From Chloroflexaceae bacterium (GTDB lineage Bacteria; Chloroflexota; Chloroflexia; Chloroflexales; Chloroflexaceae): 53,912 bases of DNA. A program made the translations under genes and the position numbers. This document shows, piece by piece, positions 1 through 53,912 of the stretch (positions within the stretch are counted from its first letter, which is position 1; the number at the start of each line of letters is the position of its first letter). The stretch is taken from assembly GCA_012031225.1 (NCBI GenBank), contig JAAUTZ010000002.1, positions 80,415 to 134,326 on the forward strand, written 5' to 3'. The notes below the pieces were generated by a model, which had not been told where the DNA came from, made no database searches, and worked only from the letters and a program-made list of their open reading frames with translations.

Positions 1-358
1 CTTGCACCTCAGCCAGATCATCGGGGTGCAGGTAATCGGTGCTTTCCCGTCCGAGCATTTCTTCCGGTTTGTAGCCCAGAATCTGTTCGACCGATGGGCT
101 GACATACCGCACGATGCCGTGTGCATCGTTGATCGAGATAATCTCGGTGGAGTGCTGCACTACTGCCGCAAGCACACCAGCGGAGATGTCGAGCGGTGGC
201 GATAGGGTAACAGGCAGGAGCGGCGGTACGTGGGTATCCGTGTAGTTGCCCACAACAGGAGCGGGGTCAATCTGTCGCGCATCGGGGGGCGGCTCGCCGT
301 AGCTCGGTTCAGCAGTGGACTCGCTACCACATTTAACAGAGTTATTACGCGACTGCAT
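1..358 (-). CDS. PAS-domain signalling protein, N-terminal part only
   Basis: Reading leftward from an ATG at 358 gives 119 codons that run off the left edge. The first 60 or so residues are a low-complexity, Pro-rich N-terminus. From about residue 61 the chain reads as a PAS domain, with the typical elements IISINDAHGIVRYVSPSVEQ, then ILGYKPEEMLGR and a following HPDD. PAS domains are sensory modules, so the missing C-terminus probably carries a kinase, GGDEF or similar output, but that cannot be seen. A purine-rich stretch (GGAAGAAAGAAG) lies just before the ATG and is a plausible ribosome binding site. The gene is divergent from the ParB-like gene, across an AT-rich spacer. Confidence is high for the PAS domain and low for overall function. 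Confidence 0.8.
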   Translation of the reverse strand, partial: MQSRNNSVKCGSESTAEPSYGEPPPDARQIDPAPVVGNYTDTHVPPLLPVTLSPPLDISAGVLAAVVQHSTEIISINDAHGIVRYVSPSVEQILGYKPEEMLGRESTDYLHPDDLAEVQ

Positions 359-695
359 AGTATGCTTCTTTCTTCCGCCGAATTCCGTTTTGATTGCGGT
401 GTTATTTGATCAAGAGCAAATGCAGGAAATGAGGTTGTTTCTTTTACACAGTTTTATACAAAACAATATATACTGTATACTTCAAGCATAGCACATTCCT
501 CCGTGCATTTCCATTGCAAAAGCTGTAAGATTTATTGTGAGTTTCTTCTCGATCATTTTTATTTGTGTTCCAGATTGTTTTATACAGGGATACGGACCGC
601 CAACGACAGGCTGTAGATGGGCTTGTCTTGTTGCCGGAATTCTGGTATACTCGCCAGTGAACATTTGTGTTTTCAAAGGAGTGTTTGATCAAACT
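359..695. other. AT-rich divergent intergenic region with two small palindromes
   Basis: This 337-base gap between two divergent genes is clearly more AT-rich than its surroundings. It holds two small inverted repeats, GTTTTATACAAAAC at 451-464 and TATACTGTATA at 469-479, which could be operators for the leftward PAS gene. The rightward promoter for the ParB-like gene is at 623-651. Small ORFs in both strands here have no recognisable features and I do not call them. Confidence 0.5.
623..651 (+). promoter_or_regulatory. Sigma-70-type promoter for the ParB-like gene
   Basis: TTGTCT (623-628), a 17-nt spacer and TATACT (646-651), the latter preceded by TGG so that it forms an extended -10. The predicted transcript would start near 657, about 40 nt before the ParB-like ATG. 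Confidence 0.55.
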
Positions 696-1772
696 ATGTT
701 GGAACTACTCTATCTTGATCCGCGTGCGCTAGAGGCTGACCCCAACGGCGTGCGCGAGAACGCGGGCGATATTGCTGGGCTAGCCGCCACGATTGCCGAG
801 CAAGGCTTGCTGCAACCGCTCGGCGTGGTGCAGCTCGGCCCGGGGCGGTATCAGGTGGTGTATGGCAATCGGCGGCGGGCGGCGGCGGTGCAGCTTGGCT
901 TGGAACGGGTGCCGTGTATCTTGCTGGCCGCTGACGATCCCGATCTTTTGCTACGCCAACTCACCGAGAATGTGCAACGCCAAGACTTAAATGATATGGA
1001 GAAGGCGCGGGCTTTTGCCCGGCTCCGATCACGCCTTGCCGAGACGGGCGAACGGCGGAGCGACACCGATCTGGATGAAGCCGTCGGCGCAGAAGTAGGC
1101 TTGACGGGCCGCACTGTGCGGCGTTATCTAGGCCTGCTGGAGCTACCCGATGAGGTGCAACAGCTGATCCGACGCGGTGAATTGACGGTGACACAGGCCC
1201 AACACCTGCGGCGCATTCCCAATAAACGTACCGTGATCGAGCTAGCCCACGCCGCCGCCGAAGAAGGCATGTCTGCCGCCGAGCTAGGCCGCCTCGCCAA
1301 CTACTTCATCGCCAATCCAAGCCTGACGCTGGAAACCGCGCTGCAAGCCCTAGAGCAGGGTATGCAGCTGCGCGACAAGCCCGCCCCCGATGTGCAGATC
1401 AGTGGCGGGCCGTTGCCCAAGCTCGGTGGTGGCAGTGCATCCGCGCTGGATGCGGATGACGAGGATTTCTGGGAAGACCAGCCCGATGCGGTAGATATAG
1501 AGGATGGAGCCTATTTGCAGGCGGAGGATGAGACCCTCGAAAACCGCCCGCAGAACAAGGCGCGGGTCTTTCGCATTCGTTCGCTAGACCAGATGGTGGA
1601 TGAGACGGATCGGCTCTCGCGGGCGTATGCTGAAGGTGATCTGCACAAGTGGGTCAAGAGCGATAGCAGTGCGCCGTTCAAGGTGCGCCTGCTGATGCGC
1701 CAACTGGAACGCCTGACGACCGTCCTGCGCGAGATTGCCAGTGAGCAGGGCTGGCAGTATGAGGATGAGTGA
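696..1772 (+). CDS. ParB/Spo0J-family partition-like protein
   Basis: This 358-aa protein has the ParB N-terminal CTP-binding fold: a box reading AATIAEQGLLQPLGV (residues 30-44), then YGNRRRAA (56-63), then TENVQRQDLNDME (90-102). A helix-turn-helix DNA-binding region follows (about 110-175, with LTGRTVRRYLGLL). In chromosomal ParB the second box is usually GERR; here it is GNRR, so CTP handling may differ. No parA lies beside it and no parS-like site was noticed, so it may be a stand-alone regulator or accessory ParB and not the main segregation protein. I chose the ATG at 696 because the promoter lies just upstream and an AAAGGAG sits at 675-681; a longer reading from 537 would start inside the promoter. 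The C-terminal third is acidic and unrecognised. Confidence 0.85.
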   Translation: MLELLYLDPRALEADPNGVRENAGDIAGLAATIAEQGLLQPLGVVQLGPGRYQVVYGNRRRAAAVQLGLERVPCILLAADDPDLLLRQLTENVQRQDLNDMEKARAFARLRSRLAETGERRSDTDLDEAVGAEVGLTGRTVRRYLGLLELPDEVQQLIRRGELTVTQAQHLRRIPNKRTVIELAHAAAEEGMSAAELGRLANYFIANPSLTLETALQALEQGMQLRDKPAPDVQISGGPLPKLGGGSASALDADDEDFWEDQPDAVDIEDGAYLQAEDETLENRPQNKARVFRIRSLDQMVDETDRLSRAYAEGDLHKWVKSDSSAPFKVRLLMRQLERLTTVLREIASEQGWQYEDE

Positions 1773-1907
1773 TCGAGCGCGCGCATGATCCCATCGGCAG
1801 ATGAGAGGTAGCAGGTAGTTGGGCGGGGGGGGAGGGCTACGGTGAACCACACGGCACTGCCCCGCTGTAGCCCAGCCCTTCGCATCCTTGCCCCTTCTTG
1901 CGCCTTG

Positions 1908-3518
1908 TCACCAGCCCACTGCCGCACCGTCGCAGCGGCTCTCGCTGCCCGCAATGTATGCGCCCGATGCAAGGCGTTGGATGATCTGCCCGCGCCCGAA
2001 GCCATACGGCTCAGTCTCGATCACGAGTTGATGCCCGCGAGCTTCTAAGCCGGCGAGGATATGGCGCGGCGTTTCCGGTTCCACATACACCGCGCCCTCG
2101 CCCACCCGCCAGCGTGGGGCATCTAGCGCGGCTTGGACGTGCAAGCCATAATCATACATGTTCGCTACCACCTGCATATGGCCTTGTGGCTGCATCGGCC
2201 CACCCATTACGCCGAACGGTCCTATCGCTTGCCCGGCGCGGGTGAGGAAGCCGGGAATGATCGTATGGTAGGGGCGTTTGCCAGCGGCCAATACATTCGG
2301 GTGCTGGGGATCGAGCGTGAAGCCGTAGCCGCGATTGTGCAGGGCGATGCCCCAATCGGGGATGACTACGCCAGAACCGAAGCCCCAGAAGTTGGATTGG
2401 ATCATGCTCACCATCCGCCCCTCGCGGTCAGCTGTGCAGAGGTAGACGGTGCCGCCGTGCGGCGGTGGGCCGGCGCTTGGCGTGCGGGCGGTGGGCCCGA
2501 TCAAGGCCCGGCGTTGGGCGAGGTAGGCGGGGCTGAGTAAGCCTGCAACCGGCACAGCCGCAAAGTCTGGGTCGGCAATATAGCGGTGGGCATCCGCAAA
2601 CGCGAGCTTCATTACCTCGATCTGGGTGTGGTAAGTCTGGACTGAATCACGCGGGTGTGCCGCAACGTCTAGCCCCTCAAGGATGCCAAGTGCGATCAGG
2701 GCGGCCAAGCCCTGTCCGCTCGGCGGGATCTCCCACACCTGCTGCCCGCGATAGCTGATGCTGATCGGCTCCACCCACGTTGCGCTGTGGTTCGCAAGGT
2801 CATCAGCCGTCAGGAAGCCGCCGGTTGCGCGGCTAAACGCAAGGATCGCCTCCCCAATCGCCCCCCGATAAAACGCATCCACGCCATGCTGGGCAAGGTG
2901 GCGATAGGTGCGGGCGTGCGCTGAACTGGTGTAGATGCTGCCTGCAAGTGGGGCAGAGCCGTGCGGGGCAAAGGTCGGCAGGAAGCCCTGATACATCGGG
3001 GCGGTGCGTTCACGCGCCATCGCCACGCCAATTGCCCAGTTGCGGGCAACCATTGGCGCAACGGCATGCCCCTGCTCGGCGTAGGTGAGGGCGGGCTGTA
3101 CCAATTGGGCAAACGGCAGCGTCCCGAATTTGGCGTGCATCGCCTGCCACCCCGATGGCGCACCCGGCACCGTAACCGCTAGCCAGCCGTGCGGCACGAG
3201 CGCGGTGATGCCCGCCTGCGCAAGGCTTGCGGGGGTCAGGGCGGCGGGCGCACGCCCGGCAGCATTCAAGCCGTGTAGCTGCTGCCCATCCCAGATCAGC
3301 GCAAACCCATCGCCGCCGATCCCATTTGAGGTCGGCTCAACCAGTGTCAGCGTGATGGCCGTTGCAACGGCGGCATCAATCGCATTGCCGCCCGCCTGTA
3401 GGATCTGCAAGCCCGCCTGTGCCGCAAGCGGGTGGCTCGTGGCAACTACCCCATTCGCCGCCATCAGGGGCGTGCGCCGGGTGGGGTAGGGGTTGTCCAT
3501 AAAGGTTGTCTGCATCAT
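1908..3518 (-). CDS. ggt: Gamma-glutamyltransferase family protein
   Basis: This 536-aa protein matches the gamma-glutamyltranspeptidase family (Ntn-hydrolases that cleave gamma-glutamyl bonds, as in glutathione, after self-cleavage into two subunits). Visible signatures are the N-terminal VVATSHPLAAQAGLQIL and GGNAIDAAVAT segment, the NGIGGDGF motif, and the candidate nucleophile threonine in HGGTVYLCTADREG, where family members usually have a GTTH/GTVH-like sequence at the start of the small subunit. The ending GPFGVMGGPMQPQGHMQVV is also typical. No convincing signal peptide is present, so it may be cytoplasmic. The start at 3518 (ATGATG) is set by AAGGAGT at 3527-3533, 8 nt upstream. Related families such as acylases or oxamate amidohydrolase cannot be ruled out. 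The gene is convergent with the ParB-like gene. Confidence 0.85.
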   Translation of the reverse strand: MMQTTFMDNPYPTRRTPLMAANGVVATSHPLAAQAGLQILQAGGNAIDAAVATAITLTLVEPTSNGIGGDGFALIWDGQQLHGLNAAGRAPAALTPASLAQAGITALVPHGWLAVTVPGAPSGWQAMHAKFGTLPFAQLVQPALTYAEQGHAVAPMVARNWAIGVAMARERTAPMYQGFLPTFAPHGSAPLAGSIYTSSAHARTYRHLAQHGVDAFYRGAIGEAILAFSRATGGFLTADDLANHSATWVEPISISYRGQQVWEIPPSGQGLAALIALGILEGLDVAAHPRDSVQTYHTQIEVMKLAFADAHRYIADPDFAAVPVAGLLSPAYLAQRRALIGPTARTPSAGPPPHGGTVYLCTADREGRMVSMIQSNFWGFGSGVVIPDWGIALHNRGYGFTLDPQHPNVLAAGKRPYHTIIPGFLTRAGQAIGPFGVMGGPMQPQGHMQVVANMYDYGLHVQAALDAPRWRVGEGAVYVEPETPRHILAGLEARGHQLVIETEPYGFGRGQIIQRLASGAYIAGSESRCDGAAVGW

Positions 3519-3546
3519 GTACGCGTACTCCTTCGTTATGCAATCA

Positions 3547-3591
3547 GTGATACCTGTCACCCATCCCCTATCACCCGTCACCCGTCACCGG
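3547..3591. repeat. Imperfect palindrome and 7-bp tandem repeat upstream of ggt
   Basis: GTGATACCTGTCAC (3547-3560) is an imperfect palindrome. It is followed by TCACCCG, TCACCCG and TCACCGG in tandem (3571-3591). The block fills the short gap between ggt and the McrB-like gene, overlaps the ggt upstream region, and could be a regulator-binding site or neutral repeat sequence. Confidence 0.45.
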
Positions 3592-5367
3592 TTACGTACT
3601 GTGGAAATCGGTGAAGCCATCGTGGGCCAAGCGGGTCTGCATGCGCTCCAAGCGGGCTGCGCTCTGCGGCAGTGGCAGCAACGGCGTGTCGTTTGGCTCT
3701 GGCCCGGCGGCGGCTGGGCCCGCACAGATCGCCTGCATCGCCTGCAAGCCGCTCCGCAGGCGCGGGCTATCCATCCCACGCATACGCGGTAGGAGCTTCT
3801 GCATCACCTGCTGATCGAGCGCGGCAGCCGCACTGAGGATGCCTTCCGCCTGCTGCACATAGCGCACCACATCGGTGAGCGTGCGGTAGCCGGGCGGGTG
3901 GCCCGCCGCATCCATCGCCTGCACCAAGCGGCAGAGCGTCGCCCAGACCGGCGCGGCAACGGGGATGGTCAGGCGGGCACGGAAGCGATCCAGATCAAGC
4001 TCGGCTAGCTCGATCAAATTGGCCCGATCTAGCAACCGATCCGTAAGCGGGTAGGTACTCTCGTCGTTGTTGATCGTTCCCGTAAAGAGGAGATTGTGTG
4101 GCAAGCGCAACGGTGTGTGCAGTAGCTCGCCACCGAGCATGGGCACACTCGCGGCGGGCAGGCTCAGGTCAAGCAGGTGATCGCTGGTCTCCATTGCCGA
4201 GAGGATCGGCGCAAGGTAATATTCGGGGCGGGCAAGGTTCAGTTCATCCAAGCAGACAAAGTAGGGCTGCAACGGATCGGCTTGCGCTTGCAGCAGGAAC
4301 CGCAGTAATGGCGTAGGGTGGTACACATCAGTGATTGCATTGTAGTAGCCGAGCAGGTCGCGGGCGTTGTGCCAATCCGGTTGCACCGCCACCAGCAGGT
4401 AGTATGGGTTCACCTGCGCCGGATCGCTGATCCCGTGCGTGGCATCGGCATATAGGCGCGTCAGGCGGGTTTTGCCCATGCCACTGATCCCGCTCAGGAT
4501 GACCAGCGGGCGCGTCTGGAGCGCGATATGGTAGGCATGCAAGGTGGCAGTGGGGTAGGTGTAGCCGTGCGCTTGCATCCGTGTGACCAGTTCATCAACA
4601 GCGGGGGCGGGCTGTGGCTCTGTGGCATATGCAACCCGTTGCTCGCGCAGGGTGGCGGGGGCATTGGTGCTGCCCTCTTCAGCCAGTTCCATCAGGCTCT
4701 CGTGGAGCGGCAGCAGCAGCAGTACATCTGCGACAAGCTGCGCCCCCAGATCGGGCGGGGGACTGTGCCATGCATAGCTAAAGCCCGCCCACAGATAGCC
4801 CGCGTTGCGCTGGGCAAGGTACTGCTCAAGCCAGAGTGGTGCGGCGGGCGTAGCGGTGGCGGGCGGCATGCTCGGCGCACCACTGTAGCGGACTTGACCG
4901 CGTGCGGCTATCGCTTCCACCATCGGGAGCCACAGCTGCGGGCTAGCCTGCCAGAGTGCGTGCAAGGCGGGCTTGCGTGCGCTCCGCACCTGTAGCCCGA
5001 CTAGCACCGCCTGCTCACTGCCACTGATGCTGATCAGGATGCCTGCGCCGCGTGGGGGGCGGTCAAATGCAACGTGGTACTCATCAATCGGGGCGCGGTA
5101 CTGTCCACGCTGAGGGCCGCGATTGATGAAGCGTTGGCTTTTGTAGCTCGTCTCGTAGCCTAGCCAGAGGCGCGGATCGGCCTGCCCAGCCTGCTGCTCG
5201 ATCCGGGCCGCGAGGGCCGCCAACCAACCGTGGGCGTGCTGCTGCACGGCATGCCAACGTTCGCTTACACCCGGCACGCGAAAGGCGGCACGGGCGGCGG
5301 CAGGCAGCGTGGTCAGGTCGGGTGGGGGCGGCGCAGGATGGGCTGATTGGTCGTGTTGATCGCTCAT
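3592..5367 (-). CDS. McrB-like AAA+ ATPase
   Basis: 591 aa. The C-terminal half is an AAA+ module of the McrB type. It has a Walker A GISGMGKT (residues 293-300), a Walker B CLDELNLA (372-379), and the GTINNDESTYPLTDRLLDRA segment characteristic of McrB-like motors. McrB is the GTP-driven motor of a type IV restriction enzyme whose nuclease is McrC; no McrC-like gene is nearby. The N-terminal half (about 60-160) is a globular region of unknown type that may recognise a substrate. The start codon overlaps the stop of the upstream membrane-protein gene by one base (TAATG), so translation is probably coupled. A strong extended -10 also lies directly before the start. The function could be restriction-like, or an MoxR-like chaperone role; I cannot tell. 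Confidence 0.75.
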   Translation of the reverse strand: MSDQHDQSAHPAPPPPDLTTLPAAARAAFRVPGVSERWHAVQQHAHGWLAALAARIEQQAGQADPRLWLGYETSYKSQRFINRGPQRGQYRAPIDEYHVAFDRPPRGAGILISISGSEQAVLVGLQVRSARKPALHALWQASPQLWLPMVEAIAARGQVRYSGAPSMPPATATPAAPLWLEQYLAQRNAGYLWAGFSYAWHSPPPDLGAQLVADVLLLLPLHESLMELAEEGSTNAPATLREQRVAYATEPQPAPAVDELVTRMQAHGYTYPTATLHAYHIALQTRPLVILSGISGMGKTRLTRLYADATHGISDPAQVNPYYLLVAVQPDWHNARDLLGYYNAITDVYHPTPLLRFLLQAQADPLQPYFVCLDELNLARPEYYLAPILSAMETSDHLLDLSLPAASVPMLGGELLHTPLRLPHNLLFTGTINNDESTYPLTDRLLDRANLIELAELDLDRFRARLTIPVAAPVWATLCRLVQAMDAAGHPPGYRTLTDVVRYVQQAEGILSAAAALDQQVMQKLLPRMRGMDSPRLRSGLQAMQAICAGPAAAGPEPNDTPLLPLPQSAARLERMQTRLAHDGFTDFHST

Positions 5368-5945
5368 TACTGAGCATTATAGCACCGATCCCTGCGACGC
5401 AATGCGGCGTTGCCGCGCACCAGCACCGCCCCCGCCAGAAAAGCCCACACGCCCCACACGCCCAACTGCCCCAACTGCTCAGGCGCGGCACGCGGGTGCA
5501 GCAACGTGGCAAATTCACGCGGCGGCTCGGCATAAGCGCGGCAGATTGCGGCGGGCGGGTGCGAGCGCATGCAGTGCAGCATGGGTATATTGAGCACCGC
5601 CCCCAGCAGGCAGTAGCCGCGCACCGCCTGCCGCCAGCGGAGGAACCAGCGATCTGTTGTAGGGGGGGCTACCCGCAGCGTAAACGGGATCAGCAGGCGG
5701 GCGGCGATGCCCGTCAGAAATGCGATCCGCCGCTCACCTACGAGCAGGTACACCGTGACCATCAAGAGGCTAGAGCTACGCCAGTAGGCAAGCAGGGTGG
5801 GCAGCTGTTCGCGGTGGCGCGTGCATGCCCGTATCAGCAACACAAGCGGAGCCAGCACAGTGAGCAGCACCGCCGCCACGAAATCGAGGCGCACCAGCCC
5901 GCGCAGCCACGTTGGGAGGGGGTGTTCGTCCGGCATAGTTGTCAT
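5367..5945 (-). CDS. Membrane protein of unknown function
   Basis: 192 aa, with about four to five hydrophobic segments: FVAAVLLTVLAPLVLLI near the N-terminus, a region around LLMVTVYLLV, a middle segment around GYCLLGAVLNI, and LGVWGVWAFLAGAVLV near the C-terminus. I do not recognise the family. The ATG at 5945 has a clear GGAAGGAG upstream. The gene sits 41 nt after the Ca2+/H+ antiporter gene and its stop overlaps the start of the McrB-like ATPase, so the three look like an operon. A membrane partner for the ATPase is one reading of this, but it is inference from position only. Confidence 0.65.
   Translation of the reverse strand: MTTMPDEHPLPTWLRGLVRLDFVAAVLLTVLAPLVLLIRACTRHREQLPTLLAYWRSSSLLMVTVYLLVGERRIAFLTGIAARLLIPFTLRVAPPTTDRWFLRWRQAVRGYCLLGAVLNIPMLHCMRSHPPAAICRAYAEPPREFATLLHPRAAPEQLGQLGVWGVWAFLAGAVLVRGNAALRRRDRCYNAQ
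5376..5384 (-). promoter_or_regulatory. Extended -10 directly upstream of the McrB-like gene
   Basis: On the minus strand TGCTATAAT occupies 5384-5376, inside the end of the membrane-protein gene. A start about 7 nt downstream would place the 5' end within 1-3 nt of the ATG at 5367, giving a nearly leaderless mRNA. No good -35 is visible. Confidence 0.35.
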
Positions 5946-5986
5946 AATTGCTCCTTCCTGTCGCTGTGCGGCTACTTTTGCTGCGG

Positions 5987-7099
5987 CTAGGTGATGAAGA
6001 AAAAGCCCAGCGCAGCAATCACATACACCGCGAGCAGTTGCGCTCCTTCCAGCCAGTTGCTTTCGCCATCGAGCGAGATCAGGTTGGCCAGCAGCACGGC
6101 GAGGAATAGGATCACAATCTCGAACGCATTGAAGAACAGATCCATCTGCTGCCCTAACAGCACCCCAATGAACACGAGGATCGGCGCAACAAACAGCGCG
6201 ATCTGCTGGCTAGAGCCGAGTGAGATTGCCAGCGACAGATCCATCTGGTTCTTGGCGGCAGCTTGCACCCCGACAATATGCTCAGCCACATTGCCCACGA
6301 GCGGGATAATGATGATGCCGATGAAGACCTCGCTTAACCCGAACTCCTCCGCAACCGGCTCAACTGCGCCGACCAGAAACTCGCTCAGAAAGACGATGCC
6401 CAGTGTTGCGGCGGCAAGCACGCCCCCCGCAACTGGGATGCTCCATTTGGGCGTGTGGGCCGGAGTGGCAGAGCCTGCCTCGCCCGTATCACCATGCCCG
6501 TGCCCCGCCTGCATGCGGTATTCGGGCTGGGTAAAGCTGAACACAAGGCTCAATACATACATCAAGATCAGCACCCCCGCCACCCCAAGACTGAATGCCG
6601 CTAGGGCTGGATCATCTACGGTTGTATCGAATACGTCAAGGCTATTTGTTTGCACTTCACGCAGTAGCTCAAACAGGGTTGGCACGAGTAGCCCAATAAT
6701 TGCCAGCGTCATCATTGCTGCCGATACGCCTGCGGTGCGAATGTTGAACTTCTGCAACCCGTGGCGCAGACCACCGAGCAGCAGGCTTGCACCCAAAATC
6801 AGCAGCAGATTACCAATGATCGAGCCAGTCAGCGAGGCTTTGACGAGATCTATGCGTCCCTGACTCAAGGCAACAATCGCAATGATCAGTTCGGCGGCAT
6901 TGCCCAGTGTGGCATTCAGCAAACCGCCAATCTGGGGCCCGGTGTGAATGGCGAGTTCTTCGGTTGCTTCACCGAGCAAGCCCGCCAGTGGAATCAACGC
7001 AAGACACGAGAACCCGAAAATCAGCAATGGATTGTGCAACAAAAACTCAGCCACAAACGCCAACGGGATAAATACCAACATCAGCCGCAACCAGTTCAT
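5987..7099 (-). CDS. Ca2+/H+ antiporter (CaCA superfamily, CAX type)
   Basis: 370 aa with about ten to eleven membrane segments. It carries the two inverted acidic signature repeats of CAX exchangers, GNAAELIIAIVALSQGR in the first half and GNVAEHIVGVQAAAKNQ in the second, each followed by a Gly/Ser-rich helix (LTGSIIGNLLLILGAS and LAISLGSSQQIALFVAP). The two Glu residues of these motifs are the expected ion-binding residues. A His/Gly-rich cytoplasmic loop (GHGHGDTGE) lies between the halves, typical of an acidic or metal-binding linker. It should exchange Ca2+ for protons across the cytoplasmic membrane. The ATG at 7099 is preceded by AAAGG. It is the first gene of the leftward cluster, with a candidate promoter at 7190-7198. 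Confidence 0.9.
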   Translation of the reverse strand: MNWLRLMLVFIPLAFVAEFLLHNPLLIFGFSCLALIPLAGLLGEATEELAIHTGPQIGGLLNATLGNAAELIIAIVALSQGRIDLVKASLTGSIIGNLLLILGASLLLGGLRHGLQKFNIRTAGVSAAMMTLAIIGLLVPTLFELLREVQTNSLDVFDTTVDDPALAAFSLGVAGVLILMYVLSLVFSFTQPEYRMQAGHGHGDTGEAGSATPAHTPKWSIPVAGGVLAAATLGIVFLSEFLVGAVEPVAEEFGLSEVFIGIIIIPLVGNVAEHIVGVQAAAKNQMDLSLAISLGSSQQIALFVAPILVFIGVLLGQQMDLFFNAFEIVILFLAVLLANLISLDGESNWLEGAQLLAVYVIAALGFFFIT

Positions 7100-7189
7100 A
7101 CGGTGCTACCTTTCTGCACTGGCTAAGCCAGTGGGCATAGCGTGGACATGAAATACGATGGGTTTGGCCCGGGTATACGTTACGCGCTG

Positions 7190-7198
7190 ATTATAGCA
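7190..7198 (-). promoter_or_regulatory. Extended -10 for the Ca2+/H+ antiporter operon
   Basis: On the minus strand TGCTATAAT lies at 7198-7190, about 90 nt upstream of the antiporter ATG. No clear -35 is seen. On the plus strand of the same gap, TGGTAAGAT at 7233-7241 is a similar candidate for the rightward dnaD-like gene. Confidence 0.45.
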
Positions 7199-7319
7199 CA
7201 GGCCCGGGTGGGGCCCCATTCAGTGCAGGCTGTGGTAAGATATAGGAGAAGTGATAAACGCGGCGGCTGTACCTACGCGCCACACGGGTCTACTTGTTGC
7301 TGAATAGGAGCGCATGCCA

Positions 7320-8084
7320 ATGGCGTTTACCGGCTTCTCAACGGAAGGGTTAGTCAGCCTGCCGCCGGAATGGTTCACGCAGGTCTTACCCGCGATTGTG
7401 TTGCCGAGTGAGCTAAAGGTCACGCTGCATACGTTTTATCGCCTAAGCCAGCAACGTGGGACACCGCGCCGGATCAGCTGGGAGATGCTCGCGCAGGATG
7501 CCCTATTGCTGCAAGGTCTCCGCAATCTCTCGAAGGTGCGCCCGCCCGCCGATCTTTTGGCAGAGGGGCTAGCGGCGGCTGTGCAGCGCACTACGCTGCT
7601 GCATGTGCCGCTTGCCGATGAGCTTCGCGTGGTGAATTGGTATGTCGTACATACAGCGGCGAATCGGGCGTGGGCTGAGCAGCTGCGGCTTGTGCAACAG
7701 GTGCGCCTTGCCGAGCCGGATGTGGTTGCCGCACCGCCCCTGAACATTGTACAATTGTATGAGCAGAACATTGGCGTAGTTACGCCGTTATTAGTAGATG
7801 AGCTGCGAACTGCTGAAGAACGCTACCCCGCCGCATGGATCGAAGCAGCTATGCGAGAGGCCGTGCGTGCGAATGCCCGTTCGTGGCGGTATATCCAGAA
7901 AGTGCTGGAAAGGTGGTATGCCAATGGACAACCGATCCAATATGCGTCGGATCAACCTCAACGATCTGGAATTGACGTGGAACGCTACACCAGCGGAGCC
8001 TACGGGCACCTCTTCCGCCAACCAGCCGCAGCCAGCGAGGGAGCCGAGCCAGCCGAGCCAGCCGATGAGCAACCCCATGCGTAA
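7320..8084 (+). CDS. DnaD-domain replication initiation protein
   Basis: 254 aa. The N-terminal part (about 1-110) resembles the winged-helix replication-initiator type domain of DnaD (PSELKVTLHTFYRLSQQ, then a helix-turn-helix-like ISWEMLAQDALLLQGLRNL). The C-terminal part is a DnaD/DnaB2-like domain: YEQNIGVVTPLLVDELR, then WIEAAMREAVRANARSW and YIQKVLERW. In Firmicutes, DnaD helps load the replicative helicase with DnaI/DnaC. The next gene is a DnaC/DnaI-like loader, so the pair fits a primosome role. I chose the second ATG (7320) because TAGGAG at 7305-7310 is 9 nt from it but only 3 nt from the ATG at 7314. The last 160 nt overlap the next gene in another frame. Confidence 0.8.
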   Translation: MAFTGFSTEGLVSLPPEWFTQVLPAIVLPSELKVTLHTFYRLSQQRGTPRRISWEMLAQDALLLQGLRNLSKVRPPADLLAEGLAAAVQRTTLLHVPLADELRVVNWYVVHTAANRAWAEQLRLVQQVRLAEPDVVAAPPLNIVQLYEQNIGVVTPLLVDELRTAEERYPAAWIEAAMREAVRANARSWRYIQKVLERWYANGQPIQYASDQPQRSGIDVERYTSGAYGHLFRQPAAASEGAEPAEPADEQPHA

Positions 8085-8946
8085 TGGTAACGGCAATGGC
8101 GCACATCTGCCACCCAATGGCCCCCACCACCCGCACAGCCCGCCCCCCGTAGCCAGTGACAACGGCAATGCTCAGGGGCCAAGCGCACCCGCCGCACCAG
8201 AGGCTGTGCCCGCACCGGAGCCTGACCCGTTCGCCGTTGCCCCCGCCGTCTGCCCGAAATGTGGGGGGGTGGGCTACTTCTTGTATGATGTGCCCGTTGG
8301 TGATCCCAACTTCGGCGTATTGATGACCTGTGGCTGTAAGCAGACAAGCAAAGACCGTCGCGCAGCGGATGATCGGCTGCGGATCAGCAACCTCTCGGCA
8401 TTCACCGATAAAACCTTTGAAACCTTCGATGCGCGGGTGCGTGGCACCGCTGACGCATATCAGGCTGCATTGGAATACACCCAGACGTTTCAGGGCTGGT
8501 TGGTGCTGTTTGGCAACTGTGGCTGTGGCAAAACCCACCTTGCCGCTGCGATTGGCAACCGTGCGCTGCAACGTGACATGCCCGTGATCTTCACCGTCGT
8601 GCCGGATCTGCTCGATCACCTGCGGAGTACGTTTGGCCCGAGCAGCGATGTTGCCTATGATGAACGCTTTGAGACGATTCGCAGTGTGCCCTTGTTGATC
8701 CTTGATGATCTCGGCACAGAGAATACCACCGCGTGGGCCCGCGAGAAGCTGTTCCAGATCATCAATCATCGCTACAATCACCGCCTGCCTACGATCATTA
8801 CGCTCAATCGCAAGCTAGAGGAGATTGAGCCGCGCATCGTGTCGCGCATATCCGACCTGAGCCTGCACGATGGGATCGTCTCCATACCGGCTGCCGATTA
8901 CCGTCAGCACGGAGCGCAGGCTTCGCGCCGCCGCCGCCGCACTTGA
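7924..8946 (+). CDS. DnaC/DnaI-like helicase loader ATPase
   Basis: 340 aa. A Pro/Asn/Gly-rich N-terminal linker (about 20-100) is followed by a Cys4 zinc motif (CPKCGGVGYF ... MTCGCKQ) and an AAA+ domain with Walker A GNCGCGKTHLA and Walker B LLILDDLGTEN, then NHRYNHRLPTIITLN, the sensor-type stretch of DnaC/IstB proteins. In the family this loads the DnaB-type helicase onto DNA. I place the start at the ATG at 7924, 7 nt after AGGTGG (7911-7916); an ATG at 7918 is also in frame but too close to it. The start lies inside the DnaD-like gene, so about 160 nt are read in two frames. argF follows within 50 nt, so the three genes probably share a transcript. Confidence 0.85.
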   Translation: MDNRSNMRRINLNDLELTWNATPAEPTGTSSANQPQPAREPSQPSQPMSNPMRNGNGNGAHLPPNGPHHPHSPPPVASDNGNAQGPSAPAAPEAVPAPEPDPFAVAPAVCPKCGGVGYFLYDVPVGDPNFGVLMTCGCKQTSKDRRAADDRLRISNLSAFTDKTFETFDARVRGTADAYQAALEYTQTFQGWLVLFGNCGCGKTHLAAAIGNRALQRDMPVIFTVVPDLLDHLRSTFGPSSDVAYDERFETIRSVPLLILDDLGTENTTAWAREKLFQIINHRYNHRLPTIITLNRKLEEIEPRIVSRISDLSLHDGIVSIPAADYRQHGAQASRRRRRT

Positions 8947-8996
8947 TGCGCTCGGCTGCTTCGGATTCGTCAAACTTTGAAACGAAAGTAACCCAC

Positions 8997-9944
8997 ATGG
9001 TTCGCCACTATCTATCGGTAACCGACTTCACGCCAACGGAAACGCTGGCCCTCTTGCAGCGGGCCCACACGCTCAAAGCTGCTTGGCACGCCCAGCAGCA
9101 GGAGTTCCCCCTGCGCGGGCAAACCCTTGCGCTGGTGTTTGAAAAGCCCTCGCTCCGCACGCGGGTTGCCTTTGAAGCGGGTATGACCCAGCTCGGTGGA
9201 CACGGGAGCTACCTCTCCGCGAATGACATTGATATGGGCGGGCGCGAAAGTGTCGCCGATGTTGCCCACAATTTGAGCCGATGGGTGCAGGCGATTGCGG
9301 CGCGGGTCTTCAAGCACCAGACGGTTGAGCAGCTCGCTCGCTTTGCCACGGTACCAGTCATCAATGCCCTCTCCGATCTGGAACACCCGTGCCAAGCACT
9401 CGCAGATATGCTTACCCTATACGAGCATTGCCCAGCACTACACACCGCAACGCTGGCCTATGTCGGCGATGGGAATAACGTTTGCCACTCGCTGATGCTG
9501 ATTGGTGCGCTGCTTGGGGTGCAGATGCGGGTTGCCTGCCCGCCCGACTACCGCCCGCACCCGGATGTGGTGGAGCAGGCCCAACGGCTCGCGGTGGTGC
9601 ATGGGCAACAGATCAGCATCACCGCGGTGCCCGAAGAAGCGGTTGCGGGAGCCGATGCCGTCTACACTGATGTGTGGGCTTCGATGGGCCAAGAACACGA
9701 AGCCGCCCGCCGCCGCCCCGTGTTTGCCGCCTATCAAGTCAATCAACCGTTGCTCAGCTACGCCCGCCCCGATGCGCTGGTGATGCACTGCTTGCCTGCC
9801 CATCGCGGCGAAGAGATTACCGCTGAGGTGATTGATGGGCCGCAGTCGGTAGTATTCGAGCAAGCCGAGAATCGCCTGCACGTCCAGAAAGCCCTGATCC
9901 TCACGCTGCTCGAATTGGCAGCCGGATCCCAATCATCTCGCTAA
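8997..9944 (+). CDS. argF: Ornithine carbamoyltransferase
   Basis: 315 aa, full length. It converts ornithine and carbamoyl phosphate into citrulline in arginine synthesis. The carbamoyl-phosphate loop reads EKPSLRTRVAFE (S52-L-R-T-R56, where the textbook form is STRTR). HPCQALADMLT, the DGNNV of the ornithine-side domain and the C-terminal MHCLPAHRGEEI are all present; the HCLP motif supports ornithine over aspartate carbamoyltransferase. I start at the ATG at 8997 because the family begins close to HYLSVTDFTP. In-frame starts at 8943 and 8946, overlapping the end of the dnaC-like gene, would add 17-18 unrelated residues. Confidence 0.92.
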   Translation: MVRHYLSVTDFTPTETLALLQRAHTLKAAWHAQQQEFPLRGQTLALVFEKPSLRTRVAFEAGMTQLGGHGSYLSANDIDMGGRESVADVAHNLSRWVQAIAARVFKHQTVEQLARFATVPVINALSDLEHPCQALADMLTLYEHCPALHTATLAYVGDGNNVCHSLMLIGALLGVQMRVACPPDYRPHPDVVEQAQRLAVVHGQQISITAVPEEAVAGADAVYTDVWASMGQEHEAARRRPVFAAYQVNQPLLSYARPDALVMHCLPAHRGEEITAEVIDGPQSVVFEQAENRLHVQKALILTLLELAAGSQSSR

Positions 9945-10018
9945 TATGCTACACTATAAGGAACCAAGCAGCACCGTCTGAGGAAGTAGATTGAGCGCGA
10001 CACGGGAGAACGCAACCT

Positions 10019-13000
10019 ATGGCTGGAAATCGTGCGATTTATACACGGGCAATGGAGCAGCACCGCGAAGCGGCGCGGGCGAACAAGTGGGATGAGGCTC
10101 TAAAGAATGCTGCCCGCGCTATGCAGGAGTTTCCCCAAGACACCGATGCGCGGGTGGCGGTGGCTGTTGCGCTGTTCCACTCCAATCGCCTCCCGCAAGC
10201 CTTGCAGATGTTCGCGGAGTTGCGTGCCGCCGACCCTCAGAATGAGCTGTTTATTGGCTATATGGCCCGCACCCAAGAGAAGCAGGGCGACCGTGATACG
10301 GCAATTCAGACCTATCGCACGCTGCTGAGTCTGTATCAAGGCAAAGGCGCAGTAGCCCAAGTGATTGATATGCTACGGGCGATCCTGAAATTACGCCCAG
10401 AGCTGGATGCCGACCGTGAGCAGCTGGCCCAAACCTTGCTCGATGCCCGCCAGCCCCAGAATGCCCTACGCGAACTGGTGACGCTTGCCCAACGCTATCA
10501 GGCACAGGGGCGGCTTGATCAAGCTGTCACCTATGCCGAACAGGCCCTGAAGCTGGATGCCAACAACCGCGACCTGAAAGAGCTGCTGATGCAGCTGCGC
10601 GAAGCCCAAGCGGTGGGAACAGATGCGCCTGCCACAGGCGGCGGTGCTACCGCGCCGGCCGCTGCCGAACGCGGCTCTGGTGGGGTGCTGTCGGCGAATG
10701 TGCGCGAGAACCAATTCGCGCTGGAGCAACTCCTCGCAGAGGCGCAGGAGTTGCAGGAAGCCGAACAGTATCAAGATGCGGTTGCCCGCTATGAACAGGT
10801 GCTAGCGGCGGGCTTAGATCGTTCCGATGTGCTGTATAGCTTAGGCTTGCTGTATCAGCAAGTAGGCGATCATCCTGCGGCAATCCCGATCTTGGCGCGT
10901 GCCGCCCGCGATCCTGAGTATGGGCTATCGGCGCACTATGCCTTAGGGACATCCTATTCAGAAATGGGCCAGCCCCAGAAAGCCGCGCAGGAGTTTGAGC
11001 AGTCCATCGGTATGGTTGATCTGGAGACGGTGGGCAAAGCCGAAGCCGAAGACCTGATCCAGATGTATGAGCAAGTCACGGGCATTTATCAGCAGCTGGG
11101 CGATCTAGCGCGGGCAGCTTCGCTTTACTCCACGCTGGCGAGTTTCCTAGAGAGCAAACGCTGGGGGCGGGAACGGGCGGCGGTATTCAAAAAGAAAGCC
11201 AAAGATCTGACCGACCAGACGATGCTGGCGAAGTTGCGGGCACTTGGCACGGGTGTGCTGAGCATGGTGACTGACCCAGAGCCAGAACCTTTGCACAGCA
11301 GTGCTAGCCCCGGCGATACGACCCCAGCGGAGGAGATCGCCGAACGCTGGGGCACGATTGCCCCAATGATTGAGATGCTACGCTCGGACAATGTGGAGGT
11401 CTCCGCGACGGGCTTACTGCGGCCCATCAGTGAGATCCCGCTCCCAAGCATCAGCACCGATCCGATGGATGTGCTGGATACGCTCCCACCCGCCGAAGAT
11501 GCCCCCAATGTTACGATCACCAAGCTCGATCCAACCGGCTTGGATGAGCAGACCGAACGCTGGGTGGTGCTGAGTGAACGCTACATGGAGCAACGTTTGT
11601 TCGATGCCGCGCTTGATGCGTGTTATGAGGTCATTCGGCTCAACTTGGATTACCTGCCGATCCACCTGCGCTTGGGGCAGATCTATGAAATGCGCCACCA
11701 GCCGGACGAAGCCCTCACCAAGTATCAGACCTTGATTGACACCTACAATATACGCAATGAACCGGAAAAGGCGATTGATGTTTATATGCGCTATATTGAG
11801 CTTGCACCGGAAGCAACGAATGCTCGGGCCCGCCTTGCTGATCTGCTCAAGAATGTGGGGCGCACCGACGAAGCCGCCGAGCAGATTGCGTATGTTGCCA
11901 GTGGCTACTTCCGCATTGGACAGACCAACCGTGCCTTAGAGGAGTATCGGCGCGGCTTGCAGAACGCACCCCACAACCGCACGCTCCGCAGCGAGTATGG
12001 CATGGCGCTATTCAAGCTCGAACGCTACGAGGCTGCGCTCAATGAGTTTCATAAGGCGGCTGATGCTGACGACCCGATAGCGATTGCCCACATCAATATG
12101 GTGCTGGTGGTGCTTGCCGAATCGCCCGATGATATTTGGGACTCACTGGCGGCTCTGCTGGAACTGCTCGAACGGGGTGCATACCGTGCCAGCGATGCCG
12201 TGCAGAGCGAGTACCGTGCAGCCCTTATGGTCAATGATAGCCCGCTCTTGCACTATGTCCTTGCCATGATTCAGCGCAAAGCCAATCAGCACTCATCAGC
12301 CCTGCTGGAACTGGAGCAGGCTCTCGTGCTGATTAGCTCCGCGCCACACGCGCTGCTGCCGCCGGTATTGGTGCGCCAAGCGATGGCTTCAAGCTACCTC
12401 GCGCTTGGGCAGCATAGCCAAGCCCTCAGCCAGCTCAGTGCGATCCAACGCGAGGGAGGCGTAAATGCCGCCGCATCCCAAGCCCGCCACAGCTTCGCCC
12501 GCCCGCTCGATCAGGGGGAGCTGGTGCAGCAAATGGCGGATGCCTACGCTGAGAGTGATGATCTCGAAGGAGCCGAACGGGCGTTGCGTGAAGCCCTTAA
12601 GCTGCTCCCCTACAATCGGGCGATCTACACCAAATTGGCGGATGTGTGCTTCCGGCAGGGCAAGCTGGGTGAAGCCCTTTCGAGCCTCGAAAACCTTGCC
12701 ACCTATTATGAAGATCGGCAGGAGCTTGATGCCGCCATCGAGACGCTGCAATATGCCCTGAAGCTCGCACCGAGTAGTATTCCCGTTGGGCTGCGCCTCG
12801 CCCGCATGTACATCCGGCGCGGCTACCCCGAACAGGGCGTTGAAGGGCTGAAGACAGTCGCCGAGCTGCAACGCCGCGAGGGGCTGATCAAAGATGCCGT
12901 AGCCAGCCTGCACCAAGCTGCTGAGGTGCGCTACATGCTCGGCCAGCACGCCGATACGCTGGCGCTCTATGATCGCATCATCCAGATTGCCCCCAACGAC

Positions 13001-13342
13001 GTAGAAGCCCGCCAGTGGCGTTCGCTGATGTTTACCTTGACAGGCAATAAAGTAGAAGCAGTCACCGAGAAGAAACAGATCGTGCGGATCCTGCTGCAAG
13101 CCCGCGATCTGGATAATGCCATTGCCGAACTGCACCAGATCATCGGCTTGAACCAGAGCGACACGGAAGCCTACTATATGCTGGGGGATGTGCTGATGCG
13201 GCGTGGCGAGTATGGGCAAGCCGCCCAACTCTACGGGCGTATGCTTCGCATGGACGGGGTTGAGGTTGAGCGCGTGGAAGCCTTGCAAGCTGCCGCCCAG
13301 CAGATGTACAAACAGAGCCAAGCCCGCTCGGTATCCTCGTAG
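10019..13342 (+). CDS. Large TPR-repeat protein
   Basis: 1107 aa, almost entirely made of tetratricopeptide repeats: many 34-residue helix pairs with the W/L/G/Y/A/P pattern, for example AIQTYRTLLSLYQ, AVTYAEQALKLD, AIPILARAARDPEYG, AIDVYMRYIELAPEATNAR and AIETLQYALKLAPSS. A less ordered acidic linker (about residues 410-510) separates two TPR blocks. There is no signal peptide or membrane segment, so it is probably a cytoplasmic scaffold. GGGAGA lies 11 nt upstream of the ATG. It sits between argF and cdaA on the same strand, with only 32 nt before cdaA, but nothing in the chain reveals its partner. Confidence 0.85.
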   Translation: MAGNRAIYTRAMEQHREAARANKWDEALKNAARAMQEFPQDTDARVAVAVALFHSNRLPQALQMFAELRAADPQNELFIGYMARTQEKQGDRDTAIQTYRTLLSLYQGKGAVAQVIDMLRAILKLRPELDADREQLAQTLLDARQPQNALRELVTLAQRYQAQGRLDQAVTYAEQALKLDANNRDLKELLMQLREAQAVGTDAPATGGGATAPAAAERGSGGVLSANVRENQFALEQLLAEAQELQEAEQYQDAVARYEQVLAAGLDRSDVLYSLGLLYQQVGDHPAAIPILARAARDPEYGLSAHYALGTSYSEMGQPQKAAQEFEQSIGMVDLETVGKAEAEDLIQMYEQVTGIYQQLGDLARAASLYSTLASFLESKRWGRERAAVFKKKAKDLTDQTMLAKLRALGTGVLSMVTDPEPEPLHSSASPGDTTPAEEIAERWGTIAPMIEMLRSDNVEVSATGLLRPISEIPLPSISTDPMDVLDTLPPAEDAPNVTITKLDPTGLDEQTERWVVLSERYMEQRLFDAALDACYEVIRLNLDYLPIHLRLGQIYEMRHQPDEALTKYQTLIDTYNIRNEPEKAIDVYMRYIELAPEATNARARLADLLKNVGRTDEAAEQIAYVASGYFRIGQTNRALEEYRRGLQNAPHNRTLRSEYGMALFKLERYEAALNEFHKAADADDPIAIAHINMVLVVLAESPDDIWDSLAALLELLERGAYRASDAVQSEYRAALMVNDSPLLHYVLAMIQRKANQHSSALLELEQALVLISSAPHALLPPVLVRQAMASSYLALGQHSQALSQLSAIQREGGVNAAASQARHSFARPLDQGELVQQMADAYAESDDLEGAERALREALKLLPYNRAIYTKLADVCFRQGKLGEALSSLENLATYYEDRQELDAAIETLQYALKLAPSSIPVGLRLARMYIRRGYPEQGVEGLKTVAELQRREGLIKDAVASLHQAAEVRYMLGQHADTLALYDRIIQIAPNDVEARQWRSLMFTLTGNKVEAVTEKKQIVRILLQARDLDNAIAELHQIIGLNQSDTEAYYMLGDVLMRRGEYGQAAQLYGRMLRMDGVEVERVEALQAAAQQMYKQSQARSVSS

Positions 13343-13374
13343 GGGCTGCCTGAGCTGGTGCTACGGATGATGGT

Positions 13375-14190
13375 ATGGAAAGTTTCGCCGACCTGCTGCT
13401 GCGCCTAAATCCATTCCTGTACCCGTCCAGCCTGATAGACATCCTCGTGGTCGGTGTGATCTTCTATTGGCTCACGGGGGTGTTGCAGGGCACGCGGGCT
13501 GTGCCGCTCATTCGCGGGATTGGGATTATCCTCGTGCTTGCCGTGCTGCTCAGTACCTTCTTTGATAACCTCGCCACCCTTGATTGGCTGCTTCGCACGA
13601 CTATTCAGCCTGCCTTAATTGTTGCGATCCCGATCCTGTTCCAACCCGAACTGCGGCGTGCGCTTGAATCATTGGGGCGTAGCCGCAACTTGCTGAACTC
13701 ACCCTTCGGCACAACTGACATTGCTGAAATGACCAATACGCTCAATAATGTTAGCCGAGCAGCAGCCCAACTCTCCAAGCAAGGGATAGGCGGCTTGATC
13801 GTCCTCGAACGGGGAACCCGCCTGCAAGAGTATGCAGATCGGGGGGTGATCCTTGATGCCCGGGTTTCGGTTCCGTTGCTGCTGAATATCTTCCACCCCA
13901 ATGCGCCCTTGCATGACATGGCGGTCATTATACGGGGCAATCGTATTCACGCCGCGAATGTCGTCCTCCCCTTAAGCGAGGACATTGTGGGGCAACGCCG
14001 CTACGGAACCCGCCACCGCGCCGCCAAAGGGATCAGTGAGCAGACTGATGCGATCACGGTGGTTGTCTCAGAAGAAACCGGCGCAATCTCGCTGGTGGTG
14101 GATGGGCGCATGGTCAGCTATCTCAGTGAGACGCGCCTGCGGGCGATGCTGCTAGAGTTGTTTCGGATTAAAGAGGATATGGCATCTTGA
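13375..14190 (+). CDS. cdaA: Membrane diadenylate cyclase, CdaA type
   Basis: 271 aa. Three N-terminal membrane helices (about residues 18-88) precede a DisA_N diadenylate cyclase domain (about 105-255), the CdaA/DacA layout that makes c-di-AMP from two ATP. The RHR motif is intact (GTRHRAAKGISE, residues 211-222), as is the following ITVVVSEETGAISLV. The usual active-site DGA, however, reads DMA (D181-M182-A183, in APLHDMAVII), replacing the conserved glycine with methionine. The next gene is ybbR/cdaR, the normal partner and regulator, overlapping by 4 nt. The expected third gene, glmM, is missing here. Confidence 0.88.
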   Translation: MESFADLLLRLNPFLYPSSLIDILVVGVIFYWLTGVLQGTRAVPLIRGIGIILVLAVLLSTFFDNLATLDWLLRTTIQPALIVAIPILFQPELRRALESLGRSRNLLNSPFGTTDIAEMTNTLNNVSRAAAQLSKQGIGGLIVLERGTRLQEYADRGVILDARVSVPLLLNIFHPNAPLHDMAVIIRGNRIHAANVVLPLSEDIVGQRRYGTRHRAAKGISEQTDAITVVVSEETGAISLVVDGRMVSYLSETRLRAMLLELFRIKEDMAS

Positions 14191-15695
14191 GTTGGCTACG
14201 GCGGAATGGGGTGCGGTTGTTGGTGAGTTTGGCGTTTAGCTTTGTGCTATGGCTATTTGTAACGCTAACGACCAATCCCCTTGTATCCACCGAATTTGAG
14301 AATGTTCCGGTGGTGGTGCGCGGCTTGGGCGCGAATCTGGTCATTGTCAGTCAGGATGGCATCCCGCGCCAAGATCAAGAGCGCATCACTGAAGTAGACA
14401 TCCTGATCGAGACAGATCGCAGTTCGCTTGCCGCCGTGCGCCCAGATGATTTCCAAGCCACCGTTGATCTGACTGAGCGCGGCGAAGGCGTGCATCTCAT
14501 GCCAATCGAACTCTCCACCAACGCCCGCAACATCCGCATCCTTAGCACGAATCCGAGCGACATTTCGCTGCGCCTCGCTGAGTTGATTACGCGCACCGTG
14601 CCGATCACGATTGATGTTGTGGGCAATCTGCCCTTCAGCTTCGAGCGCGATAACCCGATTGTCCGTAGCAATGGGCAAATCATTACTGAAGCGGTGGTGT
14701 ATGGCCCCCGCAATCTCGTGCAGTCTGTGGTGCGGACGAGCGCACAGGTCAACATTGAACAGATTCGGGCGACGTTTATCTCCACCCTTGCGCTGCAACC
14801 TTACGATAACAACGGGGATCGCATCGAGGGGATCACCGTCACTCCAGATCAAGTCAGTGTCGAGATTACCGTGCGTTCCGTCGTGGGGCTAAAGCGGGTT
14901 CCCGTGCTAGCGAATGTGGCGGGCATTCCTGCGCCGGGCCACATCATTACGCGCATCCAAAACGATCCCGCTTTGATTGATCTGGTGGGTAGCTCTAGCC
15001 AACTAAATACGATTGACCACGTTGACACAGCTCCCGTAGACATTAGCGGGGCAACAGCTACCGTCTCCGTGTCAGTGCCGATCCGCTTTCGCGGCGCACA
15101 GCCGAGCAATCCAGAGCAGACCACTGCGTTGGTTGTCATCGAGATTCGCCCGTTGGATCAAGCCTTCCAAGCCCAGTTGCCGGTTGCGATCAATATCGTT
15201 GGGGTGGGGCCCGGCTTGCTGCTTGACTATAGCCCGCAAACCGTGCTCACCACCTTCTCAGCAGCGGCAGTAGATTTCCTCCAATTCCAGACCGATTTCT
15301 TAACTGCAACGGTAGACGTAAGTGGGCTTGGGGCAGGCTCCTACGCGCTTGCGCCGCAGCTGCCGCTGCCGCCAGAGATTCAGCTGGTGCAGCCGTTGCC
15401 GCCGGTGCAAGTGACGCTGCGCCTGCCAGCCACACCGACTCCACTGCCAGCCACACCAACCCCGCCGCCGCCCCCTACCGAATTGCCGCCGGCAACTGTT
15501 GTCCCTCCGCCCGCCGATGGGGGCAATCTGCCTGATCCGCCTGCCACGCCGACTATCCCCCCAGACGTAATCATCCCCACGCCTCCTCCCCCGCCAACGA
15601 TCCCAGAGCTGCCCACCCTGCCCGCCGAGCCGCCTCTGCCGGATAGCCCCACGCTGCCCGCCACCGCGACAACCGTCATTGAGCCGGTGCCGTGA
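14187..15695 (+). CDS. YbbR-domain protein (CdaR-like regulator of CdaA)
   Basis: 502 aa. One N-terminal membrane helix (LLVSLAFSFVLWLFVTLTT) is followed by several YbbR repeats to about residue 405. YbbR/CdaR proteins face outward from the membrane and modulate CdaA. Translation appears to start at TTG 14187, which overlaps the cdaA stop (TTGA); GAGGA about 9 nt upstream supports this, and no ATG is available. From about residue 410 to the end the chain is an unusual Pro/Thr-rich tail (repeats such as ATPTPLPATPTPPPPP), which could span a cell envelope or be a linker. Such a tail is not part of the classical family. Confidence 0.82.
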   Translation: MSWLRRNGVRLLVSLAFSFVLWLFVTLTTNPLVSTEFENVPVVVRGLGANLVIVSQDGIPRQDQERITEVDILIETDRSSLAAVRPDDFQATVDLTERGEGVHLMPIELSTNARNIRILSTNPSDISLRLAELITRTVPITIDVVGNLPFSFERDNPIVRSNGQIITEAVVYGPRNLVQSVVRTSAQVNIEQIRATFISTLALQPYDNNGDRIEGITVTPDQVSVEITVRSVVGLKRVPVLANVAGIPAPGHIITRIQNDPALIDLVGSSSQLNTIDHVDTAPVDISGATATVSVSVPIRFRGAQPSNPEQTTALVVIEIRPLDQAFQAQLPVAINIVGVGPGLLLDYSPQTVLTTFSAAAVDFLQFQTDFLTATVDVSGLGAGSYALAPQLPLPPEIQLVQPLPPVQVTLRLPATPTPLPATPTPPPPPTELPPATVVPPPADGGNLPDPPATPTIPPDVIIPTPPPPPTIPELPTLPAEPPLPDSPTLPATATTVIEPVP

Positions 15696-15733
15696 TCGGG
15701 CAAGCGGTGGATCTGGCTAGGATGATTTGGCTA

Positions 15734-15763
15734 TTGTCAGGAAGTCGGCTGAACGTTTATAAT
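15734..15763 (+). promoter_or_regulatory. Sigma-70-type promoter upstream of the glycosyltransferase
   Basis: TTGTCA (15734-15739), an 18-nt spacer and a perfect TATAAT (15758-15763). It lies in the 152-nt gap after ybbR, so the glycosyltransferase begins its own transcription unit. Confidence 0.6.
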
Positions 15764-15847
15764 AGAGACAGATGTAAAATTCGGGTATATATGTAAGGGC
15801 AGTGCTGCCAGAGTGCCCCTACTCCCACAGCAGATGGGGAATGCCGT

Positions 15848-17029
15848 ATGACAACCTATCAGATCACGATGATTGCCCCATTTGGGATGCGCCCGAAAGG
15901 AACCCTATTCGCCCGTATGCTGCCGCTTGCCCAAGCCCTCGTGCAGCGTGGGCATCAGGTGCGGATCGTGGCCCCCCCGCTCCACAACCCAAGCGATGCC
16001 CGCACCTGCCACACCTACGCGGGCGTACCTGTCATCCATACGGCATACACCCGCGCAACGGGCGTGCAGGCGGCAATCTTGTATACGGCATGGCTGCTGC
16101 GCCCGCTCCTGAACCATCCAGATCAACTGGTCTACCTGTTCAAGCCGAAAGGGTACGGTGGGCTAGCCGTGCGCCTGTTGCGGAACCTCCAGCCGCACCG
16201 CCCTGTGCTGCTCGATACGGATGATTGGGAAGGCTACGGCGGCTGGAACGATGTGCTGCCTTACCCCACCTCCGCCAAAATGCTGTTCCATTGGCAAGAG
16301 CTAGACCTGCCGCGCCACGCGCACGCCATCACTGCTGCGAGCCACACCCTGCTGGAACAGCTGCACCTACGCGGGATCGCCCCAGAGCGCAGCTTCTACT
16401 TGCCCAATGGGATCGCCGCCGCGCAGCTGCACGCGCCGCTCCCCCCCGCCCCCGATCCGTGCCAGCCGACGTTGCTGGTGTATACCCGCTTCTGGGAATT
16501 TCAGGTTGCCGAGCTGGTGCAGAGCCTTGTGCAGATTGTGCAGGCCCACCCCACCGTGCGCGTCCTCGTGATTGGCAAGGGTGAGCAGGGCCAAGAGCAA
16601 GACCTGCTCGTCCGCGCCCAGCACGCGGGCCTTGCGGCGGCCCTTGACTATCGCGGCTGGATCGAGCCGGAACAGATCCCCGCGTTGTTGGCCCAAGCGA
16701 CCCTTGCCCTCGTTCCTGTAGATAACACCCTCATCAATCAGGCGCGTTGCTCAGCCAAGCTCCTCGAACTGATTGCGGCGGGTGTGCCAGTGGTTGCCAG
16801 CCGGGTTGGGCAAATGGCCGAGTACGTCCGGATTGGGGTGAATGGCTGGCTAGTTGAGCCACACCAGCCCGTCGCCTTCGCGCGAGCCGTGCTGCATCTG
16901 CTCGATCAGCCACTCCACTTGGAGCACATGCGCCTGTACGGGCGACAGACTTTGCACGCATATACGTGGGATCGGCTGGCACAGCAAGCAGAATCTGCCT
17001 GTGCCTACGCTGTTGCCCATTCCGGCTAA
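15848..17029 (+). CDS. GT-B glycosyltransferase (family 4-like)
   Basis: 393 aa. The N-terminal half has the GT-B donor/acceptor layout (TLFARMLPLAQALVQRGHQV, then IVAPPLHN). The C-terminal half carries the family-4 nucleotide-sugar region: VLVIGKGEQGQEQDLL, a DYRGWIEPEQIPALLAQAT segment, and LLELIAAGVPVVASRVGQMAEYV with the NGWLVEP stretch. The sugar and acceptor are not evident. It may act in cell-surface polysaccharide or glycolipid synthesis. There is no signal peptide. The ATG at 15848 follows a GGGGA. Confidence 0.85.
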   Translation: MTTYQITMIAPFGMRPKGTLFARMLPLAQALVQRGHQVRIVAPPLHNPSDARTCHTYAGVPVIHTAYTRATGVQAAILYTAWLLRPLLNHPDQLVYLFKPKGYGGLAVRLLRNLQPHRPVLLDTDDWEGYGGWNDVLPYPTSAKMLFHWQELDLPRHAHAITAASHTLLEQLHLRGIAPERSFYLPNGIAAAQLHAPLPPAPDPCQPTLLVYTRFWEFQVAELVQSLVQIVQAHPTVRVLVIGKGEQGQEQDLLVRAQHAGLAAALDYRGWIEPEQIPALLAQATLALVPVDNTLINQARCSAKLLELIAAGVPVVASRVGQMAEYVRIGVNGWLVEPHQPVAFARAVLHLLDQPLHLEHMRLYGRQTLHAYTWDRLAQQAESACAYAVAHSG

Positions 17030-17126
17030 CCCGTCCCGCCTCACCCGGCGCGCAATTGGGCGCACGCTGAGCCGGGAAGTTTATAGCATATGTAGTACGA
17101 TGTAATTTAAAAAAGGGGGAAACATT

Positions 17127-20100
17127 ATGCACTATCGGATGACGCATTGGTTGGGCTTGATCCTGCCAGCTCTGTTGGTTCTGAGTAGTTTCGGCATTGG
17201 GCCGATGCCGATTGGCACGACACCTGCGCCAGTGCAGGCGGCCGTGCCGGAATTGCGCCTATCTGGGGAACTGCCCCCGCCATCACCAACCATCCCGATT
17301 GCGGCGGATGTACGCGATGGCAATGTCACCGCCCAATTCGATGGCGAGCGCAACAACTACCGCTTGGGGACAGCGGTGAGTACGGCGGGCGACATCAACG
17401 GCGATGGCTTGGCGGATTTGATCATCGGGGCACCGGGCAACAATCGGTTGCTCGTGTATCTGGGCAACCCAGATCTGAGCCAGACCCAGCCGCTGTCTTT
17501 CACCGTTGGTGCGGCTGGGTTCGGGAGTGCTGTGAGCCTTGCCGGTGACACCAATGGGGATGGCTTGAGCGAGTTACTTATAGGCGCACCCGGCGTAAAT
17601 CGGGCCTATGTCTATCGCTTCGACGCGAGCCGCTCACGGTTTGTATCCGTTGCACCTGCACCAATTTCCGGCGGGCTGAGCTTCGGCACGGCTGTCGCCA
17701 CCGCAGGCGATGTGAACGGCGATGGCTTCGCCGACATCATCATTGGTGCGCCGGATGTCAACCAAGCATCGGTCTATAGTGGGGCTTCACTGGCAAGTGC
17801 GCCAACGCCCATCGCAACCTTGAACGGTTCTGGGCAGTTTGGGGCAACGGTAGATACCGCAGGCGATGTGAATGGCGATGGCTTTGCCGACATCATTGTC
17901 GGTGCGCCGGGCGACAACGAAGCCTATATCTACTTGGGCAGTGCGACGGGGATCAGCAATACTCCCGCCCTGACGCTCACTGGCACCGGTGCATTTGGCA
18001 CGGCTGTCGCTACCGCCGGTGATGTGAATGGCGATGGCTTCTCCGACATCATTGTCGGTGCGCCCGAGTACGAACAGCTCGGCTCCTTAATTCCGGGTGG
18101 GGCCGCGTTTGTCTACTACGGCGGCAGCACAGGCATCGTAGCCACCAGCGTCGTAACGCTCAGCGTGTCCGTGCCCTCACCAGTGGCAGGCGATCAGTTT
18201 GGGGCGACAGTCAGCACGGCGGGCGATCTGAATGGGGACGGCTTGACGGATCTGGTGATTGGCGCACCCGGTCGGGCTGATGATACGGGCGAGGTACATC
18301 TCTACTACGGGCAGCTTACCCCGCTCAGCCCTAGCCCCAACCACACGCTTGCCGCCCCCGCCGGCACCACCAGCTTCGGCGCGGCAGTCAATACGGCGGG
18401 TGATCTGAATGGCGATGGCCTCAGTGCGATCATTGTTGGTGCGCCCACGACCGATGGAGCGGGCACGGCTCGCGGGCGGGCCCTGCTCTACGCTGGCGCA
18501 AAAACGCCTGTGCAAGCTACCGCCAACCTCAGCCTGAGCCGCGCCGGACAGCCAAGCAGTACCAACTTTGGGCACAGCTTCACCGCCGCAGGCGATCTGA
18601 ATGGCGATGGCTTTGGCGATGTGGCGACTGCTGCGCCGAATAGCGATGCCGTGTATCTGCTGTATGGCGCACGCGGTGGGCTAGACCCCAGCGTGCTTAC
18701 GCCAACCCTCACGTTGACGGAGACGGGCCGCTTTGGAGCCAGCATGGGCGGCGCAGGCGATCTGAACGGCGATGGCTTCGATGACCTGATTATCGGCGCA
18801 CCTACGCTCGCTATCTCCGGTACGAATCAGGGGCGCGTCTACGCCTATCTCGGTAGCCCTGACGGATTGAACCTCGAACCAGTCTGGATGATGGATGGCG
18901 AGAGTTCCGGCGATCAATTTGGCGCATCGGTGGCGATGGTCGGCGATGTCAACAGCGACGGCTACATGGATGTGTTAATTGGTGCGCCGAACCACACCCC
19001 ACCCGGCATCACCGATACGCAGCGGATTGGCAAAGCCTACCTGTATTACGGCACACCCGATCCGCCCTACCTCTCCACGTCTCCCGATTGGGTGGTGCTG
19101 GGCACCGCCGCCGAAGAGCAGGTTGGGCGTGCAGTGGGTGCGGCGGGCGATCTGAATGGCGATGGCATCGCCGATCTCGTGGTTAGCGCACAGCGCACCG
19201 CGACCCTCACCCCAACGCTCCAAGTGATTGGCGAAGCCTACGTCTTCTACAGTCGTGGCGCAGGCCCCCAGATCAGCGGCAGCCGGGCCGTGGGCAGCCG
19301 GGCCAATGCTGATCTGGTGCTGAGCGACAACATCATCAGCGAGAACTTTGGGGAGGTGGTGGGCAGCGCAGGCGATGTGAATGGCGATGGCTATGCCGAT
19401 CTGCTGCTTGCCACGGCCCCTTCCAGCAATGCCGACCGCACCTACCGGGTCTACTACGGCTCGCTCGAAGGTATTGGCACAGATGCCGATTGGCGGGTTG
19501 ATATGATCTCAGTGAGTGAGTCACGCCAAACTGCGGCCGGACTTGGCGATGTGAATGGCGATGGCTATGCCGACGTGCTGGTGAGCAATACACTCAGCAA
19601 TGCAACTAATTTTGCAAGCCGCATGCAGCTCTTTCTAGGATCAGCCGACGGACTGCCCACGACAGCAAGTCAGGTCTTTACCTTTTTAAATACGCAGTCA
19701 ACGCGAGGACTTGGCTTTACTGTCGGCAGTATTGGGGATGTGAATGGCGATGGCTTTGCCGACATCGGCACAGGCTTTATCTTGGGGGCGCGGCTCGACA
19801 TCTTCTACGGCAATGGCGGCAGTGGCGTGCCGCTCCGCCCGCAGCAACGGCGCGGCTCGCAGCCGAATGTGCTGATCGGCGTGCAGGGCAACAGTACCCC
19901 CTTTGACCAGATCCGGCTGAGTGCCGTCGCGCAGATGCCGCTTGCCGATCTGCCCGTGCGCCTTGAATACCAGATGGCTGATCTAGGGCAGAGCTTCGAC
20001 AGCCCGTCTGCCTTCACGGGCATTGCCGATCCGTTGCGAATGGGTGGGGTTTTTTCGCCGACCCTCTCCGGGCTAGAAGCCGGCGGAAGCTATCACTGGC

Positions 20101-22220
20101 GGATGCGCCTGCTCTACCCCAATGGCAATCGGCTAGGGCAGTTGCACAGTCGCTGGTTTGCCCCGCCGCGTGGTGGCTTGCTGGAAGAGCAGGTGGCAAC
20201 CGGCTTTGGCTTGAGCCTCTTCAATCGGGATGTGCAGCAGGGCTTGGATGTGTCGCACATCTTTGAAGCGGAGCTAGGCAACGCAACGGCAACGGGCTAT
20301 CGGTGGGACTTTGGTGACAGCTCGCCGATCACAGCCACCACCGCCCCAACGATCACCTATCGCTATGCCCTGCCCGGCAGCTACACGGCCCAAGTCACGG
20401 CTGAGTTTACGCCTCCAACTAGCCCACAAAACGTAGAGCGCACGGCTCGCACGCTGGTACGGGTGCCGGGGGTGATCCTTGATCTGCCCGATCCGGTGTT
20501 TATCGGGCAGAGCCGCCCACTCACCGCAACCTTGTTCAATCGCACACCGCTCACCTACACTTGGACGGTGCAACTGGCAGACGGCGCGACAACCGTTGTG
20601 ACCCGTAGTACGGGATTGACCGAGACTAACGTTCTGCTCTTTGATTTCACCCAGCTTGGCCTCGCCACGGTGACGGTGCAAGCCGATACGCCAGAAGGCC
20701 CCTTCGTGAGTAGCCGCAGCTTCTTGGTCAATGAGCTGCCCGTAGATGAGGTGCAGATTGCTTCATCTGCGCCGGATGAGGTTGGTGAGACAACCACGAT
20801 CACGATCACGGCACTCGGCGCACGGCCCGGTATCTCGGTTCTCAGCACGACAGTTGATCTGGGCGATAGCTCCGATCTGCTGCGCCTGCCCCAATCACCC
20901 GCGCCTGAAACACTCGTCATTTCGCATACCTATCAGGCGCAGGGGGTGTATACCTTGACGGCGGTGGTGAGTAACGGCTTTGTCGGTGTGACGGCAACGC
21001 ACCTGATCAGCATCACCGATGTTGCGATTAGCCAACCTGCGCTGAGTGTGCCGCTGACCACGACGGTAGATAGCCTCACCACGCTGGTTGCATCAGTGCA
21101 GCGCGGCACAGGCATCACCTATACATGGAACTTCACAGGCGCTGGGCAAACCGATGTAATCTCTGGCGCACAAGGCATCACCAATGTGCAGCAGTTCCGC
21201 TATCCGGCGGTGGGAACCTACAATCCGCAAGTAGTAATTGCCAATAGCATCAGTGGGCCCGTTACCCTCACTGCACAGATAGATGTGCTGGATCAGCCAA
21301 TCACAGGGCTAGTGCTGAATGTCCCCGCCAATGTTGCCTTTGGCGCAACAGCGGCAATGAGTGCTACCGTGCAGACGGGTACGAACGTGATCTACACATG
21401 GGATTACACCGGCGATGGCGAGATAGACCGCACCACGCCCGCGCAGGGGCGCAGCGATAGCACTAGCTTCACTTTCCCTGCGCCCGGCACCTATACGGTA
21501 ACTGTCACCGTTCGGAATGGGGGAGGCCCACCCCTCACGGCGGAACAGCAGATACAGGTCGGCGATGCTCCAATCGAAGGGCTACAAGCGACAGCCGATC
21601 CGACGACGGTAGCGGTGGGTACGCCAGTGAACTTTGCTGCATCGGTGCAGGCTGGCTCGAATGTTAGCTATAGCTGGAACTTCGGCGATGGGAATAGCGC
21701 AAGCGGTGCGAATGTTAGCTACAGCTTCACCCGCGGCGGAACGTTTAATGTGGTAGTGACGGCGACGAATGGAGCCGGGAGCGTGCAGCAGACCGTGACG
21801 GTGCAAGTCACTGCGCCCGAACTAGCCATCAGCAAGCAGGCGAATCGGGCAGTTGTCCCGCCGTTGGGCCTGTTAGAGTACACCATCGCCGTCTCGAACA
21901 GTGGCAATGTGGTTGCCCAAAATCTGGTCATCACCGATGTGCTGGGCAGCGACATAGACTTCGTGCTGGCGAGCGATGGCGGAGTCTTTAATCTTGAGCA
22001 GCGCACGGTGCGCTGGAATGTACCCGAACTGCGCCCCGGTCAGCTCATTGTGCGCGAGTTTACGGTGCGGGTAACGATCTCGTCCGGCACGGTTCGCAAT
22101 GACCGCTTCGGTGTCTCGGCTGAGGGTGTCACGACGGTAGGGCGCGACATTGTGCTGACACAGGTGGGGCAGCCGTCCGTAACAGATCGGGTGTACTTGC
22201 CGTTTGTGGTGCGTGAGTAG
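17127..22220 (+). CDS. Secreted FG-GAP/PKD repeat surface protein
   Basis: 1697 aa. A signal peptide (residues 1-39, ending near PVQAA) precedes 14 integrin-like FG-GAP repeats (about 85-900). Each has a GDxNGDGxxD calcium loop, for example AGDVNGDGFADIIIGAP. Fourteen would form two seven-bladed propellers. A fibronectin-like region (about 925-1020) follows, then about six PKD-type beta-sandwiches (about 1038-1565; YRWDFGDSSP, YTWDYTGDGEID, YSWNFGDGN) and a DUF11-like repeat (about 1566-1680; LEYTIAVSNSGNV). The last residues are TDRVYLPFVVRE, a tail shared with the beta-helix protein nearby. It is probably a large cell-surface adhesin or scaffold. A strong GGGGGAAA precedes the ATG. The repeats make the DNA itself repetitive (GATGTGAATGGCGATGGC-type units). 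Confidence 0.85.
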   Translation: MHYRMTHWLGLILPALLVLSSFGIGPMPIGTTPAPVQAAVPELRLSGELPPPSPTIPIAADVRDGNVTAQFDGERNNYRLGTAVSTAGDINGDGLADLIIGAPGNNRLLVYLGNPDLSQTQPLSFTVGAAGFGSAVSLAGDTNGDGLSELLIGAPGVNRAYVYRFDASRSRFVSVAPAPISGGLSFGTAVATAGDVNGDGFADIIIGAPDVNQASVYSGASLASAPTPIATLNGSGQFGATVDTAGDVNGDGFADIIVGAPGDNEAYIYLGSATGISNTPALTLTGTGAFGTAVATAGDVNGDGFSDIIVGAPEYEQLGSLIPGGAAFVYYGGSTGIVATSVVTLSVSVPSPVAGDQFGATVSTAGDLNGDGLTDLVIGAPGRADDTGEVHLYYGQLTPLSPSPNHTLAAPAGTTSFGAAVNTAGDLNGDGLSAIIVGAPTTDGAGTARGRALLYAGAKTPVQATANLSLSRAGQPSSTNFGHSFTAAGDLNGDGFGDVATAAPNSDAVYLLYGARGGLDPSVLTPTLTLTETGRFGASMGGAGDLNGDGFDDLIIGAPTLAISGTNQGRVYAYLGSPDGLNLEPVWMMDGESSGDQFGASVAMVGDVNSDGYMDVLIGAPNHTPPGITDTQRIGKAYLYYGTPDPPYLSTSPDWVVLGTAAEEQVGRAVGAAGDLNGDGIADLVVSAQRTATLTPTLQVIGEAYVFYSRGAGPQISGSRAVGSRANADLVLSDNIISENFGEVVGSAGDVNGDGYADLLLATAPSSNADRTYRVYYGSLEGIGTDADWRVDMISVSESRQTAAGLGDVNGDGYADVLVSNTLSNATNFASRMQLFLGSADGLPTTASQVFTFLNTQSTRGLGFTVGSIGDVNGDGFADIGTGFILGARLDIFYGNGGSGVPLRPQQRRGSQPNVLIGVQGNSTPFDQIRLSAVAQMPLADLPVRLEYQMADLGQSFDSPSAFTGIADPLRMGGVFSPTLSGLEAGGSYHWRMRLLYPNGNRLGQLHSRWFAPPRGGLLEEQVATGFGLSLFNRDVQQGLDVSHIFEAELGNATATGYRWDFGDSSPITATTAPTITYRYALPGSYTAQVTAEFTPPTSPQNVERTARTLVRVPGVILDLPDPVFIGQSRPLTATLFNRTPLTYTWTVQLADGATTVVTRSTGLTETNVLLFDFTQLGLATVTVQADTPEGPFVSSRSFLVNELPVDEVQIASSAPDEVGETTTITITALGARPGISVLSTTVDLGDSSDLLRLPQSPAPETLVISHTYQAQGVYTLTAVVSNGFVGVTATHLISITDVAISQPALSVPLTTTVDSLTTLVASVQRGTGITYTWNFTGAGQTDVISGAQGITNVQQFRYPAVGTYNPQVVIANSISGPVTLTAQIDVLDQPITGLVLNVPANVAFGATAAMSATVQTGTNVIYTWDYTGDGEIDRTTPAQGRSDSTSFTFPAPGTYTVTVTVRNGGGPPLTAEQQIQVGDAPIEGLQATADPTTVAVGTPVNFAASVQAGSNVSYSWNFGDGNSASGANVSYSFTRGGTFNVVVTATNGAGSVQQTVTVQVTAPELAISKQANRAVVPPLGLLEYTIAVSNSGNVVAQNLVITDVLGSDIDFVLASDGGVFNLEQRTVRWNVPELRPGQLIVREFTVRVTISSGTVRNDRFGVSAEGVTTVGRDIVLTQVGQPSVTDRVYLPFVVRE

Positions 22221-22262
22221 GTTGTTTGGGCGGAAAGCCGTGCCAGCAACACAGCTAAGGGC

Positions 22263-22294
22263 GGGGCGGGGGCATTGGTAGTCCCCGCCCCTTT
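22263..22294. terminator. Convergent intrinsic terminator
   Basis: GGGGCGGGG (22263-22271) and CCCCGCCCC (22283-22291) form a perfect 9-bp GC stem with an 11-nt loop, followed by TTT. It lies between the rightward FG-GAP gene and the leftward fluoride-channel gene and could end both. The T run is short. Confidence 0.6.
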
Positions 22295-22676
22295 ACGGCA
22301 GCAGCCGCACGATTGCCGCCCCGGCTGCCACACCCGCAATGCCGAGTGCCACACTGCCGCCAGCGTAGATCAGGGCGGGCAGGCGCATGCCCTGCTGGTA
22401 GAGGCTGTAGGCTTCATAGCTAAAGCTGGAGAAGGTTGTTAAGCCGCCCAGAATGCCAGTGACCAGAAATAGCCGCCACGCGATAGTAAGTGGCAGGCGC
22501 GTACTGATTAGCTCTAGCACGATGCCGATGAGGAAGCAGCCGCCGAGATTGACGATCAGCGTACCATAGGGGTAGATTGGCCCGAGATGGTCTATCGCCC
22601 ACAACGCTACAGTATAGCGCAAATTCGCGCCAATCGCTGCGCCAAGTGCAATCACGAGCATATAGCCAATGTTCAC
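22293..22676 (-). CDS. crcB: Fluoride channel, CrcB/Fluc family
   Basis: 127 aa with four membrane helices. Family marks are GAAIGANLRY near the start, then YGTLIVNLGGCFLIGI, then the GILGGLTTFSSFSYEA signature with the Phe/Thr-rich fluoride pathway. It exports fluoride as a dual-topology dimer. I start at GTG 22676: AGAGAGGAAG lies about 10 nt upstream, while the longer reading from 22709 adds a basic stretch that is not part of the family. No fluoride riboswitch is evident just upstream; the gene follows the beta-helix gene by 41 nt. Confidence 0.9.
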   Translation of the reverse strand: MNIGYMLVIALGAAIGANLRYTVALWAIDHLGPIYPYGTLIVNLGGCFLIGIVLELISTRLPLTIAWRLFLVTGILGGLTTFSSFSYEAYSLYQQGMRLPALIYAGGSVALGIAGVAAGAAIVRLLP

Positions 22677-22717
22677 GGGTTGCCCGCTTCCTCTCTTGTG
22701 CTTGCCCAAGCTCCGCC

Positions 22718-24763
22718 CTAGCCCCCGCGCCGCACGAGGGGCAAATACACGCGCCTGATCTCGCGGACGATACTCACCACCTGTTGCGCGGAGGTTTGCG
22801 CCCCGTCCGCTGCCGATGGGTCAAATACCGTTACTGCAACCTGTGCCGCAGTGGTTAGGCGGGCCGCCGGAAGCGTTGCGCGTAGCTCACTGGCACTAAC
22901 AAACGTTGTGGCGAGCGGTTGGCCATTCCAGCGGACCACACTCTGCGCGGTGAAGTTTGCGCCTTGTACAACCAACGTTTGGGCATCTGCTGTGCCCGCC
23001 ACAAATATGCTCGGCTGCACTGCCCGCAGCACTGGGCCTTGGGGCGGTACGGGCGTAGCGGTTGGCTCTGGGGTGGCCGTGGGTGGCGGTAGCTCGGCAT
23101 ACTCATACGCGCCAAGATCGCACGCCGCTCCCTGTGGGCGGGCAATGCCGCGCTGATCGGTGGGCGGGCACCCACCCACCGCCGCATCTCTGGCTGGGCT
23201 AGCCGGTGCGAGGGCCAGCGTCAGCGTGGGGCCGCCGTTGTCGTCCAGCGGCAGCAGCAGCGGGTCGGCATAGATCGGATTGGCCGTGATATTGTTATTC
23301 ACATCATTATCATACGTTGGTTTGGTGCGTGGGTATTGGATGTTGCCGCCGCCGTCGTTCATGGGGCGGTTGGTGTGGTAGCCTTGCCAGCGCGTCTCAG
23401 AGGGCTGATCTTGCTCATTCAGGATGTTGTTTACGAAGATCGTATTGCGAAGCGTGACCACCCGCTGCGCATCGTTGCCGCCGCCACCGTGCAAGGCTCC
23501 GCCCTGATAGGCGGCGTGGTTGTTGGCGAAGGTGGTGTAGGCAAGCTCGATCTTGCCTAGCGTGATCGCCATTGCGCCGCCCTGCCCAACCGTATTGAAG
23601 GGTGCGGAGGTGCGGTTATTTTCAAAGGTGCTGTTCTGCACTACACCATTGCCAAGAATATACAGCCACGCCGCGCCGCCCTGTCGCAGAGCCGTGTTGC
23701 CGGTGAACAGCGCGTCGCTGATCAGCAGGTTGAACTCATTGTCACCGCCGGCGTGGTCATCCTCGATATGATAGATCGCGCCGCCTTGGCCGCCTTCGTT
23801 GGGCTGGCTGCTCCGCCCGCGAGCGTGATTGTTGCGGAAGGTCGAACGCTCGAAGGTGGCGCGGGTGTTGCGGTTATCGGAGATAACCGAAGCCGATGCG
23901 CCCCCGCCACGCACGGCGGTGTTGCCCTCGAACACACTGCCGCAGATGGTATATTCATTCAGCGTATCTGGGTTGAAGTCATTCCACACCCCATCAATGT
24001 GGATTGCACCGCCATAGCCGCGCACAATCCCGCCCGCCGTATCATCTACGGCTTGGTTGCCCATGAAGCGGCTATTGAACACCTGCACCCCAACGGCAAT
24101 CACACCGAAAGCACCGCCATTGCCAGCGACGTTGTTTTCAAATACGGAGTTGACAATAATCAATTCGTATGAGTTGTTCGCAAAGATCGCCCCACCTTGA
24201 TTATCCTCGGCGGTGGTGCTAGTGGTGCTGTTATTCGCAAAGGTGCTATTGATGATATGCAGGCGCGTGCCGGGGCTACCCGATATGATTGCACCGCCGG
24301 AGTTCTCCCCAACCCCGCTGCCTGCCGGAGCTTTGCCATTGATCAGGCGCATATTTTGAATCGTCAAATGATTGCCGCCTTGCACAAAGGGGTTCTGGAT
24401 GATGCGGGTTTGTCCCTGCCCATCCAGCGTAATCAGCCCGCCGCCATCCAGCACGGTGGTGCCTGCGCGTACCTGCAAAGGCGCATCAAGCGGGATCGTA
24501 ACCGGTGCGTTGCCGGGGCCACACGCAAAGCGGATCTGCCCGCCCTGATCGAGCGCAGCTTGCAGCCCGGCACGGGTGCAGTCCGTCACCGTAATCGGAT
24601 TGGCGAGCGGCACGGGGGCCAGCGGGGCGGGGCAGGTGCTGATACCACTAGCAAACTGTTCCGATGGCGGTGTTTGGGCATTGGCAAAGGTGGCATAGGC
24701 AATGCCAACGAGCAGCAGCAACGCTAGACCAACGCTAGACCAATGGACGCGGATACGAGGCAT
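22718..24763 (-). CDS. Secreted right-handed beta-helix protein with choice-of-anchor-Q-type domain
   Basis: 681 aa. A signal peptide (LALLLLVGIAYATFANA, cut near AQT) is followed by many beta-helix rungs with the NSTFANN / SVFENN / GGAI pattern (about residues 80-470). Then comes a segment ending DLGAYEY (TDQRGIARPQGAACDLGAYE, about 525-545), which I match to the choice-of-anchor Q domain, then a Pro/Thr linker, then an IPT/TIG-like fold (about 575-665; IFVAGTADAQTLVVQGANF). The chain ends RVYLPLVRRGG, like the FG-GAP protein. It is probably exposed on the cell surface or secreted, with polysaccharide or surface binding likely; no catalytic residues can be named. AAAGGAG lies 8 nt before the ATG. 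Confidence 0.8.
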   Translation of the reverse strand: MPRIRVHWSSVGLALLLLVGIAYATFANAQTPPSEQFASGISTCPAPLAPVPLANPITVTDCTRAGLQAALDQGGQIRFACGPGNAPVTIPLDAPLQVRAGTTVLDGGGLITLDGQGQTRIIQNPFVQGGNHLTIQNMRLINGKAPAGSGVGENSGGAIISGSPGTRLHIINSTFANNSTTSTTAEDNQGGAIFANNSYELIIVNSVFENNVAGNGGAFGVIAVGVQVFNSRFMGNQAVDDTAGGIVRGYGGAIHIDGVWNDFNPDTLNEYTICGSVFEGNTAVRGGGASASVISDNRNTRATFERSTFRNNHARGRSSQPNEGGQGGAIYHIEDDHAGGDNEFNLLISDALFTGNTALRQGGAAWLYILGNGVVQNSTFENNRTSAPFNTVGQGGAMAITLGKIELAYTTFANNHAAYQGGALHGGGGNDAQRVVTLRNTIFVNNILNEQDQPSETRWQGYHTNRPMNDGGGNIQYPRTKPTYDNDVNNNITANPIYADPLLLPLDDNGGPTLTLALAPASPARDAAVGGCPPTDQRGIARPQGAACDLGAYEYAELPPPTATPEPTATPVPPQGPVLRAVQPSIFVAGTADAQTLVVQGANFTAQSVVRWNGQPLATTFVSASELRATLPAARLTTAAQVAVTVFDPSAADGAQTSAQQVVSIVREIRRVYLPLVRRGG

Positions 24764-24887
24764 GTGCGGACTCCTTTCCCCACTAAACCTTAAGCACTCT
24801 AGGTATTACAATACGGCGTGGCGATGCTCGTGTAAATAGGACGATGGGACTGTTTTTCGAGCGTGCGGCAGGTATGCCAATCACTGC

Positions 24888-24893
24888 TATAAT
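24888..24893 (+). promoter_or_regulatory. Extended -10 upstream of ppc
   Basis: TATAAT (24888-24893) preceded by TGC gives TGCTATAAT. A start near 24900 leaves an 80-nt leader before ppc. No good -35 is visible. Confidence 0.5.
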
Positions 24894-24980
24894 ATACTCC
24901 AGCAATGACATATCTTATTCACACTGCCTGTGAACTCCAGTGTCGCCCAGTATCCGCATAATGTGTTGAGGAGGTACGCT

Positions 24981-27839
24981 ATGATCACGCATGTGCCTAT
25001 TTCAGTGGAAGCGAATCTACCGCCGGGCCCGCTTGCCGAGAGTATCAATCTGCTGACGGATATGCTGCGCTCGATCCTCATCCGGCAGATGGGCGATGCC
25101 CCGTATGCCCTAGAGGAGCAACTCCGCGCCGCTACCCGCGTCCTGCGCGAGGAGCCAAGCCCCGCAAACGAGGCGGCATTAGCCGAGCTGGTGGCGAGCG
25201 TATCACTGGAGCAGCACGATACGATGATCAAGGTGCTGACCCTGTTCTTCGCGCTCATCAATCTTGCCGAGCGGATCGAACGCATCCGCCTGTTGCGTGA
25301 GTATGAACTGCGCCACACCCACCAGCCGCGCCGCGATAGCTTTGCGTCAGCCCTCGCCGAGCTACGCACGCACAACATCCCCTCTGAAGCGATCCAGCAA
25401 TGGATCAACCGGGCCCTGATTGTGCCCGTCTTTACGGCGCATCCCACCGAATCCAAGCGGCATGTCATGCTGATCAAGCTGCGGGCGATCAGCGAAGCCT
25501 TAACCGCGCTCGTGTTTGATAACAACGGGGGTTCAGCTGCGCCGTTGCTGCGCCACGAACGGCGCGAACTGCTCGACCAAATCGAGGCCCACCTGCTGAG
25601 CCTGTGGCAAAGTGATGACGTGCGCTTTGCCAAACCGAGTGTCATTAATGAGGTGCGTAACGGCTTGCACACCTTCCGCGACGTGTTGTATCCAGCCGTG
25701 CCCGGTTTATACCGCGAGCTGCGCCGCGTCCTCGCCCAGCACGATCCGCAGTATGCGTGGCAAATTCCGCCGCTGGTACGCTTCGGCTTCTGGATGGGCG
25801 GGGATCGGGATGGCAACCCATTTGTTACGCCACCCATCACGTTAGCCACCGTGCGCCTGTTGCGCCAAGCGGTGATCGAGCATTACATCAAGCAGCTTGA
25901 GCCGCTTGGCTATACCTTGAGCCAATCGAGCAACTACGTGAGCATAAGCACGGAGTTGCTTGAACGGATTGACCAGTATGCCGCGCTGTTCCCCGATGTG
26001 GCTGAGCGGATAGCCGCCACCATCCCGCTTGAACCATACCGCCAAATGTGCAAATATATGACTGAGAAGCTCCAGCACACCCTAAGCTACACGCACACCT
26101 ACCAGCCGCAGTGGGGCTTGCCCGCTGCCACCGCGCGTGATCCGCGCCGCTACTCCAGCAGTGCCGAGCTAGCCGCCGACCTGCGCGTGATGGATGCGAG
26201 TTTGCGGGCTTCGGGTAATAGCCGCGTTGCCGACCAATTGCTGTACGATCTGCTGATGCAAGTTGAGGTCTTCCGCCTGCACACCGCCACGCTCGATGTA
26301 CGCCAGCACCGCCAGCGTCACGTCAGTGCGCTACACGAGATCCTCGCCGACACGGGCGTGTGTGCTGATTATCTTGTGCTTGCCGAGGCGGAGCGCACAG
26401 CTTTGCTGGTGCAGGAATTGAGCGGGTTGCGCCCGCTACTCCCGACCCGCATCAGCCACTACAGCGATGAGACGCAAGAGATTATCGAGACCTTCCGCAC
26501 GGTGGCAATGATCCTTGAACAGCTCGACCCAGAGGTGATCGAGACGTATATCATTAGTAGCACGGAAGGTGTGAGCGATCTGCTCACCGCCCTGCTATTT
26601 GCCCGCGAAGCTGGCTTGTATCGGGCGGGCGTGTTCAGCCGCCTGAATATCGTGCCCTTGTTTGAAACAGGCCCCGATCTGCTCAATGCCGGGCACGTCC
26701 TCGCCGCCTGCCTGCAACTGCCCGTCTACCGCGATCATCTGCGTCTGCGGGGGGATATGCAGGAGATTATGCTGGGCTATTCTGACAGTAGCAAAGAGAG
26801 TGGGATCCTTGCCGCGAACTGGTCACTCTACCGCGCACAGGTAGATTTGACGCGGATTGCCGCCGAAAACGACATCCGTCTGCGTCTGTTTCACGGGCGC
26901 GGTGGCTCGGTGGGGCGCGGCGGAGGACCCGCGAATCTCGCGATCCTCGCCCAGCCGATTGGTACGCTGCGCGGGCAGATCAAGATTACCGAGCAGGGTG
27001 AAGTCATCTCGGATCGCTACTTCGAGCCGCACACCACCCAACGCCACCTTGAGCAGTTGGTCAATGCGGTATTGCGTTCGGGCTTTGATGCCATGCGCGA
27101 GCAGCCCGATCCAGCGTGGATGGCGGCGATGGATCACATGGCAACGACTGCCCGGCAACACTATCGCGGGCTGATCTACGATAACCCCAACTTCCTGAGC
27201 TACTTCCGCACCGCCACGCCGGTTGCCGAGATTGGCCGCCTGCGGATCGGCTCGCGCCCAGCGAGCCGCCGCAAGAGTGATCGGATTGAAGATCTGCGGG
27301 CGATCCCGTGGGTCTTTAGCTGGATGCAGAGCCGCCATACGCTGCCCGGCTGGTTTGGGCTAGGCAGTGGTTTGGCGCACTACATCTGTGGCTCGCTCGC
27401 GCCGGATGCGGCCCCCGTCCCCGAACGTTTGGCAACGGTGCGAGCCATGTTCCAGAAATGGCCTTTCTTCCGCGTGCTGCTGGACAATGCCCAAATGATG
27501 CTCGCCAAAGCCGATTTGCAGATTGCCCACCGCTACGCTAGCCTGATGCCTGATCAGGAAATTGCCGCACGCATCTTTGCGGAGATTGCTGATGAACATA
27601 TTCGCACGAGCCGCATGATCTGCCTTGTAGCCGAGATTGACGCGATCTTGGACAATGCCCGCACCTTGCAGCAGTCCATCCAACGCCGGAGCCTGTACAT
27701 TGATCCGCTTAATCATCTCCAGATTGAGCTATTGCGCCGCTTTCGCCAAGCTACCGATCCAGTGGAGCAGGCGCAGCTTGAGATCGAGATTTTGGCGAGC
27801 ATCAATGGCATTGCGGCTGGGCTAAAGAATACCGGTTAG
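24981..27839 (+). CDS. ppc: Phosphoenolpyruvate carboxylase
   Basis: 952 aa, the usual length. It converts PEP and bicarbonate to oxaloacetate. Catalytic His154 lies in VFTAHPTESKRH, with GGDRDGNPFVTP, GYSDSSKESGILAANW and FHGRGGSVGRGGGP following as in the family; the C-terminus ends in the conserved NTG. I start at the ATG at 24981 because GAGGAGG lies 6 nt upstream; an in-frame upstream start at 24930 has no ribosome site. The stop overlaps the stop of the leftward GGDEF gene by a few bases. Confidence 0.95.
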   Translation: MITHVPISVEANLPPGPLAESINLLTDMLRSILIRQMGDAPYALEEQLRAATRVLREEPSPANEAALAELVASVSLEQHDTMIKVLTLFFALINLAERIERIRLLREYELRHTHQPRRDSFASALAELRTHNIPSEAIQQWINRALIVPVFTAHPTESKRHVMLIKLRAISEALTALVFDNNGGSAAPLLRHERRELLDQIEAHLLSLWQSDDVRFAKPSVINEVRNGLHTFRDVLYPAVPGLYRELRRVLAQHDPQYAWQIPPLVRFGFWMGGDRDGNPFVTPPITLATVRLLRQAVIEHYIKQLEPLGYTLSQSSNYVSISTELLERIDQYAALFPDVAERIAATIPLEPYRQMCKYMTEKLQHTLSYTHTYQPQWGLPAATARDPRRYSSSAELAADLRVMDASLRASGNSRVADQLLYDLLMQVEVFRLHTATLDVRQHRQRHVSALHEILADTGVCADYLVLAEAERTALLVQELSGLRPLLPTRISHYSDETQEIIETFRTVAMILEQLDPEVIETYIISSTEGVSDLLTALLFAREAGLYRAGVFSRLNIVPLFETGPDLLNAGHVLAACLQLPVYRDHLRLRGDMQEIMLGYSDSSKESGILAANWSLYRAQVDLTRIAAENDIRLRLFHGRGGSVGRGGGPANLAILAQPIGTLRGQIKITEQGEVISDRYFEPHTTQRHLEQLVNAVLRSGFDAMREQPDPAWMAAMDHMATTARQHYRGLIYDNPNFLSYFRTATPVAEIGRLRIGSRPASRRKSDRIEDLRAIPWVFSWMQSRHTLPGWFGLGSGLAHYICGSLAPDAAPVPERLATVRAMFQKWPFFRVLLDNAQMMLAKADLQIAHRYASLMPDQEIAARIFAEIADEHIRTSRMICLVAEIDAILDNARTLQQSIQRRSLYIDPLNHLQIELLRRFRQATDPVEQAQLEIEILASINGIAAGLKNTG

Positions 27840-30800
27840 TCGTTGGGCTGGAGCAACACCCGCTCATCCGCACCGACGGCGAGGGTGTGCATGCCGCGTC
27901 GCAGGATTGCCGCAACTGCTGGTCCCGGCAGCGGGCGCGAGAAGAAGCTGCCACTGGCATAGTCGCAGGTGAGTGTTTTGAGCAAACCCACTTGCGTTGT
28001 CGTCTGTACATCTGGGGCTTGCACCTGTATCCCCATCTGGTGGGCCATCGTGATGATGGATTGGGCAATCACCACCGAACGTTGGTTGTCTTCAAGGCTT
28101 GCGGTAACGCTGTGCGGCAGCCTGATGAATGTTGGCTCAAGCCCCTCTGGAAGGCTCACGAGGGCTTCCTGCAAGCCGGCTCCTCCCACACTGAGCGGGA
28201 CCTTGTTGGCTGCCAAGCAGTGCAAGCTAGCGAGCGTCTGCTGATCTGGATTCAGGATTACTTTTGAGGCGATGGTTGCCGTGATGTGACTGAGCGGTAC
28301 ATCTACCGCAGCAGCCAACGCCACGAGCGAACGACACAGCTGCGGATCACGCAGATAGGCGTGCGGGAAAGCAAGATGCAGATGCGGGGCATCGGCTGGG
28401 CCAGTGGCATCGCACCACGCCCGCAAGTGTTGCAGAGCTTCTGCTACGGACCAGTGGGCAATCACCGACTCGAAGCGAATGGCTTTGGCGGCATCGCTGA
28501 AGGCAACCGAGGGCATGCGCCCAAGACGGGGGTGGTTCCAAAAGAGTTCGGCCCGCATACCGCGCACATAGCCGGTGGTCAGATCCACGAGCGGGTGATA
28601 CTCTAGCTCAAATTCGTTGTGGGCAATGGCGTGGGGCAAGTCAAGCTGCATCCGCAATTGTCCGGCAACTTCGCTGTACATACTCGTGTCAAAGATCGCC
28701 ACCTGATTCTTACCGCTATTCTTAGCGCGATACATAGCGGTATCTGCGGCTCGCAGCAGATCGTGCGGATTGGTGAAGGTGTGGGTATGCAGCGCAACCC
28801 CGATACTGGCACGGGCGCGTAGCTCAAAACCGCCCGCCTGAAGTGGGTGGTCAAAGCTACTCTGCACCAGTTCGGCCATCTCAATTGCTTGCTGTGGGTC
28901 ATGCAGATCGGATAAGATGACGGTGAACTCATCGCCGCCGAGCCGTGCAATCGTGGCGTGGGGGGGTAACTCATCGCGCAGGCGGTGGGCGATCTGCTTG
29001 AGAAACTCATCGCCGATCAAATGCCCCAGCGTATCATTGATCAGTTTGAAATCATCGAGATCAATGAACAGCAAGGCACTGCTCGAACTGCCGTTGCGGG
29101 CCCTATTGGCTCGATTAAAGAGGAGATCAAGTTCTTCCATTAAGTACGCCCGATTGGGCAGCCCTGTCAGGGGATCGTAGAGGGCTTGGTGGCGCAGCAG
29201 GCGGGCGGCTTGCTTCAGGCTCGTGACATCGTGGCAGTTGATCACAATCCCGCGCACGGCCGGATTATTGAGCAGATTGCTGACGTGTACCTCAACATCA
29301 ATGCTGCCCTGCTGGGCATGGCCCATCTGATACGCCCCGCTCTTGAGATTGCTGATGGTATCGGTAATGGGCAGGTCTGGGCTATCTTCGTGCTGGAAAT
29401 ACTTCAGCAGCGATGTGTTGAGCAGGTCGGCGGCGGCATAGCCGAGGATGCGCTGCACAGCTGGACTCGTGTATTGGATCAAGCCGTCCTGATCGAGAAT
29501 GAAGATCATCTCGTCAGCATGTTCGATCAAGGCTTGGAAGCGTTGCTCGCGTTCGCGGATGGTGGTGTAGAGCCGCGCCCGCGCAATCGTTTGGCTCACA
29601 TAGCTGCTGAATAAAACGAGCAGGCTCAAGTCTTCCTCTGTCAAGCGGGTGTGTAGGGCTGTCTCAATATTCAGCACGCCAATTACCTCGTTGCCCTCGA
29701 ACAGGGGCACGGCCAATTCGGAGCCAGTATCATCAGTACCGATGAAGTCTGGGTCGTGCTGCACATTGCGAACAAGTTCCGGCGCACGGCGCATGCGGGC
29801 CCGCCCGATTACGCCGCGCTCCAACGGCATCTCAGGATTGATCGTGGTGTAGCCGATCTGGTGCTTCAGCACCATGCGCTCACCCTGCACGAGATGCAAG
29901 CCAACGCGGGGATAGTGCAAGATGGTGTGGGCTACCTCTACTGCCTGTTGGCACGCATGCTCAAGGTCGAGCACATTGACCAGTTCGAGGTGGGCGCGGC
30001 GCAGCAGATCAAGGTGCTGTACGCGCTGCTGCACGCCGGCAAACAGCGTGGCATTGGCGAGGGCTTGGGAGATGTGCTGGGCAAACCAGATAAAGAGCGT
30101 GTGCTGCTCGTGGGTGAAGGGCTGTTCGGTGTAGCGTTCGAGCAGCAAGATACCCACTTTCTCGGCTTGATTGTAGAGCGGGATCCCAAGCAGGTGATTA
30201 TGGCTGAGGCGGGTTCCTTCGGGGTAGCGTGAAGCGGGATGTTGTTCAGCATGGTTGACAATTAGCCCAGCATCGGATTCGTAGATCAGGGCGGCTACGC
30301 CTGTGCCCAGCGGGACAGACCAATCATCGGGATAGATGAATGCTGCACCGGGTTCGATCCGGCTGACCATCCGCAGATGGTTGGTATCCGGGTCAAGCAG
30401 GAATAGGGCAAACGTATCGTAGTCAATCAAGGGGTAGAGGGCGTGGTGGGCCCAGCGCAGCAGATCATCCAGCACGAGCGTATTTGTGATCGTGCGCGAG
30501 AGCTTCAGGAGGTGTTTGTGGGCTGTTGCTTCGGCTAGCTCAACACTATCAGGAATGAGCGGCTGATGCTGCACGACTAGGTAGTGGGCCTCGTTGAAGG
30601 GGATGCAGGTGATCCGCAGCAAGGCATCTGCATCAGTTTGCGGGTCACGGAACGGGAGCGAGATCTGGGTGGTTTTGGCGGCAGTCAACTCACGTATTTG
30701 TGCCGCAACAATCGCAAGGGCATAGCCGTTTTGCTTGAGCAGATCGCCAAGCACACGATGATCGAGCAATTTGGCATGCCCTGCCAGATAGGTATCGCAA

Positions 30801-30919
30801 GGCAATGGCCACGCACGATTGGTACAAACGACCGTACCATCCGGTTTGGCAACCAACACACCATACGGGAGAGCGTTGGCAAAGGTGCTTAATTCGGCAT
30901 TGGTCAATTCATAAATCAT
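27836..30919 (-). CDS. PAS-GAF-GAF-PAS-GGDEF-EAL-like signalling protein
   Basis: 1027 aa. Order: an N-terminal PAS-like region (about 1-115), two GAF domains (about 125-275 and 295-440), a PAS domain (about 445-565; IFILDQDGLIQYTSPAVQ), GGDEF (about 580-745) and an EAL-like region (about 750-1015). The cyclase motif GGDEF is intact (ARLGGDEFTVIL), so c-di-GMP synthesis is plausible; the product-inhibition RxxD site upstream is absent. The EAL region has lost key residues: EAL reads AEL, and no DDFG or conserved metal-binding acids are seen, so phosphodiesterase activity is unlikely. The C-terminal FFSRPLP is retained. The start is uncertain: I chose ATG 30919, but ATG 30976 (with a TATACT just upstream) is possible. 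Confidence 0.8.
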   Translation of the reverse strand: MIYELTNAELSTFANALPYGVLVAKPDGTVVCTNRAWPLPCDTYLAGHAKLLDHRVLGDLLKQNGYALAIVAAQIRELTAAKTTQISLPFRDPQTDADALLRITCIPFNEAHYLVVQHQPLIPDSVELAEATAHKHLLKLSRTITNTLVLDDLLRWAHHALYPLIDYDTFALFLLDPDTNHLRMVSRIEPGAAFIYPDDWSVPLGTGVAALIYESDAGLIVNHAEQHPASRYPEGTRLSHNHLLGIPLYNQAEKVGILLLERYTEQPFTHEQHTLFIWFAQHISQALANATLFAGVQQRVQHLDLLRRAHLELVNVLDLEHACQQAVEVAHTILHYPRVGLHLVQGERMVLKHQIGYTTINPEMPLERGVIGRARMRRAPELVRNVQHDPDFIGTDDTGSELAVPLFEGNEVIGVLNIETALHTRLTEEDLSLLVLFSSYVSQTIARARLYTTIREREQRFQALIEHADEMIFILDQDGLIQYTSPAVQRILGYAAADLLNTSLLKYFQHEDSPDLPITDTISNLKSGAYQMGHAQQGSIDVEVHVSNLLNNPAVRGIVINCHDVTSLKQAARLLRHQALYDPLTGLPNRAYLMEELDLLFNRANRARNGSSSSALLFIDLDDFKLINDTLGHLIGDEFLKQIAHRLRDELPPHATIARLGGDEFTVILSDLHDPQQAIEMAELVQSSFDHPLQAGGFELRARASIGVALHTHTFTNPHDLLRAADTAMYRAKNSGKNQVAIFDTSMYSEVAGQLRMQLDLPHAIAHNEFELEYHPLVDLTTGYVRGMRAELFWNHPRLGRMPSVAFSDAAKAIRFESVIAHWSVAEALQHLRAWCDATGPADAPHLHLAFPHAYLRDPQLCRSLVALAAAVDVPLSHITATIASKVILNPDQQTLASLHCLAANKVPLSVGGAGLQEALVSLPEGLEPTFIRLPHSVTASLEDNQRSVVIAQSIITMAHQMGIQVQAPDVQTTTQVGLLKTLTCDYASGSFFSRPLPGPAVAAILRRGMHTLAVGADERVLLQPND

Positions 30920-30976
30920 AGTCTGAGAGATGACAATAGACGGGTTGCCCCGACCTTTTGTGCTAGTGCATACCAT

Positions 30977-31426
30977 CTGAGTATAAGAATTGTGATTTTA
31001 CGCTAACTGCCCCATAAGTATACCACAAATGCTCGTTCTGTCACTATCGTGTTGAGCGACATGGGCAACAGATCTAGAGCTTCCGTGAGCCTGTCCCTGA
31101 CGCTTCTATGCCATTGCTAGGCTTTGCTGTTCGGCTTGGCGCAGATCCACTGGCGTAAGATCTATACGGTATGCGCGCCCGTTGGGTTGCAACCGCGTCC
31201 CGTCCGCGAGAAAAATTATGAATTTGTGATTGTTCTCATGATAATAAGTATACGCTATGTACCGCTAAGATCAACGTGGATTCGCCATCACAGGCGCAGA
31301 AACAGCCCGAAAGTACCATTCGCACCGCTCGTACCATTCGCACCACCCGCACCGCAACGGCTACTGCCTGCGCTCCATCGGCTAGCGCAACTGTGGCTCG
31401 GCAAGCAGGTATGCCCGAACAGCACG
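30977..31426. other. Intergenic region without a convincing gene
   Basis: About 450 bases between two leftward genes. The middle part (31200-31260) is AT-rich. On the minus strand the sequence around 31240-31255 resembles a -10 element and could drive the GGDEF gene. At 31313-31344 there is a 14-bp direct repeat. A 106-codon reading on the plus strand (31124-31444) is Arg/Pro-rich low-complexity sequence that ends inside the aldolase gene; I do not call it a gene. Confidence 0.4.
31313..31344. repeat. 14-bp direct repeat
   Basis: GTACCATTCGCACC occurs at 31313-31326 and again at 31331-31344, separated by GCTC, with related CGCACC fragments following. No function is evident. Confidence 0.5.
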
Positions 31427-32197
31427 CTATCCTTGCTTGAGTAGCGGCTGCCACTGTGCAATCAAGCTATCAACCGCCCGTGTAAGCAGCAGGTAATCAC
31501 TCGTATATGCAATCCATTGGAGTCCTTGTGCAAGGGCAGCTTGCACCTCCTGTATGCCCCCGCCGACGAACAAACCGACGGGCATGCGGTATGCTTTGGC
31601 GGCAGCGACAATCTCGGTAATAGCGGCTTGCACCTGTGGGTGCTGCGTCTCACCCGCGTAGCCCATAGACAGCGAGAGATCAACTGGGCCAATGCAGATC
31701 GCATCCAACCCCGGCGTTTGCACAATGGCATTAACTTCTTCGAGTGCTTCAATGTGTTCGATCTGGGCGATTGCCAGCACGCTCCGATCTGCCGCCGCCA
31801 CAAACTCTGCTCCCGTGCGCCGCCCATAGCGCGAGGCCCGGCGGGGGCCATAGCCCCGTATGCCATTCGGCGGGTAGCGGCACGCTGCCACGAGCTGCTG
31901 GGCCTCAGCTGCCGTGTTGACCATTGGGACAACTACCCCCGCCGCGCCAACATCCAGCACACGCTTGATCCAGACCGGATCGTTGCCGGGCACCCGTACA
32001 AGAGCCGTTGCACCACTTAGCTCAATCGCCATAATGTGCGCTTGAATATGCTTGATGTCCAGTGGTGCATGCTCCATATCAAGCCAGATGAAATCAAAAC
32101 CGGCTTGGGCGAGGAGTTCTGCGATGGCCACATCACTACTTGTGACTAGGGTGCCGAAGGCAGGTGTGCCGGTGCGAAATTTCGCGCTCAGTGACAT
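31427..32197 (-). CDS. HpcH/HpaI-family aldolase
   Basis: 256 aa, a class II pyruvate-dependent aldolase of the HpcH/HpaI family (cleaves 2-keto-3-deoxy acids such as 2-keto-3-deoxy-L-rhamnonate or 2,4-dihydroxyhept-2-enedioate). Visible signatures are WLDMEHAPLD, VVPMVNTAAEAQ, GIRGYGPRRASRYG, the metal-site Glu in AIAQIEHIEA, and ICIGPVDLSLSMG. Substrate cannot be read from the sequence. Start at ATG 32197 fits the family's usual N-terminus; upstream in-frame ATG 32221 and TTG 32281 give extra unmatched residues. It is divergent from the DgkA-type gene. Confidence 0.85.
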   Translation of the reverse strand: MSLSAKFRTGTPAFGTLVTSSDVAIAELLAQAGFDFIWLDMEHAPLDIKHIQAHIMAIELSGATALVRVPGNDPVWIKRVLDVGAAGVVVPMVNTAAEAQQLVAACRYPPNGIRGYGPRRASRYGRRTGAEFVAAADRSVLAIAQIEHIEALEEVNAIVQTPGLDAICIGPVDLSLSMGYAGETQHPQVQAAITEIVAAAKAYRMPVGLFVGGGIQEVQAALAQGLQWIAYTSDYLLLTRAVDSLIAQWQPLLKQG

Positions 32198-32300
32198 TGG
32201 GTCTGGTTCCGTCTGCGGCATAGAGCGGTGTAATCTACGCCGCGTAGTTGGGTATTGCTGTTCCGTTAGGGCAACACGCAATGTGAAATGTTTGGTTACT

Positions 32301-32309
32301 ACTATACCA
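32301..32309 (-). promoter_or_regulatory. Extended -10 for the aldolase gene
   Basis: On the minus strand TGGTATAGT lies at 32309-32301, roughly 100 nt upstream of the aldolase start. No clear -35 is seen. Confidence 0.4.
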
Positions 32310-32411
32310 CACTACAGGCGCGATGCGATGAACCCAGATTTCCCTACGGTAGATGCCCCCGCCCCTTGCCGCCGGCCTAAGCGTGCCCGCCACACGCGCC
32401 CAGCCTTCTGG

Positions 32412-32420
32412 TGGTATAAT
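32412..32420 (+). promoter_or_regulatory. Extended -10 for the DgkA-ubiB pair
   Basis: TGGTATAAT (32412-32420) is a perfect TATAAT with an extended -10 TGG. Transcription would start near 32427, about 50 nt before the DgkA-type ATG. Confidence 0.5.
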
Positions 32421-32475
32421 GCGGATAGTAAGCCATACTACGAACGCATTGATCGTAAAAGGTACGAGAGCGCGT

Positions 32476-32964
32476 ATGAGCCGGCGGCGTGTCGCATCGG
32501 GAGCTGACAGACCAAACGAGCAGGCGCACTTCTCCCCCGCCCCAGATGATCAGGCGCAGCCCCCGCCCCCCAAGCATCCGACGTGGAGTATTGCCGCCAT
32601 TGTGTTTGCCTTTCGGTGTGCCTTTGCGGGGGTGGGTTATCTGCTCCGCACCCAGCGCAACGCGCAGATCCACGTCATCATCGGCAGTATCGCACTGGGG
32701 CTTGGCTTCGTGCTGCGGATTTCACGCCTCGAATGGGCGATCTTGATGCTGGTGATTGCGCTAGTGCTGGCATTAGAAGCCGTCAACACAGCGATTGAAG
32801 CAACCGTGGATGTGGCGACCAGCAGCTACCATCCGCTAGCCCGCATTGCCAAAGATGTGGCTGCCGGAGCAGTCTTGCTGGCTGCGCTGGCTGCCGTGCT
32901 CATCGGCTGTCTGATCTTCATCCCCCCGCTTTGGGGGCTACTCCAACAGGTGATTGGCAGGTGA
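32476..32964 (+). CDS. Diacylglycerol/undecaprenol kinase, DgkA family
   Basis: 162 aa. After a polar, Pro-rich N-terminal extension (about 1-40) comes the DgkA fold of three to four membrane helices. It has FAFRCAFAGVGYLLRTQRNAQIH, EWAILMLVIALVLALEAVNTAIE (the E..NTAIE catalytic signature) and AKDVAAGAVLLAALAA. In this family the enzyme phosphorylates diacylglycerol or undecaprenol in the membrane. Start ATG 32476 has GAGAG 5 nt upstream and lies after the promoter; longer in-frame starts would begin before or inside it. The ubiB-like gene starts right at its stop. Confidence 0.85.
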   Translation: MSRRRVASGADRPNEQAHFSPAPDDQAQPPPPKHPTWSIAAIVFAFRCAFAGVGYLLRTQRNAQIHVIIGSIALGLGFVLRISRLEWAILMLVIALVLALEAVNTAIEATVDVATSSYHPLARIAKDVAAGAVLLAALAAVLIGCLIFIPPLWGLLQQVIGR

Positions 32965-32967
32965 TTG

Positions 32968-34671
32968 GTGGAACAACGCTCAACTCTTGATACGCTGATC
33001 CCATTAGCCCGTCAAGCCCGCTATCTGGGGCGGTATCGCCAGATTGTGCAAGTCCTCACCAAACAGGGCTTCGGCTATCTGTTGTCGCAGCTCGGGCTGT
33101 ATCGCCTCTTGGCCCTGCCCTATCGCACCATCCGCAACGATCAGTCATCCGCGCTGAGTGCTGCGGCGCGGCTACGGTTGGCAATGGTTGAGCTAGGGCC
33201 TACCTTCATCAAGATGGGGCAGGTGCTAAGCACGCGCCCCGATCTGCTCTCCGCCGAGTTCATCGGCGAATTGAGCAAGCTCCAGAGTACCGTGCCCCCC
33301 TTCCCAACCGAGCAGGCGGTGGCGGTGATCGAGCAGGAGCTAGGGCGGCCCCCCGCCGCGATCTACGAGCATTTCGATGTCGAGCCGATTGCCGCCGCCT
33401 CGATTGGGCAAGTCTACCGGGCGTACTTGCCGGGCGGTAGAAAGGTGGCGGTGAAGGTGCAACGCCCAGAGATTGCCAATGTCATTACCACCGATCTGGC
33501 GATCATCAGCGATCTCGCAGCACTCGCACAGCAGAGCAACCTATTCGGACCGCAGTATGATCTGGTAGAGCTAGCGCGGGAGTTCAGCACCTCCATGCGC
33601 GATGAACTCGACTACCAGCGCGAGGCGATGAACACCGACCAGATGCAGCGCAACTTCCGCACCAATCCGTTGGTACGCATCCCCGAAGTCTTCTGGGGCT
33701 ATTCATCGAGCCGCGTGCTGACGATTGAGTGGATTGATGGGATCAAGATCAACGATCTGGCGGCCCTCGATGCGGCGGGCATAGATCGGCGGGCCCTTGC
33801 GCGGCATAGCCTTGAGATCGTGATCGAGCAGATTTACATTCACGGCTTCTTTCACGGCGACCCGCACCCCGGCAATATCTTTGCGCTGCCGCAGGATCGG
33901 ATTGGGGCGATTGACTTTGGGCAGGTAGGCGCGATTGATCGCACGACGCGCCGCCAGATTGTGCTGCTGATGCTGGCCCTCGTCAACAACAACCCGGATG
34001 GCACGGTGCGGGCACTGGTGGGGCTGAATGTGTTGGATCGGCACGCCGTGACGGATGCGCTGCGGCGCGACGTGGTGCGGTTTATGCAACGCTACGTAGG
34101 CCGCCCACTGCAAGAGTTGTCGGTCTCAGCGATCAGCACCGATCTGATCGACTTGCTGCACCGCCACAAGCTGCGCTTGCCTAGCCCCGTGGCCCTGCTC
34201 CTCAAATCGCTGATTACGATGGAAGGCACCGCCAAGCTGCTCTACCCCGATATGGATCTGTTCGCGGTGGCGCGGCCTATGCTGCAACGGGTGGCGGGCG
34301 AGTTGCTCGGCCCCCAGCAGCTAGCAAATGATGCGCTGCTCTATGGGCAGGAGTTGGGCGATGTGCTGATCGGCTTGCCGCGCCAAATGGATCGGCTGCT
34401 GTATCAGGCGGGGCAGGGCGATCTCCTGATCCGCACCCACGAAGAGGAGCTACGCCGGGTAGCGAGTGCGCTTTCGGCGGCGGCCAGCAAGCTGGCCCTA
34501 GCGATAGTGCTGCTGGGCTTGCTGGTGGCACTGGGCTTGTTGAGCATTGCCTACACGGTGGGGGCGTGGCACGGGCTTGCGCCACTGGTGCTAGCGGCGG
34601 TGGGTGGGGTGGCGATCTTTGTGGTTGGCTTCTTGCTCCTTGTGACCCTCATACGGGGCAATGGCCGCTAG
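32968..34671 (+). CDS. ABC1/UbiB-family kinase-like protein
   Basis: 567 aa. Diagnostic motifs are the KxGQ sequence in FIKMGQVLSTRPDLL, the Ala-rich loop AAASIGQVYRA in place of the usual Gly-rich loop, the lysine in VAVKVQRPEI, and GDPHPGNIFALPQD with IGAIDFGQVG as the catalytic and metal loops. Two membrane helices close the chain (VLLGLLVALGLLSIA and VGGVAIFVVGFLLLV). Family members act in quinone or lipid biosynthesis, but the ATPase target is unknown. Start is GTG 32968 (or TTG 32965): the gene nearly abuts the upstream stop, and AGGTGA lies just before it. Confidence 0.88.
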   Translation: MEQRSTLDTLIPLARQARYLGRYRQIVQVLTKQGFGYLLSQLGLYRLLALPYRTIRNDQSSALSAAARLRLAMVELGPTFIKMGQVLSTRPDLLSAEFIGELSKLQSTVPPFPTEQAVAVIEQELGRPPAAIYEHFDVEPIAAASIGQVYRAYLPGGRKVAVKVQRPEIANVITTDLAIISDLAALAQQSNLFGPQYDLVELAREFSTSMRDELDYQREAMNTDQMQRNFRTNPLVRIPEVFWGYSSSRVLTIEWIDGIKINDLAALDAAGIDRRALARHSLEIVIEQIYIHGFFHGDPHPGNIFALPQDRIGAIDFGQVGAIDRTTRRQIVLLMLALVNNNPDGTVRALVGLNVLDRHAVTDALRRDVVRFMQRYVGRPLQELSVSAISTDLIDLLHRHKLRLPSPVALLLKSLITMEGTAKLLYPDMDLFAVARPMLQRVAGELLGPQQLANDALLYGQELGDVLIGLPRQMDRLLYQAGQGDLLIRTHEEELRRVASALSAAASKLALAIVLLGLLVALGLLSIAYTVGAWHGLAPLVLAAVGGVAIFVVGFLLLVTLIRGNGR

Positions 34672-34711
34672 GGCGCAGCCGGTACGGTGGTGCGCCCTAC
34701 CGCTGTGGGCA

Positions 34712-36838
34712 TCAGCTGACGTGTTCCCAATCGGGCGGATCCAGATTGGCGAGGAACGACGAGGGACTTGTAGCCGAACCGCACACCAGCAACGCGAGCA
34801 TCGCCCGCGAGCAGGCGACGTAGAACAGGCGGCGTTGCTCCTCGACGTGGGCTGCTTGCTCATCTGGCGGGAGCTGGCGCAGATAGAGGGGCATGCGCCC
34901 ATCTGTTAGCCCCAGCACCGCGACAAAGGGAAACTCCAGCCCTTTGGCGGTGTGGTAGGTAATCACCTTGATGCACGCCTGCCCTAGTGTAAAGTTGCGG
35001 CTCTCAAAATAGGTTGCCTCCAAACCGGCGGCAGTGAGTGCAGCAGCAGTCTCTTTAGCAATCTGTTTGGTGGGGCACAACACCGCCCCACTATAGGCTG
35101 CGAGGCGATGCTGGCGAGCAGCGGTGCGGAAGAAGTGCAGCAGGGCGCGGGTCTCGGCGGCGAGGTCGCTACCCTCGCTGAGGAACAGCTGCGGCGGGTT
35201 GCCCTCGCGGAGCGATGGCTCTAGCGGCGGTTCATCCGTGCCATCGTGGGGTAGGATATGCGTACAGGCGGCGATGATCTGGCGTGTATTGCGGTAGTTG
35301 CGGCGCAGGATGGACGTGCGCCCGCGCACATGCAAATCGGCGTGAACCTGCTGCCAGCTAAAGCCGCGCTGATAAATGGACTGGTTCGCGTCGGCGGTGA
35401 GGTAAATGCCTTTCGGATGCTCCACCAGCGACACAAGGAAGCGCAACAATACCGGCGACAGGTCTTGGGCTTCATCAATGATAATGGCATCGTAGGGCTG
35501 AACGGCATGGGTGGTGACATAGTGCAGGGCGTGGCGGTGCTTCTGCTGCCACAGGGCCCAGCCGCGCTGCTGCATCAGCTCGGCCCAGTGTGTGTACACC
35601 TCCCAGAACGCCCGCCGCATCGCTTCCGCAAGCTGGGTGCGCCGCCCCCGCCGCGAGGTGGCGACGTACTCATCGGCACTGCTCACCCCCCAGCCCTCGA
35701 TCACCGTCTTAATCTCATCCAGCAGGTAGGCACTGCCCAACTGCTGCAACTGTTGGCGGCGTTTCTCCGCTAGTGTTCTGCTCCCGCTTAGGGCAGCAGT
35801 GCGGATCGCTTGATCGAGGATCTGTTGGGCATCCACATCGGTGCAGTGCTGTTGGGTGCAGCCATTGCGATCAGCGTAGTAGACACTCAGCCGATCTATC
35901 GTCGAGACTTGTACGCCGAAATCGGCGGGGTCGCCACCGAGCAGATGCTCCAGCAATTGGGCTGAGTATTGCGCCAGTGCATTGGTGTAGGTGGTGAAGA
36001 GGATGCGCTCGAAGCCCTGATTGAGCAGCCAGCGCACGCGATAGAGCGCGACGGTAGATTTGCCTGTGCCGGGACCACCTTTCACCAGCACGGCTCCAGT
36101 CGTAGGCATCTCCGCAAGCTGCTCTTGCTCTGGGTCGAGCCGGAGCAGAAAGCCGTAGAGATCACCCGCCACCCAGCGTTCGAGTTGCTCATCCTGATCG
36201 GTATCAAAGGCAGGCAGGCTAACGAGCTTGGCGATGCCTTTCGGGGGGAACAGGTTATCGAGCAGGCGGGTGACATACTTATGCAGGACGTGCTCCTCAG
36301 CTTCGATCAGTTGATCCTCGTTCTGGATGGTGAGCAAGGCTGGCCAATGCTCTGGCGGGATATGCAGCTGCTCCAGCATCGCGGGGGTGATCGGCTGGGG
36401 GAGCGGGCGGGGTTGTTCTGGTGCGGGAGTGATCGGCTGGGGGAGCGGGCGGGGTTGCTCTGGTGCAGGCGGCTCAATCGTGATGGAGGGCGCGAATGGC
36501 GTGGGCGGTGGTGCGGTTGGCACAAGGTCTTCAAACAGGGCCAGATCGAGCAGCTCGTCGCGCTCCTCGTTGATGTTCTTTTTATAGGCATCGTCACGCT
36601 TACGCACCGACAGCAGGCGCACCATCTGCGTGCCAATCAAGTAGAGGATGCGATAATCGCCGACGCGCAGGCGGTAGACGTTATCATAGCCCTTCAGCAT
36701 CTTGGCTTGGTTGCCCGCGAGGTAGGGATCGAGGCGTAAAACTTCGCGCTTCTTGATGATCGTATGGGCTGCATTGCGGGGGATGCCGAGCAGTTCATTT
36801 AGGAACGTTTCGGTTGCGTCAATTACATAGGTGGTCAT
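34712..36838 (-). CDS. RelE-like domain fused to UvrD/Rep-type helicase
   Basis: 708 aa. Residues 1-90 read as a RelE/ParE toxin fold: KMLKGYDNVYRLRVGDYRI then LYLIGTQMVRLLSVRKRDDAY, with the Arg of DYRILY and the Arg/Tyr of VRKRDDAY at places where active RelE has them. A Pro-rich linker (105-155) with a 14-residue tandem repeat follows. The rest is an SF1 helicase: Walker A GGPGTGKS (254-261), DEAQD (455-459), TADANQSIYQRGFSW, RRNYRNTRQI, TYHTAKGLEFPFVAVLGL and the motif VI FYVACSRA near the C-terminus. It probably binds nucleotide and DNA; the role of the toxin-like part is unknown. ATG 36838 is set by GGAGGAG directly upstream. No antitoxin gene is adjacent. Confidence 0.85.
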   Translation of the reverse strand: MTTYVIDATETFLNELLGIPRNAAHTIIKKREVLRLDPYLAGNQAKMLKGYDNVYRLRVGDYRILYLIGTQMVRLLSVRKRDDAYKKNINEERDELLDLALFEDLVPTAPPPTPFAPSITIEPPAPEQPRPLPQPITPAPEQPRPLPQPITPAMLEQLHIPPEHWPALLTIQNEDQLIEAEEHVLHKYVTRLLDNLFPPKGIAKLVSLPAFDTDQDEQLERWVAGDLYGFLLRLDPEQEQLAEMPTTGAVLVKGGPGTGKSTVALYRVRWLLNQGFERILFTTYTNALAQYSAQLLEHLLGGDPADFGVQVSTIDRLSVYYADRNGCTQQHCTDVDAQQILDQAIRTAALSGSRTLAEKRRQQLQQLGSAYLLDEIKTVIEGWGVSSADEYVATSRRGRRTQLAEAMRRAFWEVYTHWAELMQQRGWALWQQKHRHALHYVTTHAVQPYDAIIIDEAQDLSPVLLRFLVSLVEHPKGIYLTADANQSIYQRGFSWQQVHADLHVRGRTSILRRNYRNTRQIIAACTHILPHDGTDEPPLEPSLREGNPPQLFLSEGSDLAAETRALLHFFRTAARQHRLAAYSGAVLCPTKQIAKETAAALTAAGLEATYFESRNFTLGQACIKVITYHTAKGLEFPFVAVLGLTDGRMPLYLRQLPPDEQAAHVEEQRRLFYVACSRAMLALLVCGSATSPSSFLANLDPPDWEHVS
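36387..36470 (-). repeat. Two-copy 42-bp tandem repeat inside the toxin-helicase gene
   Basis: Period 42 bp, two near-identical units (36387-36428 and 36429-36470). They encode the repeated linker unit PAPEQPRPLPQPIT in the fusion protein. It is in frame, so copy-number change would only alter linker length. Confidence 0.7.
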
Positions 36839-36967
36839 AGCTCCTCCGTGAAATATGCTGTTGCTGCTCATAGGGATTATACGCGAAATTGGCGGCTGTG
36901 AAAATGGAACAGATGTGCCTGCTTCTACCTGCCCTGCACCGATCTGGATCATCTGCCTAAATCGGGC

Positions 36968-36997
36968 TTGACAGAACTTGGATAGATGTGGTATTCT
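36968..36997 (+). promoter_or_regulatory. Strong promoter of the ilv-leu operon
   Basis: A consensus TTGACA (36968-36973), an 18-nt spacer and TATTCT (36992-36997), preceded by TGG so that it also carries an extended -10. The transcript should start near 37004, roughly 345 nt before ilvB, leaving a long structured leader. Confidence 0.75.
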
Positions 36998-37070
36998 CAC
37001 ACAGGAGCGATATGTGAAGGCTTTCGCAATTCGCACAGAATCGGACTGTATTACAATACATGGAATTACT

Positions 37071-37169
37071 ATGTTTGTGTCAATGTTCGTGAGCTTCCTA
37101 AACATTATTCTCGTACTTGTACTCCTCCTTATTGGTTGGAGCAATACGGTTTCGGGAGCAAAACGGTAA
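37071..37169 (+). CDS. Putative ilv leader peptide (attenuator)
   Basis: A 32-codon ORF, MFVSMFVSFLN then IILVLVLLLI, then GWSNTVSGAKR. It holds ten branched-chain codons in a row (Ile-Ile-Leu-Val-Leu-Val-Leu-Leu-Leu-Ile, 37104-37133), which is the hallmark of an attenuation leader for branched-chain amino acid operons. It lies on the transcript between the promoter and an intrinsic terminator (37195-37225). The ribosome site before ATG 37071 is weak (GGA, 6 nt upstream). The frame continues upstream to GTG 37014, which has AGGAG (37003-37007) 6 nt before it and would give 51 codons, but that site is at the very 5' end of the predicted RNA. Which start is used is open; the Ile/Leu/Val run is the same in both. 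Confidence 0.75.
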   Translation: MFVSMFVSFLNIILVLVLLLIGWSNTVSGAKR

Positions 37170-37207
37170 CACGCGCAAGCACAGACTGAGAACGAAAACC
37201 TCCCGAA
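37151..37207 (+). promoter_or_regulatory. Antiterminator pairing in the ilv leader
   Basis: TTCGGGAG (37151-37158, inside the last codons of the leader ORF) is exactly complementary to CTCCCGAA (37200-37207), which is the 5' arm and loop of the terminator. Formation of this 8-bp pair would block the terminator. A ribosome stalled on the Ile/Leu/Val codons would leave 37151-37158 free; one reaching the stop at 37167-37169 would cover it. Confidence 0.65.
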
Positions 37208-37225
37208 CGACACGGGGGGTTTTTT
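37195..37225 (+). terminator. Intrinsic terminator (attenuator) before ilvB
   Basis: AAAACCTCCCG (37195-37205) pairs with CGGGGGGTTTT (37213-37223) over 11 bp with one T/G wobble and a 7-nt loop, then TTTTTT overlaps its end. It lies in the leader, upstream of ilvB, and is the expected conditional terminator. Confidence 0.8.
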
Positions 37226-37275
37226 AGTGCCCACCACCGCAAGGTGTTATCCGCCCTATTGGAGTAGCGCACAGA

Positions 37276-37320
37276 GCTGTCAAGGCTGTCAAGGCTGTCA
37301 AGGCTGTCAAAACTGTCAAT
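37276..37320 (+). repeat. Five-unit 9-bp tandem repeat in the ilvB leader
   Basis: GCTGTCAAG three times, then GCTGTCAAA and ACTGTCAAT, in tandem (37276-37320), between the terminator and the ilvB ribosome site. Read on the other strand each unit contains TTGACA or a near copy. It may be a slippage-prone repeat or a protein-binding array. Confidence 0.8.
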
Positions 37321-37349
37321 CGGCAACCAGTATGTATCAGGAGGTTCAA

Positions 37350-39077
37350 ATGTCCGATAAGATGACTGGCGCACACATCATGTGTGAAGCCCTTGTGCGA
37401 GAAGGGGTCGAAGTGATCTTCGGCATTCCCGGCGGGGCCATTATGCCCTTCTACTATGCGATGTATGAGTACCGCGACAAGTTCCGCCACATTCTCTGCC
37501 GCCACGAGCAAGGAGCCGGACACGCCGCCGAAGGCTATGCCCGGACTACAGGGCGGATTGGGGTGTGTGTGGCGACGAGCGGGCCCGGTGCCACCAACCT
37601 TGTCACCCCGATTGCCGACGCGTGGATGGACAGCACGCCGCTGGTCGCCATTACGGGGCAGGTATCGAGTCTGGTTGTGGGTAAGGATGCCTTTCAAGAG
37701 ACGGACATCACCGGTATTACCATGCCGATCACCAAGCACAACTATCTCGTCAAGCGCATTGAGGACATCCCCTACGCGATCAAAGAAGCCTTCTTCCTTG
37801 CCAACACGGGCCGTCCGGGGCCGGTCTTGGTAGATATTACCAAAGATGCCCAGCAAGCCCGCGCCGTGCCGAATTGGAACATCAAGCTCGCCCTACCCGG
37901 CTACAAGCCGACAACGCAAGGCAACCGCAAGCAGATTCGGGCGGCAGTCGAGCTGCTCACGGCAGCGCAGAAGCCCCTGATTATGGCGGGCAATGGCGTG
38001 ATTATGGCGGGTGCAACGGAAGAGCTACGGGCGTTTGCCGAGCGCACCGGGATCCCCGTGATCACCACACTGCACGGCTTGGGGGCGTTCCCCGAAGATC
38101 ACCCGCTCAGCATTGGCATGCCCGGCATGCACGGCTGGGTGCATGTCAACCGGGCGATCCAAGAGTGCGACGTGCTGTTCAACATCGGTGGGCGTTTCGA
38201 TGACCGCGTGACGGGCAAAGCGAGCACCTTTGCACCCAATGCGCGGGTGATCCACGTAGACATTGACCCCTCTGAAATTGGCAAGAACGTGCGTACCGAA
38301 GTGCCTATCGTGGGCGATGCCAAAGTGGTGTTGCAGGCTCTGATCGAGGAGATGCCGACCCGCGTAGCCACCGAATGGATGCAGCATATCCGCCAGTTGC
38401 AGGCTACCCACCAGCCCAAGCAGCAATACCTGAACCGCCCAGATACGAACCAGTTGCTACCGCATGATGTTTATGCCGCACTGAACCGTACCCTCAATGA
38501 GCGGGGGAACTACCGCGTGATTACCGACGTAGGCCAGCACCAGATGTGGGCCGCCCAATTGATTGACTGGAGCCGCCCGCGCACCCACATCACCAGCGGC
38601 GGATCGGGCACGATGGGCTTCTCGGTGCCTGCCGCACTCGGCGCGGCGATTGCCTACCCAGATGAAACAATTTGGGTGATCTGTGGCGATGGTGGTTTCC
38701 AGATGACCAACCAAGAACTGGCAACGATTGTGCAGGAGGGCATCACCAACATCAAGATTGCGATCATCAACAACGGCTATCTGGGCATGGTGCGCCAGTG
38801 GCAAGAGCTGTTCGAGGATCGCCGCTACAGCCACACCCTGCTTAGTGGGCCAGATTTCGCGCGCCTTGCTCAAGCCTATGGCGTGTGCGGGTTGACGGTT
38901 GAAACCATTGACGGCGTTGAGGCTGCTATCGAAGCCGCCTACAACCACAACGGCACGGTGGTGATTGATTTCCGGGTGGAGCGTGAAGTGAATGTGTTCC
39001 CGATGGTGCCGCAGGGCAAGAGCATCGGCGACATGATTGAGCAGCAGCCAACCGAAGAAGCGAACCCAACGGCGTAG
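37350..39077 (+). CDS. ilvB: Acetolactate synthase, large subunit
   Basis: 575 aa, full length. It joins two pyruvates to acetolactate (or pyruvate and 2-ketobutyrate to acetohydroxybutyrate) with ThDP, the first common step to valine/leucine and isoleucine. Signatures are the catalytic Glu in CRHEQGAGHAAEGYAR, the SGPGATNLVTPIADA loop, and the ThDP/Mg site GDGGFQMTNQELAT with NNGYLGMVRQWQE. I start at ATG 37350 because AGGAGG (37339-37344) lies 5 nt upstream; a longer reading would run through the tandem repeat. It is followed by its small subunit ilvN. Confidence 0.95.
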   Translation: MSDKMTGAHIMCEALVREGVEVIFGIPGGAIMPFYYAMYEYRDKFRHILCRHEQGAGHAAEGYARTTGRIGVCVATSGPGATNLVTPIADAWMDSTPLVAITGQVSSLVVGKDAFQETDITGITMPITKHNYLVKRIEDIPYAIKEAFFLANTGRPGPVLVDITKDAQQARAVPNWNIKLALPGYKPTTQGNRKQIRAAVELLTAAQKPLIMAGNGVIMAGATEELRAFAERTGIPVITTLHGLGAFPEDHPLSIGMPGMHGWVHVNRAIQECDVLFNIGGRFDDRVTGKASTFAPNARVIHVDIDPSEIGKNVRTEVPIVGDAKVVLQALIEEMPTRVATEWMQHIRQLQATHQPKQQYLNRPDTNQLLPHDVYAALNRTLNERGNYRVITDVGQHQMWAAQLIDWSRPRTHITSGGSGTMGFSVPAALGAAIAYPDETIWVICGDGGFQMTNQELATIVQEGITNIKIAIINNGYLGMVRQWQELFEDRRYSHTLLSGPDFARLAQAYGVCGLTVETIDGVEAAIEAAYNHNGTVVIDFRVEREVNVFPMVPQGKSIGDMIEQQPTEEANPTA

Positions 39078-39130
39078 GCGGCCCAAGCCACAATCGAATT
39101 GCATAACCTGATATGAATGGGAGAACCTCT

Positions 39131-39673
39131 GTGAAGAAACATACACTGGTGGCACTGATGCAGGATCGTCCGGGTGTGCTGACCCGTGCGGTGAGCTTGT
39201 TCCGGCGACGCGGCTTCAACATCGAGAGCCTGACAGTTGGGCATAGCGAAACGCCCGGCGTAAGCCGCATGACGTTGGTGGTTGAGTCAGAAGCGGTTGA
39301 GCAAGTCGTCAAGCAACTGTACCGCTTGGTGGAAGTGCTGAAGGTCAGCGATGTCACTGATGATCCGGCCGTCGAGCGCGAGATGGCCCTCGTCAAGGTG
39401 CATTGCACCAACACCAACCGCTCGGAGATCGTGACGTTGACGCAGCTGTTTGATGCTAAAATTGTGGATGTGGCGAGCACCTCGATCATCGTTGAGATGA
39501 CTGGCTCGCCCAACAAGGTGCAGAACTTTGTGGATGTCATCCGCCCATTTGGGATTAAAGAGATGATGCGGACAGGGCGCGTGGCGATGGTGCGTGGCGC
39601 ACGCACGCATCAAGGTTCTGACTATGTGGGCGTAGAAGAAAATGGGCACGTTGCCGCACCAACGTGGAATTAA
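39131..39673 (+). CDS. ilvN: Acetolactate synthase, small (regulatory) subunit
   Basis: 180 aa, full length for the two-domain type. An N-terminal ACT domain (about 1-75; ALMQDRPGVLTRAVSLFRRRGFN then IESLTVG) binds valine for feedback control, and a C-terminal ferredoxin-like ALS_ss domain (about 80-160) follows. Start GTG 39131 lies 8 nt after GGGAG; the ATG at 39113 lies upstream of that site. It follows ilvB at 53 nt and precedes ilvC at 22 nt. Confidence 0.92.
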   Translation: MKKHTLVALMQDRPGVLTRAVSLFRRRGFNIESLTVGHSETPGVSRMTLVVESEAVEQVVKQLYRLVEVLKVSDVTDDPAVEREMALVKVHCTNTNRSEIVTLTQLFDAKIVDVASTSIIVEMTGSPNKVQNFVDVIRPFGIKEMMRTGRVAMVRGARTHQGSDYVGVEENGHVAAPTWN

Positions 39674-39695
39674 GTAAGGAGTAGACATACACGCT

Positions 39696-40721
39696 ATGGC
39701 AGCAGAAGTATTGTACGATAAGCAAGCCGATCTTGAGCGGCTGAAACACAAACCGATTGCGATTATTGGTTTTGGCAGTCAGGGCCATGCCCACGCGATG
39801 AATTTGCAAGACAGTGGACTTGATGTGCGTGTGGGTTTATATGCGGATAGTAAGAGTCGCGCCAAAGCCGAAGCCGCCGGCTTGACTGTGCGTACCGTCA
39901 GTGAGGCGGTCAAAGAGGCGCAGGTGGTGATGATCTTGACCCCTGACATTGGGCAGGCGGATGTGTACCGCGATGAGATCGCGCCATATATGGAGCCGGG
40001 TAAAACGCTGATGTTTGCACACGGTTTCAACATCCGCTTTGGGCAGATCGTGCCGGACAAGAGCATTGACGTAAGCATGATCGCGCCAAAAGGGCCCGGC
40101 CACCGTCTACGCGAGGTGTACGTCAATGGTGGTGGCATTCCCGCCCTGATTGCCGTGGAGCAAGATGCAACGGGTGGGGCTTTCGAGGATGCAATGGCCT
40201 ATGCGAAAGGGCTGGGCTGCACCCGGGCTGGGGTACTCCGCACCACGTTTGCCGAAGAGACCGAGACCGACCTGTTCGGGGAGCAGGCGGTGCTGTGTGG
40301 CGGCGTGAGTGAGTTGATCAAACTTGGCTACGAAACGCTGCTCCAAGCGGGCTACCAGCCCGAAGTTGCCTACTTCGAGTGTCTGCACGAAGTTAAGCTG
40401 ATTGTAGACCTGCTGTATCAAGGTGGGCTGAACTACATGAACTACTCGGTGAGTGATACCGCCGAGTTTGGCGGCTACACCTCAGGCCCGAAGGTGGTGG
40501 GTGAGGAATCGCGCAAAGCCATGCAGCAGGTGCTGGCTGATATTCAGAGTGGCGCATTTGCCGAAGAGTGGATTGATGAGAACCATCAAGGCCGCGCCAA
40601 CTTCTACCGCCTGCGCCGTGAGAACAGCGAGCATCCGGTGGAGATCGTCGGGCGTGAGCTGCGCCGCATGATGCCGTTTGTCAACCCACGTGAGGTAACG
40701 CCGGGCAGTGGCGGAGCCTAA
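39696..40721 (+). CDS. ilvC: Ketol-acid reductoisomerase, class I
   Basis: 341 aa. It isomerises and reduces acetolactate with NAD(P)H. The N-terminal dinucleotide fold reads [18 protein letters not shown], the specificity loop [14 protein letters not shown] follows, and [15 protein letters not shown] is present, as are the metal-binding [12 protein letters not shown] and [13 protein letters not shown]. Its length places it in the short class I. It sits in the operon after ilvN. AAGGAG is upstream of the ATG at longer spacing than usual. Confidence 0.95.
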
Positions 40722-40732
40722 GCATACCGAGG

Positions 40733-40762
40733 GGATGGGGCTACACTGGCGTAGCCCCATCC
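40733..40762 (+). terminator. Strong hairpin between ilvC and leuA
   Basis: GGATGGGGCTAC (40733-40744) and GTAGCCCCATCC (40751-40762) form a perfect 12-bp stem with a 6-nt loop, followed by only GTTTGG. The poor T run makes partial termination or a processing site as likely as full termination. Confidence 0.55.
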
Positions 40763-40811
40763 GTTTGGATGGCGGCGGCGCATGCCCGAACAACGCAAGG
40801 AGGAACGACGC

Positions 40812-42530
40812 ATGAGTGAAGACCGTGTACGCATTTTTGATACGACGCTGCGCGATGGTGAGCAAGCCCCCGGCTGCACCATGACGCTGGATGAGAAGCT
40901 CGAAGTGGCCCGCCAGCTGGCCCGCCTGAAGGTTGATATTATCGAGGCGGGCTTTCCGGCGGCATCGCCCGGCGACTGGGCGGCGGTCTATCAGATCGCG
41001 CAGGAGATCGGCACGCCCGATGGCCCCACGATTGCGGCTCTGGCTCGCGCCAACCGCGATGATATTGAGAAGGCGTGGACAGCTATTCAGCCCGCCGCCA
41101 AGAAACGCATTCATACGTTTATCTCTAGTTCCGATATTCATATTGAGCATCAACTGCGTTCCAACCGGGAAGAGGTGCTGGATAAGGTGCAGGAGATGGT
41201 GCGCTTTGCCCGTTCGTTGTGCGATGATATTGAGTTCTCGCCGATGGATGCCACCCGCTCCGATCCGGCGTTTATGTACCAGATGTTGGGCATTGCAATC
41301 GCCGAAGGGGCGACCACGCTGAACATCCCCGATACGGTGGGCTATGCCACGCCCGAAGAGTACGGCAAGCTGATTGCGGGCATTCGGACGCAGGTGCCCG
41401 GCGCAGATCGGGTGACCATCTCGACCCACTGCCACGACGATCTCGGCATGGCTGTAGCCAATAGCCTTGCCGGTGTGCTGCATGGCGCACGCCAGATTGA
41501 GTGTACGATCAATGGCATCGGTGAGCGGGCGGGCAATGCCTCGCTCGAAGAGGTGGTGATGACGCTGCACACCCGCGCCAACTTCTATGGCGTGGAGTCG
41601 CAGATTGTGACCCGTGAACTTGCCCGCGCCAGCCGGCTGGTCAGCAGCTTTACCGGCATTCCCGTGCCGCCCAACAAGGCCATTGTCGGTGCAAACGCCT
41701 TCGCCCACGAGTCCGGCATCCACCAAGATGGCGTGCTGAAGCATCGCCAGACGTATGAGATTATGAGTGCCGAGACGGTTGGGCTAGAGAGCAACCGGTT
41801 GGTGCTGGGTAAGCACAGCGGGCGACACGCCTTCCGGCGCCACCTTGAGAGCATGGGCTACCATCTCAATGATGACGACTTCCAGCAAGTGTTCACCCGC
41901 TTCAAAGAGCTGTGTGATCGCAAGAAGGTGGTGGATGACCGCGACCTTGAGGTGCTGGTGACGGGCGAAACGCAGCGCACCCCAGAGATCTTCCGCATGG
42001 AGCATATCCAAGTGACGGCGGGCACCGGACTGATTCCGGTGGCATCGGTGCGCCTGATCGGCCCCGATGAGCAAATCCACACCACGAGCGCACACGGCAC
42101 AGGTCCGGTGGATGCTGTCTACAAGGCGATCAATGTGATTGTGCAACGCCCCAACGAGCTGGTTGAGTTTATGATTAACGCTGTCACGGAAGGGCTAGAT
42201 GCGGTTGCCGAAGTATCGGTGCAGATCCGCGAGCAGGAGCCGAACGAGAACGGCGGCAGACACGGGCCCGCCCCACAGACCGGGCGGGTTAGTTCGCAGT
42301 ATGCCCTGCACGGCGCACAGCGACCCCACATCTACAGTGGCTACGGGGTGAATACGGACATCATCGTGGCTGCTGCGGAAGCCTATCTAGGTGCGCTGAA
42401 CAAGCTGCTCGCCGCCGATCAGCAGCGCATTGCGGCGGAAACAGTAGCGTATGCCGCGGGCTACAACCGCGCCGCGCCGACCTATGCGGTAGACCTTTTC
42501 GGCACGAATGCCGTACAGTCACAGGATTAG
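40812..42530 (+). CDS. leuA: 2-Isopropylmalate synthase
   Basis: 572 aa. It condenses 2-ketoisovalerate with acetyl-CoA, the first leucine-specific step. FDTTLRDGEQAPGCTM and STHCHDDLGMAVANS (metal site) are canonical, as is NGIGERAGNASLEEVV. A C-terminal LeuA regulatory domain (about 395-480, TAGTGLIPVASVRLIGPDE) should bind leucine. Start ATG 40812 follows AAGGAGG; the longer reading from 40782 has no better support. Confidence 0.93.
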   Translation: MSEDRVRIFDTTLRDGEQAPGCTMTLDEKLEVARQLARLKVDIIEAGFPAASPGDWAAVYQIAQEIGTPDGPTIAALARANRDDIEKAWTAIQPAAKKRIHTFISSSDIHIEHQLRSNREEVLDKVQEMVRFARSLCDDIEFSPMDATRSDPAFMYQMLGIAIAEGATTLNIPDTVGYATPEEYGKLIAGIRTQVPGADRVTISTHCHDDLGMAVANSLAGVLHGARQIECTINGIGERAGNASLEEVVMTLHTRANFYGVESQIVTRELARASRLVSSFTGIPVPPNKAIVGANAFAHESGIHQDGVLKHRQTYEIMSAETVGLESNRLVLGKHSGRHAFRRHLESMGYHLNDDDFQQVFTRFKELCDRKKVVDDRDLEVLVTGETQRTPEIFRMEHIQVTAGTGLIPVASVRLIGPDEQIHTTSAHGTGPVDAVYKAINVIVQRPNELVEFMINAVTEGLDAVAEVSVQIREQEPNENGGRHGPAPQTGRVSSQYALHGAQRPHIYSGYGVNTDIIVAAAEAYLGALNKLLAADQQRIAAETVAYAAGYNRAAPTYAVDLFGTNAVQSQD

Positions 42531-42534
42531 CCGC

Positions 42535-43389
42535 GTGAGCCAGCAATCCATCCAGACCATCGCCTTTCTAGGCCCGGCCGGCTCGTTTAGCGAAGAAGCC
42601 GCCCTTGCCTACGCCGCCACCCACGCGGGCGGGGCGGCCCAGATGCTGCCCGTGCAGAGCATTCCGGCGGTGGTGACAGCGATTGAAACGAGTGCCGCGA
42701 CGGTGGGCATTCTGCCGATTGAGAATATGCTCGAAGGCAGCGTGACGTTTACGCTCGATCTGCTGATCCACGAGACGGGACTACGCATTGCGGGCGAGAT
42801 TGTGATCCCGATCCGGCAGTATCTGGTGGCGCGGGTGGGGCTTGCGCTGCAAGAGATCGAGGTGCTGTATGCCCACCCGCAATCGCTGGGGCAGTGCCGC
42901 AAATTCGTTGAGCGGTGCCTGCCCAATGTCATGACTATCGCCTCGCTCAGCAACAGTGTGGCTCCCATCGAGGCACTGGCTGACCCGCGTCCGGCGGCGG
43001 CGATCAGTACCCTGCGGGCCGCAGAGCAGAACAGTGCGGCGATCCTTGCCCGCGAGATCGCCGACCATCGCAGCAACGTAACGCGCTTCATTGTGTTAGC
43101 CCAGCACGACAGCCCACCGACGGGCGATGACAAAACTAGCTTCTGCTTCACGTTCAGCCAAGATCGGGCTGGCATTCTGGTGGATGTGTTGCAGGAGTTG
43201 GCCCAAGACCAGATCAACATGACCAAGCTCGAATCGCGCCCCTCGAAAGAGGAGCTAGGCAACTACATCTTTTTGGTTGACATAAACGGACATCGTGATG
43301 ATGATCGCATCGCCCACGTCCTGAAGCGCATCGCCGCCAAAACCCGCATGCTCAAGGTGTTCGGGAGCTACCCGCGCTGGAAGGGGTAG
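42535..43389 (+). CDS. pheA: Prephenate dehydratase
   Basis: 284 aa. It converts prephenate to phenylpyruvate in phenylalanine synthesis. A PDT domain (about 4-180; AFLGPAGSFSEEAAL, then GILPIENMLEGSV, and NVTRFIVL with the TRF signature) is followed by an ACT domain (about 200-275; AGILVDVLQELAQDQINMTK then LESRP), with the ESRP motif that binds phenylalanine. No chorismate mutase domain. Start GTG 42535 comes 4 nt after the leuA stop. Its position inside a branched-chain operon is unusual. Confidence 0.92.
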   Translation: MSQQSIQTIAFLGPAGSFSEEAALAYAATHAGGAAQMLPVQSIPAVVTAIETSAATVGILPIENMLEGSVTFTLDLLIHETGLRIAGEIVIPIRQYLVARVGLALQEIEVLYAHPQSLGQCRKFVERCLPNVMTIASLSNSVAPIEALADPRPAAAISTLRAAEQNSAAILAREIADHRSNVTRFIVLAQHDSPPTGDDKTSFCFTFSQDRAGILVDVLQELAQDQINMTKLESRPSKEELGNYIFLVDINGHRDDDRIAHVLKRIAAKTRMLKVFGSYPRWKG

Positions 43390-43451
43390 CGTCTAACGCT
43401 AGCCTGCGTCATTATTCGGGCGATTGGGAAAGAGGAGGGGAAAGCAAATCC

Positions 43452-45056
43452 ATGCAGATACTATTGTATGACACGACCCTGCGCGATGGCACGCAGCGTG
43501 AAGGCTTGTCGCTCTCGTGTGAGGATAAGCTCAAGGTAGCGCGGGCCCTCGACAATCTCGGTATTCACTATATTGAGGGCGGCTGGCCCGGCTCGAACCC
43601 GAAAGACGCGGAGTTCTTTCAAGCGGTGCAGTCCATCAGCCTCAGCCACGCCCGCATTGCCGCCTTCGGTAGCACCCGCCACGTCCGCCACACCTGCGCC
43701 AGTGATCCGAACATCCAAGCCCTTGTCGCGGCGCAAACGCCGGTGGTGACGCTGGTTGGCAAAACGTGGACGCTGCATGTGGAGCAGGTCCTCGAAACCA
43801 CCCCGGATGAGAACCTCGCTATGATTAGCGAGAGCATCGCCTACTTCAAACAACTGGACAAAGAGGTGATCTACGATGCGGAACACTTCTTCGATGGCTA
43901 CGCCGCCCATCCCACGTATGCCCTCGCCACCTTGCAAGCCGCACACGCGGCGGGCGCGGATTGCCTGACCCTGTGCGACACCAACGGCGGCGCGTTGCCC
44001 GATCAGGTGCGGGCAGCAGTGCAGGCGGTGCGAGATGCGCTGCCCGCTGCGACACTCGGCATCCACACCCACAACGACGGCGGCCTCGCCCTTGCCAATG
44101 CGCTTGTGGCGGTGCAGGCGGGCTGCACACAGGTGCAGGGTACCATCAATGGCTACGGCGAACGCTGCGGTAATATGGATCTGATCCCCTTGATTGCTAA
44201 CCTGCAACTCAAGCTCGGCTACGCCTGCGTCGCCTCAGAGCAACTCCGCACCCTCAGCGATGTATCGCACTACGTCGCCGCCGTAGCCAACCTCAACCCC
44301 GATCACCACGCCCCGTATGTAGGGCGCAGTGCCTTTGCCCACAAGGGCGGCATCCACGTTGCGGCGATGGCCAAAGTTGCCGAGAGCTACCAGCACATCG
44401 AGCCAGAGCTGGTCGGCAACCGGATGCGGGTTGTCGTCAGTGAGCTGGCTGGGCGCGGCAACGTCCGGATGCGGGCCGAGGAGCTAGGCATTGCCGTGAA
44501 CGGCAACGAGCAACAACTCGTGCAGCAGATCAAAGCGTTGGAGAATCAAGGCTTCCAATTCGAGGCGGCTGAGGGCAGCTTCGAGATGCTGGTGCGCCGC
44601 AGCCACCCCGCCTATCAGCCGCCCTTCGAGCTACTCGACTTTACCGTGATTATCGAGAAGCGCGGCGGCAATACAATCTACTCGCAGGCAACCACCCGCG
44701 TGCGCGTCGGCACCGAGGTGATGCACACCGCCGCTGATGGCAATGGCCCAGTGAATGCGCTGGATAGTGCGATCCGCAAAGCCCTACTCCCCTACTACCC
44801 GCAATTGGCAGAGGTCAAACTCGCGGACTTCAAAGTCCGGATCATAGACGAGCATCGTGGCACTGGCGCAGTTCCGCGTGTGCTGATCGAAAGCATGCGT
44901 GGCGACGAACGCTGGAGTACCATCGGAGCTTCAACCAATATCATCGAAGCAAGCTGGCTGGCTCTCTGGGATAGCCTAGAGTTGCCGCTGGCGCGTGATC
45001 TGGCTCAGGATCAATCCCCACAAGCATATGAGACGAAGGAGAGTTTCACCCAATGA
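43452..45056 (+). CDS. cimA: (R)-Citramalate synthase
   Basis: 534 aa. It condenses pyruvate with acetyl-CoA to citramalate, giving 2-ketobutyrate and isoleucine without threonine. [17 protein letters not shown] is the CimA version of the LeuA signature (GTQREG in place of GEQAPG). The metal site reads [17 protein letters not shown], and [13 protein letters not shown] is also CimA-like. The C-terminal domain (about 400-515) is the regulatory part. LeuC starts in its stop codon (ATGA overlap). LeuC/LeuD are known to process citramalate too, so their position right after it makes sense. Confidence 0.9.
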
Positions 45057-46483
45057 CACGTAACGGTCAACCGCGCACGCTGTTTGAGAAGGTTTGGGAT
45101 GCCCACGAGGTACGCGCCCAAACGGACGATACGCCCGGCGTGCTCTACATTGATCTGCATCTGGTGCATGAAGTCACCTCACCGCAAGCCTTCACCATGC
45201 TGCGCGAGCAAGGCCTGACGGTGCGCCGCCCGGATCGCACGCTCGCCACAATGGACCACAGCACGCCCACTACCCCGCGCAATGCGCTGGGCATCATCCC
45301 GATTGCGGATAGCCAAGCGGCGGCTCAGCTTGATACCCTGACCCGCAACTGCCACGATTTCGGCATTCCGCTCTACGCGCTCGGCACCGAGAATCAAGGC
45401 ATCGTGCATGTGATTGGCCCGGAGCAGGGGCTAACCCAGCCGGGCATGACTATCGTCTGTGGCGATAGCCACACCAGCACGCACGGTGCATTCGGGGCGT
45501 TGGCGTTTGGTATCGGCACGAGCGAAGTCGGCCATGTGTTAGCGACGCAGTGCCTGATCCAGACCCGCCCCAAGACGTGCGAGGTGCGCGTGAATGGGCG
45601 GCTACAGCCGGGGGTCGGCGCGAAGGATATTATTCTGGCGATCATTGCCAAGATTGGGGTAGGCGGCGGCACGGGCTACGTATTCGAGTATACCGGCGAG
45701 GCGATCCGTGCGCTGACAATGGAAGAGCGCATGACGATCTGCAATATGAGTATCGAAGGGGGCGCACGGGCCGGCATGGTCGCCCCTGATGAAACCACCT
45801 TTGACTATATCAAGGGCCGCCCGTATGCCCCGCACGGTGCTGATTGGGATGCAGCCGTCGCCTACTGGCGCACCCTGCCGAGCGATGCGGGCGCGACGTA
45901 TGATCGCCTGATCGAGCTAGATGCAAGCACGCTCACGCCGATGATTACCTATGGCACGAATCCGGGCATGGGCATGGCCATCACCGATAGCGTGCCTGCG
46001 CCGGAGCAGCTGGATGAGCCGAGTGCGCGCACCACGCTCGACAAAGCCCTGAAGTATATGGATTTGCAGCCCGGCGAACGGCTGCTCGGCAAGCCGGTAG
46101 ATGTCGTCTTCATTGGCAGCTGCACCAATTCGCGGATCAGCGATCTGCGCCTTGCCGCCAGCATTATGCAGGGGCGCAGGGTAGCCCCGAATGTGCGCGT
46201 AATGGTTGTGCCCGGCTCGCAGCAAGTCAAGCGGCAGGCCGAGCAGGAAGGGCTAGACCGCATCTTCCGCGAGGCTGGGGCCGAGTGGCGCGAGGCGGGC
46301 TGTAGCATGTGCATCGCCATGAACGGCGATCAGTTGCAGCCCGGCCAGTATGCCGTCAGCACCAGCAACCGCAACTTCGAGGGGCGGCAGGGCAAAGGCG
46401 GGCGCACCTTCCTTGCTAGCCCACTGACAGCCGCTGCTACCGCCGTCAATGGGGTTATCACCGACGTTCGCACAATGCTATAA
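45053..46483 (+). CDS. leuC: 3-Isopropylmalate dehydratase, large subunit
   Basis: 476 aa, full-length large subunit of the isopropylmalate isomerase (with LeuD). [4Fe-4S] cluster cysteines appear in [13 protein letters not shown] and in [10 protein letters not shown]. The DHSTPT and [22 protein letters not shown] motifs are also canonical. AAGGAG is upstream of the ATG. The gene overlaps cimA by 4 nt and is 20 nt before leuD. Confidence 0.95.
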
Positions 46484-46503
46484 GCAGCGGTAAGGAGAAA
46501 CGC

Positions 46504-47112
46504 ATGGAACCGATCAAGAGCTTTAGCGCAACAGCTATTGCGCTACCAGTCGAGAATGTAGACACCGATCAGATCATCCCCGCCCGCTACCTGAAGGTGA
46601 CCGATAAGGCGGGGCTAGGCGATGGCTTGTTTGCCGATTGGCGGCGGGATGACAACGGCAACCTCAAGCCCGACTTTGTGCTGAACCGCCCCGAAGCGGC
46701 AGGCGCACAGATTCTTGTCGCCGGTAACAACTTCGGCTGCGGTAGCTCCCGCGAGCATGCGCCGTGGGCGTTGCTCGGCTATGGCTTCAAGGCGGTGATT
46801 AGCACCTACTTCGCCGATATTTTCCGCAACAACGCGCTGAAGAATGGCTTGTTGCCGATCACCGTTGATACCGAAACCTACTACCAACTGGTCAGCATGA
46901 TCGAAGAAGACCCAGCAACGCAGATCACGGTAGACCTTGCCCAGCAGACGGTGACGCTTCCTGAAGGGCAGCAGCTGCACTTCCCGATTGATGGCTTTGC
47001 CAAATACTGCCTACTCAATGGCGTAGACCAGCTCGGCTTCTTGCACCAGCAGGCAGACCTGATCGCCCAGTACGAAGCCACGCACGCGCAGCGCGTCAAG
47101 ACCATCGCGTAG
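46504..47112 (+). CDS. leuD: 3-Isopropylmalate dehydratase, small subunit
   Basis: 202 aa. [14 protein letters not shown] and the substrate loop [18 protein letters not shown] are diagnostic. It pairs with LeuC and completes the operon's set; leuB does not follow. TAAGGAG precedes the ATG. Confidence 0.95.
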
Positions 47113-47179
47113 AGGCGCGGGCTAGCCACAGACAGTGGGCACTGGGTGGTGGGGCCGGTGGGGCCAGCGTAGCTACTGG

Positions 47180-47208
47180 TTGCCGTGTCGCGTTGACTCA
47201 GGTATACT
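47180..47208 (+). promoter_or_regulatory. Promoter of the 47.2-kb unknown gene
   Basis: TTGCCG (47180-47185), a 17-nt spacer, then TATACT (47203-47208). This gives the next gene its own transcription start, separate from the leuD operon. Confidence 0.5.
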
Positions 47209-47226
47209 GACAGAGAGGAGCAAGAG

Positions 47227-48030
47227 TTGACCGCACAGGAGGGCAATGCAGAGATGAGCGCACCACCACCACCACCACCCGAACCGCATCCGGTCGAGAC
47301 GCTAGTCCGCCTCGCACTCGGTGGCTTTGCCATCATGACGCGCAATATGCCGGAGCGCACGCGCACATGGGAAACCCAAACCGATACGGCCCTCAAAATT
47401 CGCCAAGCAGCCGAGCGGAGTACTGCGCTCGCCCCAACGCGCCCATCGCCCACCACCACGGCGCTGGACTCCGCCCCCCCACCCGAAACAGAGCTTGACA
47501 AAGCCCGCACGATCCTGCTGGGCATGGTGGTGGATACGCAGCAGCGCATCGAGAATGCCCTGCCCCAGAATCCAACCCCGCCGCCCTTGATCACGGCGAT
47601 GCTGCGTGAGTACGAAAACAACCCCGCCTTTCAGGGCTTGCGCGAACAGGTAGACGTATTGGCGGCACGCGGCGAGCAGGAGCTTGAGCGTTGGGCGCAG
47701 GCTGGGCGGACCCAAGAGGAGCGCAATCAGGTGCTGTTTCAGACCGCAATCCGTACCACGACTGAGACGACGATCCACGAAATCACTACCAACCAAGAGG
47801 TGCGCCAGCTAGTGCGGCAGCAGAGCGTGAGTGTATTTGAGGAGATTGTCGAGGAGATCCGCGAGCATCTGATCAGCCTTGACCTGTTTATCGAACGCTA
47901 CATCCGCCGGTTGTTTGGTCGTCGCCCACGTCACGAAATCCCTACGCCAATCTTCGCTGATCCTGAGCATCCCGCCTACATTGGGCATCGCCACCAGATT
48001 TATCCGGCCTATTATCCCCCGTATGAGTAA
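47227..48030 (+). CDS. Protein of unknown function
   Basis: 267 aa; I do not recognise it. It has a Pro-rich N-terminus, a central, mostly helical region with many charged residues (about 85-225; NQEVRQLVRQQSVSVFEEIV and similar, possibly coiled coil) and a Tyr/Pro-rich C-terminus ending in YPPYE. No signal peptide or membrane helix is seen. Start is TTG 47227, which has AGGAG 6 nt upstream; ATG 47254 is an alternative. It is 18 nt from the RDD membrane gene, so the two probably work together. Confidence 0.65.
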   Translation: MTAQEGNAEMSAPPPPPPEPHPVETLVRLALGGFAIMTRNMPERTRTWETQTDTALKIRQAAERSTALAPTRPSPTTTALDSAPPPETELDKARTILLGMVVDTQQRIENALPQNPTPPPLITAMLREYENNPAFQGLREQVDVLAARGEQELERWAQAGRTQEERNQVLFQTAIRTTTETTIHEITTNQEVRQLVRQQSVSVFEEIVEEIREHLISLDLFIERYIRRLFGRRPRHEIPTPIFADPEHPAYIGHRHQIYPAYYPPYE

Positions 48031-48048
48031 GAGAGGTTCTACGCGCAC

Positions 48049-48612
48049 ATGCCCAATCCGGTGCTGCACAACTCGAAATATGGCTACTATGCCGGCTTCG
48101 TTAGCCGCGTAATCGCAACCTTCATAGATGCGTTGATTGTCACGACTTCGATCACGCTCTCGGTGGTAGGCTTCAGCTACATTGTGCGCTTTATCAGCGT
48201 CGTCACGTTCTTCGATCCGATAGAGTGGTATCGCTACTCGGTTGAGTTTACGATCCCGCCGATCCTGATCGGCTTGATCCCGCCGATCACCTTTGCCCTG
48301 TACGAGATCATCTTGATTGCGGCGGTGGGGCGCACTATCGGCAAAGCGATTGTCGGGCTGGAGGTTGTCAATCGGCGCGGCGAACACCCGTCCATCTACC
48401 GGGCCTTTCTGCGGGTGCCGGGCAAATATCTTGCGGCGGCTCCGCTCTTGCTCGGCTACTTCTGGATTTTGGCGGATGATGAGCGGCAGGGCTGGCACGA
48501 CAAGATCGCCCAGACGTGGGTTGTCTATGCGTGGGCCAATGCCCGCCCCGATGAGGATTTCCTGATGCCGCGTGCCGCCGCGCCTGTGCCGCCTCAGCTG
48601 CCGGGCGAGTGA
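48049..48612 (+). CDS. RDD-family membrane protein
   Basis: 187 aa. It has the RDD layout: an N-terminal Arg/Asp-bearing helix (GFVSRVIATFIDALIV), a second membrane region (LIGLIPPITFALYEIILIAA), then GRTIGKAIVGLEVVN and DDERQGWHDKIAQTWVV. The family's function is mostly unknown; some members are transporters. It ends just before the leftward histidine kinase gene. SD is modest. Confidence 0.82.
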   Translation: MPNPVLHNSKYGYYAGFVSRVIATFIDALIVTTSITLSVVGFSYIVRFISVVTFFDPIEWYRYSVEFTIPPILIGLIPPITFALYEIILIAAVGRTIGKAIVGLEVVNRRGEHPSIYRAFLRVPGKYLAAAPLLLGYFWILADDERQGWHDKIAQTWVVYAWANARPDEDFLMPRAAAPVPPQLPGE

Positions 48613-48658
48613 GTGCGGGCAGTGGCGGAGCGTGGGGTGCGGCGGTAACGGCTTGGCT

Positions 48659-50104
48659 TCACAGGTTGTGATTGATGGGAAAGGCGATCCGAAATGTGCT
48701 GCCCGCGCCGAGTTCACTCACCACGCTGATTGTGCCGCCGTGTTGCTCCACCAATCGCTTGCACACCGCCAAGCCTAGCCCAGAGCCTTCCGCCTTCGTC
48801 GTGAAGAACGGCTCAAAGATCCGCTCGCGCACCTCATCCGCCATCCCAATGCCATTATCCGCAATCATGATCACGACATACGTCTGCCCCGTGCTAGCCT
48901 CGTTGGTGGTGCTCGTAGTCAGCTGCAACGTGCCACCGTTCGGCATGGCGGCAATCGCATTGAGCAGGATGTTCAGCAGAATCTGCGTCATCTGGTTCGG
49001 CTGCCCCATAAACGTTGGCAACTGCGGCAGCAGGGCCGATTCGACCTGTATGCCTGCCTGTGCAAAGACGTTGCTAGTTAGCACCAGCACCCGCTCAATC
49101 AAGGTGTTCGCGTTAATCGGTACATCGCCGCCATCGTGGGTACGGTAGAGATCGAGTAGTTGGCGCAGAATGTGGCTGATCCGGTCAATCTCATCTTGGG
49201 CCAGCGTCAAGTAGGTGGTGCGCTGAGCTTGTTCATCGCTATCGGCGAGGTATAGGCACGTCTTGATCGTATGCAGGGGCGTGTTGACTTCGTGGGCGAC
49301 TGTCGCCGTTAGCACACTATTGGCGGCGAAACGTTCGTTGTCAATCGCCATGGCTTCGAGTTGGGCCCGCTCGGTAATGTCACGCACAATCAGCTGGATC
49401 GCCGGTTGGTCATCCCACTGGATGAAGCCCATATCCACCTCGACCGGAAAGCGGGTGGTATCTGGGCGCACCCATACCGCCTCAAACTGCTCCACCATCT
49501 GGGCATTCGCAAGAACGTGGGCGGCGGCAGCGTGGTAGCGGGTACTGTGTTCACCGGTAAAGAAGGTTTCCACGAGCTGCCCCACGAGCGGTGCAGTGGG
49601 GTCGGTGTGGCTCATGCGGGTGATGGTCGGATTGGCCATCAAGATCGTGTGATGGGCATTGACCACGAGGATCCCGTTGGGGGAGAGTTCGGTCATGCGC
49701 TCAAATTTGAGCCGCTCACCCATCAGGCGGCGGTAGCGATTCAGGCGCGTGATCGTTTGGGCGCGGGCGCGTAGCTCCACTGGATCAACGGGCTTGGTGA
49801 TGAAATCATCTGCGCCGGCCAGAATGCCATCAATGCGCGACTCGCGGTCATCCAATGCCGTTACCATAATGATCGGCACTTCGGCAAGGAGCGGCGTATT
49901 GCGAATGCGGCGGCAGACTTCGTAGCCGTCCATATCGGGCATCATCACATCCAACAGGATCAGATCGGGAATGACTTGGGCGGCATACTCAAGAGCCGTT
50001 TTGCCATCGTTGGCAAACACGAGTTCATACGGCTCGGACTTGAGGATGGTACGCATCATTTGCCGCGCCGTTAGATTATCATCTACAATTAGGAGTGTAC
50101 TCAT
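48659..50104 (-). CDS. Response regulator-PAS-histidine kinase hybrid
   Basis: 481 aa. An N-terminal receiver domain (about 1-120; Asp52 in LLDVMMPDMDG, Lys104 in FITKP) is followed by a PAS domain (about 135-250), a HisKA box with His271 (VAHEVNTPLHTIK) and an HATPase domain (about 370-478; ILLNAIAAMPNGG, ADNGIGM, FFTTKAEGSGLGLAVCK). It is a cytoplasmic kinase whose receiver can take the phosphate from another kinase. No membrane helix. On the minus strand TGGTATGCT just upstream (about 50146-50155) could be its -10. Confidence 0.9.
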   Translation of the reverse strand: MSTLLIVDDNLTARQMMRTILKSEPYELVFANDGKTALEYAAQVIPDLILLDVMMPDMDGYEVCRRIRNTPLLAEVPIIMVTALDDRESRIDGILAGADDFITKPVDPVELRARAQTITRLNRYRRLMGERLKFERMTELSPNGILVVNAHHTILMANPTITRMSHTDPTAPLVGQLVETFFTGEHSTRYHAAAAHVLANAQMVEQFEAVWVRPDTTRFPVEVDMGFIQWDDQPAIQLIVRDITERAQLEAMAIDNERFAANSVLTATVAHEVNTPLHTIKTCLYLADSDEQAQRTTYLTLAQDEIDRISHILRQLLDLYRTHDGGDVPINANTLIERVLVLTSNVFAQAGIQVESALLPQLPTFMGQPNQMTQILLNILLNAIAAMPNGGTLQLTTSTTNEASTGQTYVVIMIADNGIGMADEVRERIFEPFFTTKAEGSGLGLAVCKRLVEQHGGTISVVSELGAGSTFRIAFPINHNL

Positions 50105-50264
50105 TGGGATACTCAGTTATCAGCATCGAGTGATGATTGTACGTAGCATACCACGTTTCGCCAGTTTGTACCACACTGCCCCGCCCGACGTAACCTATGC
50201 TATCATACCATGTGACATAGCGCACCGGAACTCGTGTCGGTGCTTGTATGAGAGGAACCCTACT

Positions 50265-50837
50265 ATGCCGCGCAAGCCCGCTCCCCGCCCATCATCGCCA
50301 TCTGCCCCAACAAGCTGGCTCTACCAAGCCCCGCAGTGGCAGCTGTATGAGGTGCTGCTATCGCTGGCGTGGGCTGATGAGGACGAATTGGCAACGATGC
50401 TGGTTGCCCGCCAATCGCCCCGTTCGGGCAAGATTGCGGCGGCTTCGTTTCTCGTAGACTTGCGCTGTTTGGGGGCCCGCACGGCGTTTGTCCGCATCTG
50501 CAAGGGTCCCGCAGATTACGAACGCCGCCTGCGCGACCCCCTGCTGGCCGAAGCCTACATGCAGCCCGCCGAGCTGGATCTGGTGGCGCGGATTCTTCAG
50601 GTGGGGGTGGAGTACGCCGCGACACTCGGCTTCAGCCCCGATCCCGAATACGAGCAGGCACGGCTCCTGCTTGCCGGTGCAGACCCCGCCGCCTGCACCG
50701 TGCCTGTCGTAGCAGGTGGGCGGCATGGTCGCCCGCGCTACCGGGCCCGCCCCAACGATCCCGTCGAGCGTATTCTCGCAACACTCACCCGTACTGTTGG
50801 TGCAGATGGCTTCGAGTACGTGCCAGCCAAAGCGTAA
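50265..50837 (+). CDS. Protein of unknown function
   Basis: 190 aa. I do not recognise a named family, though the stretch KIAAASFLVDLRCLGARTAF resembles a motif I recall from unnamed hypothetical proteins (FLVD..CLG..AF); this is a weak recollection, not a search. It has no signal peptide or membrane helix, and a basic C-terminal third. GAGAGGAA lies upstream of ATG 50265. The reading starts much further upstream on the track but the earlier part lies inside the kinase gene's antisense. Confidence 0.6.
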   Translation: MPRKPAPRPSSPSAPTSWLYQAPQWQLYEVLLSLAWADEDELATMLVARQSPRSGKIAAASFLVDLRCLGARTAFVRICKGPADYERRLRDPLLAEAYMQPAELDLVARILQVGVEYAATLGFSPDPEYEQARLLLAGADPAACTVPVVAGGRHGRPRYRARPNDPVERILATLTRTVGADGFEYVPAKA

Positions 50838-50845
50838 GGCCCGGG

Positions 50846-51655
50846 CTAGGCTTCGTTGCTTTCGCGCAGGGCTTGCTGGGTCAGCTTCGTCGTAATGTTG
50901 GAAGCAAAGACTGCGATTGACTCGTACTCCTGATCCCAGAACTGCGTGCCTTCGATAATCACCGTATCATCTGGATTTGCAACGGCCTCGCGCACCTTGC
51001 GCCACTGCTTCGCACCGATGTAAATGATATACTGCGTGGCGGGTACTTTATCGGGAACGGGTAAGCCCTTCGGCATAGCATCGAGGCGCGGCGCATTGCT
51101 CATCATTGCGAGCGTAAACTGGGGCTTCTCAATCGTCTTGCCAAGTTTGCCAATCAAGGTTACTTTCACTGTCGTTGCTCTCCCTCGTGGTGTTTGGGTA
51201 CGGGCTTGTTCAATCAACTTGCTGCGCTGGAGCCACCCAATCTGGGGCGCAGTGGCGGCAGTGGCTGTTGCAGCGGGGCGTTTCTTTTTGCCGACTTGCT
51301 CATTGAGATTGGGCCGAAAGACAAAGCGAAACAAGGCGTTATCGTGGTGGTAGAGATGATGCTTGGCAAGTTGGAAATACACCCCGCCCGCTGTGCGGCG
51401 ACGCTTCCCATCACGGGTCATCATGCCACCCTGCGCCTCGATCTCCTGTGTCTTGACGAGCCACGCCCGCGCCTGTTCCTCGCCGCAGTAGAGGACAACC
51501 CGCAGCACATTGGGCAGGCTTTTCTCTCGCAAAGCAGTCGCAATCTCGCGGGCAACCACCCGCGCCCGTTGGGGATCAACGAGGATCGGCGGGGTGTTGG
51601 GCGGTTCAGGGGGATGGGGTGGTTCAGGGGTCGGGTGCGTTTCTTCGGCAGTCAT
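50846..51655 (-). CDS. PHAX-type RNA-binding-domain protein
   Basis: 269 aa. After a Pro-rich N-terminus, residues about 34-98 match the PHAX RNA-binding domain: AREIATALREK, LRVVLYCGEEQARAWLVK, TQEIEAQGG, then MMTRDGKRRRTAGGVYFQL. In eukaryotes this domain belongs to the snRNA export adaptor PHAX; bacterial copies exist but their role is not established. A basic Ala/Lys linker leads to a second domain (about 150-260) ending with IIEGTQFWDQEYESIAVFAS and NITTKLTQQA, unrecognised, beta-rich, and possibly nucleic-acid binding (inference). Start ATG 51655 has AGGAG 8 nt upstream. It follows a small membrane protein gene whose stop lies just upstream. Confidence 0.8.
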   Translation of the reverse strand: MTAEETHPTPEPPHPPEPPNTPPILVDPQRARVVAREIATALREKSLPNVLRVVLYCGEEQARAWLVKTQEIEAQGGMMTRDGKRRRTAGGVYFQLAKHHLYHHDNALFRFVFRPNLNEQVGKKKRPAATATAATAPQIGWLQRSKLIEQARTQTPRGRATTVKVTLIGKLGKTIEKPQFTLAMMSNAPRLDAMPKGLPVPDKVPATQYIIYIGAKQWRKVREAVANPDDTVIIEGTQFWDQEYESIAVFASNITTKLTQQALRESNEA

Positions 51656-51669
51656 GCCGGTTGCTCCTC

Positions 51670-52002
51670 TCAATCATTAGATCGGCTGACCAGTTGGTGC
51701 GGTGGTGTAAGCTGGAGCCAATTGGCGAGCATCGTGCCACCAAGATAGCCCCAGAACGCACCAACCTCTGCGAGAACAAGCGTGGCACTGATGACCAATA
51801 CCGCAATCAGCACGTACCAATCGCTGGCAAACAAATCTAAGGCACTCAAGATCGCCAACAAGCTGAAGCGCACAATCCGCAAGGCAAGCCAAAGCAAGCC
51901 GCCCAACACCAACGGCGGCAGCAGCAAGGCTCCGAGCATGCCGCATAGGGCAGGCACAAGCTGCGCGGGTGGATCTACGTGATTCGGTGGTTGTACGATC
52001 AT
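51670..52002 (-). CDS. Small membrane protein of unknown function
   Basis: 110 aa with two to three hydrophobic helices (GMLGALLLPPLVLGGLLWLAL, then VLIAVLVISATLVLAEVGAF). Not recognised. Its stop lies within the ribosome site of the PHAX gene, so the two are probably co-transcribed. I start at ATG 52002; an in-frame GTG at 52068 would begin upstream of or in the predicted promoter (52059-52067). Confidence 0.6.
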   Translation of the reverse strand: MIVQPPNHVDPPAQLVPALCGMLGALLLPPLVLGGLLWLALRIVRFSLLAILSALDLFASDWYVLIAVLVISATLVLAEVGAFWGYLGGTMLANWLQLTPPHQLVSRSND

Positions 52003-52058
52003 ACGCTTGGCAAAGGCGCGGTCTACATGACTTATGGTAGCGTTTCCATGTAGATCAG

Positions 52059-52067
52059 ATAATACCA
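52059..52067 (-). promoter_or_regulatory. Extended -10 for the membrane protein-PHAX pair
   Basis: On the minus strand TGGTATTAT at 52067-52059. The start would fall near 52052, about 50 nt before the ATG at 52002. No clear -35. Confidence 0.4.
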
Positions 52068-52233
52068 CATTCTGGGCAGCGGTGCATGGTTGGCAAGCAT
52101 TGCAACCGCGTGCCCCCTAGCAAGACAGTACCGCATGGGCATTGCACTCGCATCACAGGCGTGGTAGGCTATACACATATAGGTGAAGATGATTCGTGCT
52201 ATCTAGCTACCCTAGATAATAAGGAAGAATACG

Positions 52234-52881
52234 ATGAAACACGCGCTCCCCGCAGAGGATCAGCCCACGCAAGCTGATGCTTCTACGCTCGCAGGCTCCA
52301 CTGGCATGCTGACCCTATTCAGTGATGTGGGCTTGCTTGTAGCATTACTGGCGGCGTGCCTTGCCACCGTTGGCAGCCTCTTCTTCAGCGAGGTGTGGGG
52401 CTGGATTCCGTGTCTGCTGTGCTGGTATCAGCGCATCCTCATGTATCCGTTGGTGGCGGTGCTGGCCGTGGGCATCCTGCGCCGCGATCCGGCAGTGTAT
52501 GCCTATGTGCTGCCGCTCTCGCTGGCGGGTATGGCAATGTCGCTCTACCACTACCTGCTGATCAAAACCGACCTGTTCCCGCCGCCAGCGTGTCAAGCCG
52601 GTATCCCCTGCGATGTAGATTACCTGAACCTGTTTGGCTTCATCAATATTCCCTTCTTGGCCCTGCTTGCGTTCGCCATCATCAGCGTGGGGGTTGCGCT
52701 GCAATCGGCAGCCCCATCCCCCGATCCGGATGCCGACGGGCGCGGTACGCTCTTGAACCATAGCCTGCTCCGCGCTGGGGCAGTCGCCGTGATTGTACTC
52801 GGCGTGACGGGGGCATTCTTGCTGCTTGCCCAAGCTGAGATGCAGCGTGTGCAAGCATTGGCAGGGTGGGGCTTGCTGTAA
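52234..52881 (+). CDS. DsbB/BdbC-type disulfide oxidoreductase
   Basis: 215 aa with four to five membrane helices. The quinone-reducing pair is C60xxC63 (WIPCLLCWYQRILMYPL) and the partner pair is C120 and C126 (PPPACQAGIPCDVDY), followed by FGFINIPFLALLAFAI. This is the DsbB/BdbC layout that reoxidises an extracytoplasmic thiol oxidase with quinone. No DsbA/BdbD gene is adjacent. AAGGAAG is upstream of the ATG. It precedes a secreted CAP protein, whose folding could depend on it (inference). Confidence 0.85.
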   Translation: MKHALPAEDQPTQADASTLAGSTGMLTLFSDVGLLVALLAACLATVGSLFFSEVWGWIPCLLCWYQRILMYPLVAVLAVGILRRDPAVYAYVLPLSLAGMAMSLYHYLLIKTDLFPPPACQAGIPCDVDYLNLFGFINIPFLALLAFAIISVGVALQSAAPSPDPDADGRGTLLNHSLLRAGAVAVIVLGVTGAFLLLAQAEMQRVQALAGWGLL

Positions 52882-52957
52882 TCGCGTAATGTACGTCGCC
52901 CGTACCCGGCAAAACGGGCGGACTGCAAAGGTTCCTAATATGAGAAGGAGAATCGGA

Positions 52958-53912
52958 ATGCTGCGGAAGATGCTAGGATTGGTGCTAGGGTTGGTGGTGG
53001 TGGTCACGGGGCTAGGCGGGCTACACGGGCATGCCTCGCTGGTCGGGGCTACCACACTCGCCGCTACGGGCTGTGCTACAGGCACGGAAGATCTGCTGGC
53101 GGTGAATGCCGCTTTCGAGCAGGATGTCGTCGAGCGGGTGAATGTGCTGCGGGCGGGGCTGGAGCTGCCGCCGCTGAAACGTCAGAGCGATCTTGATCGC
53201 GCCGCCCGCTACCACGCCCTCGATTTGGTGCAGGATAACTACCCGCCCCGCCAACGCCCCGAAGGGCATAGCCCGCACAATAGCCACGACCGAGTGAATG
53301 GCGAACTTGTGCAGGTATGCACCTTTAGTGAGCGCCTTCGGAAATTCTACGCAAATATGGCGACAGGTGCAGAGAACCTTGCCTACGGCTACACCACCCC
53401 TGCGCGGGCAATGGATGGCTGGATCAACAGCTCCGGGCACTACCGCAACCTGACGAGCACGGGCAGTTGGGAGATTGGGGTCGGTTATGCCAGTGGCGCA
53501 GGCACGGATTGGACGCACTACTGGGTGCAGAACTTCGGGCGGCGTTCGGGCGTATTCCCGATCATCATCAGCAATGAAGCCGCCCGCACCACCACCCCAA
53601 ACGTATCGCTCTACATCTACGGTGCAGGAACCTACACCGAAATGCGCCTGCGTAACGATGATGGCGAATGGGGCGCGTGGCAGCCGTTCCAGAGTACGTT
53701 GGATTGGACGCTGAGCAATGCAGCAGGTGAACGCACGGTGCATGTGGAACTACGCAACACCCGTGGCACGGTTCGCTCTAGCGACACGATTATGCTAGAC
53801 GTTGGCGAGGTTCCGACGATCCCGCCGACGGCAACGCCAACCGACGCGCCAACCAACCCGACGGCAACGCCAACCGACGCGCCAACCAACCCGACGGCAA
53901 CGCCAACCGACG
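52958..53912 (+). CDS. Secreted CAP/SCP-domain protein, C-terminus cut by the window
   Basis: 318 codons to the right edge without a stop. A signal peptide (about 1-35; LGLVLGLVVVVTGLGGL then HA) precedes a CAP (SCP/PR-1) domain (about 50-200). It has an RAARYHALDLVQDN helix, then GHSPHNSHDRVN, AENLAYGYTT, GWINSSGHYRNLTS and a WTHYWVQNFG end, i.e. the usual His/Glu residues of the CAP cavity. A beta-rich segment follows (about 205-290; YGAGTYTEMRLRNDDGEW), then a Pro/Thr-rich repeat. Bacterial CAP proteins are mostly of unknown function. Start ATG 52958 has AAGGAG 7 nt upstream. Its unseen end may carry the YLP...R tail. Confidence 0.82.
   Translation, partial: MLRKMLGLVLGLVVVVTGLGGLHGHASLVGATTLAATGCATGTEDLLAVNAAFEQDVVERVNVLRAGLELPPLKRQSDLDRAARYHALDLVQDNYPPRQRPEGHSPHNSHDRVNGELVQVCTFSERLRKFYANMATGAENLAYGYTTPARAMDGWINSSGHYRNLTSTGSWEIGVGYASGAGTDWTHYWVQNFGRRSGVFPIIISNEAARTTTPNVSLYIYGAGTYTEMRLRNDDGEWGAWQPFQSTLDWTLSNAAGERTVHVELRNTRGTVRSSDTIMLDVGEVPTIPPTATPTDAPTNPTATPTDAPTNPTATPTD
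53828..53912 (+). repeat. 33-bp tandem repeat in the CAP-domain gene
   Basis: Units of 33 bp at 53828-53860 and 53861-53893, and a partial third to the window end. They encode the 11-residue unit PTATPTDAPTN in frame, a flexible linker. The true copy number is outside the window. Confidence 0.85.

Follow-up and report, generated by a model that had tools for sequence, protein, structure and literature searches.

Why do two exported proteins with different domains end in almost the same few residues? The question arises in a 53,912-nucleotide stretch of the genome of a Chloroflexaceae bacterium (the window, by which we mean this whole stretch), in which P0001 and P0002 end in RVYLPFVVRE and RVYLPLVRRGG, respectively. 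Both tails are present in the translations just as the original prediction, made from the sequence alone, had described them: P0001 closes with ...QPSVTDRVYLPFVVRE and P0002 with ...VREIRRVYLPLVRRGG. A crcB-like gene lies between P0001 and P0002. The features are as follows.

17127..22220, + strand: P0001, 1697-aa exported FG-GAP / PKD / DUF11 protein, box-bearing (sequence, domain search)
17127..17240, + strand: signal peptide of P0001 (limits by eye; simple hydrophobicity/AXA rule)
22188..22217, + strand: YLP box 1, RVYLPFVVRE, the final ten residues of P0001 (NF053834 11.9 bits and NF050076 13.9 bits on the tail; AF2 pLDDT 51-58, without secondary structure)
22718..24763, - strand: P0002, 681-aa exported beta-helix-like protein with choice-of-anchor Q and CoaZ/TIG, box-bearing (sequence, domain searches)
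24674..24763, - strand: signal peptide of P0002 (limits by eye; simple rule)
23099..23266, - strand: choice-of-anchor Q domain (NF041518), P0002 residues 500-555 (E 2.4e-23)
22805..23035, - strand: TIG / CoaZ repeat, P0002 residues 577-653, directly N-terminal to the box (TIG E 3.6e-5; NF058597 E 1.8e-22)
22721..22753, - strand: YLP box 2, RVYLPLVRRGG, the final eleven residues of P0002 (NF050076 17.1 bits, over the cut-off, six-frame search)

The two tails belong to a catalogued motif

Domain searches agree with the earlier view that the two proteins are otherwise unrelated: P0001 has FG-GAP, PKD and DUF11 domains, P0002 has beta-helix-like repeats, choice-of-anchor Q, CoaZ and TIG, and none is common to both. 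The Gly/Pro-type linker that had been proposed to precede the tail is not general. The boxes follow GQPSVTD in P0001 and SIVREIR in P0002, and in other proteins anything from a Thr/Pro linker to the final strand of an Ig-like domain precedes the box.

The YLP motif is already catalogued in NCBIfam as a putative sorting signal, and the tails of the window are a new pair of members. Release 20.0 holds two profiles, NF050076 (sort_motif_YLP) and NF053834 (ultrashort_CTERM), under the name 'YLP-box putative sorting motif-containing protein'. With NF050076 (cut-off 15 bits), P0002 scored 17.1 bits in the six-frame search, 17.3 for the tail alone and 12.5 in the full-length scan, and the P0001 tail scored 13.9, below the cut-off. 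With NF053834 (cut-off 10 bits), P0002 scored 11.8 at full length and the P0001 tail alone 11.9, full-length P0001 being unlisted. Both tails exceed the cut-off of at least one of the two profiles. Literature searches, covering the open PMC set, returned no paper on a bacterial YLP box, and its mechanism is undescribed as far as these searches show. A 'YLP motif' of Drosophila cuticle shares its name. Our advance over NCBIfam is the anatomy of the box and a set of candidates, not the discovery of the tail.

The box recurs in Chloroflexota and is not tied to the C-terminus

A search of the window's genome with NF050076 gave 48 places at E<=10, and 30 of these exceed the curated cut-off. Since the lowest-scoring of the 30 had a genome-wide E of 0.27, roughly 0.3 of them would be expected by chance. 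Reading all 48 places, we find 37 within 20 residues of a stop and 11 elsewhere. One of the 37, on contig C56, is a 25-aa frame and surely a chance match. The 11 others closely follow a signal peptide, lie within a linker or are cut at a contig start. Boxes directly or soon after the signal peptide are carried by a Big_1/invasin-like protein (C42), an S9 peptidase (C39), a substrate-binding protein (C125) and the proteins at C128:110049 and on C18; the last (L047) has one box about 55 residues past its signal peptide and a second at the protein end.

The same was seen in relatives. Sixty places fetched from them comprised 52 C-terminal, 5 N-terminal and 2 internal boxes and 1 chance frame (L192), and the 29 listed phylum loci comprised 18 C-terminal and 3 N-terminal boxes and 8 false ones. 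The tail had been predicted as a specifically C-terminal signal, and this part of the prediction is not supported. The name ultrashort_CTERM likewise implies a C-terminal tag, whereas the YLP box here also stands after signal peptides and in linkers; the lack of a strict tie to the C-terminus is new relative to the catalogued motif.

The consensus of the box is R-V-Y-L-P-L-V-x-R. In a profile of 88 C-terminal and 18 N-terminal or internal boxes (from which duplicates and the places on C56 and at L192 were excluded), V/I is the prevailing residue before the Y, and R/K at +6, in both groups; L and P occur in all profiled boxes because the counting pattern requires them, and the search profile enforces part of the shared consensus. 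In 33 of the 88 C-terminal boxes the protein stops exactly at the +6 residue. Between 0 and 14 residues follow a C-terminal box, with no TM helix among them, and when the final 60 residues of C-terminal box ORFs were scanned, the one TM-like stretch that turned up was N-terminal to its box.

We then consider the phyletic spread. At E<=0.25, NF050076 matched 54 of 201 phylum genomes, with 1 to 33 matches each, and none of the 14 named control genomes. A strict DNA pattern for RVYLPLVVR, run over the whole genome collection, gave 17 loci (7 C-terminal boxes, 3 N-terminal ones, titled Oscillochloris, Roseiflexus and Thermoflexus, and 7 false), and 16 of the 17 have titles naming Chloroflexota or taxa that belong to it. 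The Clostridiales locus is a short chance frame. With these 14 genomes and the 17-locus scan as other-phylum controls, the phyletic restriction of the box is strong, though lone matches in a genome are often due to chance; many of the single-match phylum genomes probably hold false or chance matches. Rejected loci include members of a single cytoplasmic family in which the string lies within a domain (L092, L094, L100, L105, L108, L114, L122, L123), wrong reading frames (L089, L099, L102, L121, L130, L192), a TM protein (L128) and a NUDIX-like protein (L132), the last two set aside as false box matches.

Box proteins are diverse and rich in signal peptides

A Pfam survey of 43 box ORFs of the window's genome (for 48 places, four being skipped as short or holding X and two lying in one ORF) returned 56 families at E<=1e-5, none in more than four members. 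The clients include PKD, FG-GAP, beta-propeller and LRR proteins, a substrate-binding protein and peptidases of families C25, S8, S9, M12 and M23. Two box proteins match Peptidase_M23, a possible cell-wall enzyme type.

Signal peptides were scored by a simple, untrained pattern of our own, as were lipoboxes. In the window's genome the rule was passed by 23 of 33 C-terminal box ORFs and 8 of 8 other box ORFs, against 60 of 373 sampled background ORFs. In relatives, 33/36 C-terminal and 6/7 other box ORFs passed. These rates count ORFs with a visible N-end, leaving out 4 own and 16 relatives' C-terminal box ORFs and 3 and 1 of the others, respectively. Several of the genome's own box ORFs failing the rule look frameshifted or cut. 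In the background sample (20 x 20 kb plus the window) a box-like string lay in the last 20 residues of 3 of 373 ORFs, all three with a hydrophobic leader, one of which the rule missed. Neighbours of box genes revealed no recurrent partner beyond box proteins themselves and a response-regulator-like group (6 ORFs in 5 genomes).

The box is disordered in two structural models

We checked the box in AF2 models. At the end of P0001, the last DUF11 domain had pLDDT above 90 and the tail beside it 51-58, without secondary structure. In the substrate-binding protein, residues 1-50, including the box, had pLDDT 45-52 and the rest mostly above 90. The box is thus modeled in both as a flexible, exposed peptide and not as part of a domain, in line with the original view of the tail. 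The opposite view takes the tails for the last strand of a folded domain, or for chance resemblance. The box does trail the last strand of an Ig-like domain by few residues in many proteins, but the two models, the unrelated domains that precede it and the 0.3 chance matches expected among 30 make this view extremely unlikely.

The box seems to stand in for lipid anchors

In a 27-row alignment of the substrate-binding family, the lipobox Cys is present in 25 rows. The exceptions are the protein of the window's genome, which has a plain signal peptide and then a box where its relatives have the lipobox, and L212, which has neither. All seven closest relatives are lipoproteins (LAAC or LTAC).

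CAP-domain proteins, classified by eye, vary in the same way. Among 30 loci there were 4 N-terminal boxes (VYVPVIR in L245, L246 and L247; VLLPYMAK in L250), 4 C-terminal boxes (L258, L259, L261 and L263, with variants such as VHIPLVVR), 9 loci with a lipobox (11 proteins), 2 with a doubtful internal WLPLTL (L248/L249) and 11 with neither or unclear; none had both box and lipobox. A third case is provided by adjacent C25 peptidase pairs in genomes G000 and G085, in which one copy is box-tailed and the other has a lipobox and no box. The S9 peptidases were considered as a further anchor swap and rejected, the box occurring in one paralogue of the window's genome and the others having plain signal peptides.

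A lipobox Cys, the mark of a lipoprotein, was found in none of 69 box ORFs with a signal peptide compared with 8 of 58 sampled exported ORFs (p=0.0014), a background that contains false exports. Judging by these sequences, the box trades places with lipid anchors and seems to stand in for one.

Sortase-type enzymes do not track the box

No matching sortase or processing enzyme was found in the window, as had been noted before, and the genome-wide distribution of sortase, exosortase and rhombosortase does not track the box. Sortase (PF04203) occurs in 14/15 box-rich and 14/19 box-poor genomes (p=0.2). Exosortase (PF09721) is over the cut-off in 1 of 34 genomes, so the box proteins do not qualify as PEP-CTERM substrates. 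Rhombosortase (TIGR03902) is over the cut-off in none of the 34, and weaker matches occur in all 14 controls as well.

A classical sortase (PF04203) might still read the box as a degenerate LPXTG, given that the box contains L-P and that these genomes commonly encode sortases (G000 has 6). However, no TM helix or TM-length stretch lies C-terminal to the box. Genome G165 has no PF04203 match but 5 box matches, of which the one read (L193) is C-terminal, whereas four f5 genomes, each with 3 sortases, lack any box match. Moreover, genuine LPXTG-type proteins with a TM helix and basic tail coexist with box proteins (family F1). The box proteins thus show neither mark of an LPXTG substrate, the TM helix with basic tail or the co-occurring sortase, and we regard the sortase explanation as very unlikely.

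A PorU-like C25 peptidase is co-distributed with the box

One box protein is a C25 peptidase matching the PorU model. Peptidase_C25 (PF01364, E<=1e-10) was present in 15/15 of the 201 genomes that have at least four box matches and in 14/186 with fewer (p=4.9e-15); the p-values here overstate independence, the genomes being related by descent, the test was run after sortase, exosortase and rhombosortase had been tried, and box and C25 counts came from separate genome draws assumed to be the same genomes (their handles agree). At the same threshold, C25 was found in 15/15 box-rich and 0/19 box-poor genomes of the 34 chosen, the box-poor G017 having one weak partial match. Control families were more weakly associated with box richness (CAP p=0.0076, substrate-binding protein p=0.0018, sortase p=0.2).

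Genome G000 has 3 C25 matches (best E 7.8e-70). The best solved relative is PorU (6za2, E 4.9e-8), whose GH and TC sites align, and the catalytic His855 and Cys889 are kept in 21/21 aligned proteins. Most C25 proteins end in a box-like tail themselves, such as VTLPLVQR, VALPLVQR, LYLPITRR, IYLPAIVK or VYLPLVRAE.

These observations raise the main alternative, in which a PorU-like C25 peptidase would recognize the box and process or transpeptidate the exported proteins that carry it, much as PorU treats type IX clients, but guided by a nine-residue tail instead of a folded domain and without an outer membrane. A C-terminal transpeptidation, however, makes no sense of N-terminal and linker boxes. 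The original prediction had suggested looking for a co-occurring membrane protease. C25 tracks the box genome-wide, but two genomes, G147 (4 contigs, 99% complete) and G034, have true C-terminal boxes (L124 and L112) and no C25 match at E<=0.001. Genome G061 has a C25 without a box tail and no box match, and G075 has no box match, yet its C25 ends in IYLPAIVK. The C25 proteins are themselves box clients, some of the genome box matches lie in them, and lipobox- or TM-anchored C25 copies without a box also exist. The set is heterogeneous as well, with five loci in a radical-SAM / S24-S26 operon. Weighing these points, we consider the processing signal possible, though on the improbable side; C25 may be a client, the processing enzyme or both. 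A broader proposal, that the box is a position-independent anchoring nonapeptide, interchangeable with lipidation and read by a PorU-like C25 or a partner complex in bacteria lacking an outer membrane and type IX machinery, would make it a separate surface-anchoring system whose enzyme carries its clients' tag. We hold this to be doubtful.

Discussion

We propose, at a probability of roughly one half, that the YLP box is a portable motif for envelope retention, equivalent in function to a lipobox, which most likely docks to a putative receptor. The box would keep Sec-exported proteins on the cell envelope, presented by a flexible terminus or linker away from the folded domains. It would act from either terminus of the mature protein or from a linker, and would do the job of the lipobox in relatives of the same proteins. 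Docking would probably occur as an extended strand, uncut and non-covalently, on a dedicated envelope receptor, for example an outer- or surface-layer protein. What we observed directly is the occurrence of the box, its portability, its freedom of position, its disorder in the models and its exchange with lipoboxes. The idea of a sorting or anchoring signal in exported proteins has accordingly gained support from the unrelated architectures, the enrichment of signal peptides, the location outside folded domains and the replacement of lipid anchors in relatives.

Several observations speak against docking. A protein that has lost its lipobox may instead be released into the medium, and L212 has neither anchor. 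The S9 family shows the box in a single paralogue of the window's genome, box genes have no recurrent neighbour partner, and the tight association with C25 is not predicted unless C25 is merely a frequent client.

In the release reading, the box would be an export or passage signal through the outer layer of a multilayered envelope, and the loss of the lipobox would mean release. This agrees with the mutual exclusion of box and lipobox, and PMC13319060 describes for Litorilinea a multilayered envelope that has an outer layer and a lattice-like one. But the substrate-binding protein, with an ABC-ATPase-like frame just upstream (by eye), would be of little use if released, and the Peptidase_M23 matches point to a possible cell-wall enzyme type among the box proteins. 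We judge release to be quite unlikely. For the docking that we favor, PMC13319060 describes Chloroflexota envelopes as multilayered and as lacking both BAM genes and a clear or established lipid outer membrane, and the lattice-like protein layer of Litorilinea would be a natural place for a box receptor.

The box marks a large share of the surface proteins in several Chloroflexota families, whose envelope is poorly understood. Should it prove a true anchor, it would be shorter than any other genome-wide anchor known to us, position-free and able to replace a lipid. The analysis yields a set of candidate surface proteins, points to C25 as a candidate enzyme family and offers naturally occurring anchor swaps by which the question can be tested.

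Among known systems, LPXTG, PEP-CTERM, GlyGly-CTERM and MYXO-CTERM resemble the YLP box in tagging the C-termini of dozens of unrelated exported proteins throughout a genome. The LPXTG, PEP-CTERM and GlyGly-CTERM tags are tripartite, with a TM helix. The MYXO-CTERM tag is described as having the same tripartite form, with a TM helix. In contrast to these tags and their enzymes (sortase, exosortase, rhombosortase and myxosortase, respectively), the YLP box lacks a helix, and it is not tracked by the three enzymes covered by the search, sortase, exosortase and rhombosortase. In type IX secretion the C-terminal tag is a folded domain, processed by PorU. A PorU-like C25 is co-distributed with the box here, itself carries the tag and, as for a type IX client, is present in the genome (G000); however, the YLP tag is nine residues long, its tail is disordered in the P0001 model, and the folded C-terminal domain of a type IX client is lacking. 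Compared with the bacterial lipobox, the YLP box has no Cys or lipid attachment site and occurs at the C-terminus too, but it stands at the same place, and apparently in the same role, in homologous substrate-binding, CAP and C25 proteins.

Genes around the box proteins

The two YLP-box tails of the window are separated by a CrcB-like gene (PF02537). Elsewhere in the window, a DAC-domain (DisA-like) gene and a YbbR-like gene lie downstream of a protein of TPR repeats.

10019-13342, + strand: 1107-aa protein of TPR repeats
22293-22709, - strand: CrcB-like gene (PF02537, E 2.2e-27)

Variants of the box and its false matches

Examining box tails across genomes, we find Lys-ended forms (VYLPLVTK) in one genus and a relaxed Y-L (VHIPLVVR, LFVPLVAR, YFIPLIGR) in another. 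The tails of the PorU-like C25 peptidases show similar differences. The variants are possibly genome dialects, with G031, G040, G099 (loci L119, L129, L131) and G115/G083/G049 as candidate genomes. The matches at L108, L114, L122, L123, L092, L094, L100 and L105 were rejected as true boxes: there, RVYLPLVVRAPAD lies within a domain of a cytoplasmic-looking family, which is a source of false box matches in many genomes.

The C25 peptidases and their neighbours

Two C25 peptidases carry a box-like string (TYLPLVLR / VFLPLVSK) about 70-100 residues N-terminal of the catalytic domain, at residue ~403 (L284) and ~430 (L291) in the numbering of the frames read. This string may serve as a prodomain pseudo-substrate. 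In the source genome, two C25 genes stand side by side on contig C42 (locus L340).

7998-11015: C25 peptidase, box at its end
11517-13661: C25 peptidase with an LAAC lipobox, without a box

At L333, L334, L342, L344 and L347, a C25 peptidase forms a conserved operon with a radical-SAM-like protein, an S24/S26-like protein and family F4 (family names assigned by eye), perhaps a peptide-modification system. At L329, L332, L335, L336, L338 and L348, family F1 genes adjoin box-tailed C25. The F1 proteins end in an LPxT[GAS]-like motif, a TM helix and a basic tail, and DUF11-like repeats occur in at least some of them. They appear to be true sortase clients beside the box clients.

Follow-up and report, generated by a model that had tools for sequence, protein, structure and literature searches.

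A probable leader-peptide attenuator of the ilvB operon in Chloroflexota and its conservation among relatives

Results

Organization of the locus

The window, by which we mean the whole 53,912-nucleotide stretch of DNA that was analysed, contains an operon for branched-chain amino acid (BCAA) biosynthesis on the forward strand. Its first gene is ilvB (37350-39077), which encodes the acetolactate synthase large subunit (Pfam TPP_enzyme N, M and C domains) and is followed by ilvN (39113-39673), ilvC (39696-40721), leuA (40782-42530), pheA (42508-43389), a second LeuA-like gene of the citramalate synthase type (cimA/leuA-like, 43452-45056) and leuC (45053-46483). An earlier interpretation made from the DNA letters by a model, here termed the sequence-only reading, had named a branched-chain operon downstream of a leader, and the gene order bears this out. 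Upstream of the leader lies a gene for a UvrD-like helicase, which is on the opposite strand and points away; the terminator described below therefore does not belong to it.

The leader begins with a sigma-70-type promoter (36968-36997, forward strand, as are all the features of the leader) consisting of TTGACA (36968-36973), a spacer of 18 bases with TG at 36989-36990, and TATTCT (36992-36997). Ten of the 12 consensus bases are matched, and transcription would start near 37004. A leader ORF of 32 amino acids, MFVSMFVSFLNIILVLVLLLIGWSNTVSGAKR, runs from an ATG at 37071 to a TAA stop at 37167-37169 (37071-37169). It has an in-frame alternative start at 37083, lacks a strong Shine-Dalgarno sequence and is kept in two relatives (G022 and G019). 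Within it are ten consecutive Ile/Leu/Val codons (37104-37133; ATT ATT CTC GTA CTT GTA CTC CTC CTT ATT) encoding IILVLVLLLI. This regulatory run, already picked out in the sequence-only reading, is the only one of at least eight such codons in the six frames of the window; when 200 copies of the window were generated with a second-order Markov model, one had a run of ten.

Four RNA segments can be recognized around and beyond the run. Segment 1, CTCCTCC (37122-37128), is formed by the Leu codons CTC CTC CTT and, when no ribosome is present, pairs with segment 2 in a fold of 37119-37165 (-10.6 kcal/mol). Segment 2, TTCGGGAG (37151-37158), is the 5' strand of the putative antiterminator; it starts 17 nt past the run, and the stop codon ends 11 nt beyond it. 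Segment 3, CTCCCGAA (37200-37207), comprises bases of the terminator 5' arm and the first bases of the loop, and is the exact complement of segment 2, as had been claimed. Segment 4, GGGGGG (37214-37219), lies within the predicted intrinsic terminator (37194-37225), which folds as GAAAACCTCCCG, a loop and CGGGGGGTTTTTT, with a 12-pair stem and a U-tract. Promoter, leader ORF, segment 2 and terminator were thus all recovered at the places given in the sequence-only reading. The fold of the whole leader was more stable than all of 200 shuffled sequences (z = -3.6). A pattern scan of the window for terminators did not list the leader terminator, probably because the loop of its core stem has nine bases and the scanner allows eight.

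Between the terminator and ilvB, positions 37276-37319 hold tandem repeats of GCTGTCAAG-like units. The corresponding interval of eight other loci (L005, L006, L008, L013, L020, L023, L040 and L061) contains an unannotated ORF of about 31-43 amino acids, several copies of which end in PVPV-type repeats and Arg residues. A GGAG-type ribosome site often lies ahead of this ORF, which uses ordinary codons (GTG, CTG) and may for these reasons be a real small protein of the operon; it was looked for between the leader terminator and ilvB in the window and was not found.

Conservation across the class and the phylum

We examined the region upstream of ilvB in members of the window's class with a usable contig. 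In 70 non-duplicate loci, representing 35 genera, we found a short ORF containing a run of Ile/Leu/Val codons and, after it, a terminator-like hairpin. The window belongs to one family (f1) of an order whose four families, among the genomes analysed, all carry the element. MAGs of Sphaerobacter and Thermomicrobium have the same leaders as the loci of the window's class, and its phylum is on this ground taken to be Chloroflexota, the host group proposed in the sequence-only reading. Nearly all the leaders checked, from several genera, have a promoter of the form TTGACA-N17/18-TATNCT, which as a rule lies 30-45 bases ahead of the start of the leader.

Some lineages of Chloroflexales seemed to have no leader, with ilvD lying directly upstream of ilvB. 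As ilvD intervenes in this arrangement, a leader was predicted upstream of ilvD, and 15 of 17 Chloroflexales genomes, five from family f2 among them, do have a leader, a GGGAGG-type segment and a terminator at that place; none was found upstream of ilvD in the other two (L251 and L265). Loss of the attenuator in family f2 (Herpetosiphon-like) and genus g16 was consequently rejected. The leader was also not found in L266, from another family of the class.

Among other classes, whose names are inferred from genome properties, a BCAA leader and terminator preceded ilvB in 13 of 30 loci of the Anaerolineae-like class (that of G162), 11 of 21 of the Ktedonobacteria-like class (that of G203) and one of 25, weakly, of the Dehalococcoidia-like class (that of G164). 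A GGGAG/CCTCCC core is common to many of these leaders. BCAA-rich short ORFs and terminators before ilvB were also seen in four loci outside the window's class (L127, Thermus igniterrae; L178; L180; L121). Two MAGs labelled Gemmatimonadetes (L119 and L120) have an ilvB 71-73% identical to that of the window, far closer than in other phyla, which may reflect transfer, or mis-binned or mislabelled contigs.

T-boxes lie directly before ilvB in several genomes of the Dehalococcoidia-like class. Within the window's own class, family f9 has a T-box (RF00230, 106-147 bits) upstream of ilvB in all four loci examined (L088, L113, L097 and L112). In the two loci that give the full order of elements, L088:680-1150 and L113:648-1140, the T-box and the terminator hairpin belonging to it come first, then an ORF for a BCAA-rich peptide and a further terminator, and finally ilvB. 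Judged from these elements, the tandem is a predicted pair of tRNA-charging sensors on one operon.

Covariation and geometry of the pairing segments

The usual sequences are GGGAG and GGGAGG for segment 2, and CTCCC and CCTCCC for segment 3. Many genera depart from these sequences in concert, including at loop bases outside the terminator stem; for example, a concerted variant, CTCCCAGGC/GCCTGGGAG, occurs in L003 and L006, and compensated variants are CCTTCCGCA/TGCGGAGGG (L072), CCTCTCGGTGC/GCATTGAGAGG (L074) and GCCTCCCGAACGC/GCGTTCGGGAGGC (L090). Relatives that retained the terminator and had lost the run or segment 2 would have spoken against attenuation; instead all three were kept together, and among the relatives segments 2, 3 and 4 change in concert. 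A per-locus comparison of 2:3 pairing with shuffled sequences gave p <= 0.05 in 36 of 70 loci (p = 0.075 for the window), but this test is weak as segment 2 is a short G-rich match, and a permutation across genera was therefore used instead. With one locus per genus, arms shuffled among the 35 genera and the relatedness of genera uncorrected, the mean score of segment 2 against its own terminator arm was 20.5 versus 17.3 (sd 0.46) after permutation, and none of 20,000 permutations was as good. A test in which segment 2 and arms were swapped gave a Wilcoxon p of 2e-6.

The spacing of these elements is similarly constrained. In 32 of 35 genera the first base of segment 2 is found 11-25 nt past the last codon of the run, and in 34 of 35 its 3' end falls in the interval from -21 to +12 nt relative to the end of the stop codon. 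These positions correspond to about the zone that a ribosome at the stop codon would be expected to cover, and that one stalled in the run would leave free.

Folding in the presence of a ribosome

We modelled folding with bases masked up to the leading edge of a stalled ribosome, with a ribosome at the stop codon or with none. With a stalled ribosome, the probability of 2:3 pairing was about 0.9 while the transcript ended between 37208 and 37216, before the 3' arm of the terminator emerges. With a ribosome at the stop codon, or no ribosome, the probability of the terminator was about 1. The switch that the sequence-only reading expected from folding with and without a ribosome was thus reproduced for nascent transcripts, but not at equilibrium: even with a stalled ribosome, the terminator (-24.9 kcal/mol) is favoured over the antiterminator (-18.4 kcal/mol) by 6.5 kcal/mol. 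Since the terminator is the more stable structure, the switch must be kinetic, with 2:3 pairing formed before segment 4 is made; antitermination must, on this model, win by timing, as in classical attenuators.

Codon choice within the run

Codon usage in the runs was compared with that of the ilvB genes of the same 35 genera and of genes of the window. Leu is encoded by CTC or CTT in 86% of cases in the runs and by CTG in 4%, whereas CTG makes up 48% of Leu codons in ilvB of the same genera; GTA accounts for 65% of Val codons in the runs versus 6% in ilvB. Bias in Leu and Val codons was sought outside the run in the same leader ORFs and was not seen. Avoidance of G was considered as the sole cause and rejected, as GTA is favoured even among Val codons not ending in G (61 of 84 in runs against 46 of 359, p = 8e-27). 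The choice of CTC and CTT may in addition be constrained by the pairing between segments 1 and 2.

The favoured codons CTC/CTT and GTA are read by tRNA-Leu(GAG) and tRNA-Val(UAC), the genes for which are adjacent (G000:C79:33109-33282, L243); one of each was found in the window's genome. According to theory, the codons used for regulation are the ones whose isoacceptor most readily loses its charge (PMC1183508). That the runs use CTC/CTT, GTA and ATT/ATC in preference to CTG and GTG, which are otherwise common, suggests a sensor tuned to tRNA-Leu(GAG) and tRNA-Val(UAC).

Discussion

A model for control of the ilvB operon

The leader in the window has the parts of a leader-peptide attenuator, namely a run of codons for the end products, an intrinsic terminator before the first gene, a mutually exclusive antiterminator and an operon that makes the amino acids being sensed. 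We consider it very probable that this leader is a classical ribosome-mediated transcription attenuator of the ilvB operon. This conclusion draws on an anatomy that is exact and above chance, conservation over 70 loci, covariation, geometry, folding with a masked ribosome and codon bias; the ribosome-mediated interpretation offered in the sequence-only reading is strengthened accordingly by the comparison of relatives. Points that weigh against it are the weak Shine-Dalgarno region of the leader, the greater stability of the full terminator and the modest share of loci in which 2:3 pairing taken singly exceeds shuffled sequences.

In the proposed mechanism, transcription would begin near 37004 and a ribosome would translate the 32-codon leader. 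Under a shortage of charged Ile-, Leu- or Val-tRNA, the ribosome would stall within 37104-37133 and leave segment 2 unpaired; free segment 2 could then pair with newly transcribed segment 3 before segment 4 exists, pre-empting the terminator and allowing RNA polymerase to continue into ilvB. Under adequate charging the ribosome would reach the stop codon and cover segment 2, whereupon segments 3 and 4 would form the terminator and transcription would end. In the absence of translation, segment 1 would capture segment 2, making termination the default.

Alternative explanations

A different role could be imagined for the peptide itself. Because MFVSMFVSFLNIILVLVLLLIGWSNTVSGAKR resembles a short hydrophobic span with a basic end, the ORF might encode a functional single-span membrane microprotein, with the run as its transmembrane helix and the terminator unrelated to it. 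Phe and Met are common in membrane helices, yet none of the 927 residues in the runs is Phe, Met, Trp, Tyr or Cys. Codons are moreover constrained inside the run and not outside it, outside the run there is no conservation of residues from one family to another, and the ORF is tied to an adjacent RNA switch that covaries, all of which make a microprotein highly improbable. Much the same low probability attaches to a nascent-chain arrest peptide, in which the peptide and a small molecule, rather than uncharged tRNA, would stop the ribosome. The similarity of the C-terminus, LLIGWS(N/K), within family f1 would fit such a peptide, but this C-terminus is missing from other families with the same RNA architecture, and what the families have in common is Ile/Leu/Val content and codon type.

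Control of the terminator by a T-box, a riboswitch or another RNA that senses tRNA or a metabolite has some precedent, since family f9 and some Dehalococcoidia-like genomes have T-boxes immediately before ilvB. Rfam covariance models run over the whole window returned no family at threshold, T-box (RF00230) included, and neither a T-box nor any other Rfam RNA was found in 20 Chloroflexales loci. The best match at the leader was a weak one to Phe_leader, which scored 18.8 bits where 55 are required, and none of the amino-acid leader families in Rfam attained its gathering cut-off. A T-box or other Rfam RNA at the window leader was thus rejected, and we regard control by any such sensor as extremely improbable. 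It is also conceivable that the leader and terminator exist while the operon is mainly controlled otherwise, for example through its promoter, with attenuation being weak. Streptomyces coelicolor sets a precedent, in that altering the regulatory codons of an ilvB leader of similar appearance is reported not to have had the effect expected of a classical attenuator (PMC1262725). Against this stand the conservation and covariation of the long-range segments, which imply selection on the switch, and weak attenuation therefore appears distinctly unlikely.

Relation to known systems

The mechanism proposed for the window leader, ribosome-mediated attenuation, is that of the ilvGMEDA, ilvBN and leu attenuators of E. 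coli and Salmonella. The window leader differs from these in its sequence, in its conserved GGGAG/CTCCC core and in having no Rfam leader match at threshold; the runs of the window's class favour CTC/CTT and GTA, whereas leu of E. coli and Salmonella uses CUA (PMC1183508). The T-box (RF00230) likewise responds to the charging of tRNA and acts on a terminator ahead of ilvB, in some Chloroflexota among others, but it binds uncharged tRNA directly, has no translated leader and is absent from the window locus.

For Corynebacterium, BCAA-rich uORFs ahead of ilvB have been demonstrated, and for other Actinobacteria they have been predicted (PMC10272879, PMC1262725); the Actinobacteria survey leaves the exact mode of regulation open (PMC1262725). 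The Corynebacterium ilvB-II motif (PMC10272879) and other actinobacterial leaders (PMC1262725) share with the window a BCAA-rich uORF, a terminator and ilvBNC, but those uORFs encode 15-17 amino acids against 32 in the window, and the GGGAG/CTCCC core and codon choice are absent from the descriptions consulted. Similar uORFs are predicted in carriers of the ilvB-OMG motif (several phyla) and in Leptospira, with a mechanism that is only proposed (PMC10272879). They resemble the window in being BCAA-rich and upstream of ilvB, but are also rich in threonine codons, which the window leader is not, and the window has no Rfam-level match. The statement in the sequence-only reading that this mechanism is best known from proteobacteria was therefore too narrow, since such leaders are demonstrated or predicted in Actinobacteria and other phyla as well.

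A 2010 survey of premature terminators regarded leader-peptide systems as unshown outside Proteobacteria and Actinobacteria before its own case from Firmicutes (PMC2965389). A 2013 survey, which covered five Chloroflexi genomes with only the Rfam models then available, found attenuators mainly in gammaproteobacteria, and amino acid attenuators were suggested to have possibly originated there, with few horizontal transfers (PMC3766115). Our literature search found no report of leader-peptide attenuation in Chloroflexota, although one could be contained in the broad survey of Lopatovskaya et al. 2010 (Mol Biol 44:128), which lay outside its coverage. What we describe is very probably a known mechanism in a phylum for which no report of it was found. 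It stands out for how widely it occurs in the phylum, for the conservation of its core and the codons it favours, and for its pairing with a T-box in family f9.

Evolution and significance

A tentative history, to which we would give slightly less than an even chance, is that a single homologous BCAA attenuator, with its GGGAG/CTCCC core frozen, was present in an early ancestor of the Chloroflexota and was subsequently kept. On this scenario it would have moved with rearrangement of the operon, to lie upstream of ilvD or of ilvB, have given way to a T-box in some Dehalococcoidia-like genomes and have been combined with one, in tandem, in a single family, with its codons held to particular isoacceptors throughout.

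The presence of a BCAA attenuator through much of the Chloroflexota, a phylum distant from Proteobacteria, implies that such control is older, or arose more often, than a gammaproteobacterial origin with few transfers would allow. Its many natural variants provide a test set for the theory that regulatory codons follow the isoacceptors most sensitive to starvation (PMC1183508). Finally, the T-box and leader attenuator of family f9 would represent a natural arrangement of two charging sensors on one operon.

Follow-up and report, generated by a model that had tools for sequence, protein, structure and literature searches.

Introduction

The human PHAX domain binds single-stranded RNA, and the title of entry 2XC7 describes this domain as solved with ssRNA bound. 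OB, cold-shock (CSD), and RRM domains likewise bind single strands, the CSD and OB folds also ssDNA, and the b2-b3 loop of SSB contacts DNA. RNA chaperones of the ProQ/Hfq type have folds unrelated to that of the protein described below. PHAX was considered an animal or opisthokont innovation in a survey (PMC3032688), and the cap-complex-binding (CBC) and CRM1/export-signal region of the human protein lies within residues 103-196 (PMC12350170). No paper on a bacterial PHAX protein was found in the open-access literature searched; Pfam already models the domain and finds it in these bacteria, so its bacterial occurrence is in itself nothing new.

The window, a 53,912 nt stretch of contig JAAUTZ010000002.1 of a Chloroflexaceae bacterium (GCA_012031225.1), encodes a protein that resembles the PHAX RNA-binding domain (PF10258; human 2XC7 and Cryptosporidium 2W4S) in profile, predicted helical fold, and invariant residues. 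Unlike eukaryotic PHAX, it carries an OB domain instead of the cap-complex, export-signal, and ARS2-binding segments, so that the CBC- and CRM1-binding region found ahead of the RNA-binding domain in the export adaptor is not matched. With bacterial SSB (PF00436) and PriB, it shares a predicted OB fold with the order b1-b1'-b2-L23-b3-helix-b4-b5, but differs from SSB in sequence profile and C-terminal tail. Cold-shock and RRM domains are fused to the PHAX-OB pair in relatives, whereas the window protein has neither, and the likeness to ProQ/Hfq-type chaperones concerns the proposed role only. As far as checked, what is new is the recognition of the OB fold, the fusions, and the mobile-element surroundings.

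Gene Structure and Selection

The open frame marked at the position of the PHAX-OB gene by an earlier note, made from the letters alone, was confirmed and assigned to the minus strand, which that note had not given (Table 1). The gene is 89% identical to a copy in a congeneric genome, and the differences between the two copies by codon position were 25/7/58, third positions predominating. In the same comparison, dN/dS was 0.13 overall, with 0.09 for the PHAX domain, 0.07 for the C-terminal domain, and 0.46 for the linker. The gene is real and under purifying selection, which is strongest in the two constrained domains and least in the linker. The protein is basic, with a pI of 9.8 (10.5 for the PHAX part and 9.5 for the OB part), and about 27 proline-rich residues precede the PHAX domain.

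The surroundings in the window are chromosomal and include LeuC- and LeuD-like genes (aconitase families), an RDD protein, a hybrid kinase, and DsbB. Between LeuD and the RDD protein, an ORF of 267 aa (47227-48030) had no Pfam match. A defence-system assignment was rejected, the PADLOC matches for P0001 being only marginal.

Table 1. Coordinates of the PHAX-OB gene, its parts and its neighbour in the window, and of PHAX ORFs on IMG/VR contigs.
Feature	Position	Strand	Remarks
PHAX-OB protein coding sequence, 269 aa	50846..51655	minus	ATG at 51655, stop 50848-50846
Shine-Dalgarno GAGAGGAG	51664..51671	minus	8 nt to ATG of PHAX-OB gene; overlaps stop of upstream gene
Small hydrophobic (membrane) protein, at most 132 aa	51670-52068	minus	start codon not certain, possibly the ATG at about 52002
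PHAX structural domain (predicted), residues 28-112	about 51320-51574	minus
PHAX RNA-binding domain (Pfam match), residues 34-100	51356..51556	minus	Pfam, PDB profile, fold
Variable linker, residues 113-156	51188..51319	minus	low-confidence stretch 121-130 (pLDDT down to 56), short helix 141-154
OB-fold domain (predicted), residues 157-266	50858..51187	minus	strand order b1-b1'-b2-long loop-b3-helix-b4-b5
PHAX ORF, IMG/VR contig L148	5851-6606		contig of 155 kb
PHAX ORF, IMG/VR contig L149	5983-6510		contig of 141 kb
PHAX ORF, IMG/VR contig L147	5884-6330		contig of 8.6 kb

PHAX Domain

The Pfam family PHAX_RNA-bd (PF10258) was matched by residues 34-100 with an E-value of 5.3e-20 and 71.6 bits against a cut-off of 25; judged by sequence, this match is far beyond chance. 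A profile of 15 relatives searched against all PDB chains retrieved human PHAX (8pnt, E 1.8e-18; 2xc7, E 2.1e-18) and the Cryptosporidium protein 2w4s (E 3.9e-14), while de novo TIM-barrel matches from this search were discarded as noise. The AlphaFold model of the window protein (71 sequences, mean pLDDT 90) was superposed on the Cryptosporidium PHAX domain 2w4s with a Z of 13.5 (rmsd 1.7, 84 residues aligned) and on the human domain 2xc7 with a Z of 9.9 (rmsd 4.3, 98 residues aligned), and the protein is thus predicted to have the helical RNA-binding-domain fold of the PF10258 family. Nine columns, namely E44, G58, E73, G76, G77, R85, R86, G90, and G91 in window numbering, are invariant among the window, short bacterial, viral-contig, human, and Cryptosporidium sequences.

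Residues 34-98 had been assigned to a PHAX domain in the earlier note, which the Pfam match, the PDB search, and the fold comparison all bear out, and the core motif it named is present as GGMMTRDGKRRRTAGGV. A profile search failing to find PHAX and a predicted structure unlike the PHAX helical fold had been named beforehand as grounds against the assignment; PF10258 was matched, and the model superposes on both reference structures.

C-Terminal OB Fold

The C-terminal part, claimed earlier as a second conserved but unrecognised domain, is real and conserved. It had no match in Pfam and NCBIfam searches, but it can now be identified from the model as an OB fold, predicted to be a five-stranded barrel with a helix between strands 3 and 4. 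Modelled alone, the domain reached a pLDDT of 94.9 and a pTM of 0.84. Among the 50 matches listed by VIA-align for the isolated domain, 46 were SSBs or PriBs, three were editosome-type proteins of trypanosomes, and one was a tRNA-synthetase OB domain; the best Z was 8.6, the values being only just above the warning level of the tool. Foldseek concurred with VIA-align. The OB fold is the clear reading because the whole list of matches and the strand order agree. A highly conserved LPKGxPxP stretch is situated in the b2-b3 loop.

Membership in the SSB family was rejected at the sequence level. PF00436 did not match the window protein at E-values up to 10, the probability obtained by hhalign for the C-terminal domain against SSBs of related genomes was 2.6% and not significant, and the protein ends in LTQQALRESNEA without the acidic DIPF-type tail, whereas the SSB of the same genome ends in GDEDIPF. 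The domain is therefore named an OB fold and not an SSB.

Distribution and Domain Architectures

A scan of 84,980 species genomes yielded 113 related loci, of which 80 were kept; because it relied on exact matches to short motifs, it may have overlooked divergent members. Nearly all 113 loci belong to Chloroflexota, and the five labelled otherwise (Nitrosomonas, Chromatiales, Bacteroidetes, Acidobacteria, and Gracilibacteria) all come from metagenome bins. The Chromatiales-labelled sequence nests inside Anaerolineae in the tree, and therefore a binning error likely lies behind its label. Within Chloroflexota the family is patchy, being present in 22 of 400 genomes, with up to six matching stretches in one genome. 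Members occur in the cultured Thermosporothrix hazakensis and Oscillochloris sp. ZM17-4, with a ParA/ParB-linked element in Oscillochloris. A supported group of 17 Chloroflexales sequences, cold-shock fusions among them, unites the window protein with L031 and L032.

The architectures range from short, basic proteins with PHAX alone (L018, L020, and L029) to the PHAX-OB pair of the window and PHAX with two OB-like repeats (L017, L022, and L084). Long N-terminal extensions were found in 21 relatives, ten of them CSD-like and three RRM-bearing, ahead of PHAX-OB. One CSD precedes the pair in L060 (E 1.5e-8), and four RRM domains (RRM_1, E 1e-55) stand before PHAX and OB in L102 (2331-4169); further RRM-bearing relatives occur at L101 and L105. 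A C-terminal helical hairpin follows PHAX-OB at 26 loci, mostly of Anaerolineae. This hairpin occupies the C-terminal 60 residues, with the pattern FRQK..L..KP..QQFGLEMTQKLLKNVE.EI, at L044, L046, L063, and 23 other loci. On the reverse strand of L027, a 464 aa frame contains PHAX followed by what seem by eye to be repeats of an unassigned domain, with no Pfam match beyond PHAX.

Proposed Function

The PHAX-OB protein probably binds single strands and acts mainly on RNA, as an RNP protein or RNA chaperone in the cell. This reading builds on the domain identities, folds, conservation, basic charge, and partner domains established here: PHAX was recognised by Pfam, PDB profile, and fold and is joined to an OB fold of the SSB/PriB type in a protein of basic pI, constraint is strongest in both domains, and the additional single-strand- or RNA-binding domains of relatives (CSD and RRM) precede the same PHAX-OB pair. 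Like the eukaryotic domain, the N-terminal PHAX domain would grip short single-stranded RNA via the invariant GG...RRRT.GG core, whose residues are the putative RNA contacts, probably without much sequence preference. The OB fold on its flexible linker may serve as a second single-strand contact or as an oligomerisation surface, and one protein or oligomer could then cover or bridge RNA strands. In the cell, such a protein might protect, remodel, or pair small RNAs or mRNAs. It is not a general essential chaperone, because the family is patchy. A conserved RNA partner was not found, and the Rfam search at gathering threshold across the window returned no known RNA element.

Neighbourhoods and Mobile Elements

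The main rival to the RNA reading is a role on ssDNA in mobile elements. Many Chloroflexales copies lie in partition and antirepressor neighbourhoods, which fit a DNA role too. A P22-type antirepressor gene was found in the flanks of 9 of the 80 loci and a ParA-like gene likewise in those of 9 of 80; several loci have the order ParA-ParB-antirepressor-PHAX, and the loci with these genes belong to Chloroflexales. The flanks of PHAX loci contained about 12 antirepressor genes per Mb, compared with about 0.1 in 101 sampled Chloroflexota genomes (taken as about 4 Mb each) and about 2 in the window's own genome, which is rich in them. Since the loci are partly related, this comparison is indicative rather than a formal test; the baseline was computed for the antirepressor alone. 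Because many Chloroflexales copies adjoin antirepressor and ParA/ParB genes, some members of the family are probably carried by mobile elements. PHAX ORFs were also detected on three IMG/VR contigs (Table 1), in one case beside DnaB and an antirepressor; the PHROG families on the two large contigs do not cover the PHAX part.

P22-type antirepressor N-terminal domains number nine in the window genome (G000, 4.2 Mb), partly in tandem, which is the highest count among the 101 Chloroflexota genomes sampled. They are distributed over C30, C165, C175, C51, C158, and C35.

According to this alternative, the protein mainly binds ssDNA as an accessory factor of a plasmid, integrative element, or phage, assisting replication, transfer, or partition much as SSB or PriB does, and the window carries a domesticated chromosomal copy. 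The neighbourhoods, the IMG/VR contigs, and an OB fold closest to SSB and PriB among the matches listed speak for it, but the PHAX domain itself and the RRM fusions point to RNA, and the Pfam SSB family is not matched. Moreover, the window gene has ordinary chromosomal surroundings with leucine genes, Anaerolineae copies recur in a chromosomal order with acylphosphatase, and a search of 72,556 plasmids and 50,697 phages for the PHAX family gave no match. On balance, we regard the ssDNA role as a serious but somewhat unlikely explanation.

Improbable Membrane and Export-Adaptor Roles

The small membrane protein gene reported earlier beside the PHAX gene is real and lies directly upstream of it, and its product had no match in Pfam and NCBIfam. 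The earlier note suggested that it might place RNA binding near the membrane and proposed a survey of whether it always accompanies the PHAX gene. Among about 80 loci surveyed, it adjoins the PHAX gene only in the window, L031, and L032, the latter two being the window's closest relatives; the membrane idea is therefore weak, the survey speaks against a general membrane role, and the membrane protein was rejected as a general companion of the family. That this neighbour tethers the PHAX-OB protein, as an RNA-binding protein, to the membrane thus seems very improbable: adjacency on the same strand with a gap of 14 nt, the Shine-Dalgarno overlapping the upstream stop, and retention of the gene in the two nearest relatives would fit such an arrangement, but the neighbour was met at no further locus, and the PHAX-OB protein itself has no membrane segment. 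An alignment of the regions upstream of the PHAX gene in the window, L031, and L032, which consist mostly of the membrane gene, revealed on inspection by eye no obvious non-coding block common to the three that could represent a conserved leader RNA.

A functional counterpart of eukaryotic PHAX, i.e., an adaptor handing small RNAs to transport or cap-binding machinery, shares the RNA-binding domain but is hardly conceivable, because bacteria have, to our knowledge, no cap-binding complex, CRM1, or nucleus, human PHAX aligns over residues 224-336 only, and its cap-complex-binding/export-signal segment has neither a counterpart nor room in the 27-residue N-terminus.

Conclusions

The window protein is most likely an RNA-binding member of a patchy Chloroflexota family that is often fused to other RNA-binding domains. 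A broader and rather doubtful proposal is that Chloroflexota hold a separate, unrecognised class of PHAX-built RNA-binding proteins (PHAX alone, PHAX-OB, CSD-PHAX-OB, RRM-PHAX-OB, and PHAX-OB-hairpin), which would have dispersed in part with mobile elements and would act as RNA chaperones; eukaryotic PHAX would then be explained by a bacterial or viral source of the domain. With a well-supported bacterial family that has the same fold and OB, cold-shock, and RRM partners, one can test outside the snRNA export pathway where the PHAX domain came from and what its basic activity is; the family could also provide an RNA chaperone in a phylum for which little is known about RNA biology.
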